Assembly: GCF_030419005.1 (NCBI RefSeq)
Contig: NZ_CP106951.1
Location: forward strand, 4,960,001 to 5,024,000
DNA length: 64,000 bases
DNA from: Eleftheria terrae
GTDB lineage: Bacteria > Pseudomonadota > Gammaproteobacteria > Burkholderiales > Burkholderiaceae_C
Direction of reading: 5' to 3'
Shown: piece after piece, positions 1-64,000 of the stretch
Layout of the letters: every line of letters starts with the position of its first letter
Position numbering within the stretch: the stretch's first letter is position 1
Notes under the pieces: model-generated
Databases searched by the model: none
What the model was told of the DNA's origin: nothing
What the model saw: only the letters and a program-made list of their open reading frames with translations
Translations under genes and position numbers: made by a program

Positions 1-600
1 GAGGAGACCGGTGCCATCCTGCCCCTCGGCGAGTGGGTGCTGCGCACTGCCTGCCACCAGTGGCGGAGCTGGGTGGACAGCGGCGCGGCGCCAGTGCAGA
101 TGGCGGTCAACATCTCGGTGCGGCAGTTGCGCCAGCCCGACTTCGTGGACCTGGTGCTGCAGGTCCTGCGCGAGACCGGCATGGACCCGGCCTGGCTGGA
201 GCTCGAGCTGACCGAGACCGGCCTGATGACCGATGCCGACCTGAGCACCGGCATCCTGGAGCGGCTCAAGGCGCAGGGCGTGCGGCTGTCGATCGACGAC
301 TTCGGCACCGGCTACTCCTCGCTGGCCTACCTGAACCGCTTTTCGATCGACACGCTGAAGATCGACCGCTCCTTCGTGCGCGAGATCGGATCGGCCCGCG
401 ACAGCACGGCCATCGTGCAGGCCATCGGTGCGCTTGGCTCGGCCATGCGCCTGAAGGTGGTGGCCGAGGGGGTCGAGACCGAGGCCCAGGCGGCCTTCCT
501 GCGTGAGCAGGGATGCCACATCGGACAAGGCTATCTGTACAGCCGGCCGGTGCCGCCGGAGCAGGCGGCCGCGCTGCTGCCGCTGGCCGTGCCGCGCTGA
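1..600 (+). CDS. EAL-domain cyclic-di-GMP phosphodiesterase, C-terminal part (5' end outside window)
   Basis: Frame 1 is open from the first base and reads EETGAILPLGEWVLRTAC, a typical early EAL-domain segment, so the gene starts before the window. Only about 199 codons are visible. They contain the EAL hallmark DDFGTGYSSLAYL (residues about 99-111 of the visible part), the metal/substrate segment LKIDRSFV, VVAEGVET with the catalytic-loop glutamate, and the closing GCHIGQGYLYSRPVP. EAL domains hydrolyse cyclic di-GMP to pGpG. The N-terminal EAL tripeptide and any GGDEF, PAS or membrane part lie outside, so full architecture and activity cannot be judged. Family identity is very secure. Confidence 0.93.
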   Translation, partial: EETGAILPLGEWVLRTACHQWRSWVDSGAAPVQMAVNISVRQLRQPDFVDLVLQVLRETGMDPAWLELELTETGLMTDADLSTGILERLKAQGVRLSIDDFGTGYSSLAYLNRFSIDTLKIDRSFVREIGSARDSTAIVQAIGALGSAMRLKVVAEGVETEAQAAFLREQGCHIGQGYLYSRPVPPEQAAALLPLAVPR

Positions 601-612
601 GCCGCGGGCCGC

Positions 613-1422
613 TCAGCCGCGCGAGGCCTGCAAGGCCTGCAGGGCCCGCGCGGTTGCGGCGTCGGCCGGGAAGAAGGTCTCGAGCGCCAGCTCCGCCAGC
701 GTCAGATCCACCGGGGTGCCGAAAACGGTGGTGGTGCTGATCAGCGCCAGCGGGCCGGCCTCGGTCATTAGCTGCAGCGGCACCACGATGCCGGCGAAGT
801 CGTGGTCTTCCTCGTGCTGGGCGACTGCCCCGGACGGCGGAGGCAAGGCCTGCAACTCGTCCAGCAGGCCGGCCAGCACCGGGTCGCCGCTAGCTTCCAC
901 CTGGGCATGCAGGCGGGCGAGCAGGTGCGAGCGCCACTGCTGGAGGTTGCCGATCCGCGGCGCCAGCCCACGGGGGTGCAGGCTCAGCCGCAGCACGTTC
1001 ACCGGTGGCTGCAGCAGGCTCAGGTCCACGCCGGCCAGCAGCGGCGGCACCGCCGCGTTGGCCATCACCAGGTTCCAGTGCCGGTCGATGGCCAGCGCCG
1101 GGCAGGGCTCGTGGCCGGCGAGTATGCGCTCCACCGCTGCCCGGGCCGCCTGCATCGACGGTGCGGCCAGCGGCCGCTCGGGAAACATCGGTGCATAGCC
1201 GGCGGCCACCAGCAAGGCATTGCGCTCGCGCAGTGGCACCTCGAGGTGCTCGGCCAGGCGCAAGAGCATCTCGCGGCTGGGCAAGGAGCGGCCGGTTTCC
1301 ATGTAGCTGAGGTGACGCGCCGAGACCTCGGCGTCGCAGGCGAGATCGAGCTGGCTCAGGCGCCGCCGCTGTCGCCATTGGCGCAACAGGGTGCCGACGG
1401 TGGGGAGGCTGCGGGTGTCCAT
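613..1422 (-). CDS. XRE-family regulator with MmyB-like ligand-binding domain
   Basis: A 269-residue protein. Residues about 10-66 form a Cro/CI-type helix-turn-helix (LLRQWRQRRRLSQLDLA, then VSARHLSYMETGRSLPS). Residues about 95-260 match the MmyB-like domain, a PAS-like fold usual for this architecture. These regulators commonly sit beside and control a short-chain dehydrogenase or small membrane protein. Here the divergent neighbour is a four-helix membrane protein, and a palindrome lies in the 125-bp gap. No clear Shine-Dalgarno precedes the ATG. A TATCGT box (1431-1436) ends 8 nt upstream, with TGGCCA (1454-1459) as possible -35. Ligand unknown. Confidence 0.88.
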   Translation of the reverse strand: MDTRSLPTVGTLLRQWRQRRRLSQLDLACDAEVSARHLSYMETGRSLPSREMLLRLAEHLEVPLRERNALLVAAGYAPMFPERPLAAPSMQAARAAVERILAGHEPCPALAIDRHWNLVMANAAVPPLLAGVDLSLLQPPVNVLRLSLHPRGLAPRIGNLQQWRSHLLARLHAQVEASGDPVLAGLLDELQALPPPSGAVAQHEEDHDFAGIVVPLQLMTEAGPLALISTTTVFGTPVDLTLAELALETFFPADAATARALQALQASRG

Positions 1423-1456
1423 GGGAGCGAACGATAGCGCGGCAGCCTCCCGGTGG

Positions 1457-1477
1457 CCATGACCTCCGACGTCATGG
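1457..1477. promoter_or_regulatory. palindrome, candidate operator of the XRE regulator
   Basis: CCATGAC and GTCATGG form a perfect 7-bp inverted repeat around a 7-nt centre in the gap between the divergent XRE gene and membrane protein gene. It overlaps the candidate -35 (1454-1459) of the XRE gene, as expected for autoregulation. The symmetry is seen directly; the binding role is inference. Confidence 0.5.
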
Positions 1478-1547
1478 ACCTGGCGCCGGCGCGGGCCCAG
1501 GATGCGGCCACGGCTCCGGTGAGGGCCGCCACTTCAAGGAGTACGCC

Positions 1548-1952
1548 ATGACCGCCTTCGTTTCCATGACCCCTCTCCTGCGCCGCGTGCTGTGGGCCGA
1601 TGCGCTGGCAAGTGCCGGCACCGGTGCGCTGCTGGTGCTCGGCGCGTCGTCGCTCGCGCAATGGCTTGGATTGCCTGCCACGCTGCTGATGCTGGCCGGC
1701 GCCAGCCTGCTGCCCTTTGCCGCACTGGTGGCCTGGCTGGCCAGCCGGCAGCGCCTGCCGCGCGCCGGGCTATGGGCCCTGGTGGCCTACAACGCCATGT
1801 GGGTGCTGGACAGCGCGCTGCTGCTGGTCAGCGGCTGGGTGCAGCCGAGCCTGCTGGGCCAGGCGTTTGTCGTGCTGCAGGCGGTGGTCGTTGGGGCACT
1901 CGCCGAGCTGCAGTACCTGGGGCTGCGTCGTGCGTCGCCGGCCGTCGCATGA
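1548..1952 (+). CDS. small four-helix integral membrane protein, function unknown
   Basis: A 134-residue hydrophobic protein. Four membrane segments are apparent at about residues 10-30, 40-62, 73-95 and 102-125, with few charges between them. The start is well supported by AAGGAG at 1536-1541, 6 nt before the ATG. The gene is divergent from the MmyB-type regulator, with a palindrome between them, so it is the probable target of that regulator. I do not recognise an enzymatic motif. Downstream, 1953-2156 (204 bp) holds only very GC-rich sequence with imperfect inverted repeats and no convincing gene. Confidence 0.8.
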   Translation: MTAFVSMTPLLRRVLWADALASAGTGALLVLGASSLAQWLGLPATLLMLAGASLLPFAALVAWLASRQRLPRAGLWALVAYNAMWVLDSALLLVSGWVQPSLLGQAFVVLQAVVVGALAELQYLGLRRASPAVA

Positions 1953-2156
1953 CCCGGGCAAGGCATGGCGCCCGTGCCCGCCATGGCGGGAGCCATCGCG
2001 GCGCCCGGCACCGGGTGCACGGCGGGCGCCTTCTCCGGCCTCGAGCGGAGTGACCGTGGAAGGCCGGCGCCAGGCGCCGCCGGGCCGGACCGCGGACCCT
2101 GCAAGGGCGAGCGCCGGACCCTCGCTTCGCCCTGGCGCCCCGGCGTCGAGCGGGCT

Positions 2157-3248
2157 CTACCGCGGCGTCAAGCCAAGGAAGTGGTCGAGCATGTGGAAGT
2201 GGTCGTCGAGGAAGCGGTCTTCCATCGCGCGCAGCTGCTCGATCGGCACCCAGCTCGCGCCGGCCGCATCGTCTCCGGCCTGCACCTCCGGCAGCTCGCG
2301 GTCGCCCAGGTCGAAGTAGTGGGCATGCGTGATGGTGCGGCCACGCTGGCTTCGGTCGGGATGATCGAACACCACCGCCGCCTTCAGGCACTGGCGCATC
2401 GTCACGTCGAGCAGGCTGAGCCGGGTCTCCTCCTTCAGCTCGCGCAGCGCCGACTGATAGGCGGTCTCGCGCTGCTCGATGAAGCCGCCCGGCACCGCAT
2501 ACAGGCCCTTGCCGGGCGCCTGGCCGCGCTGCACCAGCAGCACCCGGTCGCCGCAGCGCACGACGGTGTCTACCGTGACGAACACCGGTGGATAGGGCGC
2601 GCTGGCCCAGGATTCGCGATACGCCTTCAAGGCCCGCCACTCTTCCGCCAGCACCGGCATGAAGGGCAGCGCGTGCCAGGCGCGCAGGAAATCGAGCGTC
2701 GAAGCCGGCGCCTGGCTGGTGAGCGCGGCAAGCGTCGGCTCCAGCGGGTGGCCGGCAGCGCTGAAGATCGCGTCGCGCAGGTGCTTGCCGTCGACCGCGC
2801 CGACCCGCTCGAAGGAGGCCAGCCGCCAGCCGGCGAAGGCGCGCAGGTACTCGCTGGTGGCGTCCTTGAAGTGGCCTACCAGGGTGACCGCGGCATGCGC
2901 CGGCCGGCCCTGCGCCACCAGGATGGCCTCCACCCCTTTGCGCACGGCGTCGATCCAGCGGGCTTCATCGTAGTAGTCGCGCATTGGCAAAAAGTGCAGC
3001 CGCTCGCGCTCGCTGGCGGGCAAGGCGAGGCGGATCATCTCCGCCCTTTCTTCCCAGGTGAAGGGGTTCTTCGGCGTGCGCGCCTGGTAGGCCGAACCGA
3101 TCACCACCACACACAGCGGTGCGAGGGCGAGCGCCTGCTGCAGCAGGGCCAGGTGGCCGTTGTGAAAGGGCTGGAAGCGGCCGATGTAGACGGCAGCCTC
3201 GGCGTGGGGCACCGAGGCCAGGGAAGCGGGGCGGGTGGCGATGGCCAT
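2157..3248 (-). CDS. nadM: bifunctional NMN adenylyltransferase / Nudix hydrolase (NadM-Nudix)
   Basis: A fusion of 363 residues. The N-terminal half (about 18-190) is a nucleotidyltransferase with GRFQPFHNGH at 23-32, which joins NMN and ATP to give NAD. The C-terminal half (about 210-340) is a Nudix domain with a full box, GGFIEQRETAYQSALRE followed by LKEE, expected to hydrolyse ADP-ribose. This is the last gene of the NAD salvage operon. ATG 3248 is preceded by GAGAGAA at good spacing. An alternative GTG at 3263 overlaps the nadE stop as GTGA and would add five residues; either could be used. Confidence 0.92.
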   Translation of the reverse strand: MAIATRPASLASVPHAEAAVYIGRFQPFHNGHLALLQQALALAPLCVVVIGSAYQARTPKNPFTWEERAEMIRLALPASERERLHFLPMRDYYDEARWIDAVRKGVEAILVAQGRPAHAAVTLVGHFKDATSEYLRAFAGWRLASFERVGAVDGKHLRDAIFSAAGHPLEPTLAALTSQAPASTLDFLRAWHALPFMPVLAEEWRALKAYRESWASAPYPPVFVTVDTVVRCGDRVLLVQRGQAPGKGLYAVPGGFIEQRETAYQSALRELKEETRLSLLDVTMRQCLKAAVVFDHPDRSQRGRTITHAHYFDLGDRELPEVQAGDDAAGASWVPIEQLRAMEDRFLDDHFHMLDHFLGLTPR

Positions 3249-3259
3249 GGACGGTTCTC

Positions 3260-4960
3260 TCACAGGTGCTTGGCGGCGATCGGCATTTGCCGGCCGGTGC
3301 CGAAGGCGCGCGAACGCACGCGGATGATGGGGGGGGCCTGGCGGCGCTTGTACTCGTTGCGGGCAATCATGCCGCGCACGCGGTCCACCAGCGCCCGGCC
3401 GGCCTCGTCCTGCTGCAGCTGCTCGACGAAGCGACTGGCCGCCTCATGCTCGGCGGCCGGCAGGCGGTCGCCCTCGATCAGGACTTTCAGGATCTCGTCC
3501 AGCACCGGGTAGGGAGGCAGGCTGTCGGTGTCCTTCTGGCCCGGGGCCAGCTCGGCCGATGGCTCCTTGTCGATGATGGCCTGTGGAATCAGCTCCCGGC
3601 CGGCCGCCTCGTTGAGGTGGCGCGACAGCGCGAACACCTCGGTCTTGTACAGGTCGCCGAGCAGGCCCAGTCCGCCGTTGGTGTCGCCGTAGAGGGTGCA
3701 ATAGCCGACCGAGATCTCCGACTTGTTGCCGGTGGTCAGCAGCAGGTGGCCCCGGCTGTTGGAGTAGGCCATCAGCACCGTGCCGCGCACCCGGGCCTGC
3801 AGGTTCTCCAGGGCCAGGCCCTGCAGCGGCTGCCCGAAGCCGGCCTCGAACTGCCGGCCGAAGGCCGACACGATGTCGGCAATCGGATGGGTGTGCAGCG
3901 TGATGCCGAGCTGGCGGCACAGGTCCACCGAATCGTCCACCGAACCGGCCGACGAGAAGCTCGACGGCATCGTCACGCCCACCACCTGGTCCGGCCCGAG
4001 CGCCTCAACCGCCAGTGCCAGCGTCAGGGCGCTGTCAATGCCGCCCGATGACCCGACGACCACGCGCGTGAAGCCGCAGCGGCGAGCGTAGTCGCGCAGG
4101 CCGAGGACGATCTGCGCGCGGTAGAAGGCCATCGTCGAGAGGCCCTCGGCCGGCACCGGCGGCAGCGGCTCGCCGCTGGCCGCGAGGAAGCGGCTGCCGT
4201 CGAAGGACAGTGTGCGGATGTCCTCGGTGAAACGGCGCGCCTCGTAGACCACTCCTTCCTCCGGCAGCACGGCGAAGGAGGCACCGTCATACACCAGCTG
4301 GTCGTGTCCGCCCACCTGGTTGACCCACAGCACCGGCAGGCGGTGGCGCCGGCTGGCGGCGCTGAAGATCTGGTGGCGCTGCTCGCGCTTGCCGATGTTG
4401 GACGGGCTGGCGTTGATGGACACCACCAGGTCGGGCGCGGCATCCCGCATGCGCTCGAAGGGGTTGATGCGGTAGTCGGTGCCGGCGTCGTTCCAGCCGT
4501 CCTCGCAGATCATGAAACCGATCTGCATGGTGCCGATGCGCAGCACCTTCGCGACGTCCGGCCCCGGCTCGAAGTGGCGGCGCTCGTCGAAGATGTTGTA
4601 GGTGGGCAGCAACTGCTTGGCATAGCGCAGCACCACCTCGCCGTCCTTGATGACGAGCAGCATGTTGAGCAGCCGCTTGCCCGGGCCCTCGGTGGGCAGC
4701 GGCGCACCGACCACCCAGTGCAGCCCGGGCAGCCCGCGCGAGGCGGCCTGCAGCGCAGCGATGCCCTGGTCCACGCGCTGCAGGAAGCTCGGTTCGTCGA
4801 GCAGGTCGCCGGGATAGTAGGCGGTCAGCGACAGCTCGGTGAACACCACCAGCTGCGAACCTTCGGCGACCGCCTGCCGCGCTGCGTCGACCATGCGGGC
4901 CACATTGCCCTCGATGTCGCCGATGGTGGGGTTGAGCTGGGCGACGGTGATCTTGATCAT
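3260..4960 (-). CDS. nadE: glutamine-dependent NAD+ synthetase
   Basis: A 566-residue two-domain enzyme that amidates nicotinate adenine dinucleotide to NAD with glutamine and ATP. The N-terminal nitrilase-type glutaminase carries the triad E42 (FTELSLTAYYPG), K115 (AKQLLPTYN) and C152 (MICEDGWND). The C-terminal synthetase carries the P-loop SGGIDS at 305-310. An in-frame extension upstream is open, but GAAGGAG (4970-4976) lies 9 nt before ATG 4960, so MIKITVAQLNP is the true N-terminus. ATG 4966 is too close to the site. It follows pncB by 14 bp and overlaps or abuts nadM, so these are co-transcribed. Confidence 0.96.
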   Translation of the reverse strand: MIKITVAQLNPTIGDIEGNVARMVDAARQAVAEGSQLVVFTELSLTAYYPGDLLDEPSFLQRVDQGIAALQAASRGLPGLHWVVGAPLPTEGPGKRLLNMLLVIKDGEVVLRYAKQLLPTYNIFDERRHFEPGPDVAKVLRIGTMQIGFMICEDGWNDAGTDYRINPFERMRDAAPDLVVSINASPSNIGKREQRHQIFSAASRRHRLPVLWVNQVGGHDQLVYDGASFAVLPEEGVVYEARRFTEDIRTLSFDGSRFLAASGEPLPPVPAEGLSTMAFYRAQIVLGLRDYARRCGFTRVVVGSSGGIDSALTLALAVEALGPDQVVGVTMPSSFSSAGSVDDSVDLCRQLGITLHTHPIADIVSAFGRQFEAGFGQPLQGLALENLQARVRGTVLMAYSNSRGHLLLTTGNKSEISVGYCTLYGDTNGGLGLLGDLYKTEVFALSRHLNEAAGRELIPQAIIDKEPSAELAPGQKDTDSLPPYPVLDEILKVLIEGDRLPAAEHEAASRFVEQLQQDEAGRALVDRVRGMIARNEYKRRQAPPIIRVRSRAFGTGRQMPIAAKHL

Positions 4961-4974
4961 GTGCATCGACTCCT

Positions 4975-6162
4975 TCAGCCCTGAACCTTGAAGACCTGGC
5001 GCAGGTAGGCCAGGAAGGTCGCGTCCTCGCACATCGTCTTGCCGGGACTGTCCGACAGCTTGGCGACCGGCTGTCCATTGCAGTGGGTCAGCTTCATCAC
5101 GATGTTGAGCGGCGTCTGTCCGACGTCGTTGCTCAGGTTGGTGCCGATGCCGAAGCCGAGCTGGGTGCGGTCCGCGAAGGCGCGGTACAGCGCAAAGGCC
5201 TTCTCGAAGTCCAGGCCGTCGGAGAACACCAGCCGCTTGGTATGGGCGTCGATGCGCAGCCGGGCATAGTGCGCCAAGGCCTTCTCGGCCCACTGTGCCG
5301 GGTCGCCCGAATCGTGCCGCAGGCCGTCGAAGAGCTTGGCGAAGTACAGGTCGAAGTCGGCCAGGAAGGCGTCCATGCCCACCACATCGGTCAGTGCCAC
5401 GCCGAGGTCACCGCGGTATTCCTGCACCCAGTCTTCCAGCGCGGCCTTCTGGAAGTCGCGCAGCCGCACGCCCAGGGCCTGGTAGCTCTGCAGGTACTCG
5501 TGAGCCATCGTGCCGATGGGCACCAGGTCGAGGTCGCGTGCCAGCAGCACGTTGGAGGTGCCCTTGAAGTACTCCGGGACTTCCCGCTTCAGGGTGGCCA
5601 CCACCTCGCGCTGCCAGGCGCCGGAGTAGCGGCGGCGCACGCCGAAGTCGAAGAACTCGAAGGGATGCCGCCGCGCCGGCTCGCCATGGAAGGCGCGCAG
5701 CTGCGCCAGCTTGCCCTGCAGGCGTCGGCGTCCTTCGTCGAGGGCGGCCGCAGGGTCGAAGCGGCGGAAGTACAGCTCGTTGACGATGGCCAGCACATAG
5801 ATCTCGAAGGCCATCACATGGACCTGCGGGCCGCGGGCGACGATCTCCAGCCGGCCACCGTTGGCGCGCACGCTGATGAATTCGCGCTGGAAGCGGAAGA
5901 TGCGCAGGAAGTCGACGAAGTCCGACTTGATGAAGCGCAGGCTGCCGAGGTACGCCAGCTCATCGGCCCGGAAGCTCAACGAGCACAGGTGGTCGAGCTG
6001 CTGGTTCACCTCGTCCAGCAGCTCGGTCAGCGGGTAGGCCGGCTGGTTGCGGCAGGCAAAGGTGTACTCGGCCTGCGTCTGGGGGTGCCGATGCAGCATG
6101 GTCTGCCACATCGTGAACTTGTAGAGGTCGGTTTCGAGCAGGCTGTTGATGACGGCGTGCAT
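4975..6162 (-). CDS. pncB: nicotinate phosphoribosyltransferase
   Basis: Makes nicotinate mononucleotide from nicotinate and PRPP, the second step of nicotinamide salvage. The 395-residue length and start ([20 protein letters not shown]) match the enterobacterial-type PncB. Further conserved stretches are the [21 protein letters not shown] active-site region, which includes the autophosphorylated-histidine segment, [11 protein letters not shown], and GIGTNLSND for phosphoribosyl binding. It lies 23 bp after pncA and 14 bp before nadE on the same strand, in pathway order. Confidence 0.96.
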
Positions 6163-6185
6163 GGAGTGCTTTCGATCTAGGGAGT

Positions 6186-7043
6186 TCAGGCGGACTGCAG
6201 GCGCTGCAGCAGGTCCGTGCTGGTGGCCAGTTGCACGCCGCGGCTGCGCATGTCGGCCAGGAAGGCTTCATGCTGCGCCTGGAAGCCGCCGACCGGGCTC
6301 ATGCAGTCGGTCAGCAGCACCACGCGCTCGAGCCGGCCGCTGAGCTGGGCCACCACATGCTCGGTGGTGGCCTTGACGCAATGGCTGCTGGCCTCGCCGG
6401 CCACCAGGATCAGGCCTGCCGCGTCAAGCCGGTCGATCAGCTCGCGGTTGAGTTGCGTGTCGGGGTCTTCGAGGTCCGGCACCTCGGCCTGCACCGCACT
6501 GTAGTGCTCGGTCCAGGGGTTGTCGCCCTTCACCACCTTCTGCACCTCGGTGAGGGTGGCCTCCTCCCAGCGGTTGTAGGCGGCGCGGACCGCAGCATGG
6601 ACATTGTGGCCCCAGCTGCCGATCTCGCAGTGCACGGGCCAGACCATCAGCGTGTAGCGGCCGCGTGCTTCCAGTTCGTCGAGGTAGGCCAGGGTGCGGG
6701 GCAGGGCGGCGGCGTCGCGCGGCCGGTAGTCGCCGGCGCGCACCTGGGCGGCGGTGATCTGGGTGAAGGGCCCCACCGCCGCCCCGTCTCGCTGCTGCCA
6801 GAAGGTGGGATGGGCGATGTCGATGCGGTGGTGCGAATCGAGCGTCACGGTGATGCCGTCCAGCCGGGCGCTGGCCGCGTCGATGAACCGCGCCACCCGC
6901 TGCATGTCCGCATGCGCGCCGGCCACCGGCAGTGCCGGCGCCAGTGGCTGGCCGGTGAGGGGATCGAGCGGGCACCAGTCGGCTGGCAAGTCGCAGAAGT
7001 CGTTCTGCGGGTCGATGATCAGCAGCTGGATGTTGTGGTTCAT
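6186..7043 (-). CDS. pncA: nicotinamidase-type cysteine hydrolase
   Basis: An isochorismatase-fold hydrolase of 285 residues, longer than classic PncA (about 210). The N-terminal DPQNDF supplies the catalytic Asp. [15 protein letters not shown] resembles the nicotinamidase WP-HC metal-site region, and [11 protein letters not shown] supplies the catalytic Cys. Expected reaction: nicotinamide to nicotinate and ammonia. That role is strongly supported by its position as first gene of the pncA-pncB-nadE-nadM operon. ATG 7043 is chosen over an upstream in-frame ATG because AAAAGG lies about 7 nt before it and the upstream candidate overlaps the promoter. Confidence 0.88.
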
Positions 7044-7074
7044 GGCTGGGCCTTTTCGTGATGACATGAAGCGC

Positions 7075-7110
7075 ACTGTACCTGACTTAGATTAAGTGTG
7101 CAACTAAGTC
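7075..7110 (-). promoter_or_regulatory. pncA promoter with embedded NrtR-type operator
   Basis: On the minus strand TTGCAC (7098-7103) and TACAGT (7075-7080) are separated by exactly 17 nt, a good sigma-70 promoter starting about 25 nt before the pncA ATG. The spacer is filled by the near-perfect palindrome ACTTAATCTAAGT (7085-7097). A second arm makes GACTTAG-N13-CTAAGTC across 7084-7110, giving three TAAGT half-sites. Binding here would block the promoter. The divergent gene encodes NrtR, the known repressor type for NAD salvage, so assignment as its operator is likely though unproven. Confidence 0.72.
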
Positions 7111-7230
7111 GATGAAGCGGCAGCCCGGGCGCCTGCATCGCTCGCGCCCGCGGGTGGCGGCACCCGCCCGCGGTGGACGGGCCACTCTCTTGTTAAGCTA
7201 CTTCGTTGTACCGCGAAAGTAACCATCTCA

Positions 7231-7920
7231 ATGCGCCGCACCGAAGGGGAATCCGTCATCTGCAGCGTCGACGTCGTGCTGTTGACGTTGCGCGAGGAGC
7301 GCCTCTGCGTGGTCCTGCTCAAGCGGGAGCGTGAGCCGTTCGCGGGGGCCCTGGCCTTGCCCGGCGGCTACATTCACCCGACCGAGGACCAGCATGCCGG
7401 TGACGCTGCCGCCCGGGTGCTGCATGACAAGACCGGCATCGTCAGTCCCTATCTGGAGCAACTGGCGACCTTCTCCGGCCCGGGCCGTGACCCGCGGGGA
7501 TGGTCGGTGGCGATCGCTTACTACGCGCTCGTTCCAGACCACCTCTTGCCGCAGGACGATCCCGACGTGCAGGTGCTGCCGGTCGGCTCCCTGCCGGCCC
7601 TGCCGTTCGACCACCGCGACATCATCGAGGTGGCGCTGTCGCGGGTGCGCAGCAAGAGCCAGTATTCGTCGCTGCCGGTCTACCTGTGCCCGGAGCGTTT
7701 CACTTTGCCGCAGCTGCAGTCGGTGTACGAGGCGGTGCTGGGCGAGCCGATCAACAAGGTGAGCTTCCGCCGCAAGGTCGAGGAGCTCGGCATGGTGGAG
7801 GCCTTGGCGGGCGAGATGGAGCAGGGTCGGGCCAACCGGCCGGCGCAGCTCTACCGGCTGCGGCCGGAGTACCGACGGTCGCTGTCCTTGGTGGAGCGTG
7901 GCATCAACGCGCGGGGATGA
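7231..7920 (+). CDS. nrtR: NrtR-type Nudix-related transcriptional regulator of NAD metabolism
   Basis: A 229-residue protein with an N-terminal Nudix-like domain (about 10-145) and a C-terminal winged helix (about 155-220, FTLPQLQSVYEAVLGEPINKVSFRR). The Nudix box is degenerate: GGYIHPTEDQHAGDAAARVL keeps the first glycine but lacks the RE-x2-EE core, so it should bind ADP-ribose or a related metabolite without hydrolysing it, as known for NrtR. It is divergent from the pncA operon with half-sites in the 187-bp gap. The family typically represses NAD salvage genes and releases DNA on ligand binding. Confidence 0.93.
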   Translation: MRRTEGESVICSVDVVLLTLREERLCVVLLKREREPFAGALALPGGYIHPTEDQHAGDAAARVLHDKTGIVSPYLEQLATFSGPGRDPRGWSVAIAYYALVPDHLLPQDDPDVQVLPVGSLPALPFDHRDIIEVALSRVRSKSQYSSLPVYLCPERFTLPQLQSVYEAVLGEPINKVSFRRKVEELGMVEALAGEMEQGRANRPAQLYRLRPEYRRSLSLVERGINARG

Positions 7921-8074
7921 GGGAAGCCGGGGCGGAGGCAGGCGCCGATGCCGGCTTGCCGCCGTGCAAGAAGAAGGGCACGAGGATGATGGGCAAGAGG
8001 CAGTGGTGGCCGTGGTGAAGCGGCGGTGCCAACCCGTTGCAGGCCATGCGCACCAGGGCGACCATGTGCCCCAT
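7904..8074 (-). CDS. possible 56-residue small protein with His/Cys cluster and hydrophobic segment
   Basis: A short open frame whose product has protein-like character: LHHGHHCLLPIILVPFFLHG (residues about 19-38), a histidine/cysteine cluster running into one hydrophobic helix, followed by an Ala/Ser/Pro tail. A stop codon sits two codons before ATG 8074, and no strong ribosome binding site is visible. Its 3' end overlaps the nrtR 3' end by 17 nt on the opposite strand. It could be a small membrane protein or a chance frame; conservation in relatives would decide. Confidence 0.35.
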   Translation of the reverse strand: MGHMVALVRMACNGLAPPLHHGHHCLLPIILVPFFLHGGKPASAPASAPASLIPAR

Positions 8075-8284
8075 GCGTCACGCCGGCACTGAAGTGCATG
8101 GCCTGCGTCCGGGCGGGCGCCGCGAGCTTACCTTGAAATGATGACGAATCAGCGTAACGCAGATGTCACGGAAGTCGCGTCCTTGCTCGCTTCGCGCGGG
8201 GCCGTGAAATAGTCACGCGCCGGCGCCCCCGGTGGCCGGGGTGCTTGAGCCGGTGCTCACATCCGGCGCCTGTCGCGACCTGGC

Positions 8285-8560
8285 TCAGCGCTGCTCGCCA
8301 AGGCCTTTCTCCAGCAGTTCGGCCACCACCTCGTTGAGGTTGCCGCCACGGCTGTCGGCCAAGGTGCGAATCCGTTGCGCCAGGTCCGCGTGCAATTTGA
8401 CGGCAAAGGGCACGAGGCCCTGTGCCTGGTCAAGGCGGCGCTGCTCCCGGCGGTCCGGCACTGCGCCGGCCGCGGCACCGAAGCGCCCCGGCACCCCGGC
8501 CTGCTTCATCTGGCCGGCGATCTTCAGGCCCTTGTTCTTCTCGAGGTCGGTCTTCTTCAT
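8285..8560 (-). CDS. small ribbon-helix-helix-like protein
   Basis: A 91-residue basic protein starting MKKTDLEKNKGLKIAGQMK. The C-terminal part, LVPFAVKLHADLAQRIRTLA followed by NLNEVVAELLEKGL, looks like a ribbon-helix-helix fold: a beta strand then two helices, as in MetJ/Arc-type antitoxin or repressor domains. The N-terminal 45 residues are lysine-rich. ATG 8560 has GGAAG upstream; a longer in-frame extension to 8668 lacks support. No toxin gene is adjacent, so a stand-alone DNA-binding role is more likely than a toxin-antitoxin pair, but this is inference. Confidence 0.72.
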   Translation of the reverse strand: MKKTDLEKNKGLKIAGQMKQAGVPGRFGAAAGAVPDRREQRRLDQAQGLVPFAVKLHADLAQRIRTLADSRGGNLNEVVAELLEKGLGEQR

Positions 8561-8747
8561 TGGCGTACTTCCGTAGGAATCAGTGCACAGCTGCACATCA
8601 TGCGTCATGTCGGGCTCACGGCGCAGCCGGGCCGTCTTCGGTCGCGCGGCCGGCCCGGTGTGGCGCACGCGCCGGGGCAGGAGGGCGCCTGCAGCAGCGA
8701 TATCGGCCGGCCACCCGTTTGAGGGATCGCACCCCCAAGGCGAGTGG

Positions 8748-8781
8748 TTCGACTCCGGATGCCGCCCCCGATAATCCGCGC
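8748..8781 (+). promoter_or_regulatory. promoter placing transcription start at the GTG (leaderless)
   Basis: GATAAT (8770-8775) with TTCGAC (8748-8753) 16 nt upstream. The -10 ends only 6 nt before GTG 8782, so transcription should begin at or within a base of the start codon, and no Shine-Dalgarno exists. The same spacing recurs at 12924 and other sites in the window. Confidence 0.6.
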
Positions 8782-10041
8782 GTGTCCAGACCTATTCTTC
8801 ACATTGCCATCGTCGGCTGGGGCAGTGCCGGCCAGGCGGCCGCGTTGATGCTCAGCGACGACGGCCACCGCGTCGAGGTGTTCGAGCGCGCCGCCGCCCC
8901 CGGCCCTGTAGGAGCCGGCTTCCTGTTGCAGCCCACCGGCCTGGGCGTGCTGCATGAGATTGGCCTGCTGAGCCAGGCACTCGCCCACGGCGCCCCCGTG
9001 CTTCGGCTGCATGGCGACACGCCGTCCGGGCGCACCGTGATGGACATGGCCTATGCCGATCTCGACCCCGGGCTGTACGGCCTCGGCATGCAGCGCGGCG
9101 CGCTGTTCGAGATCCTGCGCGCGGCCTGGCAAGGGCGGGGCAGCTTGCACACCGGACAAGCCGTGACCGCAGTCGAGGCCGAGCAGGGCCGGCTGCGCAC
9201 GGCCGACGGCGCCTGGCACGGCCCCTACGACCTCATCATCACGGCTGATGGTGCCGCTTCTGCGCTGCGCACCGCGCTCGGTGCTGCCACCGTCGACCGC
9301 CCCTACCCCTGGGGGGCGCTGTGGTGCTTGCTGCCTCTGGCCGGCTGGCAGCACGGTGGCGAGCTGCGCCAGCGCTATCGGGCCGCCCGCAAGATGATCG
9401 GCCTGCTGCCGGTGGGCACCCGGCCGGGCGACCCGGTGCCACGACTGAGCTTCTTCTGGAGTTTGCCGGTCGGCGAGTTCGAGGCGACGCAATCAGGTGC
9501 CGCGGGCAGCTTTGCTGCCGAGGTCGAGAGCTTGTGGCCCGAGGCCGCGGCGGTATTGAAAGCCTTGCCCGAGCCCGGGCGGCTGGCCCGTGCCAGCTAT
9601 CGCGACGCGGTACTCGGTTGCTGGCACCGAGGCCGGCTGGTGGCCATCGGTGACGCCGCGCACGCCATGAGTCCGCAGCTGGGGCAGGGCGTGAACATGG
9701 CGCTGCTCGATGCGTGGGCGCTGCGCCAGGCGCTGCGGGCCGAGACACAGCTGCCGTCCGCACTGGCCCGCTACGAACGAGAGCGCCGTGCCCATGTCGG
9801 CATCTATCACTTCTGGAGCCGGTGGCTGACACCGCTGTTCCAGTCGGCGCACGACCGCCTCGCGGCCGTGCGCGACCTTGCCTTCGCTCCCATGGGCCGG
9901 CTGCCGTTCGGCCGCGGCCATATGCTGCGCGTGCTGACCGGCACACAGCACGGCGTGCTCGGCCGGCTGCCCCTCACGCCCGGCCTGCGCGAGGCACTGG
10001 CGGCCGGGCGGGCCCCGCAGGACGAGGCGCGCAGCGCGTGA
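8782..10041 (+). CDS. FAD-dependent monooxygenase (UbiH / p-hydroxybenzoate hydroxylase fold)
   Basis: A 419-residue flavoprotein. The N-terminal Rossmann motif is AIVGWGSAGQAAALML (about 8-23), the NAD(P)H-side motif lies around DLIITADGAASALRTAL, and the second FAD motif is GDAAHAMSPQLGQGVNMALLDA (about 293-314). These are hallmarks of single-component aromatic-ring or related hydroxylases using NAD(P)H and O2. The substrate cannot be inferred: neighbours are unrelated and no degradation genes are near. The frame is open far upstream, but GTG 8782 is chosen because it starts right before the FAD motif and sits 6 nt after a -10 box. Confidence 0.85.
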   Translation: MSRPILHIAIVGWGSAGQAAALMLSDDGHRVEVFERAAAPGPVGAGFLLQPTGLGVLHEIGLLSQALAHGAPVLRLHGDTPSGRTVMDMAYADLDPGLYGLGMQRGALFEILRAAWQGRGSLHTGQAVTAVEAEQGRLRTADGAWHGPYDLIITADGAASALRTALGAATVDRPYPWGALWCLLPLAGWQHGGELRQRYRAARKMIGLLPVGTRPGDPVPRLSFFWSLPVGEFEATQSGAAGSFAAEVESLWPEAAAVLKALPEPGRLARASYRDAVLGCWHRGRLVAIGDAAHAMSPQLGQGVNMALLDAWALRQALRAETQLPSALARYERERRAHVGIYHFWSRWLTPLFQSAHDRLAAVRDLAFAPMGRLPFGRGHMLRVLTGTQHGVLGRLPLTPGLREALAAGRAPQDEARSA

Positions 10042-10215
10042 TGCGTTCGCCGCGCGTCGCGCGCGCGGCACATCGTTGTCGGAGAACGCCGACACGCGCG
10101 CTGCTTCCCCTCCGATAACGCTGCAAGCGATCCACTTCGATCATTCGTCTGCTTTATCGCAGCCGCTTGTTGCTTCAAGCGGTCCCCTATCAACATTTCT
10201 ACAGGGTGTACCTAC

Positions 10216-11004
10216 ATGAATAAGCTCTCCAAGCTCCTGCTCGCAGTGGTCGCTCCCGCCTTCCTGCTGGCGGCCTGCGGTGGTGGTGGCAGCGACGACA
10301 ACCTGGACGACCGCACCGACACGGCCGATCCCAAGATCCGCTTCGTGCACGCCGTGCCGGTGGCGCCCGACGTCACCCTCTACCACAACGGCAACAAGGT
10401 GCGCGAGGTGGACGGTGTCAACTACAAGTTTGCGTCCCAGTACCTGGAGTTCAACACCGGTGACACCGACCTGATGGTGAAGACGACCGGCGCCGACGTG
10501 CAGGTGGGCAGCAAGGTGCCCTTCGAGGCCGAGCGGGGCCACAAGTACACCCTGGTGGCGCTGCCGGCCCTGGCCGGCACCGATCTGCACCTGATCGACG
10601 ACCCCTATGACAAGGGCCTGCTGAGCGACAAGGCGCGGGTGCGGGTGCTGCATGCAGCCTTCAACTCCGCCGCGGTGGACGTCTACCTGACCCGCGCGAA
10701 CGAAGACATCGCCACCCTGGCGCCGCGGTTCTCCAATGTCGGCTTCAAGCAGACCCAGCCGCGTTCGGGTGAAGACTCGCTGGAAGTGGAGGGCCATGAT
10801 GACTGGCGCCTGCGCATCACCTCGGCCGGCACCAAGGACGTGCTGTTCGACTCGCCGGTGAAGCTCGGTGACAACGCCGACTGGCTGCTGACCGTCATCC
10901 CGAGCGGCGGCATTGGCAGCGTCATCCCGAACGACTTCAAGGTGCTGGTGGTGAAGGCCGACGATGGCAGCCGCACCACGCAGGAGCTCACCTCGCAAGA
11001 CTGA
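10216..11004 (+). CDS. DUF4397 domain lipoprotein
   Basis: A 262-residue exported lipoprotein. The signal peptide runs to the lipobox LLAAC with Cys at residue about 21, followed by a Gly/Ser/Asp linker with no +2 aspartate. The rest carries the DUF4397 repeat style (DPKIRFVHAVPVAPDVTLYHNG, then ARVRVLHAAFNSAAVDVYLT), two beta-rich units. Function is unknown; such proteins are surface or periplasmic. It is a single gene, preceded by 174 bp that contain a small hairpin (10078-10093) and a weak promoter, and followed by two strong stem-loops. Confidence 0.85.
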   Translation: MNKLSKLLLAVVAPAFLLAACGGGGSDDNLDDRTDTADPKIRFVHAVPVAPDVTLYHNGNKVREVDGVNYKFASQYLEFNTGDTDLMVKTTGADVQVGSKVPFEAERGHKYTLVALPALAGTDLHLIDDPYDKGLLSDKARVRVLHAAFNSAAVDVYLTRANEDIATLAPRFSNVGFKQTQPRSGEDSLEVEGHDDWRLRITSAGTKDVLFDSPVKLGDNADWLLTVIPSGGIGSVIPNDFKVLVVKADDGSRTTQELTSQD

Positions 11005-11013
11005 GCTTGAAGC

Positions 11014-11085
11014 GCAGCCCGGCGGCATCGCCGCCGGGCTGCCGCCATCGCGCCCGCCACGGCATTGCCTGGCGGGCGCGATGGC
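11014..11085. terminator. two adjacent long stem-loops between convergent genes
   Basis: The first stem, GCAGCCCGGCGGC with its exact complement, spans 11014-11042 with a 3-nt loop. The second has a 16-bp perfect stem (11044-11059 paired with 11070-11085) and a 10-nt loop. Neither is followed by a T-tract on either strand. Position between the convergent DUF4397 and cellulase genes suggests bidirectional termination or mRNA 3'-end protection. Confidence 0.55.
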
Positions 11086-11112
11086 GTTCTGGCCACGCGG
11101 GGCCGCGTCGTG

Positions 11113-12594
11113 TCAGCGGTTGGCGCAGAAGCCGAACTGCACACTGCCCTTGCCCGGCACGCTCGCGTTCCAGCCGACGCCGGAAGCCGTCAGCACCTGG
11201 CCTTGCTGCGACCAGGTGGCGTTCCAGGCGGTGTAGACCTTGCCCTCGATGCCGACCTTCACCTTCCAGGTCTGTGCCGTGCTGCCGCCGTTGCGGACGT
11301 CGACATTGGCGCAGTAGCCGGCGCCCCAGTCATTCGTCTTGCTGACCTGGGTCGTCACGCCCGACGGCGGGGGCGGCGGAGGCGGAGGGGGCGGCGGCGG
11401 AGGCGGAGGCGGAGGCGGCGGAGGCGGAGGCGGAGGCGGAGGCGGAGGCGGAGGCGGAGGCGGAGGCGGCGGCGGGTTCCCGACGTCGTTCCAGAAAGTC
11501 CGCAGCAGCGCCAGCTTGTCCTCGCGCACCGAGACCCAATCATCCTTCAGGATGCCGCCGGTGTCACCGCTGTTCGGGTTCCATGACCAGTAGAAGACAT
11601 TGCTGATGCCCTTGCGCTTGAGCCACGCGAAGAGCGCATCCTGGAAGGCCTTGTCCTTTGGGTTGCCGCTGCCGTACTTGCCACCGGTCTCGCCGATGGC
11701 CATGGCGTAGCCCTGGCTCGCGAAGCGGCCGAAGTGCGCTTCCCACACCGCCGGCATGTTGGCCGGGAAGTTGGGCGCGTCGAAATAGCTCTGGTGTGCC
11801 ACGTCGGGCCCATAGACGTGGGGCGACAGCACCAGCTTGTTGAGCGGGATGTTGAGCGGCTTGCATGCCAGCGGTTCGAGGTTGCCGCCCCACCACCAGC
11901 CGGGGGTGGTGCTGCACTGGCTCTGCCCACCGATGCCCTCGACGATGACCAGCGCGTCGGGGGCGACCTGCAGCACCGCCTTGGCGGCACGCTCGGCCGC
12001 CAGGTTCCAGTCGGTCGCTGCGTTGCCGGTGCCCCAGGTGGCACTGCCGTGCGGCTCGTTCTTCAGGTCCAGCCCAAGGAAGTGCGTGTGGCCCTTGTAG
12101 CGCTGCGCCACCATCTTCAGGTCGGCGATCCACTGCGCCTCGGTGTAGCCGGGCACATACCAGAGCTCCGAGATCTGGCTGCAGTCGGGCCGGTGATGGT
12201 CGATCAGCACGTACATGCGGCGACGATCCAGCTCGGCCACCAGCTTGTCCAGCACCTGCAGGCTGTTCAGGCCTTGCAGGTCCGGGTTGCGGCTGGCGTC
12301 GATCGACGAGGTCGGCTCGCCACGCAGGCTGCCAGGGCAGACCGGGATGCGCACGGCGTTGAAGCCGGCGGATTGCATCTGGTCCAGCATCTCCTTCCAG
12401 TTGCGGGCCCAGAGGCCGTGGACGACGCGGGTTTCGGTCTCGAAGCCGAACCAGTTCACGCCTTTCAGCGTCACGCGGTTGCCGGCCTGATCGTGGATCT
12501 GCCCGCCAGACACGTAGAAGGCGGCTGCCGGCGTGCCTGTGAGCGACAGCGCAGCGAGCACGGCGGCGCAGGCCCAATGTTGCTTGAGTTTCAT
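11113..12594 (-). CDS. secreted GH5 endoglucanase with polyproline linker and CBM2 cellulose-binding module
   Basis: 493 residues in four parts. A signal peptide covers about 1-25. A GH5 catalytic domain covers about 26-370, with acid/base E180 in LDLKNEPHG and nucleophile E302 in AIGETGGKYGSG. A run of exactly 37 prolines follows (374-410). A C-terminal family-2 carbohydrate-binding module (411-493) has conserved cysteines near its two ends (GYCANV, FGFCANR) and tryptophans for cellulose stacking. Predicted role: extracellular hydrolysis of beta-1,4-glucans. ATG 12594 begins a clean signal peptide, and the open frame upstream is not supported. It is monocistronic with no other cellulase gene nearby. 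Cellulose degradation is plausible, though some bacteria keep such enzymes for plant or biofilm interaction. Confidence 0.93.
   Translation of the reverse strand: MKLKQHWACAAVLAALSLTGTPAAAFYVSGGQIHDQAGNRVTLKGVNWFGFETETRVVHGLWARNWKEMLDQMQSAGFNAVRIPVCPGSLRGEPTSSIDASRNPDLQGLNSLQVLDKLVAELDRRRMYVLIDHHRPDCSQISELWYVPGYTEAQWIADLKMVAQRYKGHTHFLGLDLKNEPHGSATWGTGNAATDWNLAAERAAKAVLQVAPDALVIVEGIGGQSQCSTTPGWWWGGNLEPLACKPLNIPLNKLVLSPHVYGPDVAHQSYFDAPNFPANMPAVWEAHFGRFASQGYAMAIGETGGKYGSGNPKDKAFQDALFAWLKRKGISNVFYWSWNPNSGDTGGILKDDWVSVREDKLALLRTFWNDVGNPPPPPPPPPPPPPPPPPPPPPPPPPPPPPPPPPPPPPSGVTTQVSKTNDWGAGYCANVDVRNGGSTAQTWKVKVGIEGKVYTAWNATWSQQGQVLTASGVGWNASVPGKGSVQFGFCANR
11365..11475 (-). repeat. CCG/CCT trinucleotide tract encoding 37 consecutive prolines
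   Basis: Thirty-seven in-frame proline codons, largely alternating CCG and CCT, with one cluster containing CCC. The tract forms the linker between the catalytic domain and CBM2. On the plus strand it reads as a polyglycine frame. Tracts like this are prone to replication slippage in multiples of 3 or 6 bp. Confidence 0.97.
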
Positions 12595-12935
12595 GGCTTG
12601 GAATGCAGGGGTTTCAGGGCACGGCGCAGCGACACGCCGTGGCGAGTCTGCTGGGGAGGGCAGGCCGCCATCGTCCGGCAACCCATTGGGTGCCGGGTAA
12701 GCAGGCGTGACGTGGTGAGGTGCCATTGGCAAGCCGGCTGCCGCAGCGATCGATGGCCGATCGCCAGGGAGAACCGGGGCCGCCGTGCTCGCTTGCCTGG
12801 CGCTGGCGGGTGCCTGGCGCGTTGGCCCGCCTGTTGCAGCTGCACACCAAGCGATCGGCCTGCAGCGTGCAAGACGGCGCACCCGGGCGCGGCGGCCGGC
12901 GCAGGGCAGGCGGTGGCTGCTGGGATAATCCGTCG
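12595..12935. other. 341-bp gap between divergent cellulase and dbpA
   Basis: Upstream region of both genes. Open frames exist on both strands, but none has a plausible ribosome binding site or protein-like composition. Apart from the GATAAT box next to dbpA (12924-12929), I see no further element I can support. Confidence 0.6.
12924..12929 (+). promoter_or_regulatory. -10 box 6 nt before the dbpA start (leaderless)
   Basis: GATAAT ends 6 nt before ATG 12936, identical geometry to the site at 8770. There is no Shine-Dalgarno before the ATG and no good -35 hexamer is visible. Confidence 0.5.
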
Positions 12936-14357
12936 ATGAACAGCTCAGATTCCACCTCCGGGGCCGCCGGCTCCGCCTTCGCCAGCTTGCCGCTTGCGCC
13001 CGCCATGCTGGCCAACCTGGAGCGACTGGGCTACCTGGCGATGACGCCGATCCAGGCGGCCAGCCTGCCACTGGCCCTGGCAGGGCACGATCTGATCGCC
13101 CAGGCCCGCACCGGCAGCGGCAAGACGGCCGCTTTTGCGCTCGCGCTGCTGGCCCGGCTGGATGTACGGCGCTTCGCGGTGCAATCCATGGTGCTGTGCC
13201 CGACGCGGGAGCTGGCCGACCAGGTGGCGCAGGAGATTCGCCGCCTCGCCAGGGCGGAGGACAACATCAAGGTGCTGACCTTGTGTGGCGGCGCCACCTT
13301 GCGGCCGCAGGCCGCCAGCCTGGAGCACGGCGCGCATGTGGTGGTCGGCACGCCCGGCCGCATCCTCGACCACCTCGAGCGCGGCCACCTCCAACTGGAA
13401 GCGCTCAACACCCTGGTGCTCGACGAGGCAGACCGCATGCTCGACATGGGGTTCTTCGACGACATCGCGGCCGTCGCACGGCAGTGCCCCCGCGAGCGGC
13501 AGACCCTCTTGTTCTCGGCGACCTACCCGGAGGGGATTGCCAAGCTGAGCCAGCAATTCCTGCGCTCCCCCCAGGAAGTGAAGCTGCAGGGCGGCCATGC
13601 CCCCACCAAGATCCGGCAGCGCTGGTACGAGGTCGGCGAGGATGAGCGGCTGCACGCCGTGTCGCTGCTGCTGAACCATTTCCGGCCGCTCAGCACGCTG
13701 GCCTTCTGCAATACCCGGCAGCAGTGCCGCGACCTGGTCGATGTACTGCGCGCGCAGGGCTTCCAGGCGCTGGCGCTGCATGGCGAACTGGAGCAGCGCG
13801 ACCGCGACCAGGTGCTGATCCAGTTCGCCAACCGCAGCTGCTCGGTGCTGGTGGCCACCGACGTGGCGGCCCGCGGGCTCGACATCGCCCAGCTGGAGGC
13901 AGTGATCAACGTCGACGTGACGCCGGAGCCGGAAGTGCATGTGCACCGCATCGGCCGCACCGGTCGCGCCGACCAGGACGGCTGGGCCCTCAACCTGGCG
14001 AGCCTGGACGAGATGGGGCGGGTCGGCCGCATCGAGCAACTGCAAGGCCGTGAGTCCGAATGGCATCCGCTGGCGGAACTCAAGCCGACCGGCAGCGGGC
14101 CGTTGCAGGCCCCCATGGTGACGCTGCAGATCCTCGGCGGTCGCAAGGAAAAGATCCGGCCGGGTGACGTGCTGGGCGCCCTGACCCAGGACGCCGGCTT
14201 CGCCGCTGCTCAGATCGGCAAGATCAACGTCACCGAGTTCTCGACCTATGTGGCAGTGGAGCGGGACATTGCGGCGGCGGCCTTGCGCAAGCTCTCCGGT
14301 GGCAAGGTGAAGGGCCGCAAGGTCAAGGCGCGCTTCCTGGACGACGGGCAGCCCTGA
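12936..14357 (+). CDS. dbpA: ATP-dependent RNA helicase DbpA
   Basis: A 473-residue DEAD-box helicase. Q-motif region LGYLAMTPIQ (31-40), Walker A ARTGSGKT (57-64), PTREL, VVGTPGRILDHLERG, DEAD in LVLDEADRMLDMGFF, SAT in LFSATYP, and HRIGRTGRA (motif VI) are all present. The last about 75 residues (MVTLQILGGRKEKIRPGDVL onward) form the DbpA-specific RNA-binding domain, which targets hairpin 92 of 23S rRNA. The role is therefore 50S subunit assembly. The long in-frame extension upstream of ATG 12936 is rejected because it covers the promoter. Confidence 0.95.
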   Translation: MNSSDSTSGAAGSAFASLPLAPAMLANLERLGYLAMTPIQAASLPLALAGHDLIAQARTGSGKTAAFALALLARLDVRRFAVQSMVLCPTRELADQVAQEIRRLARAEDNIKVLTLCGGATLRPQAASLEHGAHVVVGTPGRILDHLERGHLQLEALNTLVLDEADRMLDMGFFDDIAAVARQCPRERQTLLFSATYPEGIAKLSQQFLRSPQEVKLQGGHAPTKIRQRWYEVGEDERLHAVSLLLNHFRPLSTLAFCNTRQQCRDLVDVLRAQGFQALALHGELEQRDRDQVLIQFANRSCSVLVATDVAARGLDIAQLEAVINVDVTPEPEVHVHRIGRTGRADQDGWALNLASLDEMGRVGRIEQLQGRESEWHPLAELKPTGSGPLQAPMVTLQILGGRKEKIRPGDVLGALTQDAGFAAAQIGKINVTEFSTYVAVERDIAAAALRKLSGGKVKGRKVKARFLDDGQP

Positions 14358-14381
14358 GCCGGTGCCACCGGCTCCCAGCGT

Positions 14382-15404
14382 TCAGACGGCCGGCGCCCGC
14401 AGGTCGAACTCGCGCGCCAGCAACCGGTAGGAGTTGCGGCGCACGGCCGGATCGTGGGCCCAGGTGTTGATGACCAGTTCGTCCAGCTGCAGTTCCTCGG
14501 CCAGCGCGCGCAGCTTGTCGGCCACCTGCCGCGGGTCGCCGACGAAGGCCTTGCGCCGGGAGGCTTCGACCGTCGGCGCGTCCTCGGCGCTGAAGCCGCC
14601 CGCCGCAATCAGCTCGGGTGCCTGCAGCGGCCCCAGCACGCCGCGCGCGCGGTCGGCGCGCCAGCGGTCGCGGCTCAGCGCATGGTGGCGGGCTTCTGCC
14701 TCGGAGTCGGCGGCCAGCGCCCAGACGCAGACGGTGGCCTGTGGCTTCGGATGGCGGGCGCTCGGCTGGTAGAGGGCCCGGTAGAGCCCCAGTGCCTGCT
14801 CCACGCCCAGCCCGTCCATGAAAAAGTAGGCGAACGCATAGGGCAGGCCGTATTGCGCGGCCAGCCTTGCCCCGTAGTCCGAGCTGCCGAGCACCCAGAG
14901 CTCGGGCACCCGCTGCCAGCGGTCGTGCTCCATCCGCGGCGGCCGCGGGTGAGCCACGATGCCGTGATGCGGCTGGCCGCTGACCCAGGCCTGCAGGTCC
15001 AGCACCTGTTCTGGAAAGTGGTCGGCTGCCGTCGGCGCCTGCGGGTTGAGCGCACGGGCGGTGCGCATGTCGCCACCGGGCGCGCGGCCCACACCGAGGT
15101 CGATTCGGCCCGGTGCCAGGGCCTCCAGCACCCGGAACTGCTCTGCCACCTTCAGCGCCGCGTAGTGGGGCAGCATCACCCCGGCACTGCCGATGCGGAT
15201 GTGGCGGGTGCGAGCGGCGATGGCGGCCATCAGCACCTCGGGTGCCGAGCCGACGATGGTCGGCAGGCTGTGGTGCTCGCTGAGCCAGAAGCGGTGGTAG
15301 CCCAGCGCCTCGCAGTGCTGGGCGAGTTCCAGGGTGTCGCGGATGGCGGCGTCTTCGCTGCTGCCGGCAAGCGAGACCGATTGATCAAGGACGGAGAGTT
15401 TCAT
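14382..15404 (-). CDS. LLM-class flavin-dependent oxidoreductase (luciferase-like)
   Basis: A 340-residue luciferase-fold protein, single-domain type. Family features are MKLSVLDQSVSLAGSS at the N-terminus, HCEALGYHRFWLSEHHSLP (about 30-48), IRIGSAGVMLPHYAALKVAEQ and PGRIDLGVGRAPGGD. Members use FMNH2 supplied by a reductase; substrates vary and cannot be read here. The frame is open to 15650, but homology begins at MKLSVLD, so ATG 15404 is used despite a weak ribosome binding site. It is convergent with dbpA and divergent from the ParA gene. Confidence 0.88.
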   Translation of the reverse strand: MKLSVLDQSVSLAGSSEDAAIRDTLELAQHCEALGYHRFWLSEHHSLPTIVGSAPEVLMAAIAARTRHIRIGSAGVMLPHYAALKVAEQFRVLEALAPGRIDLGVGRAPGGDMRTARALNPQAPTAADHFPEQVLDLQAWVSGQPHHGIVAHPRPPRMEHDRWQRVPELWVLGSSDYGARLAAQYGLPYAFAYFFMDGLGVEQALGLYRALYQPSARHPKPQATVCVWALAADSEAEARHHALSRDRWRADRARGVLGPLQAPELIAAGGFSAEDAPTVEASRRKAFVGDPRQVADKLRALAEELQLDELVINTWAHDPAVRRNSYRLLAREFDLRAPAV

Positions 15405-15511
15405 GCGGTGCGGTGCCTGCTGTCGTATGCCGTGAGGCGCTGCGCCAGCGTATGCGAAGGCCCGCACGCTGCCGGCGCGGACCGGATTAGCCCCCACGCC
15501 GCGGGCGTTCT

Positions 15512-15539
15512 TTGCACTCTGCTTGTTGCGCTGCACAAT
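15512..15539 (+). promoter_or_regulatory. candidate sigma-70 promoter of the ParA-like gene
   Basis: TTGCAC (15512-15517) and CACAAT (15534-15539) with a 16-nt spacer. Transcription would start near 15546, about 85 nt before the GTG at 15631. Confidence 0.45.
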
Positions 15540-15630
15540 GAAGATATCCGGCGGGCGGCGCGCATCCAAGGTGCATGCGCACCGCTGTCGATGTGGCGGC
15601 CGGCCGGTATCCCTGCGGGAGGTGTTCGCG

Positions 15631-16401
15631 GTGCGGCATGTCGTGTTCAATCAGAAGGGCGGGGTCGGCAAGTCGACCATCACGTGCAACCTCGCTGCCA
15701 TCAGCGCCCACCAGGGCTGGCGCACCCTGGTGATCGACCTTGACCCCCAGGGCAATTCCACCCGCTACCTGCTGGGCGGGCCGCCACCATCCGGGCTGCC
15801 GACGCTGGCTGACTTCTTCGAGCAGACCCTGAAGTTCAGCGTCCATCCCCGGGCAGCCCGGGAGTTTGTCATCGCCACGCCCTGGCCCGGGCTGCACCTG
15901 CTGGCTTCCTCTCCTCGGCTGGACGAACTCCAGGGCAAGCTGGAGACGCGCTACAAGATCTACAAGTTGCGCGAAGCGCTTGCCGAGCTGGCCAGCGACC
16001 ATGAGCGCATCTACATCGACACCGCCCCGGCGCTCAACTTCTTCACCCGGTCGGCACTGATTGCGGCGCAGGGCTGCCTGATTCCCTTCGACTGCGACGA
16101 TTTCTCCCGGCATGCGGTCGACAGCTTGCTCGACAGCGTGCAGGAGATCCGCAGCGACCACAACCATGAGCTGCAGGTGGATGGCATCGTGGTCAACCAG
16201 TTCCAGCCGCGAGCCAAGGTGCCCCAGCGACTGGTGCAGGCCTTGCTGGACGACGGCCTGCCGGTGCTACAGCCCTATCTCAGCGCCTCGGTGAAGATCC
16301 GCGAATCGCACGAGCAGCGCAAGCCCATGATCCACCTCGATCCCCGGCACAAGCTGACGCAGGAATTCCTCGCACTGCACCGGGCCTTGCCGACCCGCTA
16401 G
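15631..16401 (+). CDS. orphan ParA-family ATPase
   Basis: A 256-residue ATPase of the ParA/MinD superfamily. The deviant Walker A is QKGGVGKST at about 8-16, Walker A-prime is [12 protein letters not shown], and Walker B is [14 protein letters not shown] 15631 has an excellent GGGAGG at 15617-15622, 8 nt upstream, so the longer frame to 15523 is not used. No parB, parS-like cluster or replication gene lies nearby, and the neighbours are metabolic or ribosome-rescue genes. It is therefore probably an orphan that positions a cellular cargo rather than a plasmid partition gene. The N-terminus lacks a DNA-binding HTH. Confidence 0.9.
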
Positions 16402-16423
16402 GGCGCGTCGCTGCGCCGGTCTG

Positions 16424-16831
16424 TCACTCGGTGACGCGGCCGCGCAGGGCCTTCACCTGCCCGCGCTGCACCTTGGCCTCCACCCGCCGGCGTTGCGAGC
16501 CGCGGGTCGGGCGGGTCGGGCGCCGCACCTCGGGCACGTCGGCGGCGCGGGCCACCAGCTCGTGCAGGCGTGCCAGCGCGTCGTCGCGGTTTTGCTCCAG
16601 GCTGCGGTAGCTTTGCGCCTTGATGACCACCACCCCTTGGGCGCTGATGCGCTGGTCGCGCAGGGCCAGCAGCCGCTCTTTGAGGAGGGGCGGTAGCGAG
16701 GAGGCCGTGATGTCGAAACGCAGGTGCACCGCGTTCGACACCTTGTTGACGTTCTGCCCGCCGGCCCCCTGGGCCCGAATGGCGGTGAACTCGATCTCCT
16801 CGTCTTTCAGTGTGAAGCGCAACTCCGGCAT
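16424..16831 (-). CDS. arfB: alternative ribosome-rescue factor ArfB (peptidyl-tRNA hydrolase)
   Basis: 135 residues, usual length for ArfB/YaeJ. The catalytic GGQ is in RAQGAGGQNVNKVSNAVHLR (about residues 19-38). A long basic C-terminal tail (RRPTRPTRGSQRRRVEAKVQ onward) normally inserts into the empty mRNA channel. It releases peptides from ribosomes stalled on non-stop mRNA without a codon. Lacking a codon-recognition domain, it is not a normal release factor. The ATG has no Shine-Dalgarno but follows TATGCT by 6 nt. Confidence 0.95.
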   Translation of the reverse strand: MPELRFTLKDEEIEFTAIRAQGAGGQNVNKVSNAVHLRFDITASSLPPLLKERLLALRDQRISAQGVVVIKAQSYRSLEQNRDDALARLHELVARAADVPEVRRPTRPTRGSQRRRVEAKVQRGQVKALRGRVTE

Positions 16832-16837
16832 GGCGCA

Positions 16838-16843
16838 AGCATA
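16838..16843 (-). promoter_or_regulatory. -10 box 6 nt before the arfB ATG (leaderless)
   Basis: On the minus strand TATGCT is followed by 6 nt and then the arfB ATG. This matches the geometry at 8770, 12924 and 17997. Confidence 0.42.
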
Positions 16844-17082
16844 GCGCCGGGGCCTGCCCTCGGCGCGGCCTTGACCGCTGGTAAGGCCACGGCAGGCGCG
16901 TGCACTTTATGCCCAGGAAACTGTCATTCAGAAGCTTGTCCTTACTGTGTGAAACGCTTGTTCGTTGCGGTTCCGAGCATCGTCCCCTAGGGTTTTCCAT
17001 AACCCGTCGCCACTTCGGCGGCCAGCCGTTCCGCCGGTCCGCCTCGGCCGGCGGCTGCGGAGCTCCCAGGGAGACCAGCAAC

Positions 17083-17628
17083 GTGGACAGAGTGAGGATC
17101 TCGGCCCGCCGGCCATGGTTTGCGGCCGCCGCCTTCGTATGGGCATTGCAAGGCCAGCCGGCCAGCGCATTGGCAGTCAGCGGCGGCGCGACGCCAGCCC
17201 CGGCAACCGGCGAAGAGCGCGGCCGCTCATCGCCCCAGCCAGCCGCTGCCAGCTTCGTGGCCGGGTTGGGCGCACCGCGCCTGCCAGGCGGGGGCTGGGG
17301 CGTCGCCCTGCCACTGCGCCCGGGCGCCGCTGGTATCGGCCATGCGGCACTGTTCCCGCTGGCGGCCGACCCGGGCGCTGCGGTGCCCGGCGCGCTGCCG
17401 CCTCACACCCGGTCGGCATCGCTTGGCGGGCAGGCGAGTCGCAGCGGCTCCGGTGGCACCAGGCAGGGCGGTGGACGGCCGGCGGCGCCGGCCGCCCCCT
17501 CCACCGCGTCCGCCTCCTTCGATCCGGCCGCTGCCTCACCGTGGGAGTCGGCCCTGGCGGGCCTGGGCATCGCGGTCTATCTGGCGGCCAGGCGCCGGCG
17601 CGGCTTGACCCGCTGGCTGCCGAGCTGA
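17083..17628 (+). CDS. exported Ala/Gly/Pro-rich protein with C-terminal anchor resembling a sorting signal
   Basis: 181 residues. GTG 17083 has AGGGAG 8-9 nt upstream. The N-terminus (VRISARRPWFAAAAFVWALQ) reads as a signal peptide ending near PASA-LA. The middle 110 residues are low-complexity Gly/Ala/Pro/Ser. The last 30 residues are SPWESALAGLGIAVYLAARR followed by more basic residues, i.e. a short motif, one hydrophobic helix and an arginine cluster. That layout recalls PEP-CTERM-type exosortase substrates but without the PEP motif. Function unknown. A genuine PEP-CTERM protein lies at 23.5-24.2 kb, so an exosortase should exist in the genome. Confidence 0.65.
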   Translation: MDRVRISARRPWFAAAAFVWALQGQPASALAVSGGATPAPATGEERGRSSPQPAAASFVAGLGAPRLPGGGWGVALPLRPGAAGIGHAALFPLAADPGAAVPGALPPHTRSASLGGQASRSGSGGTRQGGGRPAAPAAPSTASASFDPAAASPWESALAGLGIAVYLAARRRRGLTRWLPS

Positions 17629-17651
17629 GCCGGGCCCCGCGGGCCGGCGCT

Positions 17652-17990
17652 TCATGCGGTGGGGATGCGCGTGGCGTGCGGCACCTCCAGCACCAGGTCG
17701 GACCGGGCATGCGCCACGCAGGGGAGGATCCAGCCTTGCTGCTTCTCTTCGGCGCTCAACCCGGGCCAGGCGATGGAGTAGCTGACGCTGCCGCGCTGCA
17801 GGCGGCACATGCAGGCACGGCAGGTGCCGTTGCGACAGGAGCTGGGCAGCCGGATGCCCGCTTCACGCGCCGCGGCCAGCAGGCTCGTGCCTTCGGGTAC
17901 CGGCAGGCGCCAGCCGGCGGGCTCCAGGAGGAGTTCGTGCGGAGCGGGAGATGCTGCTGGCTGGACTGGTGGCATGGAAGACGGTGGCAT
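17652..17990 (-). CDS. plant-type [2Fe-2S] ferredoxin
   Basis: 112 residues with the ferredoxin cluster motif SSCRNGTCRACMCRLQ (C-x4-C-x2-C) and the fourth Cys in WILPCVAHARSD near the C-terminus, so all four ligands are present. An additional Cys follows the third ligand. A stand-alone electron carrier; the partner is not evident, though oxygenases and P450s commonly use such proteins. ATG 17990 is preferred over 17975 because GACAAT lies 6 nt before it. The upstream open frame extends far but overlaps the GNAT gene on the other strand. Confidence 0.88.
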   Translation of the reverse strand: MPPSSMPPVQPAASPAPHELLLEPAGWRLPVPEGTSLLAAAREAGIRLPSSCRNGTCRACMCRLQRGSVSYSIAWPGLSAEEKQQGWILPCVAHARSDLVLEVPHATRIPTA

Positions 17991-17996
17991 CCGGCC

Positions 17997-18002
17997 ATTG
18001 TC
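17997..18002 (-). promoter_or_regulatory. -10 box 6 nt before the ferredoxin ATG (leaderless)
   Basis: Minus-strand GACAAT is followed by 6 nt and then ATG 17990. No Shine-Dalgarno is present. Confidence 0.42.
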
Positions 18003-18122
18003 GGGCGACCGGCGCCGACATGGTCCGGCTGGGGGCGGCGGGCCGTGCGTGGTGCCTTTGCAAATGCAGATGCAATGTGTGCTGAAACGACGACAATCCG
18101 ACCCTTCCATTTTTGTTTCCCG

Positions 18123-18653
18123 ATGAATCCCGTCATGTCCCGTTACCAGGTCCGACCCGCCACCGCCCGCGATGCCAAGGCCATCGCCGAGATCCATGTC
18201 GCTGCTTGGCAGACCGCCTATCAAGGCCTGGTGCCCGACGAGCACCTGAAGAGCCTGTCGGTCGAGAAGCGCCAGGCCTTCTGGAAGGAGGCGGTGGAGA
18301 TGTTCGAACCGCAGGTGCATGTGGCCACCGAAGACGGGCGGGTGGTCGGTTTCGTCGGCTTCGATCGTTCGCGCGACAAGGGCACGCCGTCGACCACCGG
18401 CGAGATCTGGGCAATCTATGCCGCGCCCTCGCACTGGGCCACCGGCGTCGGGCTTGCCTTGTGGGACGCGGCTCGCGACGGCTTGGTGGAGGAAGGCTGC
18501 ACCAAGGTCACCGTGTGGGTGCACCTGCGCAACGAACGCGCCTTGCGCTTCCATGAGCTGGCCGGCTTCAAGCGGGAGATGAACTCCGCCAAGACGGTGG
18601 CTGTCGGTGGCGTGAAGCTCGAAGAGATCCGCCTGCAACGCGACATCGCCTGA
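18123..18653 (+). CDS. GNAT-family N-acetyltransferase
   Basis: A 176-residue acetyl-CoA-dependent transferase. The N-terminal pattern YQVRPATARDAKAIAEIHVA is typical GNAT beta1-alpha1. Strand beta4 is GEIWAIYAAPSHWATGVGLAL, with the pyrophosphate-loop region altered from the usual Q-x2-G-x-G/A to HWATGVG. The C-terminal NERALRFHELAGFKRE is the familiar N-x-A-x2-FYE-x2-GF element. The substrate is unknown. ATG 18123 is used; ATG 18135 is an in-frame alternative, and neither has a clear ribosome binding site. A GACAAT box lies about 25 nt upstream. Confidence 0.9.
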   Translation: MNPVMSRYQVRPATARDAKAIAEIHVAAWQTAYQGLVPDEHLKSLSVEKRQAFWKEAVEMFEPQVHVATEDGRVVGFVGFDRSRDKGTPSTTGEIWAIYAAPSHWATGVGLALWDAARDGLVEEGCTKVTVWVHLRNERALRFHELAGFKREMNSAKTVAVGGVKLEEIRLQRDIA

Positions 18654-18710
18654 CACCCGTGTGCCTGCGGCCCGCACCAGGGCCGCTCAGGCCCTGCTGT
18701 TGTGCGGCGC

Positions 18711-18745
18711 GGCCCCCGCAGGTGGGGGCCTTGTCAGGGATTTTT
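18711..18745 (+). terminator. possible intrinsic terminator after the GNAT gene
   Basis: GGCCCCC (18711-18717) pairs with GGGGGCC (18724-18730) around a 6-nt loop. A T5 run occurs only at 18741-18745, so efficiency is uncertain. Confidence 0.4.
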
Positions 18746-18866
18746 CTACAAGCCGGGCAGCGGCTGTCCGACGCATCTCACCGCGGCGCTCTGAATGAAG
18801 CCCATGAAGCCCTTGCCTACAGTTGGTCCATCGTCAACACCCCGCTCGCCCCAGGAGACTGATGCC

Positions 18867-19088
18867 ATGGACGCCACCTTCACCACCCTTCCCGTGCTGC
18901 AAGGCTTCGAATTGCGCTTCCGCTCGCTCTTCAATCAGGGCCGTGGACTGGCGTTTCCCTGCGATGCCAAGGGCCAGGTCAATCTCGACTCGCTGAGCGA
19001 CCGGGCGCGGCAGAACTACCTGTACGCCCGCGCCGTGGTGGGCCGCGAATTCGCGGTGCCGGCCGTCGTGCCGGCCGAGACGCACTGA
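18867..19088 (+). CDS. conserved small protein, function unknown
   Basis: 73 residues starting MDATFTTLPVLQGFELRFRS, with AGGAG at 18853-18857, 9 nt before the ATG. Composition is soluble and balanced, with the recognisable run NYLYARAVVGREFAVPAV near the C-terminus, which I associate with a short hypothetical family common in Burkholderiales. No domain of known function. It is a single gene between GNAT and DUF808 genes. The codon use and ribosome binding site make it a real gene. Confidence 0.75.
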   Translation: MDATFTTLPVLQGFELRFRSLFNQGRGLAFPCDAKGQVNLDSLSDRARQNYLYARAVVGREFAVPAVVPAETH

Positions 19089-19204
19089 TCCCCAGCCGAG
19101 GGCAAACGCGGCGCTGGGCCGCGATCGGGTTCTGAGACAATGCCTCCCGCCCGCCCGGGCGCACCGAAGACGCCGCGGGCACCATCACCAGGAGGACTTA
19201 TTCA

Positions 19205-20155
<951 letters not shown>

Positions 20156-20255
20156 GCCGCTGCGTCCGACTGCGCGAGCGCGGCCTGGCCGGCACCGCGG
20201 GCGCCAGCCGCCGGGCGGGGGGCCGCGGGCGCTTCATGGCCGGATCCCAACAAGC

Positions 20256-20798
20256 ATGCACAGCTCCGATTCGCTCCCACCGCTGAAATACCTCGCCGCC
20301 TACCCCGCACCGCTGCAGCAGCAAGTGCGCGAGCTGCTGGCGCAGGGGCGCCTGGGCGAGATGCTCGCGCGCCGTTACCCGGCAGCGCACGACGTGCGCT
20401 GCGACCGTGCCCTGTATGCCTATGTGCAGGCGTTGAAGCAGCGTTTCCTGCGCAATGCGGAGCCGCTCAGCAAAGTGGCCTACGACAACAAGCTGCATGT
20501 CATCCAGCATGCCCTGGGCACCCACACCACCGTGTCGCGGGTGCAGGGGGGCAAGTTGAAGGCCAAGCGGGAGATCCGGGTGGCAGCGCTGTTCAAGGAC
20601 ACGCCCGCCGAGTTCCTGAAGATGATCGTCGTGCATGAGCTGGCCCACGTCAAGGAGCGGGAACATGACAAGGCCTTCTACCAGCTGTGCACCCACATGG
20701 CGCCCGACTACCACCAGCTGGAATTCGACCTGCGCCTCTATCTCACCCATCAGGACCACCTGGCGAGGCAGCCCCGGGCCGAAGGCCCGCGGCCCTGA
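20256..20798 (+). CDS. YgjP/DUF45-type zinc metallopeptidase
   Basis: 180 residues. The zinc site is seen as VVHELAHVKEREHDKAFYQL, i.e. HELAH with a distal EREHD segment and a third His in KAFYQLCTHM, the arrangement of the YgjP-like (DUF45) family. The N-terminal helix-rich half includes CDRALYAYVQALKQRFLRNA. Such proteins are cytoplasmic and their substrates are not established. ATG 20256 begins the recognisable protein; no strong ribosome binding site is seen. Confidence 0.85.
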   Translation: MHSSDSLPPLKYLAAYPAPLQQQVRELLAQGRLGEMLARRYPAAHDVRCDRALYAYVQALKQRFLRNAEPLSKVAYDNKLHVIQHALGTHTTVSRVQGGKLKAKREIRVAALFKDTPAEFLKMIVVHELAHVKEREHDKAFYQLCTHMAPDYHQLEFDLRLYLTHQDHLARQPRAEGPRP

Positions 20799-20914
20799 GC
20801 GGCAGCGCGGGGCCCGCCGTCTTGAAGACCGGCGCCTCGCCCCCAGCTGCGGTATCGAAGCCGGCAGGAAGCAGCGTGGCAGCCGTACCGTGCCGGCAAG
20901 CTTGGAGGTGGCCC

Positions 20915-21262
20915 TTGAACATCACTGGAAAAACCGATCGTGCCCCGGCCGGCCTGGGGGTGGTGGTGACCTTGGCACGTCTGCTGGAGCGGATGGAGCG
21001 CAGCCCGCAGGCGCCGTCACCCGAGCAATATCGCGATGTGGTGGCCCGCTTGTCGCGAGCCTTGTCCCAGCTCTCGCCGCCCGCGGCGGTGCAAGCTGTG
21101 CTAGCGGCCTATCCGGCCACGGCAGAGTTGTACGAGAACCTCAACTACCAGCACGCCGGCTTGTGCCGCTCCCCGTTGGAGGCGGCACTGAATGCGGAGC
21201 TGCGGGCGCAGGAGGTCATGGCCAGGGTGTCCCGACTTGCCAGGCCAGCCGCGCCGCAATAG
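20915..21262 (+). CDS. conserved hypothetical small helical protein
   Basis: 115 residues from a TTG start that has GGAGG at 20904-20908, 6 nt upstream, the best start in a frame open to 20687. The product is mostly helical (LGVVVTLARLLERMERSPQA, then QYRDVVARLSRALSQL) and ends with ELYENLNYQHAGLCRSPLEA, with no signal or membrane segment. I recognise no domain of known function. It follows the metallopeptidase by 116 bp, so it could be transcribed separately. Confidence 0.65.
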   Translation: MNITGKTDRAPAGLGVVVTLARLLERMERSPQAPSPEQYRDVVARLSRALSQLSPPAAVQAVLAAYPATAELYENLNYQHAGLCRSPLEAALNAELRAQEVMARVSRLARPAAPQ

Positions 21263-21298
21263 GCGCGGATCGACCGCAGAGCGACGGCCTCGGTCGCT

Positions 21299-21622
21299 TC
21301 AGACCGCCGGGTCCTTGTTCGCGGCGCCCGACTCGGGGGCGGCGTTGCCGACCCGCAGCTCGGCCACCGTGTAGCCCTCGTTCAGCAACGCCCGCTTGAG
21401 CCAGTCGGGCTGGGCGCCTTCGCCGTTCCAGGTGTCCCCGGTGGTGGGGTGGCGGTAGCGCACGCTGTCGGGGACCGGTGGCCGGGCGACCGGCTCCGGC
21501 GCATGGCGGAGATCCTTGGCGGTCAAGCCCCAGAATGCCATGAGCTTGCGCACGGTGCGCAGGGCGGCTTCCTTCTGCGGGTTGTCGATCGGGGGTGGGG
21601 ACTCTGCGGGTCTTCGATTCAT
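21299..21622 (-). CDS. H-NS-family protein with C-terminal DNA-binding motif
   Basis: 107 residues. The C-terminal part VRYRHPTTGDTWNGEGAQPD followed by WLKRAL matches the H-NS DNA-binding domain (pattern Y-x-P-x2-G-x-TW-x-G-x-G-x2-P-x-WL). The N-terminal region has a short helix (EAALRTVRKLMAFWGLTAKDL) rather than a long oligomerisation coiled coil. It could act as a minor nucleoid protein or xenogeneic silencer. ATG 21622 is preferred over upstream starts because TAGTGT lies 5 nt before it and the family rarely has the extra residues. Confidence 0.8.
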   Translation of the reverse strand: MNRRPAESPPPIDNPQKEAALRTVRKLMAFWGLTAKDLRHAPEPVARPPVPDSVRYRHPTTGDTWNGEGAQPDWLKRALLNEGYTVAELRVGNAAPESGAANKDPAV

Positions 21623-21828
21623 GGCCAACACTACCGGCACGGCATTCCGCGCCTCCAAAGGGCGCCAGCAGGCTGCGCTAAGGCGACGCTCCGGCCATAC
21701 AGCCTAACAGACAGACTGCGCGGGCTGCGGCGCTGCTCGCACAACTGTCGCGCCGGCGCGTCTGCCGGGGACAGCTGCCAGGGGCGGTGCGCTGTCGTCG
21801 CCAGGGCAGGGCGGAGAGAATGCGCACC

Positions 21829-22806
21829 ATGCTTTCGTCCACCGCGTCCGCTTCGCTGCCCGACCGGCCGTCCCCCCTGGCTGTCGCCGCCCTGGCCTTG
21901 TTGCGCAGTGGCCGCCTCAGCGGCGCCCCGCTGCGTCGGTGTATTGAAGCGGTCGCCGCGAGCAGTGTGGCCGATCCGGACCAGCACCTGCTCGTACAGG
22001 CCGGGGTGCGCCCGGGGGAGCTGAATGCCAGCCTGTCGCAAGCGCGGGCAACGCTGGAACAGGGGCTGGCGCAGGGCATCCAGGCCCTGACCTGCGCTGA
22101 TGCTGCCTATCCGCCGGCACTGCGCGGGCTGGCGCAATCGCCTCCTGTGCTTTTCGTGCGCGGCTCGCTCGACAGCCTGGCACACGGACCGGCAGTGGCG
22201 GTGGTCGGCACCCGGCGCGCCACCGCCCACGGGCAGGCGATCGCTCGCCGGCTCGGGGCCACGCTGGCAGAAGCCGGGTGGCGGGTGGTGGGCGGCCTGG
22301 CGGGCGGCATCGACGCTGCAGCCCAGGAAGGGAGCCTGCACGGTGCCCGAGCGGGGCTGCTGGTGGTCGATCATGGCCTCGACAGGCTCGGGCCCAAGGG
22401 CCAGCGGGAACTGGCCGAGCGGGTGCTGGCCCAGGGCGGGGCCTGCCTGTCCGAGCACGCGCCGGGCGTGCGCGCGACACCCGACTCGCTTGCGGCGCGC
22501 CATCGGCTCGAGGCAGAACTCGCCTGTGGTTCGGTCGTCGTGGAAGGTGCGGCCAGCAGCGCTGCCTTCACGCACGCGCAGCACTGCTCGGCGCTGGGCC
22601 GAGTGCTGTTCGCCGTGCTGCCGCCGGAGGACGCCGGCGTCAGCACGCAGCGAGGCCTGCCACAGCGCCTGGTGCAGCAGCTCCAGGCCCGCGTGATCCA
22701 CACCCGTGACGACTACCCGGCCCTGCTCGAGGCGCTTGCCGCAGCCGCGCAGCGACTCGGCGCAGGCCAGGCGGTAGCGGCAGTGGCGCAGCAACGCCCC
22801 GCTTAG
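21829..22806 (+). CDS. DprA-like DNA-processing protein (possible paralogue)
   Basis: 325 residues with a DprA/Smf Rossmann fold. VAVVGTRRATAHGQAIARRL (about 124-143), GWRVVGGLAGGIDAAAQEGS, the LSEHAPGVRATPDSLAARHRL element and a VVVEGAASSAAFTHAQHC strand correspond to the DprA core, which loads RecA on incoming single-stranded DNA. Some positions differ from canonical DprA: P-x2-F-x2-RNR appears as TPDSLAARHRL. No clear C-terminal winged helix follows. It may be a second, divergent copy, because the usual def-fmt or topA neighbours are absent. GGAGAG lies before ATG 21829. It overlaps the next, convergent gene by 4 bp. Confidence 0.8.
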   Translation: MLSSTASASLPDRPSPLAVAALALLRSGRLSGAPLRRCIEAVAASSVADPDQHLLVQAGVRPGELNASLSQARATLEQGLAQGIQALTCADAAYPPALRGLAQSPPVLFVRGSLDSLAHGPAVAVVGTRRATAHGQAIARRLGATLAEAGWRVVGGLAGGIDAAAQEGSLHGARAGLLVVDHGLDRLGPKGQRELAERVLAQGGACLSEHAPGVRATPDSLAARHRLEAELACGSVVVEGAASSAAFTHAQHCSALGRVLFAVLPPEDAGVSTQRGLPQRLVQQLQARVIHTRDDYPALLEALAAAAQRLGAGQAVAAVAQQRPA

Positions 22807-23288
22807 CGCGAGCCGGGACGGCCTTCGCGTCCCGAGTGGTTCTGCGCATCCAGGCCCCGGTCTGGCGACTCGAAAACCTGGCGCTCTTCAGTGCCGGGCT
22901 CGATCAGCTCCTCGATCAGGAAGCTGCCGTATTTCTGTGCCCGCTCGGCATGGAAGGCGCGCGCAATATCGGCCACCTTGCGGGTCTCTTCGTCTTTCGG
23001 GGCATGCACCACCAGGAAGTGGTAGCCCTTGTCGGCCAGGGCTCCATGGGCCTTGACCAGATTGAGTTCCTGTCCCAACGACGCCAATGGACTGGCTTGA
23101 GCGATGTCTCGCTCGACCTGTGCCTTCATTTGTTCAGGGGTGTAGCGCACCACGTAGGCGTCGCTGAAGCCGGCGTCAGCCAGTGCCTCGGCGGCACCGT
23201 CCGCATCTGCCCCGCTCGGGAAGGAGGCCACGACGTGGCCGACCGGCTTGAACACGCCCAGAGTTTCCGGGTGATCATCTTTGTGCAT
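22803..23288 (-). CDS. conserved hypothetical protein, possible stress-related
   Basis: 161 residues, start MHKDDHPETLGVFKPVGHVV with GAGGGGT 5-7 nt before ATG 23288. The first half (VVASFPSGADADGAAEALAD) looks like a small alpha-beta domain that recurs in general-stress-type proteins; the second half has HFLVVHAPKDEETRKVADIA. No catalytic motif. Cytoplasmic, acidic. I do not know its function. It overlaps the dprA-like stop by 4 bp in convergent orientation. Confidence 0.72.
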   Translation of the reverse strand: MHKDDHPETLGVFKPVGHVVASFPSGADADGAAEALADAGFSDAYVVRYTPEQMKAQVERDIAQASPLASLGQELNLVKAHGALADKGYHFLVVHAPKDEETRKVADIARAFHAERAQKYGSFLIEELIEPGTEERQVFESPDRGLDAQNHSGREGRPGSR

Positions 23289-23495
23289 TCGAGACCCCTC
23301 GATGTCTTGACCGAAATGCGCCTTCCGGGAAGAAGACGCAGCGCATGCCTGGCATGGTCGCCAATCACTGCGCGCCTGGCACTCGGACAGGCGCGCAGCC
23401 ACTTGTCAGCGGCGTCTGACGCCGCCCATGAGGGGATGGGGGCGCCGGGCGGTGGCGCAGCCCCGGTTCAGCCGGCCGCGATGCCGGCAGCGACC

Positions 23496-24152
23496 TTACC
23501 GAGGGCGCCGGCGAACCAGCAGCAGGCCGCCCAGGCCGAGGGCGAAGAGGGCGTAGGTACCGGGCTCCGGCACCGGCACCAGGTTGCCCTCATAGAAATC
23601 GCCAAAGGCGAAATCGGCCTCGCTGGAGAGGGTCAGGCGGGTCACCGAGCCGCCCGTCCAGCCGAAGAACTTGGCGCCGCCGAAACCGTCGACCGTCTGG
23701 GTCACGGATTCACCGGTGGACAGGTCCAAGGTGATCTTGAATTCACCGAAAGGATTCGGCTCGACGAAAAAGCCGAAGGAGTCCACCCGCTCTGCCCGGT
23801 TTACGCCATTGAGCACGAGCCCCGGCGAAAAATCGATGCTCAGGGAGTTGCTGGGGCTGTAGAACACGGTGGTGCCGTCCGAGCCGGGCTGACCTGGCCA
23901 GGTCAGCCAGCTGCTGCCCACCGTGAAGCGCTGCACCGGCGTCGAGAAGTTGTCCAGCTTCGAGCCGCCGCTGAGCACGATGGAGGCCGGGGAATCGAAG
24001 TCATAGCCGGGAACGACCGTCGTGCCCTGGTAGGTGCCGACATCTACTTTCCATTGGTTGAGGTCCGTGTAGACGGTGGCGGCCTGGGCCGCGACGGTGG
24101 ACAGCAGGGCGGCAGCGACGCCGAGGCTGGCCATGAGGGAGTTCAACTTCAT
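23496..24152 (-). CDS. PEP-CTERM sorting-domain protein
   Basis: 218 residues with a signal peptide (MKLNSLMASLGVAAALLSTV, cleavage after AQA) and a textbook PEP-CTERM tail: VPVPEPGTYALFALGLGGLL, then an arginine cluster. The central region is beta-rich (QRFTVGSSWLTWPGQPGSDG) with no enzyme motif. PEP-CTERM proteins are processed by an exosortase (EpsH type) and are often linked to exopolysaccharide. No exosortase gene is in the window. AGGAGG precedes ATG 24152 at good spacing. Single gene. Confidence 0.92.
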   Translation of the reverse strand: MKLNSLMASLGVAAALLSTVAAQAATVYTDLNQWKVDVGTYQGTTVVPGYDFDSPASIVLSGGSKLDNFSTPVQRFTVGSSWLTWPGQPGSDGTTVFYSPSNSLSIDFSPGLVLNGVNRAERVDSFGFFVEPNPFGEFKITLDLSTGESVTQTVDGFGGAKFFGWTGGSVTRLTLSSEADFAFGDFYEGNLVPVPEPGTYALFALGLGGLLLVRRRPR

Positions 24153-24401
24153 GTAGTCCTCCTGATGTTGGGTGCGCAGGTTCGGTCGCCCGGCCGGGCG
24201 ACCCAGGGTTTCCCCCGAGCGGATGTTCCGCCACGACCGGCGGCCGAGCTATGTCTGTGCTGACGTGACAGGGGGAATCGCAGGTCGCGGCGAACACAAT
24301 TTGCAGAGCCGGCAGCGAGGGCGCTGCGGACCTGGCAAAAGAGCCTGTCACCCCCTTCAGGGGTGCACGAGCGCGCCGTGTAGAAAGCGCCGCTGGAGGA
24401 A

Positions 24402-25208
24402 TCAGGAGGTCGTCGACCGCTGGATGGTGGGGCGCCAGCGGTCGAGGGCCAGCGCGAGCTTCATGGCAATGGCGGCCACACCGAAAACCAGTGCAAGCCA
24501 CAAGTAGCCGGTGGACGGCCGTTGCTGCGCGTCCGGCACCTCGCGCACGGTGCCGCTCTTCAGCGTCTGCTCGTCACGCTCGTCCAGCCGGGTCGACAGC
24601 GCCAGTGCATGCTCCAGCGCCACGCCCGACTGCGGGCACAGCGTGAAGCGCGATTGAGCACGCAGCACCTCGGCGAACGCGCGGGTTTCCAGGAAAGGGG
24701 CGGCCGACTCGGCGACACGGCGTGCCGCACTGCAAAGCCGGGCCTGGGCCGGCAGGTAGTTGCGGCACTGCAGGAACTCGTCCACCTCCGGTGGGCAGCC
24801 GTCCGGTTGGGCCGGGGCGGTGGGCATCAGCGCTTGCTCCGGGCCCCCCGCCTGTCGCAGGCAGAAGCCGAACTTGGGCCGACGGAAGACGTCATCGTCT
24901 TCGGCCGGATTCGCGCATTCATGGGTCAGCAGCACGCGGGCGCTGCCACGCAGCTGCTCGGCGTCGCGGTCGGCCTCGGCCATCGCTTGCAGCCGCAGCA
25001 GGCTGCGCTGCACATCGGCGTAGCCGGCGGCAAAACCGGCAAGCGCCACTGCAAGCAGCAACTGTCCCAGCAACTCCATCCCGGCCACGCGCCGCGCATG
25101 CACAACCTCCGGAAGGTGCCGCAGCCAGCCGAGTTGCAGGCCGGCCGCCACGGCCAGGGCCAGACAGAGGGCGAGCGCAAACGACAGTGCGGGGCTACTG
25201 AAGATCAC
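24402..25208 (-). CDS. membrane protein with large extracytoplasmic loop, function unknown
   Basis: 268 residues. Two N-terminal hydrophobic helices (about 5-26 and 44-64) and one near the C-terminus (about 235-255) flank a roughly 165-residue soluble region with several cysteines (LTHECANP, FGFCLRQ, DGCPPEV, LQCRNYL, RLCSAA, FTLCPQ), consistent with a disulphide-containing periplasmic domain. Start is GTG 25208 without a visible Shine-Dalgarno. I do not recognise the family. Neighbours are a PEP-CTERM gene and a small lipoprotein gene on the same strand. Confidence 0.7.
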   Translation of the reverse strand: MIFSSPALSFALALCLALAVAAGLQLGWLRHLPEVVHARRVAGMELLGQLLLAVALAGFAAGYADVQRSLLRLQAMAEADRDAEQLRGSARVLLTHECANPAEDDDVFRRPKFGFCLRQAGGPEQALMPTAPAQPDGCPPEVDEFLQCRNYLPAQARLCSAARRVAESAAPFLETRAFAEVLRAQSRFTLCPQSGVALEHALALSTRLDERDEQTLKSGTVREVPDAQQRPSTGYLWLALVFGVAAIAMKLALALDRWRPTIQRSTTS

Positions 25209-25365
25209 AGGCAGGTCGGAGGTGGCAGAAGGCAGTGGGCAGGGGCAAGCACCTGGCTTGCCCTTTCGAGCAGGGCGACAGGATAGCCGAAGGGCTCGCT
25301 CCCCGGCCGCCCGCGTTGGCGACTGTGGCGCCCATGTTGCAGTGGCGCGTGGCTGGACGGCAGCT

Positions 25366-25602
25366 TCAGCGGGAGGAGGTCGGTGGCAGGGCGGCCGGGC
25401 TCTGCCAGCGGTAGCGGTCGTAGTCGGTGGCGGCCCGCTCGAGGCAGCGCTGGCGCTCGGCCGAATCAGCCAGCTGCCGGCACTGCTGGCGTTGCCACTC
25501 CTGGCCAGCAGCGTAGAGCTGCGGTGAAGAACAGCCGGCCAGCAGGCCCAGGGCGGTCGTCAGCAGGCCGAGGTGGAGGTTCAGGGGGCGAGGCATGCGC
25601 AT
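25366..25602 (-). CDS. small lipoprotein
   Basis: 78 residues. The N-terminal signal ends at lipobox LLAGC (Cys at about residue 25), followed by SSPQLYAAGQEWQRQQCRQL and two further cysteines. ATG 25602 has AGGA 7 nt upstream; the longer frame is not supported. The soluble part, about 50 residues, is rich in Gln, Arg and Tyr. Probably an outer- or inner-membrane-anchored small protein of unknown role. It is 157 bp from the larger membrane protein gene on the same strand. Confidence 0.7.
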   Translation of the reverse strand: MRMPRPLNLHLGLLTTALGLLAGCSSPQLYAAGQEWQRQQCRQLADSAERQRCLERAATDYDRYRWQSPAALPPTSSR

Positions 25603-25731
25603 GCGCGCATCCTGCTGGGACCGATGCGACGCCGGCGGCGTGGGCGGAGCGGCGACCCATGAGGCCGCGCTCCGCCGAGGACAACCCGGCGGCACCCGGT
25701 TCGAGCCGCGCTCTAGAGCGCGTCCGAGGGG

Positions 25732-25944
25732 TCAGTCGATGAAGCCGTCGCGCTTCATCTGCTGGTCGCTGACGTACTCGCGGCACACCAGCGTGACCGC
25801 CAGGCACACCACGAAGAGGCCCGCCAGCGTCACCGAGATCTTCACGAACAGCACCGGTTCCAGCCAGGCCAGCCACAGCTGCCCCAGGGCCAGTGCGATC
25901 CACGTGACGAAGATCGCGGTGCAGATCACCGCCCCGGCTTTCAC
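25732..25944 (-). CDS. small two-helix membrane protein
   Basis: 70 residues with two hydrophobic helices (AVICTAIFVTWIALALGQLW and PVLFVKISVTLAGLFVVCLA) and a charged tail REYVSDQQMKRDGFID. GTG 25944 overlaps the stop of the preceding DUF4177 gene as GTGA, showing translational coupling. Function unknown. The pair is likely one operon. Confidence 0.72.
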   Translation of the reverse strand: MKAGAVICTAIFVTWIALALGQLWLAWLEPVLFVKISVTLAGLFVVCLAVTLVCREYVSDQQMKRDGFID

Positions 25945-26153
25945 GCCTCGCGCTCCATCACGACCACATAGGCCTCGCGACGCCACAGCAGCAGCATGCG
26001 GCGAATGTCCTTCTCCATCGTGACGACACGCCAGCCCTCTTTGGCGTTCTTGTTCAGGAAGGTGGTGAAGCGGACGGGATCGACCTTCGACGCGCCCAGC
26101 AGCAAGGACCCCAGCATGCCCTCTTGATAAATGACGACTTTGTATTCTTTCAT
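25941..26153 (-). CDS. DUF4177-like small protein
   Basis: 70 residues, MKEYKVVIYQEGMLGSLLLG at the start and NKNAKEGWRVVTMEKDIRRM in the middle, ending in strand-forming YVVVMERE. The pattern (strand, helix with N-x-x-A-x-EGW, two strands) matches DUF4177, a small alpha-beta fold of unknown function. ATG 26153 is chosen; upstream extension to 26243 is not protein-like. It is coupled to the downstream small membrane protein by a 4-bp overlap. Confidence 0.75.
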   Translation of the reverse strand: MKEYKVVIYQEGMLGSLLLGASKVDPVRFTTFLNKNAKEGWRVVTMEKDIRRMLLLWRREAYVVVMEREA

Positions 26154-26378
26154 TGGAATGATCTCGACAGGATGAGCAAGCCGCTGCCCGGCCGACGGCA
26201 CCGCGCCGCGGGCGGCGGGCCGGAAGCGGCGATCGCGGGCCACCCCCCTCGGGCAGCCGCGCTGCGGGACGATATACCGAAGTCCGACTGCAAAACACCG
26301 TGGCAGCGTCGTCCCCCCGAGATGGGGGTGCGCCGCGTGCGTGCGCGCGTGAGAAAAGCCCGGCGGCGGACTGGCTGC

Positions 26379-27023
26379 TCAGGCGCGGGCCGACAACGCC
26401 AGCTTCACGCCCAGCGAGACGAACACCGCGCCCACCAGCCGGTGGATCCAGCGGCGGGCAGCCGCGCTGATGCGGACACGGCGGCTGGCGAAGGCAGTGC
26501 CGACGGCCAGCAGGTGGCACCACAGCATGCCGTTCAGGTTGAAGATGCCACCCAGCAGCAAGAAGGCCAGTGGCTTGCTCGGCGCGTCCGGCGCGATGAA
26601 CTGCGGAACGAAGGCGAGGAAGAACACCGCCATCTTCGGGTTCAGCACATTGGTCAGGAAGCCCTGCAGGAAGATCCGGCGCCAAGGCAGCGGCGGCACC
26701 GCCGCCAATGTCGAGGCATCGGCCGCCGGCGCCTGGCCTCGCTGCCGCAGCAGCGTGAGGCCGACGTAAAGCAGGTAGGCCGCGCCGGCGTACTTCACGA
26801 CGGTGAATGCCGCTGCGGAGGTGGCAAGCACGGCGGACAGCCCGAGCGCCGCGGCCGCCACGTGCACGCAGGTGCCGGCACCGATGCCCAGTGCAGCCGC
26901 CGAACCGGCCCGCCAGCCCTGGCTGGCACTGCGGGTGACGACCAGCAGGGAGTCCGGCCCGGGCGCGATGTTGAGCAACAGGCCGGAAACGACAAACAGG
27001 AGCAGGTGCTGGGTACCGAGCAT
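26379..27023 (-). CDS. LysE/RhtB-family amino-acid exporter
   Basis: 214 residues with about six hydrophobic helices. The N-terminus LLLNIAPGPDSLLVVTRSAS and the following GWRAGSAAALGIGAGTCVHV are the LysE/RhtB signature. GFLTNVLNPKMAVFFLAFVP is the conserved middle element. Expected role: proton-driven export of an amino acid such as a homoserine/threonine type; the substrate is unknown. ATG 27023 begins immediately before the first helix. The frame stays open upstream into the neighbour but is not supported. It lies 67 bp from the membrane protein gene upstream on the same strand. Confidence 0.9.
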   Translation of the reverse strand: MLGTQHLLLFVVSGLLLNIAPGPDSLLVVTRSASQGWRAGSAAALGIGAGTCVHVAAAALGLSAVLATSAAAFTVVKYAGAAYLLYVGLTLLRQRGQAPAADASTLAAVPPLPWRRIFLQGFLTNVLNPKMAVFFLAFVPQFIAPDAPSKPLAFLLLGGIFNLNGMLWCHLLAVGTAFASRRVRISAAARRWIHRLVGAVFVSLGVKLALSARA

Positions 27024-27090
27024 GGTCAGGGTTGGCCCGAGGCCGGGGATACGGACATCGCGAACCAGCCCCCGCTTCGGCGCCGCGCAG

Positions 27091-27525
27091 CTACCAGGCG
27101 TCGATGCGTGAGTGCATTTCGTCCGCCTCGCGGCGCAGCTTGCGCCGCCAGAGGAAAAACAGCAGGGCCAGCACGCTCCAGAGCAGGAACTGTACGGCAA
27201 TTGCGCCGCCGAGGACCGGCAGGAAGGTCGCGCCGTCGCGCAGGTCGGCCGCGCGTGCGAGCAGCACCACCGAAAACACGCCGTAGGCAGTGGCCGGGTA
27301 GCCGAGCAGCACGATGATGAACCACTGCGTGTGCGACCGGCTGCCACCCCGCCGCGGAAACGCCAGCGACAACGCCCCCAGATAAAGGCCAAGGTGGACG
27401 CAGGCGAATGCCAGCCAGCCGAAGGCGCGGCCGAGCTCCCCTTGGGCATGGGCCGGGGCAGCGGCCAGCAGGGTCAGCGCAGCGGCGGCCGCCTGCGGGC
27501 CACGAGGGACGAAAAACGGACGCAA
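27091..27525 (-). CDS. small integral membrane protein, function unknown
   Basis: 144 residues from a TTG start that has GGAGG 4 nt upstream. A signal-like N-terminal helix (about 10-28, ending APAHAQ) is followed by three membrane helices (about 34-56, 70-90, 104-126) and a charged C-terminus RKLRREADEMHSRIDAW. The short ribosome-binding-site spacing leaves the exact start open. No motif that I recognise. It could be co-transcribed with the LysE-type gene. Confidence 0.68.
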   Translation of the reverse strand: MRPFFVPRGPQAAAAALTLLAAAPAHAQGELGRAFGWLAFACVHLGLYLGALSLAFPRRGGSRSHTQWFIIVLLGYPATAYGVFSVVLLARAADLRDGATFLPVLGGAIAVQFLLWSVLALLFFLWRRKLRREADEMHSRIDAW

Positions 27526-27772
27526 GCCACCTCCAAGCGCGCAGCCGTCAACGACTCACGGATGCGCAAGGCGGAAGTCTTGCAAGTTTTGATGGTGCTG
27601 GCCCAGCCGCCGGCTCGCGCGCCGCGGCCCGGCGTGAAAAAGTTCGCGCGAGCTGTTCCCGGCTGCTGCGGGCGCGGCGCCAAAGCAGGGCGCCGCTGTG
27701 CGGGCGGAGCCGGTCCGCCGTCTTCGAGCGCCATGCCGGCCGCCCGGCAGGCACCGCGGGCGCCGCCTTGCC

Positions 27773-29824
<2,052 letters not shown>

Positions 29825-30076
29825 GTGCAGGAAAGGGGGGGAAAAGGTGATACAGGTTGCAGGCATTCTACGAGCCGGGTGCCGGCTGCATGCCGCTGCG
29901 CGTCTTCTTCGCGGCGCGCGCAGGTTTGCGCAGGGACGTGCGCGGCCGATTCGTTCAGTCACGCTGCGTTACACCTCGACGCGAAGGTAAAGCCTGGGTA
30001 AAGCGGACCACCAATTCGGCACATGGCGCGTTAAGTCAGCAAGGCCCGCCAAGTTGGGCCTCCAAGGAGAACTGTG

Positions 30077-30460
30077 ATGATTCGACGTGCCCTCTTCGCA
30101 AGTGCCGCCTTCGCGCTGGCCGGACTGGCCGCTGCGCCCGCATCTGCCAAGGACGTCTATTGGTCGGTCGGTGTGCACGGGCCGGGCGTCAGCACCCATG
30201 TGTCGAATGCTCGTCCCGTGATCGTGCACCAGCCGCCGGCAGTGGTTTACCCGGCGCCGCCCGTCGTCTACGCGCCGCCGGTGGTCTATCAGCAGCCGCC
30301 GACGGTGGTCTACGGGCAGCCGGTCTATGCCCAGCCCTATCCCTACTACCACCAACGCCGCCACGGTGGCCACTGGCGGCACCATCACCACCACCACGGC
30401 CATCGCGGCTGGGACCGCGACGACCGTCGCGGTGGCCGCCACGGTGACTGGGACGACTGA
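30077..30460 (+). CDS. secreted Pro/Tyr- and His-rich small protein
   Basis: 127 residues. AAGGAG (30064-30069) is 7 nt before ATG 30077. A cleavable signal peptide ends at APASA-KD. Residues about 50-95 repeat PPxVVY-type units (PPAVVYPAPPVVYAPPVVYQ). The C-terminus has a run of six histidines in a His/Arg/Gly/Asp-rich block. The His cluster could bind metal such as nickel, copper or zinc, but this is inference. Similar proteins are common in Burkholderiales and remain uncharacterised. Confidence 0.75.
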   Translation: MIRRALFASAAFALAGLAAAPASAKDVYWSVGVHGPGVSTHVSNARPVIVHQPPAVVYPAPPVVYAPPVVYQQPPTVVYGQPVYAQPYPYYHQRRHGGHWRHHHHHHGHRGWDRDDRRGGRHGDWDD

Positions 30461-30492
30461 GCGCCGGCCGCCTCGGGCGCAGCGCCATGAAA

Positions 30493-30514
30493 AAACCGCC
30501 GTCTCCGGCGGTTT
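30493..30514. terminator. bidirectional intrinsic terminator
   Basis: CCGCCG (30496-30501) pairs with CGGCGG (30506-30511) around a 4-nt loop, flanked by AAA on the left and TTT on the right. A longer A-run extends to 30490. It lies between two convergent genes. Confidence 0.75.
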
Positions 30515-30547
30515 GCGTCATCGGTACAGCCGCGGCGGATGCCGCGG

Positions 30548-31516
30548 TCAACGGACGGGGCCGTAGTCGATGGGCACCCAGCGGTAGCTGCCCTTGCCCT
30601 CGGCGCGCACATTGCCGATGCCAGGGAAGGGCAGGTGCATGCCGGTCACCAGCAGCCGGCCGCGTGCCGCTTCCTCGAACAGGCGCTTGCGGGTGGCGCT
30701 GGCCGCTTTCTGGTCGATGTCGAACTCGATCGTCGTTTCCGGCCGCGGGAACTGCACGAAGGCGTTGTGCACGATGTCGCCCCACACCAGCAGTTGCTGA
30801 CCGCCCGACTCGAATCGGTAGCTGGTGTGCCCCGGCGTGTGGCCGTGGGTCGCCTGCGGGCGCACCCCGGGCATCAGTTCCTGCTCACCCTCGAAGGTCT
30901 TGAACCGCCCTGCCGCAACATAGGGGGCCACCGCGCTCTGGGCCATCTTGAAGAAGCCCTGCACTTCCTTCGGCGCCTTGGCAGCGGTCTCGGGGTTGAG
31001 CCAGTAGTCGGCCTCCTTCTTCGCCACGAAGAGGTCGGCGTTTGCAAACACCGCCTTGCCCTCGGCGTCGATGACGCCGCCGACATGGTCGCCGTGCAGG
31101 TGGGTGAGCAGCACGGCGTCTACCTGCTCGGGGGCGTAGCCGGCCGCCCGCAAGCTGCTGACGACATTGCCCAGCGTGTTGCCAAACATCCGGCCGGCGC
31201 CGCTGTCCACCAGCACGAGCCGGCTTCCGGTGTTGACCAGGTAGGTATTGACGGCGGTGGGCGTCGGGTTGTTGCGGAACATCTGCGCCAGCAGGCGTTG
31301 GATCTGCTCCGGCGGCGTGTTCTTGAGGATCTTGGTGTCGAGTTCGATCTGCCCGTCATACAGCGCGGTCACTTCGAAACTGCCCACCATGTGCCGGTAG
31401 TAGCCGGGCACCTGGGTCTTCTGCTGCGGCGCCTCGGCGTGGGCAGCAGGCAGGAAGGTCAGCGCACAGGCCAGGCCCAGTGCGCCACGACGCAGCCAGC
31501 GGGTGAAAGTCGACAT
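30548..31516 (-). CDS. periplasmic metallo-beta-lactamase-fold hydrolase
   Basis: 322 residues. A signal peptide (RWLRRGALGLACALTFLPAA, cleaved near AHA-EA) precedes an MBL fold with the zinc motif HLHGDH in LLTHLHGDHVGGV, then HGHTPGHT and VWGDIVHN giving the remaining metal ligands. Substrate unknown. The fold covers quorum-quenching lactonases, esterases and beta-lactamases, and this sequence resembles the periplasmic lactonase/hydrolase subgroup. AAGGAG lies 8 nt before ATG 31516. The longer upstream frame is rejected. Confidence 0.9.
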   Translation of the reverse strand: MSTFTRWLRRGALGLACALTFLPAAHAEAPQQKTQVPGYYRHMVGSFEVTALYDGQIELDTKILKNTPPEQIQRLLAQMFRNNPTPTAVNTYLVNTGSRLVLVDSGAGRMFGNTLGNVVSSLRAAGYAPEQVDAVLLTHLHGDHVGGVIDAEGKAVFANADLFVAKKEADYWLNPETAAKAPKEVQGFFKMAQSAVAPYVAAGRFKTFEGEQELMPGVRPQATHGHTPGHTSYRFESGGQQLLVWGDIVHNAFVQFPRPETTIEFDIDQKAASATRKRLFEEAARGRLLVTGMHLPFPGIGNVRAEGKGSYRWVPIDYGPVR

Positions 31517-31830
31517 AAACGGAACTCCTTGGCTTGGACTCGGATGAAGAGTGCGCAGTCTATGCAGTTCGCGATTTTTCTGCTGGCGAAGGGCCGCGGT
31601 TTTCCGGATGGCGCGGGCGTGGCGGTCAGCACATCTTGCAGGTGGGCCGGTCTGGCCGGTGGCGCAGCGGAGGGTGCAGCCGCCAGGCGTCCGGCGCCGG
31701 TGGCTGCCCGTGTGCGCGGCAGCCACCGGCCCGGCCGGGCGGCGCTTCGTATGGTCGACAAACAAAAAGGGCGCCGACAATGCGGCGCCCTCGAGCAGGG
31801 TGTGGCAGCCCGCCTGTGCGGCGGCTGCGC
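31517..31830 (-). other. 314-bp gap between MBL hydrolase and binding-protein genes
   Basis: Contains the terminator of the upstream minus-strand gene (31761-31791) and then about 240 bp that must carry the promoter of the hydrolase gene. The open frames here are low-complexity and lack ribosome binding sites. No further element is supported. Confidence 0.6.
31761..31791 (-). terminator. intrinsic terminator of the binding-protein gene
   Basis: Minus-strand stem AGGGCGCCG pairs with CGGCGCCCT around a 6-nt loop, followed directly by TTTTTGTTTG. Classic Rho-independent form, 40 bp after the stop codon. Confidence 0.85.
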
Positions 31831-32964
31831 TTACCAGTTGTCCGAGCGCGTCACTGCGTCCCACACACCCTGGCGTGCGGTGTAGACGCTGATGACCCCG
31901 TAGAACTGCTCGCCTTTTTCATTGAAGCGCACCGCGTTGGTGATGGGCGCCAGCGCGTCGATGCTCTTCAGCTCGGCCACCAGCTTCTTGCCGTCCACCG
32001 TGCGGCCGCGCTGCATGGCGGCCGACAGGACCCACACCGCGTCATAGGCGTAGTGGGCGCCGTAGATCGGCTCGCCACCGAAAGCCTTGCGGTACTTTTC
32101 GAGGAAGGCCTTGCCCTGCAGGAATTCGCGCGGCTCGATGATCGGCGAGGTGGCATAGACGCGCAGCGGCAATGCGGTCTTGATCAGCTTGTCGGTCTTG
32201 ATGGTGTCGCCGCCCAGGATCTGCACCTTGGTGAGGCCCGCCTGCGCCAGCTGCTCCACCATCGCCAGCACCTGGTAGTCGGCCAGCGTGGTCACGATGA
32301 CGTCGACGCTGCCACTCTTCAGCTCGGGGATCAGGGCGGAGAAATCGGTGGTCTTGTCGTCCAGCGACTTGCGCAGCGAGACGGTCTTCTTCAGCTGCTG
32401 CAGCTGGCCGGCGGCGATGTCGCACAGGCCCTTGCCGTAGGGCGTGTTGTCGTCGATCACCGCGAACGACATGCCGTTGATGTTGCGTGCCGCATACGAG
32501 CCCATGGCCTTGCCCTGCAGCGCGTCGTTGGCGACCAGCCGCAAGGTGGTCGGCAGGTTCATCTGCGTGTATTCGGGCTTGGTGGAGATGGCCAGCTGCG
32601 GGATGTCCTTCTCGGCATAGACCGGCGCTGCCGCCATGCTGACGCCCGAGTTCAGGTGGCCGATCACCGCCACCACACCGGCGTCGGCGAGCTGCTTGGC
32701 CACCGTCTTGCCGGTGGCCGCGTCCGCCTTGTCGTCGACCGCGACCACCTCGACCTTGACGGTCTTGCCGTCGATCTTCAGCCCCTGCTTGTTCAGGTCC
32801 TCTACCGCCAGCTTCACCCCGTTCAGCATGTCGGTGCCGAGCGCACCGAGCGGGCCGCTGAGCGGCTGGGCAACGCCGATCTTCACCGTGTCAGGGACAG
32901 GCGAGCAGGCAGCAAGGACGAGGCTGGTGGCAACGACGCCCAGCACGAACACGCGACGGAACAT
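31831..32964 (-). CDS. branched-chain amino-acid-type ABC transporter substrate-binding protein
   Basis: 377 residues, periplasmic-binding-protein type I of the LivJ kind. The signal peptide carries a lipobox-like LVLAAC. The start of the mature part is VKIGVAQPLSGPLGALGTDM, the canonical opening, and GHLNSGVSMAAAPVYAEKDIPQ matches the ligand-lobe region. It is probably anchored through the Cys. No permease or ATPase genes (livHMGF) are adjacent, so it may serve a transporter encoded elsewhere. GAGGAGAAG precedes ATG 32964. The ligand is not predictable beyond branched-chain amino acid or small amide. Confidence 0.92.
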   Translation of the reverse strand: MFRRVFVLGVVATSLVLAACSPVPDTVKIGVAQPLSGPLGALGTDMLNGVKLAVEDLNKQGLKIDGKTVKVEVVAVDDKADAATGKTVAKQLADAGVVAVIGHLNSGVSMAAAPVYAEKDIPQLAISTKPEYTQMNLPTTLRLVANDALQGKAMGSYAARNINGMSFAVIDDNTPYGKGLCDIAAGQLQQLKKTVSLRKSLDDKTTDFSALIPELKSGSVDVIVTTLADYQVLAMVEQLAQAGLTKVQILGGDTIKTDKLIKTALPLRVYATSPIIEPREFLQGKAFLEKYRKAFGGEPIYGAHYAYDAVWVLSAAMQRGRTVDGKKLVAELKSIDALAPITNAVRFNEKGEQFYGVISVYTARQGVWDAVTRSDNW

Positions 32965-33131
32965 GGGATCTTCTCCTCAAAACCGGACTGGATGCTACAG
33001 GACGTAAACATCTTCGGATCGGCCTGTTGCAGAAATCAGGCCATGCCGCGCCTCCAAACTGCGCAATTCGCCGCATGTCGCCAGGGATTGTGCGGGTAAG
33101 TCCTAGGCGGGTCAGCGCAGGACCGCGCCTG

Positions 33132-33926
33132 TCACATGGATTTGAACCGGGGGGCGTAGAGCCGGCTCACATTTAGCGTGCCTGGATGGCCTCCCCGGAA
33201 GGACAGGCGCAGCTTGCCTGCGTCGTCGCGGTGCACGCCGTCGATCGCAGAGGCACGCACCACCGCGCCGCGGTGGACCTGCCAGAACACCTCCGCATCA
33301 AGTTGGGGCAGCAGCTCCCGCAGTGCGGTGCGGATGAGGTACTCGCGGTCGGCCGTTACCACCCGCACGTACTTGTCGGCCGCCTCGAAGTACAGCACCT
33401 CCTCTACCGGCACGAGGCGCACGCTGTTGCCGACGCTGGCCTGGATGAAACGCAGCGGGGCACGTGACGGCGCCGCAGTGCCGGCCAGCAGGGCGCGCAA
33501 CTGTTCCAGGGCCTGCTCGGCGACCTGCGGGCGCGCGGTGGCGGCCAGCAGGTGGCGCAGGCGCTCGCAGCAGCGCGCCAGACGCTGCGGCTCGACCGGC
33601 TTGAGCAGGTAGTCGGCAGCCGCGGCATCGAAGGCCTGCAAGGCGTATTGGTCATAGGCCGTCACGAACACCAGCAGGGGCAGCGGGCCGGCTTCGTCAG
33701 GCCATTCCTCGGCCAGTGCCTGGGCCACCTCCAGGCCGCTCTGTCCGGGCATGCGGATGTCGAGGAAGCACAAGCTCGGCCGCAGCGCGAGTGCCTGGGC
33801 CAGTGCCGCTGGCCCGTTGGCCGCCACGGCGGCCACCTCCAGCTGCGGCCACTGCCGGGCGAGCTCGGCTTGCAGGGCCTGGGCGAGGAGGGGTTCGTCT
33901 TCAGCAATCAGCGCGGTCGGATTCAT
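33132..33926 (-). CDS. LytTR-family response regulator
   Basis: 264 residues. The receiver domain has IAEDEPLL with acidic residues, phosphoacceptor Asp in CFLDIRMPGQSGLE (D at about 57), FVTAYDQYALQAF (Thr switch) and LLKPV (Lys). A LytTR DNA-binding domain (about 165-262: FIQASVGNSVRLVPVEEVLY and YEAADKYV-like FEAADKYVRVVT) completes an AlgR/LytR-type regulator. ATG 33926 starts at MNPTALIAEDEP. ATG 33944 in frame is possible. The gene overlaps the kinase 3' end by 26 nt, showing translational coupling. Confidence 0.93.
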   Translation of the reverse strand: MNPTALIAEDEPLLAQALQAELARQWPQLEVAAVAANGPAALAQALALRPSLCFLDIRMPGQSGLEVAQALAEEWPDEAGPLPLLVFVTAYDQYALQAFDAAAADYLLKPVEPQRLARCCERLRHLLAATARPQVAEQALEQLRALLAGTAAPSRAPLRFIQASVGNSVRLVPVEEVLYFEAADKYVRVVTADREYLIRTALRELLPQLDAEVFWQVHRGAVVRASAIDGVHRDDAGKLRLSFRGGHPGTLNVSRLYAPRFKSM

Positions 33927-35058
33927 GCGGGTGCGGGTTGTCATGCAAGGGCAGGGGCAGGCCGATGCGGGCAAGGGTGCCGCCGCCGGCAGCGTCGACC
34001 GGCGACAGCTCGAGGCTGGCGGTGTCCCCATAGAGCGCCTGCAGTCGCTGGCGCACCAGGTCGAGGCCGAAACCGCCGCCGTCCCGGGCGGCGCCGGACG
34101 GCTGCAGCCCGACGCCGGTGTCGCGCACGCTGAGCCACAGGCGCTGGCCCTCGCAGTGGGCAGAGACCAGCAGCTGGCCGCCGGCCAGGGCCGGCTCGAG
34201 GCCGTGCTTGATCGCGTTCTCCACCAGCGGCTGCAGCAGCAGCGGCGGCACCGGCAGGCGTGCCAGGGTGGCCGGGAGCTCGAAGCGCGGCTGCAGGCGC
34301 TCGCCCATGCGCACCTGCATCAGGGCCAGGTAGTCGGCCAGCCGCTCGAACTCGGCCGCCAGGGGGTGGCGTTCCACCCGCGAGGCCGACAGGGTGGCGC
34401 GCAGGAAGGCGTTCAGCCGGTCCAGCATCAGCTGCGCGCGCGTCGCGTCCAGGCCGATCAGGGCACGCAGGTTGGCCAGGGTGTTGAAAAGCATGTGGGG
34501 TTCCAGCTGCGACTCCAGCAGCCGCAGCTGGTGCTCGGTCGCCAGGCGCCGTGCCGACTCGGCCGCCGCCTCGGCGCTGGCCAGGCGACCACGCGAATAG
34601 AAGAACCAGGTGGCCACCAGGGCTGCGACCAGCGAGATGAGCAGCGCGGGTGCAACGCCGCGCAACTCGGCGCCGGGATGCAGTGAGCGGCTGCCGGTCA
34701 GCCAGTCGCCCAGCCGGTGCCCGAGCGGAAAGGCCACCGCCACGCCGACCAGAATGCAGCCGGCCATGCGCCCCCAGCCCGGCCATTCCGGATGGAGCAT
34801 GCGGTGCGGATTCCGCCGGTGGAGCTGCCGTGCGAGCAGCAGCCGGGCCAGGTCGATGATCAGCCAGCATGGCAGGCCGACGCACAGCGAATAGACCACG
34901 CTGCGGCCGAGCGGCTGGCGCTCGATGGCGTAGAGGACCGCCGCGACCACCACGCACAGCACCGCCACGATGGCGCCGCGTTGCAGCAGGGATGCCAGCC
35001 GCGGGGCAGCGGGCGGCCCGGCGGGAGTCGGTCGGTACGGCGGTGGAGGGCGGTTCAT
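33901..35058 (-). CDS. LytS/AlgZ-type sensor histidine kinase
   Basis: 385 residues. The N-terminus has about four membrane helices in two hairpins (about 25-45, 55-75, 95-118, 135-155). The cytoplasmic part has the His_kinase signature LESQLEPHMLFNTLANLRAL (H-box, His at about 189), N-box VENAIKHG, and G-boxes DTGVGLQ and GGGFGLDLVRQRL. This is the membrane-sensing kinase of the LytS/YpdA family, paired with the overlapping LytTR regulator. The signal is unknown. It lies 25 bp after the DUF2306 gene on the same strand, a likely three-gene operon. Confidence 0.94.
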   Translation of the reverse strand: MNRPPPPYRPTPAGPPAAPRLASLLQRGAIVAVLCVVVAAVLYAIERQPLGRSVVYSLCVGLPCWLIIDLARLLLARQLHRRNPHRMLHPEWPGWGRMAGCILVGVAVAFPLGHRLGDWLTGSRSLHPGAELRGVAPALLISLVAALVATWFFYSRGRLASAEAAAESARRLATEHQLRLLESQLEPHMLFNTLANLRALIGLDATRAQLMLDRLNAFLRATLSASRVERHPLAAEFERLADYLALMQVRMGERLQPRFELPATLARLPVPPLLLQPLVENAIKHGLEPALAGGQLLVSAHCEGQRLWLSVRDTGVGLQPSGAARDGGGFGLDLVRQRLQALYGDTASLELSPVDAAGGGTLARIGLPLPLHDNPHPHESDRADC

Positions 35059-35083
35059 GGGCGCATTCTCAGGGCAGCGGTGC

Positions 35084-35488
35084 TCAGCTCAGCCCCAGCG
35101 CGTGGTGCCACAGCAGCTGCCCCAGGTAGCGGTGGGGCAGCAAGGTCAGGCTGCCGGCGACCAGGCAGCCGGACACGTAGGTGGCCAGCATCAGGCGCCG
35201 GTGCCGGCGCACCTGCCCACGCACGATGGCGCGCACCGCGAAGGCGATGCTGAGCAGGGTGGCGGGCACCAGCAGGTGCACCGCGGTGTAGCCGCCCAGG
35301 TTCGGTCGCAGGTGGTTATGGATGAACAGGCTCGACAAGGCCGCCCCCAGCATCAGCGTGACCCAGGCATAGCCGGCGGCACGGTGGCCCGGGCGGCCCT
35401 TGGGTGCGAGCAGGGCCAGGGGGCCGAGCAGCAGGGCGCCCAGGGCGAAACACAAATGGACGAGGACGACGGGTGAAGGCAGTGGCAT
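35084..35488 (-). CDS. DUF2306 membrane protein
   Basis: 134 residues with four membrane helices and the conserved histidines in VLVHLCFALGALLLGPLALL, KGRPGHRAAGYAWV and SSLFIHNH, typical of DUF2306 proteins. The family has unclear function; paired histidines suggest possible heme or metal coordination. AGGAG is 6 nt before ATG 35488. It is the first gene of a likely operon with the LytS/LytR pair, so it may be the sensory partner or a target. Confidence 0.82.
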   Translation of the reverse strand: MPLPSPVVLVHLCFALGALLLGPLALLAPKGRPGHRAAGYAWVTLMLGAALSSLFIHNHLRPNLGGYTAVHLLVPATLLSIAFAVRAIVRGQVRRHRRLMLATYVSGCLVAGSLTLLPHRYLGQLLWHHALGLS

Positions 35489-35609
35489 GGCGGCTCCTGG
35501 GGGTGTGGCCGCCACTGTCTCGCCGGCCGGCGCCGGCTGCCACACCCTTGCGACGAAACGCCGCAAAGCGGGTGCAGGCTGTCGCCTGAGGGCGCGAGCG
35601 GTGCCCGCT

Positions 35610-37130
35610 TCAGCGCCGGCGGGAGCCGCCGAACAGGCTGCCCAGCACGCCACGGATCAGCTCGCGGCCGACGCTGCTGCCGATGGTGCGCGCCGCCGAG
35701 CGGGCCAGTGCGTCCACCACCCCGTCGCGGCGGCCACCGCGCGGGCCGGTCGAGCCGAACAGGACGTCGCTCAGGCCGTCCAGCATCCCGCCGGCCGCAG
35801 GCGCCTGTTGCCGCCCGGACGGGGCCTGGCCTGGTGCCTGCCCGGCCGCCACACCGGCGGCCCGGCCCTTGAGGCGCTCATAGGCCGACTCGCGGTCAAT
35901 GGCTTGCTCATAGACGCCCGCCACCAGCGAGCCCTGCAGCAGGGCCTGCCGCTGCGCCAGCGTGATGGGGCCGATCTGGCTGCCGGGGGGCAGCACGAAC
36001 ACCCGCTGCGTGATGCCGGGGCGGCCCATCTCGTCCAGCAGGCTGACCAGCGCCTCGCCGACCGCCAGCTCGGTAATGGCGGTGGCGATGTCGATGGCCG
36101 GGTTGGCGCGCATGGTGTCGGCGGCGGCCTTGACCGCCTTCTGGTCGCGCGGCGTGAAGGCACGCAGCGCATGCTGCACCCGGTTGCCCAACTGGCCCAG
36201 CACGGAGTCGGGCACGTCCAGCGGGTTCTGGGTGACGAAGTAAACGCCCACCCCTTTCGAGCGCACCAGCCGCACCACCAGCTCGATGCGGTCGACCAGG
36301 GCCTTGGGCGCGTCGTCGAACAGCAGGTGGGCCTCGTCGAAGAAGAACACCAGCTTCGGCTGCTCGAGGTCGCCCACCTCGGGCAGCGACTCGAACAGCT
36401 CTGACAACATCCATAGCAGGAAGGTGGCGTACAGCCGCGGCGAATGCATCAGCTTGTCGGCCGCCAGCACGTTGACGACACCGTGGCCGCGCTCGGTCTG
36501 CATGAAGTCGGCGATGTTGAGCATCGGCTCGCCGAAGAACTTGTCGCCGCCTTGCTCGCCGATCTGCAGCAGGCCGCGCTGGATGGCGCCGATGCTCGCG
36601 GCGCTGATGTTGCCGTATTCGGTGGTGAAGCTGCTGGCGTTGTCGCCGACGTGCTGCAGCATTGCCCGCAGGTCCTTCAGGTCGAGCAGCAGCAGGCCGT
36701 TGTCGTCCGCGATCTTGAAGACCAGCGACAGCACCCCTTGCTGCGTCTCGTTCAGGTCGAGCATGCGGCCGAGCAGCAGGGGCCCCATGTCCGAGACGGT
36801 GGCGCGCACCGGGTGGCCCTGCTCGCCGAACACGTCCCACAGGGTGGTGGGGCAGGCGTGCGGCGCGGGCGCCGGCAGGCCGCGCTCCTGCAGGATCTTC
36901 GCCAGCTTGGGCGACAGCGCGCCCGGCTGGGAGATGCCGGTGAGGTCGCCCTTCACATCGGCCATGAACACCGGCACGCCGATGCGCGAGAAGCCCTCGG
37001 CCAGCGCCTGCAGCGTGATCGTCTTGCCGGTGCCGGTGGCGCCGGTGACCAGGCCGTGGCGGTTCGCCAGGGCCGGCAACAGGAAGGTTTCGATCTCGTG
37101 GTGCTTGGCAAGCAGGAGGGGGTCGGCCAT
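35610..37130 (-). CDS. HerA-like helicase/ATPase (DUF853)
   Basis: 506 residues. Walker A GATGTGKT in [15 protein letters not shown] (about residues 31-38) and Walker [14 protein letters not shown] are intact. The family N-terminus [19 protein letters not shown], the middle [20 protein letters not shown] and a low-complexity, Arg-rich C-terminus identify DUF853, relatives of the HerA/FtsK translocases. No nuclease (NurA-type) partner is adjacent, so function is unproven. ATG 37130 is used. It is divergent from yebC across 131 bp, with TAAAAT (37171-37176) as a likely -10 for yebC. Confidence 0.93.
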
Positions 37131-37261
37131 GGCGGGTTCCGTCAAAAAGGCAGGCCGTCGGGGGCCCGGATAAAATCGCAGTCTATCCAAGAGACACACC
37201 CGCCAACCCGCGCACCGCACAACAACAAGCTGGGCGCCCTTCAGGATTCAGGAGCTTCGCT

Positions 37262-37987
37262 ATGGCCGGTCATTCCAAATGGGCCAACATCCAACATCGC
37301 AAAGGTCGCCAGGACGAGAAGCGCGGCAAGATCTGGACGCGGGTCATCCGCGAAATCATCGTCGCCGCCCGCCAGGGCGGCGGTGACATCGCCACCAACC
37401 CGCGACTGCGCCTGGCCATCGAGAAGGCCAAGGCGGCCAACATGCCGGCCGACACCATCAAGCGCAACGTCGACAAGGCCACCGGCAACCTCGAGGGCGT
37501 GAGCTACGAGGAAATCCGCTACGAAGGCTATGGCATTGGCGGCGCGGCCGTGATCGTCGACTGCATGACGGACAACCGCGTGCGCACCGTCGCCGAAGTC
37601 CGGCATGCCTTCAGCAAGTACGGTGGCAACCTGGGCACCGAAGGCTCGGTGGCCTTCCAGTTCAAGCACTGCGGACAGTTCGTGTTCGCGCCTGGCAGCG
37701 CCGAGGACAAGATCATGGAAGTGGCGCTGGAAGCCGGCGCCGAGGACGTGGTCACCGACGACGACGGCGCCATCGAGGTGCTCTGCGCCCCGGGCGACTT
37801 CGAGGCGGTACAGGCGGCGCTCGACGGCGCCGGCCTGAAACCCGAGGTGGCAGAAGTGACCATGCGCGCGGAGAACACCATCGAGTTGTCCGGCGAGGAC
37901 GCGCAGCGGATGCAGAAGCTGCTGGACGTGCTCGAGGACCTCGACGACGCGCAAGAGGTCTACCACAACGCGATCATCAACGAATGA
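37262..37987 (+). CDS. yebC: YebC/PmpR-family regulator / translation-associated protein
   Basis: 241 residues, standard length. [40 protein letters not shown] and the middle [21 protein letters not shown] identify the family at once. YebC proteins were described as DNA-binding regulators, and some relatives act as translation factors on polyproline stretches. The latter is notable here because of the 37-proline tract at 11.4 kb. First gene of a co-directional run purD-hemF-nadD-rsfS-rlmH-maf-rng. Confidence 0.96.
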
Positions 37988-38035
37988 GGCAGCAGGCAGT
38001 ACGCGCTGGTCGCGGAGCCGGGTGAAAGATCACAC

Positions 38036-39316
38036 ATGAAAGTTCTCGTCATCGGCTCGGGCGGCCGCGAACACGCCCTGGCATGGAAACTCGCGCAGTC
38101 GCCCAAGGTGCACCGCGTCTATGTGGCGCCGGGCAACGGCGGCACCTTGCTCGACCCGCGCCTGCACAACGTCGCCATCGGCGACCCGCAGGCGCTGGCC
38201 GACTTCGCGGAAGCCGAGAAGATCGGCATCACGGTGGTCGGCCCGGAAGCCCCGCTGGCGGCCGGCGTGGTGGACGTGTTCCGCGCCCGCGGGCTGCGCA
38301 TCTTCGGCCCCACCCGGGCGGCGGCCCAGCTCGAGAGCTCCAAGGCCTTCGCCAAGGACTTCATGCGGCGCCACAAGATTCCGACCGCGGCCTATGAGAC
38401 CTTCAGCGATGCGCAGGCCGCGCACGCCTATGTCGACCGCATGGGCGCGCCCATCGTCATCAAGGCCGACGGCCTGGCCGCCGGCAAGGGCGTGGTGGTC
38501 GCCATGACCCTTCAGGAGGCGCACGAGGCCATCGACTGGATGCTGCTCGACAACAAGCTGGGTGTCGTGCACAACGACGGCGGCGCGCGCGTGGTGGTGG
38601 AAGAGTTCCTGCAGGGCGAGGAAGCCAGCTTCATCGTGCTGTGCGACGGGAAGAACGTGCTGGCCCTGGCCACCAGCCAGGACCACAAGCGCCTGAACGA
38701 CGGTGACCAGGGGCCCAACACCGGCGGCATGGGCGCCTACTCGCCCGCCCCGGTGGTGACGCCCAACGTGCATGGCCGCACGATGCAGGACATCATCCTG
38801 CCCACCATCGCCGGCATGGCGCGCGACGGCATTCCGTACACCGGCTTCCTCTATGCCGGACTGATGATCGACGCCCAGGGCCAGCCCAAGGCGCTGGAGT
38901 TCAACTGCCGCATGGGTGACCCCGAGACCCAGCCGATCATGATGCGTCTCAAGACCGATCTGCTGGACGTGATGCTGGCCTCCACCGACGGTTCGCTCGA
39001 CAAGGTGGAGCTGCAGTGGGACCGCCGTGTCGCGCTCGGCGTGGTGCTGGCCGCGCATGGCTACCCGCTGAACCCGCGCAAGGGTGACCTCATCACCGGG
39101 CTGCCGGCCGAGCAGCCCGATGCGATGGTCTTCCATGCCGGCACCGTGGGCGATGCTGGCCAGACCCGCACCTCCGGTGGCCGTGTGCTGTGCGTGACGG
39201 CGCTGGGCGATTCGGTGAAGACCGCGCAGCAGCGCGCCTACCAGGTGCTGCACGGCATCCACTTCGACGGCATGCAGTTCCGCGGCGACATCGGCTACCG
39301 CGCGGTGAAGCGGTGA
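38036..39316 (+). CDS. purD: phosphoribosylamine-glycine ligase
   Basis: 426 residues, full length. [20 protein letters not shown] (N-domain), [20 protein letters not shown] and [15 protein letters not shown] (ATP-grasp and metal site) are conserved. Catalyses ATP-dependent condensation of 5-phosphoribosylamine with glycine in purine synthesis. GGTGAAAG precedes ATG 38036. It is 48 bp after yebC and overlaps or abuts hemF. Confidence 0.97.
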
Positions 39317-39336
39317 GCGAAGCCCAACGCCGTGGC

Positions 39337-40245
39337 ATGAAGACCGAGGACGTCCGCACCTACCTGCTGGGCCTGCAGGACCGCATCATCGACACGATGC
39401 AGGCAGAGGACGGCACGCCTTTCGTCCGGGATGCCTGGACCCGCCCACCCGGCGGGCGCCTGCAGGGCGATGGGGTGTCGCGGCTGGTCGAGGACGGGCC
39501 GCTGCTGGAGCGCGGCGGCTGCAACTTCTCGCATGTGCGGGGGCCGCAGCTGCCGCCTTCGGCCACCCAGCACCGGCCTGAGCTGGCTGGCGCGCCTTTC
39601 GAGGCGCTGGGCGTGTCGCTGGTCTTCCATCCGCGCAACCCGTATGTGCCCACCGTGCACATGAACGTGCGCATGATCGCCGCGCATCCGGCGGGCCGCG
39701 AGACGGTCAGCTGGTTCGGCGGCGGCATGGACCTGACGCCCTATTACGGCTTTGAAGAGGACGCCCGCCATTTCCACGCCACCTGCCAGCAAGCCCTGGC
39801 ACCCTTTGGCGAGGACAAGTACCCGCGCTTCAAGCAGTGGTGCGACGAGTACTTCTTCCTGAAGCACCGCAACGAGGCGCGTGGCATCGGCGGCATCTTC
39901 TATGACGACTACACCGAAGGCGGCTTCGACGGCGGCTTCGCGATGATGCGCTCGGTGGGCGATGCCTTCCTGCACGCCTACCTGCCCATCTTGCAACGCC
40001 GCCGCGTGCTGACCTACGGCGAGCGCGAGCGCGACTTCCAGGCCTACCGGCGCGGACGCTATGTCGAGTTCAACCTGGTCTGGGATCGCGGCACCCTGTT
40101 CGGCCTGCAGTCGGGCGGGCGCACCGAGTCCATCCTGATGTCGATGCCGCCGCTGGCCAAGTGGCGCTACGACTGGCATCCCGAGGAAGGCAGCGCCGAG
40201 CAGCGGCTGTACACCGATTTCCTGGTGCCGCGCGCATGGCTCTGA
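39337..40245 (+). CDS. hemF: oxygen-dependent coproporphyrinogen III oxidase
   Basis: 302 residues, usual HemF length. Key stretches are [20 protein letters not shown], the metal-site histidines, [20 protein letters not shown], and a glycine-rich [14 protein letters not shown] region. Converts coproporphyrinogen III to protoporphyrinogen IX in aerobic heme synthesis. ATG 39337 gives the family-typical N-terminus [18 protein letters not shown] at 39313 overlapping the purD stop as GTGA is a real alternative (eight more residues). The 3' end overlaps nadD by 10 bp. Confidence 0.95.
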
Positions 40246-40850
40246 GCGGTGCAGCGCCCCGGCGTATCGGCATCTTCGGCGGCAGCTTCGACCCGGTCCA
40301 CCATGCCCACCTGGCACTGGCGCGGGTGGCCCGCGACCACCTCGGCCTCGACCGGCTGCTGTGGGTGCCGGTCGGCATGGCGTGGCACAAGGCACGCGTG
40401 CTGGCGCCGGCCGAGCATCGGGTGGCGATGGCCAAGCTGGCGGTCGAGGGGGAGCGCGGCTTCGAGGTGTCGACCTGCGAGGTCGAGCGCAGCGGACCGA
40501 GCTACACCATCGAAACGGTGCGCGAGCTGCAAGCGCGCGAACCGGGCCCCGCACAGTGGCTCTTGGTCATCGGCCAGGACCAGTACGCCGGCTTCGACCG
40601 CTGGCATGGCTGGACCGAGTTGCTGCAGCGCGTGACGCTTGCGGTGGCCGGCCGAGCCGGTGTCGAGCCAGCCCCCGGAGCAGTGCTGGCCGGGCATCCG
40701 CATGCGATCGAACAGCTGCCGTTGCCGGCCATGTCGATCTCGTCCACCGAGGTGCGCAGCCGCGTTGCGCGGGGCGAGCCGGTGGATGCGCTGGTTCCTG
40801 GGTCGGTGGCGCGCTATATTGCGCAGCATCGCCTTTATTCAAATCTTTGA
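40236..40850 (+). CDS. nadD: nicotinate-nucleotide adenylyltransferase
   Basis: 204 residues. [20 protein letters not shown] (about 11-30) is the nucleotidyltransferase (H/T)xGH motif region, and [15 protein letters not shown] is the C-terminal ISSTxIR motif. Transfers AMP to nicotinate mononucleotide, the de novo step before NadE. It overlaps hemF and precedes rsfS, as is standard in Burkholderiales. The window thus holds both this enzyme and the NMN-preferring NadM of the salvage operon. Confidence 0.96.
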
Positions 40851-40881
40851 TTTTTCTCATACAACGGAGACGCCCGACTCA

Positions 40882-41688
40882 ATGGACATCCGCAAACTGC
40901 AGCGAGCCATCGTCGATGGCCTGGAAGACGTCAAGGCCCAAGACATCGCAGTGTTCAACACTGAACACCTGTCGCCCCTGTTCGAGCGGGTCATCATCGC
41001 TTCCGGCACCTCGAACCGCCAGACCAAGGCACTGGCCGCCAGCGTCCGCGACAGCGTCCGGGAGCAGGGCTTCCAGGTGATGCGCACCGAAGGCGAAGCC
41101 AATGGCGAATGGATCATCGTGGACTGCGGCGCCGCCGTGGCCCACATCATGCAACCCGCTTTCCGCCAGTACTACCACCTGGAGGAGATCTGGGGCGAGA
41201 AGCCGGTCAAGCTGAAAGCCGCCGAGACCAAGCGCCTGCCCAAGGCCGAAGGGGCCGAGGACGAAGACGAAGCTGTCGAGGCACCGGCCGCCAGGAAGGC
41301 CCCGGCCAAGAAGACAGCCGCCAAGAAGGCGGCTGCCGACAAGGCGCCGGCGAAGAAGGTGGCCGCGAAGAAGGTGGCAGCCAAGAAGGTCGCCGCCAGG
41401 AAGGCGGCCGCGCCGAAGCCGGCCGCAGGCCGCGACACCCCGGCGCGCAAGGCCGCCCTGACTGGTCCGGCCGGCAAGACCGCCGCGGCCAAGAAGGCGC
41501 CTGCTGCCAAGAAGGTGGCGGCGAAGAAGGTCGCGGCCAAGAAGGCGCCGGCCGTCAGCCGCACCGTGACCGTCACCACCGGCACGGTGCGCGCGGCCGC
41601 CAAGAAGGTGGCAGCCAAGAAGGCGCCGGCGAAGAAGGTGGCAGCCAAGAAGGCCGTGGCCAAGAAGGCGCCTGCGCGCAAGGCATGA
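40882..41688 (+). CDS. rsfS: ribosome silencing factor RsfS with long Lys/Ala-rich C-terminal tail
   Basis: 268 residues, roughly twice a normal RsfS (about 105-130). Residues 1-113 are the RsfS domain: [38 protein letters not shown] and [20 protein letters not shown] are all conserved. It binds uL14 on the 50S subunit and blocks subunit joining in starvation. After a short acidic stretch ([12 protein letters not shown], 123-134), about 134 residues are made of [13 protein letters not shown] repeats like histone H1 C-termini. No Shine-Dalgarno match is strong; ATG 40882 is fixed by family alignment. It overlaps rlmH as ATGA. Confidence 0.94.
41251..41688 (+). repeat. AAKK-type repetitive coding region
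   Basis: Imperfect repeats of codons for Ala-Ala-Lys-Lys-Val and Pro-Ala-Lys-Lys (rich in GCCAAGAAG units) encode the RsfS tail. Such tracts vary in length between strains. Confidence 0.85.
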
Positions 41689-42155
41689 AGCTGCTGGTCG
41701 TCGCGGTCGGTCAGCGCATGCCGGCCTGGGCCGAGACGGCCTATGACGACTATGCCAAGCGCTTCCCGCCCGAGCTGCGGCTGGAGCTCAAGGCCGTCAA
41801 GACCGAGCCGCGCGGCAACAACAAGTCGACCGACTCGCTGATGGCCGCCGAGCGCGGCCGCATCGAGGCGGCCGTGCCCAAGGGTGCCCGCGTGGTGGTG
41901 CTCGACGAGCGTGGCGACCGGCTCACGACCGTGCAGCTGGCCGGCCGCCTCAAGGCCTGGATGCATGACGGCCGCGACGTGGCCCTGCTGATCGGCGGGC
42001 CGGACGGCCTGGACCCGGCCCTGCGCGCCGCCGCCGAGGAGCGGCTGCGCCTGTCCGACCTGACCCTGCCGCATGCCTTCGTGCGGGTGTTGCTCGCCGA
42101 GCAGCTGTACCGCGCCTGGTCGGTCATGGTCGGCCATCCTTACCACCGCGAATGA
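41685..42155 (+). CDS. rlmH: 23S rRNA (pseudouridine1915-N3)-methyltransferase
   Basis: 156 residues, exact family length. [20 protein letters not shown] at the start, [15 protein letters not shown] and [15 protein letters not shown] (knotted SPOUT SAM site) identify RlmH. It methylates pseudouridine 1915 in helix 69 of 70S ribosomes. ATG 41685 overlaps the rsfS stop as ATGA, so the two are coupled. A longer frame upstream (to 41109) lies inside rsfS and is rejected. Confidence 0.97.
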
Positions 42156-42168
42156 GACCCTGCGGCCG

Positions 42169-42792
42169 ATGCCCAACAACAAAGCTCCTGCCCACGATTT
42201 CCTCTACCTTGCCTCGCAGAGCCCGCGCCGCCGCCAGTTGCTGGAGCAGCTGGGCGTGCGCTACGAACTGCTGCTGCCCGATGCAGACGAAGATGCCGAG
42301 GCGCTGGAGGCCGAGCGGGCCGGCGAGGCGCCGGCCGCCTATGTCGAGCGCGTCACGCTGGCCAAGCTTGGCGCCGCGCGCCAGCGCCTGAAGCGCCGCG
42401 GCCTGCCGGCGGCGCCCATCCTCTGCTCCGATACCACCGTGGCGCTGGGCCGGCGCATCCTCGGCAAGCCGCGGGACGCCGACGACGCCACCGAGATGCT
42501 GCGCTCGCTGTCGGGCCGCGAGCACCGGGCCATCACCGCAGTGGCGCTGGGCACCGCCCGGCGTACCGAGTGCGAGGTGAACGTCTCGCGGGTGCGTTTC
42601 GCACCGCTCGGCGAGGCCGAGCTGGCCGCTTATGTGGCCAGCGGCGTGCCGATGGGCAAGGCCGGCGCCTACGCCATCCAGAGCCAGGCCGCAGCCTGGA
42701 TCGAGCGCATCACCGGAAGTTACTCCGGTATCATGGGTTTGCCCCTGTACGAGACGGCCCGGCTTCTGCAACGCTTCGGTGTCCGGTACTGA
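42169..42792 (+). CDS. maf: Maf-family nucleotide pyrophosphatase
   Basis: 207 residues. LASQSPRRRQLLEQLGVRYE, the opening Maf motif, CSDTTVALGRRILGKP (catalytic Asp) and the YAIQSQAAAWIERITGSYSG element are all present. Maf proteins hydrolyse non-canonical or modified nucleoside triphosphates to monophosphates; the base preference cannot be told from this. ATG 42169 lies 13 bp after rlmH. It precedes rng by 16 bp, in the usual Burkholderiales order. Confidence 0.94.
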   Translation: MPNNKAPAHDFLYLASQSPRRRQLLEQLGVRYELLLPDADEDAEALEAERAGEAPAAYVERVTLAKLGAARQRLKRRGLPAAPILCSDTTVALGRRILGKPRDADDATEMLRSLSGREHRAITAVALGTARRTECEVNVSRVRFAPLGEAELAAYVASGVPMGKAGAYAIQSQAAAWIERITGSYSGIMGLPLYETARLLQRFGVRY

Positions 42793-42808
42793 CTCCCCGC
42801 CACGGCAC

Positions 42809-44275
42809 ATGCAAGACATCCTCATCAACTGGTCCCCGCAGGAAACGCGGGTGGCCATCGTCGAGAACGGCGCGGTGCAGGAGCTGCACGTCGAGCGTAC
42901 GCTGGAGCGTGGCCTGGTGGGCAACATCTATGTCGGCAAGGTGGCCCGCGTGCTGCCCGGCATGCAGTCCGCCTTCATCGACATCGGCCTGGAGCGGGCC
43001 GCCTTCCTGCATGTGGCTGACGTCTGGCAGCGCGGCGCCTTCGCCGAGGGCGGCCATGGCGGCGCCCCGCCCACCCCCATCGAGAAGCTCGTGTTCGAGG
43101 GCCAAAGCCTCACCGTGCAGGTCATCAAGGACCCCATCGGCACCAAGGGGGCCCGGCTCGCCACCCAGATCAGCATTGCCGGCCGGCTGCTGGTCTTCCT
43201 GCCGCAGGACGACCACATCGGCATCTCGCAGAAGATCGGCTCGCCCGAGCTGCGCGAGCAACTGCGCAGCCGCATGGGCCGGCTGGTGGGCGAGGAGGGC
43301 GGCGGCTTCATCCTGCGCACCAATGCCGAGGACGCCACCGACGAGGAACTGGCCGCCGATATTGCCTACCTGCGCAAGATGTGGGCGAGCATCCGCCAGG
43401 CCAGCTTCAAGACCCCGCCCGGCTCCCTGCTGCACCAGGACCTGAACCTGGCGCAGCGGGTGCTGCGCGACCTGGCCAGCGACGAGACCCAGGCCATCCG
43501 CATCGACTCCCGCGTGCAGTTCGAGGCGCTGGCCCGCTTCGGCCGCGAGTACACCCCGGGCTCGGTGCACAAGCTGCAGCACTACCGTGGCGAGCGGCCG
43601 ATCTTCGACCTCTTCAACATCGACCAGGAAGTCGAGAAGGCGCTGGCGCGGCGGGTCGACCTGAAGTCGGGCGGCTACCTGATCGTCGACCAGACCGAGG
43701 CGCTGACCACCATCGACGTCAACACCGGCGGCTATGTCGGTGCCCGCAACTTCGACGACACCATCTTCAAGACCAACCTGGAAGCAGCCCAGGCCATCGC
43801 CCGCCAGCTGCGGCTGCGCAACCTGGGCGGCATCATCATCCTCGACTTCATCGACATGGTGCGCGAGGAGCACAAGGACGCGGTGCTGGCCGAGCTGCGC
43901 AAGCAGCTGCAGCGCGACCGGGTCAAGATGACGGTGAGCGGCTTCACCCAGCTGGGCCTGGTGGAGATGACGCGCAAGCGCACCCGCGAGTCGCTGGCCC
44001 ACATGCTGTGCGAGCCTTGCCCCACCTGCAGCGGCAAGGGCTCGGTAAAGACCGCGCGCAGTGTTTGCTACGAGATCCTGCGCGAGATCCTGCGCGAGGC
44101 GCGGCAGTTCAACCCGAAGGAATTCCGGGTGGTGGCGTCGCCGGCGGTGGTCGAGATGCTGCTCGACGAAGAGAGCGCCCACTTGGCTGCGCTGTCCGAC
44201 TTCATCGGCAAGCCCATCTCGCTGCAGACCGAAGCCACCGTCTCACCGGAGCAGTACGACATCGTGCTGCTGTGA
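42809..44275 (+). CDS. rng: ribonuclease G
   Basis: 488 residues, usual RNase G length with no long RNase E-type scaffold. An N-terminal S1 domain (IYVGKVARVLPGMQSAFIDI, then LERAAFLHV) is followed by the catalytic DNase I-like subdomain with DVNTGGYVGARNFDDTIFKT and LDFIDMV, containing the Mg-binding aspartates. The zinc-link cysteines are in CEPCPTCSGKGSV. Endoribonuclease for 16S rRNA 5' maturation and mRNA turnover. Last gene of the run. Confidence 0.97.
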   Translation: MQDILINWSPQETRVAIVENGAVQELHVERTLERGLVGNIYVGKVARVLPGMQSAFIDIGLERAAFLHVADVWQRGAFAEGGHGGAPPTPIEKLVFEGQSLTVQVIKDPIGTKGARLATQISIAGRLLVFLPQDDHIGISQKIGSPELREQLRSRMGRLVGEEGGGFILRTNAEDATDEELAADIAYLRKMWASIRQASFKTPPGSLLHQDLNLAQRVLRDLASDETQAIRIDSRVQFEALARFGREYTPGSVHKLQHYRGERPIFDLFNIDQEVEKALARRVDLKSGGYLIVDQTEALTTIDVNTGGYVGARNFDDTIFKTNLEAAQAIARQLRLRNLGGIIILDFIDMVREEHKDAVLAELRKQLQRDRVKMTVSGFTQLGLVEMTRKRTRESLAHMLCEPCPTCSGKGSVKTARSVCYEILREILREARQFNPKEFRVVASPAVVEMLLDEESAHLAALSDFIGKPISLQTEATVSPEQYDIVLL

Positions 44276-44468
44276 GCGCGCGCGGAACTTGACGGCCGAA
44301 TCCCTGCACTACAGGGCCATGCCCTTGCTGTGCGCCGACGGCCGTGGCCTTGTTACCACGGTTACGCCGCGCGCCGCGGCGGCAGGCCGGATGATCACGA
44401 CTTTGCGGTGCCGCCCGGCCTCGGGCCGCGGCACATCGACCACCAGAAAGGATGCAAGAAAGACCGCC

Positions 44469-45746
44469 ATGAGCATGTTCTCCCGCCGTAGCTTTCTGTC
44501 CGTCCCGGCCGCACTTGCCGCCGGCGGCGCGATGGCGCAGTTCCGCGTCGACATCACCGGCGTGGGGGCCACGCAGTTCCCCATCGCCATCGCGCCCTTC
44601 CGGGGCGAGGCCGGCTGGACCCAGCAGGTCTCGGCCATCGTGCGCGCCGACCTGGAGCGCAGTGGCCAGTTCCGCAGTGTCGATGCCGGCGGCGCCGCGC
44701 TCGACGAGTCGGCCCGCCCCACGCCGGCCGAATGGCGCGGCCGCGGTGCCGACGCCCTGGCGGTGGGCAGCGTCTCCAAGCTGGCCGACGGCCGGGTCGA
44801 CGTGCGCTTCCGCCTGTGGGACACGGTGCGCGGGCAGGACCTGGGCGGCCAGGCCTATGCAGTGGTGGAGGCCGACATGCGCCTGGTGGCGCACCGCATC
44901 GCCGACTACATCTATGAAAAGATCACCGGCGAGAAGGGCGTCTTCGCCACCCGCATCGCCTATGTGACCAAGGCTGCACAGCGCCATACCCTCTGGGTGG
45001 CCGACTCCGACGGCGAGGCGGCGCAGGTGGCCCTCGCCAGCGCCGAGCCCATCATCTCGCCGGCCTGGTCGCCAGGTGGCGCGGAGCTGGCCTATGTGTC
45101 CTTCGAGACCCGCAAGCCGGTGGTCTACTCGCAGGAGATCGCCACCGGCAAGCGCCGCCCCATCGCCGCCTTCAAGGGCTCCAACAGCGCGCCGGCCTGG
45201 TCGCCGGACGGCAGCCAGATGGTGGTGGTGCTGACCCGCGACGGCCTGTCGCAGCTGTATGGCCTGAGCCGCAGCGGCGAAGGCCTGAAGCGGCTGACCA
45301 ACAGCCCCGGCATCGACACCGAGCCGGTCTTCAGCGCCGACGGCAAGTCCATCTACTTCGTCAGCGACCGCGGCGGCTCGCCGCAGATCTACCGCATGCC
45401 GGCGGGCGGTGGTTCGGCCGAGCGCATCACCTTCAACGGCAGCTACAACGTCAGCCCGGCCGTCAGCCCCGATGGCCGTTGGCTCACTTTCATCACGCGC
45501 AACGGCGGCGGTGCCTTCCGGGTGCAGCTGATGGAGCTGGCCTCCGGCACGGTGACCACCATTTCCGACACCCGTGACGACGAGAGCCCGAGCTTCGCGC
45601 CGAACAGCCGGCTGATTCTTTATGCCACCCGGGCCCAGGGCCGGGACGTGTTGATGACCACCACGCTTGATGGCAAGATCAAAGCGACCCTGCTGTCCAA
45701 CCGGGGGGACGTGCGGGAGCCGGTCTGGGGCCCGTTCTCACGTTGA
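44469..45746 (+). CDS. tolB: Tol-Pal system protein TolB with twin-arginine signal
   Basis: 425 residues. The N-terminal domain (about 25-150) is followed by a WD-like beta-propeller with repeated PAWSPDG-type blades (ISPAWSPGGAELAYVSFETR, SAPAWSPDGSQMVVVLTRDG). The signal is unusual: SRRSFLSVPAALAAGGAMA, a near-perfect Tat motif (SRRxFL) rather than a plain Sec signal. TolB is periplasmic and binds Pal in the outer-membrane constriction machinery. ATG 44469 and 44475 are both possible. It lies 158 bp before pal. Other tol genes (tolQRA) are not in the window. Confidence 0.95.
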   Translation: MSMFSRRSFLSVPAALAAGGAMAQFRVDITGVGATQFPIAIAPFRGEAGWTQQVSAIVRADLERSGQFRSVDAGGAALDESARPTPAEWRGRGADALAVGSVSKLADGRVDVRFRLWDTVRGQDLGGQAYAVVEADMRLVAHRIADYIYEKITGEKGVFATRIAYVTKAAQRHTLWVADSDGEAAQVALASAEPIISPAWSPGGAELAYVSFETRKPVVYSQEIATGKRRPIAAFKGSNSAPAWSPDGSQMVVVLTRDGLSQLYGLSRSGEGLKRLTNSPGIDTEPVFSADGKSIYFVSDRGGSPQIYRMPAGGGSAERITFNGSYNVSPAVSPDGRWLTFITRNGGGAFRVQLMELASGTVTTISDTRDDESPSFAPNSRLILYATRAQGRDVLMTTTLDGKIKATLLSNRGDVREPVWGPFSR

Positions 45747-45793
45747 TCGCGGCCGCTGCACCTGGCCTGCCGATGCTTCACAATGTCGCACCT

Positions 45794-45850
45794 TGCCGAC
45801 CGCGCCGGTCGGCAGCCGTTTCCGGCCTGCCCGTTTTTTGAGGGCAGGCC
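45794..45850 (+). other. two tandem stem-loops in the tolB-pal gap
   Basis: TGCCGACC pairs with GGTCGGCA (45794-45814, 5-nt loop). Then GGCCTGCCC pairs with GGGCAGGCC (45824-45850), with a T6 inside the loop instead of after the stem, so it is not a normal terminator. They may moderate read-through or stabilise the pal mRNA. Confidence 0.45.
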
Positions 45851-45904
45851 ATTCACCCCGGCGTGTCGTGAATCACGCGTTTCGTTCTTGATAGGAGCAT
45901 TTCC

Positions 45905-46438
45905 ATGAAACTTCGCACTGTGTCCTCTGCGCTGGCAACCGCATGCCTGGCCGCGGTCCTGGCGGGCTGCGGATCCAGCGTGAAACTGGATGAGACGCCG
46001 GTGGAAAGCCGCGAGCCCAAGGCCGTTGGTACGGGCAGCGGTGCCGCCGAGTCCGCCGTGAAGAACGTCGACCTGTCGGCCCAGCAAGGCCAGCAAGGTG
46101 ACGCGGCCAGCAAGCTCGACCGGGTGGTGTACTTCGACTTCGACAGCTATGTGGTGAAGGACGAGTACGGCCAGACGATGGCCTCCTATGCCAAGCTGCT
46201 CAACGGCGGCCAGCGTCGCGTCACGATCGAAGGCCATGCCGACGAGCGCGGTGGCCGCGAATACAACCTGGCCCTGGGCCAGAAGCGCGCCGAGGCGGTG
46301 CGCAAGTCGCTGGAACTGCTGGGCGTCAAGGAAGCCCAGATGGAAGCGGTCAGCTACGGTGAAGAGCGTCCGGCTGCCCAGGGCGGCGACGAAGAGGCGT
46401 GGGCCAAGAACCGCCGCGCCGAACTGAACCTGCGCTGA
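45905..46438 (+). CDS. pal: peptidoglycan-associated lipoprotein
   Basis: 177 residues. Lipobox LAGC gives Cys at about residue 22, followed by an Asp/Glu-rich linker, then an OmpA-like peptidoglycan-binding domain (about 65-177) with RVVYFDFDSYVVKDEYGQTM, VTIEGHADERGGREYNLALG and the NRRAELNL end. It anchors the outer membrane to peptidoglycan and binds TolB. TAGGAG lies before ATG 45905 at good spacing. It is followed 10 bp later by cpoB. Confidence 0.97.
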   Translation: MKLRTVSSALATACLAAVLAGCGSSVKLDETPVESREPKAVGTGSGAAESAVKNVDLSAQQGQQGDAASKLDRVVYFDFDSYVVKDEYGQTMASYAKLLNGGQRRVTIEGHADERGGREYNLALGQKRAEAVRKSLELLGVKEAQMEAVSYGEERPAAQGGDEEAWAKNRRAELNLR

Positions 46439-46448
46439 GCCGGCGACC

Positions 46449-47234
46449 ATGAAGCTCCGCATCCATCGCGGACCGCGCAGCGCGGTGCAGGCCGCGCTGC
46501 TGGCCTGGTCCTGCATGGCGCCGCTTTCGGCCCATGCACTGTTCAGCGACGACGAGGCGCGCCGCGCCATCCTTGACCTGCGCCAGAAGGTCGAGCAGGG
46601 CCACGAGCAGCGTCGTGCCGAGCAGGCGCGCACCACCGAGCAGATCGACCAGCTGCGCCGCAGCCTGCTGGACCTGAACAACCAGCTGGAGCAGATGCGG
46701 GCGGAAACCGCTCGCCTGCGCGGCGAGAACGAGCAGCTGGCACGCCAGCTGTCGGAGGTACAGCGCGGCCAGACCGACCTGAAGCAGGGCCTGGACGACC
46801 GCATGCGCCAGTTCGAGCCGCAGAAGGTGACGGTGGACGGCAAGGAGTTCCAGGTCCGTCCCGATGAGAAGCGCGACTACGAAGCGGCCCTGGAGTTGTT
46901 CCGCAAGGGCGACTTCCCGGCCGCTGCGACCGCCTTTGCCGGCTTCCAGAAGCGCTACCCGGGCAGCGGCTACAACGAGTCGGTGCTGTACTGGATGGGC
47001 AACGCGCACTATGGCAAGCGCGACTATCGCGACGCGATGGCGGCATTCCGCGGCTTGGTCACGACCTCGCCGCAGCACATGCGGGCGCCCGAAGCGCTGC
47101 TGTCGATCGCGATGTGCCAGATCGAGCTCAAGGACCGTGCGGCCGCGCGTCGCACCCTGGACGAGCTGATCAAGGCCCATCCGCAAAGCGAAGCGGCCGC
47201 TGAAGCCAAGGAGCGGCTGGCGGCCCTGCGCTGA
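46449..47234 (+). CDS. cpoB: Tol-Pal system coordinator CpoB (YbgF)
   Basis: 261 residues, periplasmic. A signal peptide ends near AHA-LF (about residue 28). A coiled coil (about 35-105, ARTTEQIDQLRRSLLDLNNQ and following) mediates trimerisation. The C-terminus is TPR-like (DYEAALELFRKGDFPAAATA, YNESVLYWMGNAHYGKRDYR). CpoB coordinates PBP1b activity with Tol-dependent outer-membrane constriction at division. The operon tolB-pal-cpoB is the standard order. Confidence 0.95.
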   Translation: MKLRIHRGPRSAVQAALLAWSCMAPLSAHALFSDDEARRAILDLRQKVEQGHEQRRAEQARTTEQIDQLRRSLLDLNNQLEQMRAETARLRGENEQLARQLSEVQRGQTDLKQGLDDRMRQFEPQKVTVDGKEFQVRPDEKRDYEAALELFRKGDFPAAATAFAGFQKRYPGSGYNESVLYWMGNAHYGKRDYRDAMAAFRGLVTTSPQHMRAPEALLSIAMCQIELKDRAAARRTLDELIKAHPQSEAAAEAKERLAALR

Positions 47235-47261
47235 GCCACCGCCGGCCCTGGCCGGGACTTC

Positions 47262-47331
47262 TACAATCGGCCCCATGCAGGCGCCGCCCGCTCATGCCGA
47301 GCAGCCCAGGTTTCCTGGGCTGTTTTCATTT
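47262..47331 (+). terminator. TACAAT box followed by an intrinsic-terminator hairpin
   Basis: AGCCCAGG (47303-47310) pairs with CCTGGGCT (47314-47321) around TTT and is followed by GTTTTCATTT, a good Rho-independent terminator 69 bp after cpoB. Upstream is TACAAT (47262-47267). If that is an active -10, the hairpin would lie in the leader of tcdA and act as an attenuator; if not, it simply ends the tolB-pal-cpoB operon. Confidence 0.7.
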
Positions 47332-47386
47332 GGGCGGTCGGCTGCGCTGCGGCATCATGCAGCAGACGGCAAAGGCAGTACTCCCC

Positions 47387-48193
47387 ATGAACGATCTTGC
47401 GCTCGACGACATCGGCATCCGCACGGGCAATGACGACGGCGACGATGGCGAGCGCCGCTTCGGTGGCCTGCGCCGCCTCTATGGCTCGGAAGGCTACCAG
47501 CGGCTGCGCGCGGCGCGCGTGGCGGTGGTCGGGCTGGGAGGCGTCGGCTCCTGGGCGGCCGAGGCCCTGGCGCGCAGCGGCGTCGCCGAGCTGCAGCTGT
47601 TCGACCTCGATCATGTGGCACTGAGCAACGTCAACCGGCAGGTGCATGCCCTGGAGACCACCCTCGGCCAGTCCAAGGTGCAAGCCCTGCGCGAGCGCAT
47701 CGAGCTGATCCACCCCGGCTGTCGGGTGCTCGGCGTGGAGGAGTTCGTCGAGCCCGACAACTGGCCGCAATTGCTGCAAGGTCCCGTCGATGCGGTGATC
47801 GATTGCTGCGACCAGGTGCGCGCCAAGAACGCGCTGGCTGCCTGGTCGCTGGCGACTCGCACATCGTTGGTGACGGTGGGGGCGGCGGGTGGCAAGCAGC
47901 GGGCTCAGGCCGTCGAGCTGGCCGATCTGTCGGAGACCACGCATGATCCGCTGCTGGCGTCGCTGCGGCAGCGCCTGCGGCGCGAGCATGGCGCGCCGAG
48001 GAAGGGACGCATCGGCATCAGTTGCGTCTTCTCCCGCGAGCCGGTGACCCGTCCGCCCGAGAGCTGCGACGTCGACGGCAGCCTCAATTGCCATGGCTAT
48101 GGATCGGTGGTCAGCGTGACGGCCACCTTCGGCCTGGTGGCGGCCGGCGAGGTGTTGCGCCAGCTCACCGCAGGGGAGTGCAAGCCGCGCTGA
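47387..48193 (+). CDS. tcdA: tRNA threonylcarbamoyladenosine dehydratase
   Basis: 268 residues. An E1-like (ThiF/MoeB) fold with GxGGVGSW in VVGLGGVGSWAAEALARSGV, LFDLDHVALSNVNRQ, and a C-terminal CDVDGSLNCHGYGSVVSVTA. It ATP-dependently cyclises t6A37 of ANN-decoding tRNAs to ct6A. That fits its position directly before two tRNA-Lys genes, which carry t6A. ATG 47387 (MNDLALDD) is used; ATG 47357 is an in-frame alternative. Confidence 0.94.
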   Translation: MNDLALDDIGIRTGNDDGDDGERRFGGLRRLYGSEGYQRLRAARVAVVGLGGVGSWAAEALARSGVAELQLFDLDHVALSNVNRQVHALETTLGQSKVQALRERIELIHPGCRVLGVEEFVEPDNWPQLLQGPVDAVIDCCDQVRAKNALAAWSLATRTSLVTVGAAGGKQRAQAVELADLSETTHDPLLASLRQRLRREHGAPRKGRIGISCVFSREPVTRPPESCDVDGSLNCHGYGSVVSVTATFGLVAAGEVLRQLTAGECKPR

Positions 48194-48198
48194 CCTAC

Positions 48199-48228
48199 TT
48201 GCGCACATCTTAGAAGACTGCCTATAAT
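48199..48228 (+). promoter_or_regulatory. promoter of the tRNA-Lys pair
   Basis: TTGCGC (48199-48204) and a perfect TATAAT (48223-48228) are separated by 18 nt, 12 nt before the first tRNA. Confidence 0.75.
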
Positions 48229-48240
48229 CTAAGGCTTCGC

Positions 48241-48316
48241 GGGTTGTTAGCTCAGTTGGTAGAGCAGCGGACTTTTAATCCGTTGGTCGCAGGTTCGAAT
48301 CCTGCACAACCCACCA
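48241..48316 (+). tRNA. tRNA-Lys (anticodon TTT)
   Basis: A 76-nt cloverleaf with encoded CCA. Acceptor GGGTTGT pairs with ACAACCC; the D-arm is GCTCAGTTGGTAGAGC; the anticodon stem GCGGA/TCCGT encloses loop CTTTTAA, giving anticodon TTT; the T-arm is GCAGGTTCGAATCCTGC. Confidence 0.97.
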
Positions 48317-48411
48317 AAAAAAGCTGCACACAACAGCGTAATTTGTGAGACACTTCGGTCCTCGCAAATTTTGGTAGACAGATCGAAGACTGTCGGCGAG
48401 AAAAAAGTTTC

Positions 48412-48487
48412 GGGCTCTTAGCTCAGTTGGTAGAGCAGCGGACTCTTAATCCGTAGGTCGAGTGTTCGAGTCACTCAGGGCCCACCA
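48412..48487 (+). tRNA. tRNA-Lys (anticodon CTT)
   Basis: A 76-nt cloverleaf with encoded CCA, almost identical to its neighbour in the D-arm and anticodon stem. Acceptor GGGCTCT pairs with AGGGCCC (one U-G pair); loop CTCTTAA gives anticodon CTT; the T-arm is GAGTGTTCGAGTCACTC. It lies 95 nt after the first, so both are probably on one transcript. Confidence 0.97.
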
Positions 48488-48495
48488 AGACAAAG

Positions 48496-48534
48496 CCCGC
48501 AAGTTCTGGAAGCAGGACTTGCGGGTTTTTTCTT
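48496..48534 (+). terminator. intrinsic terminator of the tRNA-Lys operon
   Basis: CCCGCAAGT (48496-48504) pairs with ACTTGCGGG (48517-48525), immediately followed by TTTTTTCTTT. A textbook terminator 8 nt after the second tRNA. Confidence 0.92.
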
Positions 48535-48714
48535 TGCATCGTGTCTTTCGCAATGTTGCTTCGCGCCCGGCTTGCACGAGCCATGAGGCGGTGGCGCCCC
48601 GATGGTCCGGGGGGCTCGGTTGGCCCGGCGCACAGAACCGTGGACCTCCTGGCAGACTCCCATCAGAGAACGCCTGGCCCGCACGATGCAAGGCGCGACA
48701 GCAAGGAGCCCACC

Positions 48715-49251
48715 ATGCCGATGTCTTCTTTCCCCGTTTCACGCGCCGCACTGCCGGTGGCCGTGGCGGCCCTGTGCCTGGCCGGCTGCGCCACCGGCTA
48801 CAGCCCGGGCGACCTGCAGCCCGGCACCCCGGCCGCCGAGGTGGTTGCCCGCATGGGCCCGCCCACCGGCGAGCACACCGGGCCACAAGGCACGCGGCGG
48901 CTCGAGTTCGCGCGCGGCCCCTTCGGCAAGCACACCTACATGGTCGACCTCGACACGCAAGGCAAGGTCAGTGGCTGGCAGCAGGTGCTGGAGGAGAAAA
49001 ACTTCAATGCGCTGCCCCTTGGCATCGACCGCCAGGAGGTGCTCTACCGGCTCGGGCGGCCGTCGCACGTGATGAGCATCCCGCGGCGCAATGAGCTGAT
49101 CTGGTCTTACCGCTACGATGCCGTGTTCTGCCAGTGGTTCCAGGTCAGCCTGGACCGCAGTTCCAACAAGGTCACCGCCACCGGCTACAACATCGATCCC
49201 ATCTGTGATGGCGACGATCGCTACGGCTCGCTGACCATCAGGCGTCGATGA
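48715..49251 (+). CDS. BamE/SmpA-like lipoprotein
   Basis: 178 residues. Lipobox LAGC with Cys at about 24. The mature part has two BamE-like units: GDLQPGTPAAEVVARMGPPT and LGIDRQEVLYRLGRPSHVMS (the pattern G-x2-x3-V-x2-x-G-x-P). It is likely outer-membrane anchored, possibly a BamE paralogue, since the first unit is duplicated. AAGGAG lies 6 nt before ATG 48715. Its stop overlaps the next gene as ATGA, so the two are coupled. Confidence 0.84.
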   Translation: MPMSSFPVSRAALPVAVAALCLAGCATGYSPGDLQPGTPAAEVVARMGPPTGEHTGPQGTRRLEFARGPFGKHTYMVDLDTQGKVSGWQQVLEEKNFNALPLGIDRQEVLYRLGRPSHVMSIPRRNELIWSYRYDAVFCQWFQVSLDRSSNKVTATGYNIDPICDGDDRYGSLTIRRR

Positions 49252-49604
49252 TGATGATCACCCTCTACGGCATTCCCAATTGCGACACCGTCAAGAAAGC
49301 GCGCCGCTGGCTCGATGAGCAGGGCGTGGCCTACACCTTCCACGACTACAAGAAGCAGGGCGTGCCCGAAGCCGGCCTGGACCGCTGGCTGGCCGCCAAG
49401 GGCTGGCAGGCTCTGGTGAACCGCCAGGGCACCACCTGGCGCAAGCTCGATCCGGCCACCCAGGCGGGCGTGACCGACGCGGCCAGTGCCCGCGCCCTGA
49501 TGCTGGCCCAGGCCAGCGTCATCAAGCGGCCGGTGGTCGAGGCCGGCGAGACCGTGCTGGTCGGCTTCGACGCCGATGCCTACCAGGCGCTGAAGCACGG
49601 CTGA
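49248..49604 (+). CDS. ArsC/Spx-like thioredoxin-fold protein (YffB type)
   Basis: 118 residues. Starts ITLYGIPNCDTVKKARRWLD, with a single Cys at the ArsC active-site position, and includes HDYKKQGVPEAGLDRWL and IKRPVVEAGETVLVGFD, giving the ArsC fold. The YffB subgroup (CDTVKKAR) is probably a glutathione-dependent reductase rather than arsenate-specific. ATG codons at 49248, 49251 and 49254 are adjacent; MITLYG (49254) would be the family-typical start. Confidence 0.86.
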   Translation: MMMITLYGIPNCDTVKKARRWLDEQGVAYTFHDYKKQGVPEAGLDRWLAAKGWQALVNRQGTTWRKLDPATQAGVTDAASARALMLAQASVIKRPVVEAGETVLVGFDADAYQALKHG

Positions 49605-49627
49605 GCGGCCCACCGCCACGTGGCATG

Positions 49628-49663
49628 AAAAAAGCCGCGGCCCCCTGGCGGGGCGCCGCGGCT
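49628..49663 (-). terminator. intrinsic terminator of acnA
   Basis: AGCCGCGG (49633-49640) pairs with CCGCGGCT (49656-49663). Read on the minus strand it is followed by T6 (forward A6, 49628-49633). Strong form, 25 bp after the acnA stop. Confidence 0.9.
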
Positions 49664-49687
49664 CCTGGCCGTCCGAAGGGCAGCCGC

Positions 49688-52441
<2,754 letters not shown>

Positions 52442-52573
52442 GGGGGTCACTCCGAGGTGCGGTTCAAGGTGGGGAAAGATCGTGGGGATTGTCGCAGTTT
52501 GAGCTTGCGTCGCAAGAAGCGTGCAGGGACTTCGCCGCCCCTGCACGCCGCCCCAGCCGCCCCGATTGACGCC

Positions 52574-53464
52574 TCAGGGGGTGGTGGCGCGGCGCTTGCT
52601 GCGCCGGCGCCAGATCGCACGCACCACGCTGCCGAGCACCAACAGGGCCAGCGTCCAGGGCAGCAGGGCAGCGGTCAGCTCGATCAGCGCGGCCAGGCTC
52701 GCTGCCAGCACATGGCCGGTGTTGAGCACCGCGCCGCGCACCGGCGACCACATGCCGGTCTCGATCACCGAGGGCCGGGCCTGGAAGCTGAGCACCACAT
52801 GCACCTTGTCCGTCAGGCTGGCCAGGGCCTTGCGGCGGGAGGCCAGGCTGTCGATCTCGCTCTGCACGCGGGTCAGCTCGCGCTCCACCTCGATGAGCTC
52901 GCCCAGCTTGGCCTTGGGCGTGGCCATCAGGCGGCGCAGGTTGTCGCGGAACTCGCTCATGTTCTTCAGGCGGGCTTCCGTGTCGATCACTTCGTCGGTC
53001 TTGTCCTCGGCCTGGGTGGTGTGCTGGCCGACGCTGCCCAGCGCCGTCACCTTGGCCAGGAAGGCGTCGAGCTGCTGCGGCGGGACACGCGCTTCGAGCG
53101 AGGCGCCGGTGGGATGCTGGTCGGCGTTGTTGACCAGGGAGGACGCCAGCACCTCGCAGCCGGCTGCGGCGCACGCCTGCCCGGCGGCCTTCCAGGCCGC
53201 CTCGACGCCGTCGGCGTCGGTGAACAGCGTCAGGTCATGGCGCAGTGCGAGGTAGCGGCGCTGCGGCGAGGCGTTGTCTGCCGGCGCGGAGCCGGCGCCG
53301 CCCTCGGCCGCCTGCACCGGTGCGGCTGCTGCCGCGGGTGCCATGCCGTACGCAGGGGCTGCCTGCTCGCTGATGGCAGGCTCGGCAGGGCCGCTCCTGC
53401 CGCAGGCGGTGAGCGTGGCCAGGGTCAGGAGCAGGACGAACGGCAGGCGGGGAGGGCGGCGCAT
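52574..53464 (-). CDS. DUF4349 lipoprotein
   Basis: 296 residues. Lipobox TLTAC (Cys at about 21), then a low-complexity Ala/Pro stretch. The DUF4349 domain (about 70-260) has AYV-like strand ARVPPQQLDAFLAKVTALGS, long coiled coil RLKNMSEFRDNLRRLMATPK and ELIEVERELTRVQSEIDSLA. A C-terminal membrane helix (TAALLPWTLALLVLGSVVRA) ends in arginines. Family function unknown. GGAG lies 7 nt before ATG 53464. It lies between the two aconitase genes with no obvious metabolic role. Confidence 0.85.
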   Translation of the reverse strand: MRRPPRLPFVLLLTLATLTACGRSGPAEPAISEQAAPAYGMAPAAAAAPVQAAEGGAGSAPADNASPQRRYLALRHDLTLFTDADGVEAAWKAAGQACAAAGCEVLASSLVNNADQHPTGASLEARVPPQQLDAFLAKVTALGSVGQHTTQAEDKTDEVIDTEARLKNMSEFRDNLRRLMATPKAKLGELIEVERELTRVQSEIDSLASRRKALASLTDKVHVVLSFQARPSVIETGMWSPVRGAVLNTGHVLAASLAALIELTAALLPWTLALLVLGSVVRAIWRRRSKRRATTP

Positions 53465-53650
53465 GGAAGACTCCGGGGAGCAAAGTAAGGACAGGCGGTG
53501 AAACGCGCCCGGGGCCTCCGCGGGGTTGGCCGCCAGCGAAAAATGATGCGCAACGCGCACCGGCCCGCGCGGCGGGGCCGTGAAGGGCACCGGCCGCCCG
53601 CCGGCAGGGAGCCTGCGACGCCGCGGGAGCGACGGTGGCCAGGGGCTTGG

Positions 53651-53656
53651 TATGCT
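53651..53656 (+). promoter_or_regulatory. -10 box 7 nt before the DUF72 start (leaderless)
   Basis: TATGCT ends 7 nt before ATG 53664. There is no Shine-Dalgarno. Same geometry as at 16838 on the other strand. Confidence 0.4.
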
Positions 53657-53663
53657 CCCGGGC

Positions 53664-54410
53664 ATGATCTTCATCGGTACCGCCGGCTGGAGCATCCCCC
53701 GGGCCATGGGCTCCGCCTTTCCCGGCGAGGGCCAGCACCTCGACCGTTATGCCCGCGTGCTGGGGTGCGCGGAGATCAACACCTCGTTCTATCGCCCGCA
53801 CCGCGCGGCCACCTATGAACGCTGGGCGGGCCAGGTGCCGGAGCACTTCCGCTTCTCGGTCAAGCTGCCGCGCAGCATCACCCACGAGGGGCGGCTGCAG
53901 GCGGCCGACGAGCCGCTGGAGCGCTTCCTGGCCGAAGTGGCGGGCCTGGGCCGCAAGCTGGGCGTGTTGCTGGTGCAGCTGCCGCCGTCGCTTGCCTTCG
54001 ATGCCGCCGTCGCCGGCAACTTCTTCGACCTGCTGCGGGAGCGCCATGAAGGGCCAGTGGTGTGCGAACCGCGGCATGCGAGCTGGTTCGAGCCGGTCGC
54101 GGAGCGAGTGCTCAAGTCCGCCCGCGTGGGCCGCGTCGCGGCCGACCCGGCACGGCCAGCGGCGGCCGCCCGGCCCGGTGGCTGGATGGGCTCGGCGCGC
54201 AGCAGCCGGCGCGCCACTCTCTACTACCGCTGGCATGGCTCGCCGCGCCTCTACTACTCGCGCTACAGCCCCGAGGTGCTGCAGCAATGGGCCGACGCGC
54301 TGGCGCCAGGACCGGCAGGGGCGGACACCTGGTGCATCTTCGACAACACCGCTTCCGGCGCCGCGATGGAAAACGCCCTGGAGTTCCGCGAGCGGCTGCC
54401 GCAGGGCTGA
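53664..54410 (+). CDS. DUF72 (YecE-like) protein
   Basis: 248 residues. FIGTAGWSIPRAMGSAFPGE, INTSFYRPHRAATYERWAGQ and FRFSVKLPRSITHE are the DUF72 TIM-barrel hallmarks; WYHGSPRLYYSRYSP-type YRWHGSPRLYYSRYSPEVLQ and DTWCIFDNTASGAAMENALE close the barrel. Activity is not established, though a metal-dependent or phosphatase-like role is often guessed. It is alone on the plus strand between minus-strand DUF4349 and acnB genes. Start MIFIGTAGW is fixed by family. Confidence 0.92.
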   Translation: MIFIGTAGWSIPRAMGSAFPGEGQHLDRYARVLGCAEINTSFYRPHRAATYERWAGQVPEHFRFSVKLPRSITHEGRLQAADEPLERFLAEVAGLGRKLGVLLVQLPPSLAFDAAVAGNFFDLLRERHEGPVVCEPRHASWFEPVAERVLKSARVGRVAADPARPAAAARPGGWMGSARSSRRATLYYRWHGSPRLYYSRYSPEVLQQWADALAPGPAGADTWCIFDNTASGAAMENALEFRERLPQG

Positions 54411-54530
54411 GCACGGGCCGCTATTGCGGGGGCTGGTGCCCGTGCCGGGCCAGGGCGCGGCCATGCCTCAAGGCGGCTGAGGCGGACCGCCGGCGACGGC
54501 TGCCGCCGGCCTTGCCCGGTCCGAGAAAGG

Positions 54531-54555
54531 AAAAGGCCCGCCGAAGCGGGCCTTT
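54531..54555. terminator. bidirectional intrinsic terminator between DUF72 gene and acnB
   Basis: AAGGCCCGC (54533-54541) pairs with GCGGGCCTT (54546-54554) around CGAA. On the minus strand it is followed by TTTTCCTTTC, which suits acnB; on the plus strand by TTC. Confidence 0.8.
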
Positions 54556-54581
54556 CTCGCAGCGATGCCGCAGGGGAACGT

Positions 54582-57167
54582 TCAGACCGCCACCGCCTTG
54601 GCCACGTCGCTGAACTCCTCGATCTGGTCAAAGTTCATGTAGCGGTACACCTTGTCGCCGTCCTTGTTGATCACGCCCATGTCGGCGTGGTACTCGGCAA
54701 CGGTCGGGATGCGGCCCAGCTTCGAGCAGATCGCGGCCAGCTCGGCCGAGCCGAGGTAGACGTTGGTGTTCTTGCCCAGGCGGTTGGGGAAGTTGCGGGT
54801 GCTGGTGGACATCACCGTCGCGCCCTCGCGTACCTGCGCCTGGTTGCCCATGCAGAGGCTGCAGCCCGGCATTTCCATGCGGGCGCCCGCGCCGCCCAGC
54901 ACGCCGTAGTGGCCTTCCTTGGTCAACTCGGCCGCGTCCATCTTGGTCGGCGGCGCCACCCACAGCTTCACCGGGATGTCGCGCTTGCCTTCCAGCAGCT
55001 TGGAGGCTGCACGGAAGTGGCCGATGTTGGTCATGCAGGAGCCGATGAAGACCTCGTCGATCGTCGCGCCCTGCACGTCCGACAGCGTCTTGGCGTCGTC
55101 CGGATCGTTCGGGCAGCAGACGATGGGCTCGTTGATGTCGGCCAGGTCGATCTCGATGACGGCCGCGTACTCGGCGTCCGCGTCCGGCTGCAGCAGCTCC
55201 GGCTTGGCCAGCCACTGCTCCATGGACTTGATGCGGCGTTCCAGGCTGCGCTTGTCCTGGTAGCCGTTGGCGATCATCCACTTCAGCAGCGTGATGTTGC
55301 TGTTGAGGTACTCGATGATCGGTTCCTTGTTCAGGCGCACGGTGCAGCCGGCCGCGCTGCGCTCGGCCGAGGCGTCACTCAGCTCGAAGGCTTGCTCGAC
55401 CTTCAGGTCCGGCAGGCCTTCGATCTCCAGGATGCGGCCCGAGAAGATGTTCTTCTTGCCCTGCTTGGCCACCGTCAGCAGGCCCTGCTTGATGGCGTAC
55501 AGCGGGATCGCGTGCACCAGGTCGCGCAAGGTGATGCCGGGTTGCATCTTGCCCTTGAAACGCACCAGCACCGATTCCGGCATGTCCAGCGGCATCACGC
55601 CGGTGGCCGCGGCGAAGGCCACCAGGCCCGAGCCGGCCGGGAAGCTGATGCCGATCGGGAAGCGGGTGTGGCTGTCGCCGCCGGTGCCCACGGTGTCGGG
55701 CAGCAGCATGCGGTTGAGCCAGCTGTGGATCACGCCGTCGCCCGGGCGCAGCGCGATGCCGCCGCGGTTGCTGATGAAGGCCGGCAGCTCGCGGTGCATC
55801 TTCACGTCCACCGGCTTCGGATAGGCGGCCGTGTGGCAGAAGCTCTGCATCACCAGGTCGGCGCTGAAGCCCAGGCAGGCCAGGTCCTTCAGCTCGTCGC
55901 GGGTCATCGGGCCGGTGGTGTCCTGGCTGCCGACGGAGGTCATGCGCGGCTCGCAGTAGGTGCCCGGGCGCACGCCCTGGCCCTCGGGCAGGCCGCAGGC
56001 GCGGCCGACCATCTTCTGCGCCAGCGTGTAGCCCTTGGTCGAGGCGCTCGGCGAGGTCGGCAGGCGGAAGGCGGTGGAGGCGCCCAGGCCCAGGAACTCG
56101 CGCGCCTTGGCGGTCAGCGAGCGGCCGATGATGAGGTTGATGCGGCCGCCGGCGCGCACTTCGTCCAGCAGCACGTCGCTCTTGAGTGCGAAGCTGGCGA
56201 TCTGGGTGCCGTTCTTCTCGATCTTGCCGGCATAGGGGTAGACGTCGACCACGTCGCCCATGTCCATGCCGGAGACGTCGACCTCGATCGGCAATGCGCC
56301 GGAGTCTTCCTGCGTGTTGAAGAAGATCGGTGCGATCTTGCCACCCAGGCAGATGCCGCCGAAGCGCTTGTTGGGCACGAAGGGAATGTCCTCGCCAGTG
56401 GCCCAGATCACGCTGTTGGTGGCCGACTTGCGGCTGGAGCCGGTGCCCACCACGTCGCCGACATAGGCCACCAGGTGGCCCTTTTTCTTCAGCTCTTCAA
56501 TGAACTGCACCGGGCCGCGCTTGCCATCTTCCTCGGGCGTGATGCCGGGGCGGGCGTTCTTGAGCATCGCCAGGTAGTGCAGCGGGATGTCCGGGCGGCT
56601 CCAGGCGTCGGGCGCGGGCGAGAGGTCGTCGGTGTTGGTCTCGCCGGTGACCTTGAACACGGTGACCGTGATCTTCTGCGCCACTTCCGGGCGCGAGGTG
56701 AACCACTCGGCGTCCGCCCACGACTGGATGACCGCCTTCGCCTGGGCGTTGCCGGCCTTGGCCTTCTCGGCCACGTCGTGGAAGTAGTCGAACATCAGCA
56801 GGGTCTTCTTCAGGCCCTCGGCCGCGACAGCGGCCACTTCGGCGTCGTCCAGCAGCTCGATCAGCGGCTTGACGTTGTAGCCACCCACCATGGTGCCCAG
56901 CAGCTCGGTCGCCTTGGCGCGCGAGATCAGCGCCACCTTGACGCTGCCGTCCGCCACCGCGGCCAGGAAGGAAGCCTTCACCTTCGCTGCATCGTCCACG
57001 CCCGGCGGCACGCGGTGCGTCAGCAGGTCCAGCAGGAACTGTTCTTCGCCGGCCGGCGGGTTCTTCAGCAGCTCGATCAGCTCGGCGGTCTGCTGGGCAG
57101 ACAGCGGCAGCGGGGGAATGCCGAGCGCGGCGCGTTCAGCGACGTGGTCGCGGTAGGTTTGCAGCAT
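54582..57167 (-). CDS. acnB: bifunctional aconitate hydratase 2 / 2-methylisocitrate dehydratase
   Basis: 861 residues, typical Acn[21 protein letters not shown] at the N-terminus (HEAT-like domain), [20 protein letters not shown] and the C-terminal Fe-S region [20 protein letters not shown] and [16 protein letters not shown] are diagnostic. In the TCA cycle it makes isocitrate; in the methylcitrate cycle it rehydrates 2-methylaconitate, consistent with the prpD/C/B genes nearby. It has its own promoter, with an operator at 57222-57235. Confidence 0.97.
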
Positions 57168-57214
57168 GTGGGGCTCCGGGGATGGCCGGCCCCTGGCGGG
57201 CCGGCGACTTTCGT

Positions 57215-57242
57215 ATTTTATGTCTTATATAAGACTTGCCAA
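57215..57242 (-). promoter_or_regulatory. acnB promoter with GntR-type operator in the spacer
   Basis: Minus strand TTGGCA (57237-57242) and TAAAAT (57215-57220) are separated by 16 nt. The spacer contains the perfect 14-bp palindrome GTCTTATATAAGAC (57222-57235). A protein bound there would sit between the -35 and -10, i.e. act as a repressor. The same palindrome lies between mdh and a gntR gene at 63753-63770. Seen directly: palindrome and boxes. Inferred: GntR binding. Confidence 0.75.
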
Positions 57243-57397
57243 GGCGCGCGGTGTTGAAGACTGCACGGGCGGCGGCAAGCGCAGGGGGCGAGGCACAGGC
57301 GCCGAGGACGCAGGAGCCGCAGGGCGGGCTGCCCCGGGCTGCTGCGTCCCCGGTGCTCGCCCGGCCACGGATGGCCGGGCGAAAGGAGTGCGGGAGG

Positions 57398-58849
57398 TCA
57401 GATCACGTACAGGTCCACGTACTCGTGCACCGGCATCGCTTCCAGCGTCTTCTGCTCCAGCGAGACGGCCAGGATGGCGTCCTGCTGCTTCTTCGGGAAG
57501 CGGCGGGCCAGGTTGGTGCGGAACTTGGCTTCCAGCAGCGGAATGCCGTCGGCACGGCGGCGCTTGTGGCCAATGGGGTACTCCACCACCACTTCAGGCA
57601 GCCGGGTGCCGTCGTTCAGCTCGACGGTCATCGCATTGGCGATCGAGCGCTTCTCGGGGTCGTGGTAGTCCTTGGTGAACTGCGTGTCTTCCACGCAGAC
57701 GATCTTGTCGCGCAGCGCGTCGATGCGCGGGTCGGCGGCAATGATGTCCTCGTAGTCGGCGGCGGTCAGGCGGCCGTAGATCAGCGGCACCGCCACCATG
57801 TACTGCACGCAGTGATCGCGGTCGGCCGGATTGTTCAACGGGCCCTTCTTGTCGATGATGCGGATGCAGGCCTCGTGCGTGCGGATGGTCACCTTCTTGA
57901 TGTCGTCCGCCGTCTTGCCGGCCTGGGCCAGCTGCTGGTGCAGCGTCATCGCCGCTTCCACTGCCGTCTGGCTGTGGAACTCGGCCGGGTAGCTGATCTT
58001 GAACAGCACGTGCTCCATCACGTAGCTGCCGTACGGGCGCTGGAACTTGAATTCGTTGCCCTTGAACAGCACGTCATAGAAGCCCCAGCCCTTGGCGCTG
58101 AGCACGCTGGGGTAGCCCATCTCGCCGGTCTTGGCGATCAGGGCCAGACGCACCGCGCGGCTGGTGGCGTCGCCGGCCGCCCAGCTCTTGCGCGAGCCGG
58201 TATTGGGCGCATGCCGATAGGTGCGCAGCGCCTGGCCGTCGACCCAGGCCAGCGACACGGCGTTGATGATCTCCTCGCGGTTGAGGCCCAGCATTTGCGC
58301 CACCACCGCGGTGGACGCCACCTTGACGAGCACCACATGGTCGAGGCCGACCTTGTTGAAGGAGTTCTCGAGCGCGATGCAACCCTGGATCTCGTGCGCC
58401 TTGATCATCGCGGTCAGCACGTCGCGCATCAGCAGCGGCTTCTTGCCGGCGGCCACCGCGTTGCGGCTGAGCCAGTCGGCGGTGGCCAGGATGCCGCCCA
58501 GGTTGTCCGACGGGTGGCCCCATTCGGCGGCCAGCCAGGTGTCGTTGAAGTCCAGCCAGCGGATCATCGTGCCGATGTTGAAGGCGGCCTGGATGGGGTC
58601 GAGCTGGAACTGCGTGCCGGGCACCTTGGCGCCATGGGGCACCACGGTGCCGGGCACCACCGGGCCGAGGAGCTTGGTGCACGCCGGGTACTCCAGGGCC
58701 TCCAGTCCGCAGCCGAGCGTGTCGATCAGGCAGTTGCGTGCGGTGTCGTAGGCCAGCGGGGACGTGACCTCGTACTTCATCACATAGTCGACGATGTCGA
58801 CCAGGACTTTGTCGGGATCGGGACGGACGTTGGAGATTGCGGCGGACAT
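57398..58849 (-). CDS. prpD: 2-methylcitrate dehydratase
   Basis: 483 residues, the usual PrpD length, no Fe-S cluster. Conserved stretches are the opening [60 protein letters not shown], and a C-terminal [17 protein letters not shown]. Dehydrates 2-methylcitrate to 2-methyl-cis-aconitate, which AcnB then hydrates. AGAGGAA precedes ATG 58849. The 230 bp to acnB contain the acnB operator and no gene. Confidence 0.96.
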
Positions 58850-58877
58850 GGTTCCTCTTGGGTGTCTCGGGACGGGG

Positions 58878-59363
58878 TTATTGCGGGGTGGCCGCGGCCT
58901 TGAGGGCCTGGGCCGCCTCGCGCTGCTTTTCATGGACGCATTCGTCGACCATGCGCTGGCCGGTCTTGACGTTCATGAGCATCGACTTGTTGGCGATCTG
59001 CAGGTACAGGGCTTCGCCACGCACGTCCTCCAGGCGCATGGCGCCGGTGGTCGACAGCACGGGCTTCATCACATAGTTCTTCTTGCCGAACTTGAGGTCG
59101 ACATAGCCGGGGGTGGTGGCGTTCATCGCCAGGTCGACCGACTGCTTGAACTCGCAATCGCTGGTGCCGTAGAGCACGTTCTCAGCCGCCTGCAGCTGTT
59201 CCGGCGTGGCCGCGGCGAGCGCGGCCGGCGCGGCCACCGCTGCTGCTGCGGCGGCGGCACGCTTCTTCTTCTTGACCGGCTTGTTCTCGGCGGCGTGCGC
59301 CAACGACAGGGCCAGCAGGGCGCTGGAGGCGATGCAGGCGGCGCGAATCAGGGGGGTCCTCAC
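58878..59363 (-). CDS. small exported protein in the prp cluster, function unknown
   Basis: 161 residues from GTG 59363 with AGGAG 8 nt upstream. A signal peptide ends at AHA-EN. Then come a Lys-rich patch (KPVKKKKR), a poly-Ala tract and a folded part [20 protein letters not shown] and [20 protein letters not shown] with two Cys. It is probably periplasmic. No similarity I can name. Its position between prpC and prpD (67 and 28 bp away) suggests co-transcription, which is unusual for the methylcitrate pathway. Confidence 0.72.
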
Positions 59364-59430
59364 GGTGGGTCTCCTAGCTGGGAATGAGCGGAAAGCCCCG
59401 ATTGTGGTCGCGTGCATCCTGTAACAGCGT

Positions 59431-60603
59431 TCAGCGGCGGTCCTTCAGTGCGACAAATTTCAGATCTTCAGGGCCCACGTAGTTGGCGCTCGGGCGGATG
59501 ATCTTGCCGTCGATGCGTTGCTCGATGATGTGGGCGCTCCAGCCGGATGTGCGGGCAATCACGAACAGCGGGGTGAACATCGCGGTCGGCACGCCCATCA
59601 TGTGGTAGCTCACCGCGCTGAACCAGTCGAGGTTGGGGAACATCTTCTTGACTTCCCACATCACCGACTCCAGCCGGGCCGCGATGTCGAACATCTTCAT
59701 GTTGTTCGCCTCGGCCGACAGGCGTTGCGCGACGCCCTTGATGACCTTGTTGCGCGGGTCGCTGACGGTGTAGACCGGGTGGCCGAAGCCGATGATGACT
59801 TCCTTGTTCTCGACGCGCCGGCGGATGTCGGCCTCGGCCTCGCCGGGGGTGTCATAGCGCTTCTGGATCTCGAAGGCCACCTCGTTGGCGCCGCCGTGCT
59901 TCGGGCCGCGCAGCGCGCCGATGGCGCCGGCGATGGCCGAGTGCATGTCCGAGCCGGTGCCCGCGATGACGCGGCCGGTGAAGGTGGAGGCATTGAACTC
60001 GTGCTCGGCGTAGAGGATCAGCGAGGTGTGCATGGCCTTCACCCACGATTCGCTCGGCGCGCGGCCGTGCAGCAGGTGCAGGAAGTGCCCGCCGATGGAG
60101 TCGTCGTCGGTCTCGACCTCGATGCGGCGGCCGTTGTGGCTCCAGTGGTACCAGTAGAGCAGCATGGAGCCCAGGCTGGCCATCAGCTTGTCGGCAATGT
60201 CGCGCGCGCCGGGGTGGTTGTGGTCGTCCTTCTCGGGCGACACACAGCCGAGCGTGGAGACCGCGGTGCGCATCACGTCCATCGGATGGGCGCTGGGCGG
60301 CAGTTGCTCCAGCACCGCCTTGACGGCCGCCGGCACGCCGCGCAGCGCCTTGAGCTTGGCCTTGTAGGCCGCCAGCTCGGCCACGCTGGGCAGCTTGCCG
60401 TGCACCAGCAGGTGGGCGATTTCCTCGAACTCGCAGGTCTCGGCGACATCGAGGATGTCGTAGCCGCGGTAGTGCAGGTCGTTGCCGGTGCGGCCGACCG
60501 TGCACAGCGCGGTGTTGCCCGCGGCGGTGCCGGAGAGGGCGACCGATTTCTTCGGCTTGAAGCCCGGCGCGGTGGCGGGGGCGGCGGTGGTCGTTTCGCT
60601 CAT
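59431..60603 (-). CDS. prpC: 2-methylcitrate synthase
   Basis: 390 residues, of the small citrate-synthase type. [20 protein letters not shown] and [20 protein letters not shown], active-site HNxx region in [40 protein letters not shown] and [17 protein letters not shown] are present. Condenses propionyl-CoA (and acetyl-CoA less well) with oxaloacetate. The short length and position next to prpB/prpD favour PrpC over GltA. ATG 60603 is 13 bp after the prpB stop. Confidence 0.95.
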
Positions 60604-60616
60604 GGTTGTCTCCTCG

Positions 60617-61501
60617 TCACTTTTTCGCGGCGAACAGCGCGTCCAGGCGCTGCTCGTACTCGTGGTAGCCGATGCGCTCGTACAGCTCTTCGCGGGTCTG
60701 CATCAGGTCCAGCACGTTCTTTTGGGTGCCGTCGCGGCGGATGGCGGCATAGACCGCCTCGGCCGCCTTGTTCATCGCCCGGAAGGCGCTGAGCGGGTAG
60801 AGCACCATGCCGACGCCGCTGCTGCGCAGCTCCTCGACCGTGAACAGCGGCGTCTTGCCGAACTCGGTGATGTTGGCCAGCACCGGCACCTTCACCGCAT
60901 CGACGAAGCGGCGGTAGGTGGGCAGGTCATAGGCGGCCTCGGCGAAGATGCCGTCGGCGCCGGCTTCCACGCATTTCAGTGCGCGCTCGATGGCGGCATC
61001 CACCCCCTCGACCGCGATCGCATCCGTGCGGGCGATCAGGAAGAAGCCGGCGTCGGTCTTGGCATCCGCCGCAGCTTTCACCCGGTCGGCCATTTCCTGC
61101 GCGGTGACGATCTCCTTGCCCGGCCGGTGGCCGCAGCGCTTGGCGCCCACCTGGTCCTCGATGTGGCAGGCGGCGGCGCCGGCCTTGATGAGGCTCTTGA
61201 CGGTGCGCGCGATGTTGAAGGCGCTCGGGCCGAAGCCGGTGTCGACGTCCACCATCAGCGGCAGGTCGCAGACGTCGGTGATGCGGCGCACGTCGACCAG
61301 CACGTCGTCCATCGTGTTGATGCCGAGGTCGGGCATGCCCAGCGAGCCGGCCGCCACGCCGCCGCCCGACAGGTAGATGGCACGATAGCCGGCCCGTTGC
61401 GCCAGCAGCGCATGGTTGGCGTTGATGGCGCCGATCACCTGCAGGGGTGATTCCTGGCGCAGCGCCTCGCGGAAGCGGGCGCCGGGGGTCGGGGAACTCA
61501 T
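60617..61501 (-). CDS. prpB: 2-methylisocitrate lyase
   Basis: 294 residues, the correct PrpB length. The catalytic motif in [20 protein letters not shown] contains the KRCGH signature of methylisocitrate lyases, and [20 protein letters not shown] gives the Mg/acid region. Cleaves 2-methylisocitrate to pyruvate and succinate. GGAG lies 8 nt before ATG 61501, which overlaps the upstream lyase stop as ATGA. Confidence 0.96.
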
Positions 61502-62544
61502 GCGGTTGTCTCCGTGAAGAAGGCCTGGACGGCGGTGTCCGGCAGCGCCCGGCCGGTGCGGTGGGCACGATCCAGCACGTGCCAGTAGTAGCGGTAGCTG
61601 GCGCGGTCGTGCAGCGTGTCGCTGCCGCGCGTGCGGTGACGCACCGGGCCCCACCCGGCGGCTTGCGCGGCCAGCAGGATCTCGGCGGCGGTGGCCACCT
61701 CTTCTTCATCGGGCGCGAAGGCCTCGATGATGGGCTCGATCTGGTTCGGGTGGATGCTCCACATCCGGGTGTAGCCCAGCTCCCGGGCCGCCTTGCCGGC
61801 GGCGGCGCGCAGCGCCTGCAGATCGTTGAACTCGGTCACGACGCAGTGCGAGGGCGTCTTGGCGGCGGCATGGCAGGCGGCGGCGATCTCGGCCTTCGCG
61901 CGCAGCACCAGCGGATGGCTGAACTGCCCGGTCGCGCTCATGCCGGCCGAGGGGATCGCGCCGCGATGGGCCGAGACGAAGTCCATCAACCCGAAGGACA
62001 GCGACTCGATCCGCGGATGCGCGGCGATCTGCCACACGTCGCGCAGCGCGCCATGGGTTTCGACCAGCACATGCACCGGCACCCGCCGCGCCAGGCCCAC
62101 CTCGGCCGCCAGGGCGTCGATACGGCGACAGGCCAGCTCCACGTCGGTCAGGCTGCGCGGCTTGGGTACCATCAGGTAGGCCAGCCGCTGGCCACAGCGT
62201 GCAAGCAGGGTGCGCACCTCGGTATCGAAGGCCGCATGGCCGACGGGATGCACCCGCGCGCCGACGCGGTCGTAGCGGTTCAGCGGCGAGTCGACCAGCT
62301 CGGCGATCAGCGCCGCATGCTCCTGCTCGCCGCCCACCGGCGCACCGTCCTCGGCGTCCAGCGTCGCGTCGAAGACGGCGGTGCCATGGCGCTCTCCCAG
62401 CTCCGCCTGCAGCGCCAGGCTCTTGCGCATGCGCGGCTCCACGCCGGCATAGTGGTCGCACACCGGCAGGGCGGGCAGTGCCTCACCGGCCTCGAACAAG
62501 GCCTGCGCCGGATGGGGCGCGGCGGGAGCAGGGCGGTTGGTCAA
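61498..62544 (-). CDS. HpcH/HpaI-family CoA-ester lyase (citrate-lyase beta type)
   Basis: 348 residues from a TTG start. The family features are [40 protein letters not shown] (Mg-binding Glu/Asp), RVHPVGH-type [36 protein letters not shown] and [17 protein letters not shown]. Members cleave malyl-CoA, beta-methylmalyl-CoA or citryl-CoA. Its location upstream of prpB fits a beta-methylmalyl-CoA or related C4/C5 lyase, but substrate is unproven. No good ribosome binding site precedes TTG 62544, so the exact start is uncertain. Confidence 0.9.
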
Positions 62545-62560
62545 TTGACGTATACGTAAA
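62540..62560. promoter_or_regulatory. two overlapping palindromes upstream of the lyase gene
   Basis: GTCAATTGAC (62540-62549) and ACGTATACGT (62548-62557) are perfect palindromes that overlap by two bases right at the lyase start. The outer pattern TTGACGTATACGTAAA resembles, from memory, LiuR-type MerR-family sites. Binding protein unknown. Confidence 0.45.
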
Positions 62561-62569
62561 TCGGAGGTC

Positions 62570-62607
62570 GAAAAAAAGGCCGACAGGCGAAGAACGCTGC
62601 CGGCCTT
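62570..62607 (-). terminator. intrinsic terminator of mdh
   Basis: AAGGCCGACAG (62577-62587) pairs with CTGCCGGCCTT (62597-62607), with one A-C mismatch. On the minus strand it is followed by T7 (forward A7, 62571-62577). It lies between mdh and the CoA-ester lyase, so the two may not share one transcript. Confidence 0.8.
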
Positions 62608-62640
62608 CCTTGACGGGGCCGTGACCGGCCCCGGGGCCGA

Positions 62641-63627
62641 TCACAGCAGGTGCTTGACGCCGTCCTGCTCTTCCTGGAGTTCCTTGAGCGTCAGGTTGAT
62701 GCGCTCTTGCGAGAAGGCGTCGATCTCCAGGCCTTCGACAATCTTGTACTCGCCGTTCTCGACGGTGACCGGGAAGCCGAACATCACGTCCTTCGGGATG
62801 CCGTATTCGCCGTTCGACGGCACGCCCATCGTCACCCACTTGCCCTGGGTGCCGAGCGCCCAGTCACGCATGTGGTCGATGGCGGCATTGGCGGCCGAGG
62901 CGGCCGACGACAGCCCACGTGCCTCGATGATGGCGGCGCCGCGCTTGCCGACGGTGGGCAGGAACACGTTCTTGTTCCATTCCTCGTCGTTGATCATCGG
63001 CTTGACCGGCTGGCCGCCGATGGTGGCGAAGCGGTAGTCGGCGTACATCGTCGGCGAGTGGTTGCCCCACACGGCCAGCTTCTCGATGCTGGCGACCGGC
63101 TTGCCGGTCTTGGCGGCGATCTGGCTCAGCGCGCGGTTGTGGTCCAGGCGCAGCATCGCGGTGAAGTTCTTGCGCGGCAGGTCCGGGGCCGACTTCATGG
63201 CGATGTAGGCATTGGTGTTGGCCGGATTGCCGACCACCAGCACGCGCACATTGCGGCTGGCCACCGCGTTCAGGGCCTTGCCCTGGGCAGTGAAGATCTG
63301 CGCGTTGGCCGACAGCAGGTCCTTGCGCTCCATGCCGGGGCCGCGCGGACGGGCGCCGACCAGCAGGGCGTAGTCGACGTCCTTGAAGGCCGTCATCGGG
63401 TCGCTGTGGGCTTCCATGCCAGCCAGCAGCGGGAAGGCGCAGTCCTCGAGTTCCATCATGACGCCCTTGAGCGCCTTCTGAGCCTTCTCGTCGGGGATCT
63501 CCAGCAATTGCAGGATCACGGGCTGGTCCTTGCCCAGCATTTCGCCAGAGGCGATGCGGAACAGCAGGGCATAGCCGATCTGGCCAGCCGCGCCGGTGAC
63601 GGCCACGCGTACGGGTTGCTTGCTCAT
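62641..63627 (-). CDS. mdh: malate dehydrogenase
   Basis: 328 residues, the MDH type 2 found in betaproteobacteria. NAD motif [34 protein letters not shown] and catalytic [13 protein letters not shown] (His) are conserved. The NAD-dependent oxidation of malate to oxaloacetate closes the TCA cycle. GGAG lies 6 nt before ATG 63627. It has its own promoter with -35 TTGACA and a terminator. Confidence 0.97.
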
Positions 63628-63716
63628 GTGAAACTCCAGGGAATCGTGTTGTGAGGATCGGGGGTCGAGATGCCGCGGCGCAGCACGGCACACGCTCCAG
63701 GTCCACAGTGTAGGGG

Positions 63717-63745
63717 AGTCTAGAGGGTGCTCTCCACACTGTCAA
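63717..63745 (-). promoter_or_regulatory. mdh promoter
   Basis: Minus-strand TTGACA (63740-63745) and TAGACT (63717-63722) are spaced by 17 nt. Transcription would begin near 63710. The operator palindrome is 7 bp further upstream. Confidence 0.75.
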
Positions 63746-63752
63746 TGGTCTT

Positions 63753-63770
63753 ATGTCTTATATAAGACAT
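63753..63770. promoter_or_regulatory. 18-bp palindrome, candidate operator of the divergent GntR regulator
   Basis: ATGTCTTATATAAGACAT is a perfect palindrome containing the same 14-bp core, GTCTTATATAAGAC, found in the acnB promoter. It lies upstream of the mdh -35 and 50 bp before the gntR ATG. It could serve mdh and gntR together. Confidence 0.75.
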
Positions 63771-63807
63771 GATTTATCAGTTCCTGGACTTCACCGGGGC
63801 GATGTGA

Positions 63808-63813
63808 TGCAAT
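63808..63813 (+). promoter_or_regulatory. -10 box 7 nt before the gntR start (leaderless)
   Basis: TGCAAT ends 7 nt before ATG 63821, with TGGACT (63785-63790) 17 nt upstream as a weak -35. No Shine-Dalgarno is present. Confidence 0.4.
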
Positions 63814-63820
63814 CGCTGCC

Positions 63821-64000
63821 ATGGCGACCCTGCCTCCGTCGACGCTGCCCGAGTTTCCTGCCTCTCCGAGCGAGGCGGGCGGCCCCGCTTTCAGTCCGCT
63901 CTACCAGCAGATCAAGGGGCTCATCCTGCGCAGCCTGCAGGCCGGCGAATGGAAGCCGGGCGAGGCCATTCCCAGCGAGGTCGACCTGGCGGCGCGCTTT
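63821..64000 (+). CDS. GntR-family transcriptional regulator, N-terminal part (runs off window)
   Basis: Sixty codons are visible. After a 22-residue Pro/Ser-rich leader, SPLYQQIKGLILRSLQAGEW and KPGEAIPSEVDLAARF match the first helices of a GntR winged helix (pattern P-L-Y-x-Q-I-K, G-x-x-x-P-G-x-x-I-P-S-E-x-x-L-A). The effector domain (HutC/UbiC type most likely) is outside the window. Position beside mdh and the shared palindrome make it the best candidate for a regulator of TCA and methylcitrate genes. Confidence 0.9.
   Translation, partial: MATLPPSTLPEFPASPSEAGGPAFSPLYQQIKGLILRSLQAGEWKPGEAIPSEVDLAARF

Follow-up and report, generated by a model that had tools for sequence, protein, structure and literature searches.

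The window, a stretch of 64,000 nucleotides from the Eleftheria terrae genome, contains acnB (54582 to 57167, minus strand), annotated as encoding the bifunctional aconitase B/2-methylisocitrate dehydratase (TIGR00117, 1,527 bits), and mdh (62641 to 63627, minus strand), a malate dehydrogenase gene named from its sequence without a family search. The prp genes sit between mdh and acnB. A gntR gene divergent from mdh starts at 63821 on the plus strand and runs past the window end at 64000; its whole protein, of 258 amino acids, has a GntR helix-turn-helix and a UTRA domain, and the genome order is gntR-sdhCDAB-sdhE-gltA. A predicted intrinsic terminator follows mdh (62567 to 62614, minus strand; fold of −27.2 kcal/mol, z = −4.0, with a run of U) and separates it from the citE-like and prp genes. 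This hairpin was not reported by a simple terminator scan, probably because of a bulge in its stem. Given the terminator, the idea that transcription runs on from mdh into prp and acnB was rejected for this genome. Relatives often have acnB 0.7 to 2.7 kb behind mdh without an operator of its own, and there it may be read from mdh.

The word GTCTTATATAAGAC occurs twice in the window, at 57222 to 57235 in the acnB promoter and at 63755 to 63768 in the mdh/gntR promoter, as an earlier sequence-only reading had claimed. No further match with up to two mismatches was found in the 64-kb window, and 100 dinucleotide shuffles of the window produced no occurrence. The acnB copy, a candidate SdhR-type operator, lies within the 16-base spacer between a −35 element (TTGGCA, 57237 to 57242) and a −10 element (TAAAAT, 57215 to 57220) matching the consensus on the minus strand, a placing that implies repression. 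The mdh/gntR copy is part of a perfect 18-base palindrome (63753 to 63770) lying upstream of the predicted mdh promoter, TTGACA-17-TAGACT (−35 at 63740 to 63745 and −10 at 63717 to 63722, minus strand, both consensus matches). These placements agree with those described in the sequence-only reading, which overlooked an outer half-site, TCTTAT (63749 to 63754, plus strand), that is kept in the consensus of 76 loci and with the inner palindrome completes the extended operator TCTTATGTCTTATATAAGACAT. No operator was seen in the gap between gntR and sdhC of this genome, and read-through from gntR could reach sdh.

Three exact copies of GTCTTATATAAGAC were found in the 7.03-Mb genome, the third being upstream of aceA (isocitrate lyase), and the reversed word gave no match with up to one mismatch; together with the shuffles, these counts uphold the earlier judgment that the copies are very unlikely to be due to chance. 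Two matches with two mismatches, C2:1634665 (argD/DUF3579) and C2:1073436 (prpE), were retained because of the adjoining genes and, for prpE only, the outer half-site, and a third, C2:348240 (L004), was set aside as lying inside an open frame. Matches with three mismatches were discarded as noise because the reversed word gave more (23 versus 15 forward). The 19-base extended operator occurred in four places in the 7.03-Mb genome, at mdh/gntR, aceA, prpE, and acnB, and its reversed form in none. The sequence-only reading had envisaged sites beside further central-carbon genes; these were found at aceA, at prpE in this genome, and at icd in relatives, but none of the four extended sites belonged to a separate sdh or gltA promoter.

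The palindrome was conserved in relatives. Among 60 genomes of the family, the 14-mer with up to one mismatch gave 153 matches, compared to 5 for the reversed word, and 70 of 73 distinct mapped sites lay upstream of gntR/mdh, aceA, argD/DUF3579, icd, or acnB. Within 350 bases upstream of the gene and with up to two mismatches, an operator was found at 77 of 80 named loci of the gntR-UTRA gene and at 24/30 loci for aceA, 22/30 for argD, 5/30 for acnB, and 1/30 for dimeric icd, these loci, like those for prpE, being the most similar to the query rather than a random draw. With up to two mismatches, none of the three controls (the reversed word, the sequence downstream, and shuffled bases) gave a match; at a limit of three mismatches, they gave one reversed word at argD and one downstream word at gntR. 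A second count placed an acnB site in 8 of 48 loci. Given the single dimeric icd locus, icd was rejected as a core target; monomeric icd accounted for 4 of the 73 mapped sites. The best upstream word was at least four mismatches away in 5 of 59 gntR loci (L096, L159, L166, L169, and L170). In the family loci, mdh relatives 85 to 90% identical adjoined gntR, and sdhC adjoined gntR in the examined relatives as well. Putative operators are shown upstream of mdh/gntR, aceA, acnB, argD/DUF3579, and prpE, and in relatives also upstream of icd.

The GntR protein matched the DNA-binding domain PF00392 (71.5 bits) and the UTRA effector domain PF07702 (103.7 bits), and its score against the HutC equivalog TIGR02018 was 118.5 bits, below the cutoff of 220. 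Its predicted structure (mean pLDDT, 77.9; pTM, 0.58) yielded no ligand. The effector-domain fold is of the same kind as in the UTRA-domain repressors DasR, YvoA/NagR, and HutC, at 18 to 29% identity, and DasR and YvoA share the two-domain build. The ligand-binding domain of a putative GntR-family regulator from Bordetella bronchiseptica is available as PDB 3CNV, which holds the effector domain alone and whose title names no ligand. SdhR was described as a HutC-subfamily GntR regulator predicted by comparative genomics (Suvorova, Korostelev and Gelfand 2015, PMC4494728), and the passages of that paper on SdhR credit it to Suvorova, Ravcheev and Gelfand 2012 and place it among the exceptions to the usual HutC-subfamily motif. 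The motif printed there, TCTTATGTCTTATATAAGACATAAGA, includes the outer half-site as well as the palindrome that the two window sites share, and the regulator is likewise HutC-type; to judge from these passages, motif and regulator are already published as SdhR. The passages give no list of SdhR targets, and the literature matches listed for the word SdhR concerned other matters. A 19-base part of TCTTATGTCTTATATAAGACATAAGA matched 63749 to 63767 (minus strand) without mismatch and the acnB, aceA, and prpE sites with one mismatch each. Features of an SdhR-type regulon found here were the GntR and UTRA domains, the operator with nested symmetry, and the linkage to sdhCDAB.

The palindromes most probably serve as operators for the HutC-type GntR-UTRA protein whose gene diverges from mdh, the SdhR of the literature, a reading to which a probability of roughly 80% is given on sequence grounds. 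Points that weigh against it are the genomes and gntR loci in which homologue and site do not go together, the small share of loci with a site at acnB or dimeric icd, the presence of the prpE site in this genome alone, and the modest promoter scores at gntR and mdh. The regulator appears to govern acnB, mdh, aceA, and a few neighboring central-metabolism genes in these bacteria. A dimer would occupy the inner palindrome and a further subunit the outer half-site. At acnB, at gntR, and at the proximal site of aceA, a regulator bound between the −35 and −10 elements would block RNA polymerase, and a small metabolite on the UTRA domain would free the operator. The likeliest effector, as a guess, would be an acid from the stretch of the cycle that runs from citrate through isocitrate to 2-oxoglutarate.

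Promoter placings were counted on distinct sequences. The acnB operator lay near −20 in 11 of the 12 distinct loci that have one, in keeping with the repressing position proposed by the sequence-only reading. Where aceA has tandem sites, the proximal one lay near −20 in 11 of 16 distinct loci, and the two sites are 30 bases (three turns) apart, which would favor cooperative repression. The score of the gntR promoter was modest (above 4 in 37 of 75). The operator may be centered near −50 at mdh and at single-site aceA promoters, a position from which it could either hinder or help transcription. At mdh, the placing near −54 had a lower mean score than placings inside the palindrome, whose AT-rich core mimics a −10 element. 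An alternative judged unlikely is that SdhR acts in both directions, with gntR, acnB, and DUF3579 repressed from about −20, while a site at about −50 would serve to activate mdh and single-site aceA. The orientation of the outer half-site toward the −35 element would fit such a role. So would the score of the mdh placing near −54, which exceeded 4 in 26 of 73 distinct loci, and that of the placing near −50 for the distal site of tandem aceA promoters, which did so in 10 of 16. However, at single-site aceA the −50 placing was found in 5/17 loci, versus 10/17 with a −10 element inside the palindrome. Position alone does not fix the sign, and related UTRA regulators are, as a matter of general knowledge, chiefly repressors.

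Control of the tricarboxylic acid (TCA) cycle and the glyoxylate shunt is less understood in betaproteobacteria than in enteric bacteria. In a broader and speculative extension, regarded as improbable, SdhR would be an order-wide switch at the isocitrate node with dual logic, repressing itself, reading mdh from about −50, and setting aceA, acnB, icd, argD, and DUF3579 jointly. A single UTRA sensor for a six- or five-carbon acid would then apportion carbon among the complete TCA cycle, the glyoxylate shunt, and arginine made from glutamate, with DUF3579 in the circuit. The operator ties DUF3579, a protein of unknown function, to central metabolism. Which metabolite the regulator reads, and whether it represses, activates, or does both, is a testable question because the operator is conserved and easily found and a homologous effector domain has been solved.

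The sequence-only reading had proposed a TCA/methylcitrate regulon, of which the TCA part, tied to the divergent GntR gene, was retained. A methylcitrate or propionate regulon is very unlikely. It would account for the prp genes between mdh and acnB and for the prpE gene elsewhere in this genome, which carries the extended operator with one mismatch, and the source cited for SdhR in the passages of PMC4494728 is a study on malonate and propionate catabolism. However, none of the 73 mapped sites in relatives lay upstream of prpB, prpC, prpD, or prpE, and the prpE operator was missing from all 29 relatives examined; prpE was therefore rejected as a family-wide target (1/30, this genome only). 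The prp operon adjoining acnB looks separate from SdhR-type control because the terminator after mdh and a different, LiuR-like palindrome in its promoter precede it, and its membership was not supported. The LiuR motif is ACGT-NN-ACGT, and the regulator of this palindrome is probably of the LiuR type (MerR family, branched-chain amino acid catabolism), which differs from the SdhR-type system in both motif and genes. Palindromes of the same type occur at 9417 and 9920 of L411, flanking a MerR gene (9457 to 9900), and an acyl-CoA-dehydrogenase-like gene also lies beside LiuR-type palindromes and the MerR gene in the genome.

Linkage between the operator and the regulator gene was shown across the order. 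Where a GntR homologue scored at least 210 bits, genomes held 1.83 sites each (control, 0.17), and where there was none, they held 0.37 (control, 0.34), an association that was significant without correction for phylogeny (Fisher test, P = 4e-10). Twelve of the 64 genomes that encode a close homologue lacked any site with up to one mismatch. The least credible alternative, in which another regulator sharing the motif binds the palindromes and the divergent gntR is just one target, could draw on the 26 of 86 genomes that have such a site without a close homologue, but the fall to control level without the homologue, the recurrence of the motif upstream of gntR, and nine loci from genomes without a listed homologue that retain the mdh-operator-gntR-sdhC arrangement around a distant GntR protein (34 to 40% identical) argue against it.

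Three of the 73 mapped sites lay outside the named targets. Those of L027 and L066 were near no reference gene, and that of L047 adjoined an acyl-CoA-dehydrogenase-like gene, named by eye.

The 14-base word was located exactly at the two places given by the sequence-only reading, at 57222-57235 upstream of acnB and, inside the 18-base palindrome 63753-63770, at 63755-63768 between mdh and the divergent gntR. No further matches with up to two mismatches were present in the window, and the word did not occur in 100 shuffles of it. The promoter placements proposed in that reading were also reproduced, with the acnB word lying within the 16-base spacer from TTGGCA to TAAAAT and the mdh word upstream of the promoter TTGACA-17-TAGACT. 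An additional half-site that had been overlooked, TCTTAT (63749-63754), was found at the mdh/gntR operator, the full element being TCTTATG-TCTTATATAAGAC-AT. The exact motif is printed in a passage of PMC4494728 for SdhR, a regulator of the HutC subfamily of GntR proteins, with citation of a 2012 study; what is described here thus belongs to a regulon that had already been predicted. The strings "aceA" and "isocitrate lyase" were absent from the main text of that 2015 paper. Literature searches turned up two papers naming SdhR together with GntR, the second of them on Staphylococcus aureus to judge by its title, and no experimental study of this SdhR.

The complete genome of E. terrae (7.03 Mb, four contigs) contained three exact copies of the 14-base word: those at acnB and mdh/gntR and one upstream of aceA (locus L001), identified by NCBIfam as isocitrate lyase (826 bits). 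Searched with up to three mismatches, a 19-base extended word matched four places, mdh/gntR, aceA, prpE, and acnB (five rows, the mdh/gntR place being matched on both strands), while the reversed word matched none. The prpE gene (L410:1958-3850; propionate-CoA ligase, TIGR02316, 1100 bits) carried its extended operator near L410:3931-3949, with one mismatch. A copy of the 14-base word with two mismatches lay between DUF3579 and argD. At L006:1501-1514, and likewise in loci L024, L028, L036, L041, L046, L049, L058, L071, L077, L078, and L080, an operator of the SdhR type separates argD from the divergently oriented, uncharacterized gene DUF3579. A second, acnA-like aconitase gene in the window (49688-52546, assigned by eye and from relatives at 78-79%) had no copy of the palindrome nearby.

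Among 60 family genomes (one per genus, E. terrae included), the 14-base word was found within one mismatch in 55, with 153 sites versus 5 for the reversed control (summed over all 60), and the GntR protein was found in 57 (E <= 1e-20). From 65 relatives' loci among the matches listed, 73 distinct sites, part of the 153, were mapped to genes starting within 400 bases, tandem aceA sites being scored as two. The targets of these 73 were aceA (29), gntR/mdh (22), argD/DUF3579 (10), monomeric icd (4), acnB (3), and dimeric icd (1); one further site was labelled both aceA and argD, one adjoined an acyl-CoA-dehydrogenase-like gene, and two had no reference gene close by.

The converse survey examined 350 bases upstream of each gene for the word with at most two mismatches. 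For gntR the survey used 80 titled GenBank loci, the top 80 among 592 found and many of them metagenome bins; an operator preceded the gene in 77. In the 30 loci most similar to each query, drawn from the 58, 58, 54, 52, and 52 genomes that gave a match, operators preceded aceA in 24, argD in 22, acnB in 5, dimeric icd in 1, and prpE in 1, that of E. terrae itself; the extended operator was not seen at prpE in the 29 relatives examined. Controls at this threshold were empty (reversed words, 0; downstream stretches, 0; base shuffles, 0/600 per set and 0/1600 for gntR), and three mismatches admitted one reversed word (argD) and one downstream word (gntR). The 19-base word at up to four mismatches occurred in 2/600 aceA shuffles and in none for the other sets. 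Of 48 titled loci that extended to the start of acnB, 8 carried a perfect acnB operator, among them Methylibium, Leptothrix, Sphaerotilus, Azohydromonas, and Rubrivivax; the best word in the other 40 was at least five mismatches off.

Across 150 genomes of the order, a site within one mismatch was present in 78 and a GntR homologue in 80 (E <= 1e-45, a set that takes in proteins of ~40% identity, possibly paralogues). Under a stricter limit of 210 bits, 52 of 64 genomes with a homologue had a site versus 26 of 86 genomes without one (P = 4e-10, under an assumption of independence between genomes that does not hold). Sites averaged 1.83 per genome with the homologue (control, 0.17) and 0.37 without it (control, 0.34). 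In genomes for which no homologue was listed, nine loci with a site encoded a GntR protein of 34-40% identity and kept the order mdh-operator-gntR-sdhC. No word within three mismatches was found upstream of 5 of 59 gntR loci from the family and order combined. Sites in other families also preceded acnA, acnB, and icd. Palindrome-bearing acnA genes were observed in one other family (L124, L126), and a second GntR protein, about 40-45% identical, was observed in several genomes of the family scan (G046, G017, G052, G005, G053, and others).

The operator consensus upstream of gntR was TCTTATGTCTTATATAAGAtAT (76 loci); conservation was high at the outer half-site, which faces mdh. Promoter scores were computed on distinct sequences, and counts refer to loci scoring above 4. 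The palindrome was centered near -20 at acnB (11/12) and, as the proximal site of tandem aceA operators, near -20 between -35 and -10 (11/16 distinct loci); it lay near -18 at gntR (37/75) and, in a promoter-like arrangement, at DUF3579 (11/25 distinct loci). Occupation of the -35/-10 spacer is a classical repressor position, and repression from there would be predicted from operator placement. Positions farther upstream were obtained for the distal tandem aceA site (near -50; 10/16) and for mdh (near -54; 26/73), although mean mdh scores were higher for placings inside the palindrome, which we attribute to its AT-rich core. Single-site aceA loci scored in 5/17 cases for the -50 placing and in 10/17 for a placing with the -10 inside the palindrome. 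Tandem sites were separated by 30 bases in 18 distinct cases, by 29 in two, and by 11 in one, and mostly share one helix face. The aceA loci with operator pairs at the 30-base spacing included L020, L042, L064, L069, and L082, and a conserved TTGATTT block was seen ~25 bases upstream of the operator in aceA promoters.

For the proposed connection to propionate and the prp genes, the prpE operator of E. terrae is the one firm tie of the SdhR motif, present in this genome alone among 30 examined, and the neighboring prp operon appears to belong elsewhere. Between mdh and acnB lie a citE-like gene, prpB, prpC, and prpD. A strong hairpin with a U run follows mdh (-27.2 kcal/mol; 0/200 shuffles as stable), and mdh transcripts should therefore end before the prp genes. 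A different palindrome, TTGACGTATACGTAAA (62545-62560), immediately precedes the citE-like frame. Words of this pattern within one mismatch occurred at six places in the E. terrae genome, this one included, and in 50/60 family genomes. One region of the E. terrae genome with similar words has a MerR gene flanked by them (locus L411), beside acyl-CoA-dehydrogenase-like genes, which we take for a putative LiuR system. Given the hairpin and these words, the neighboring methylcitrate operon is more plausibly under LiuR-like control, as its upstream palindrome suggests.
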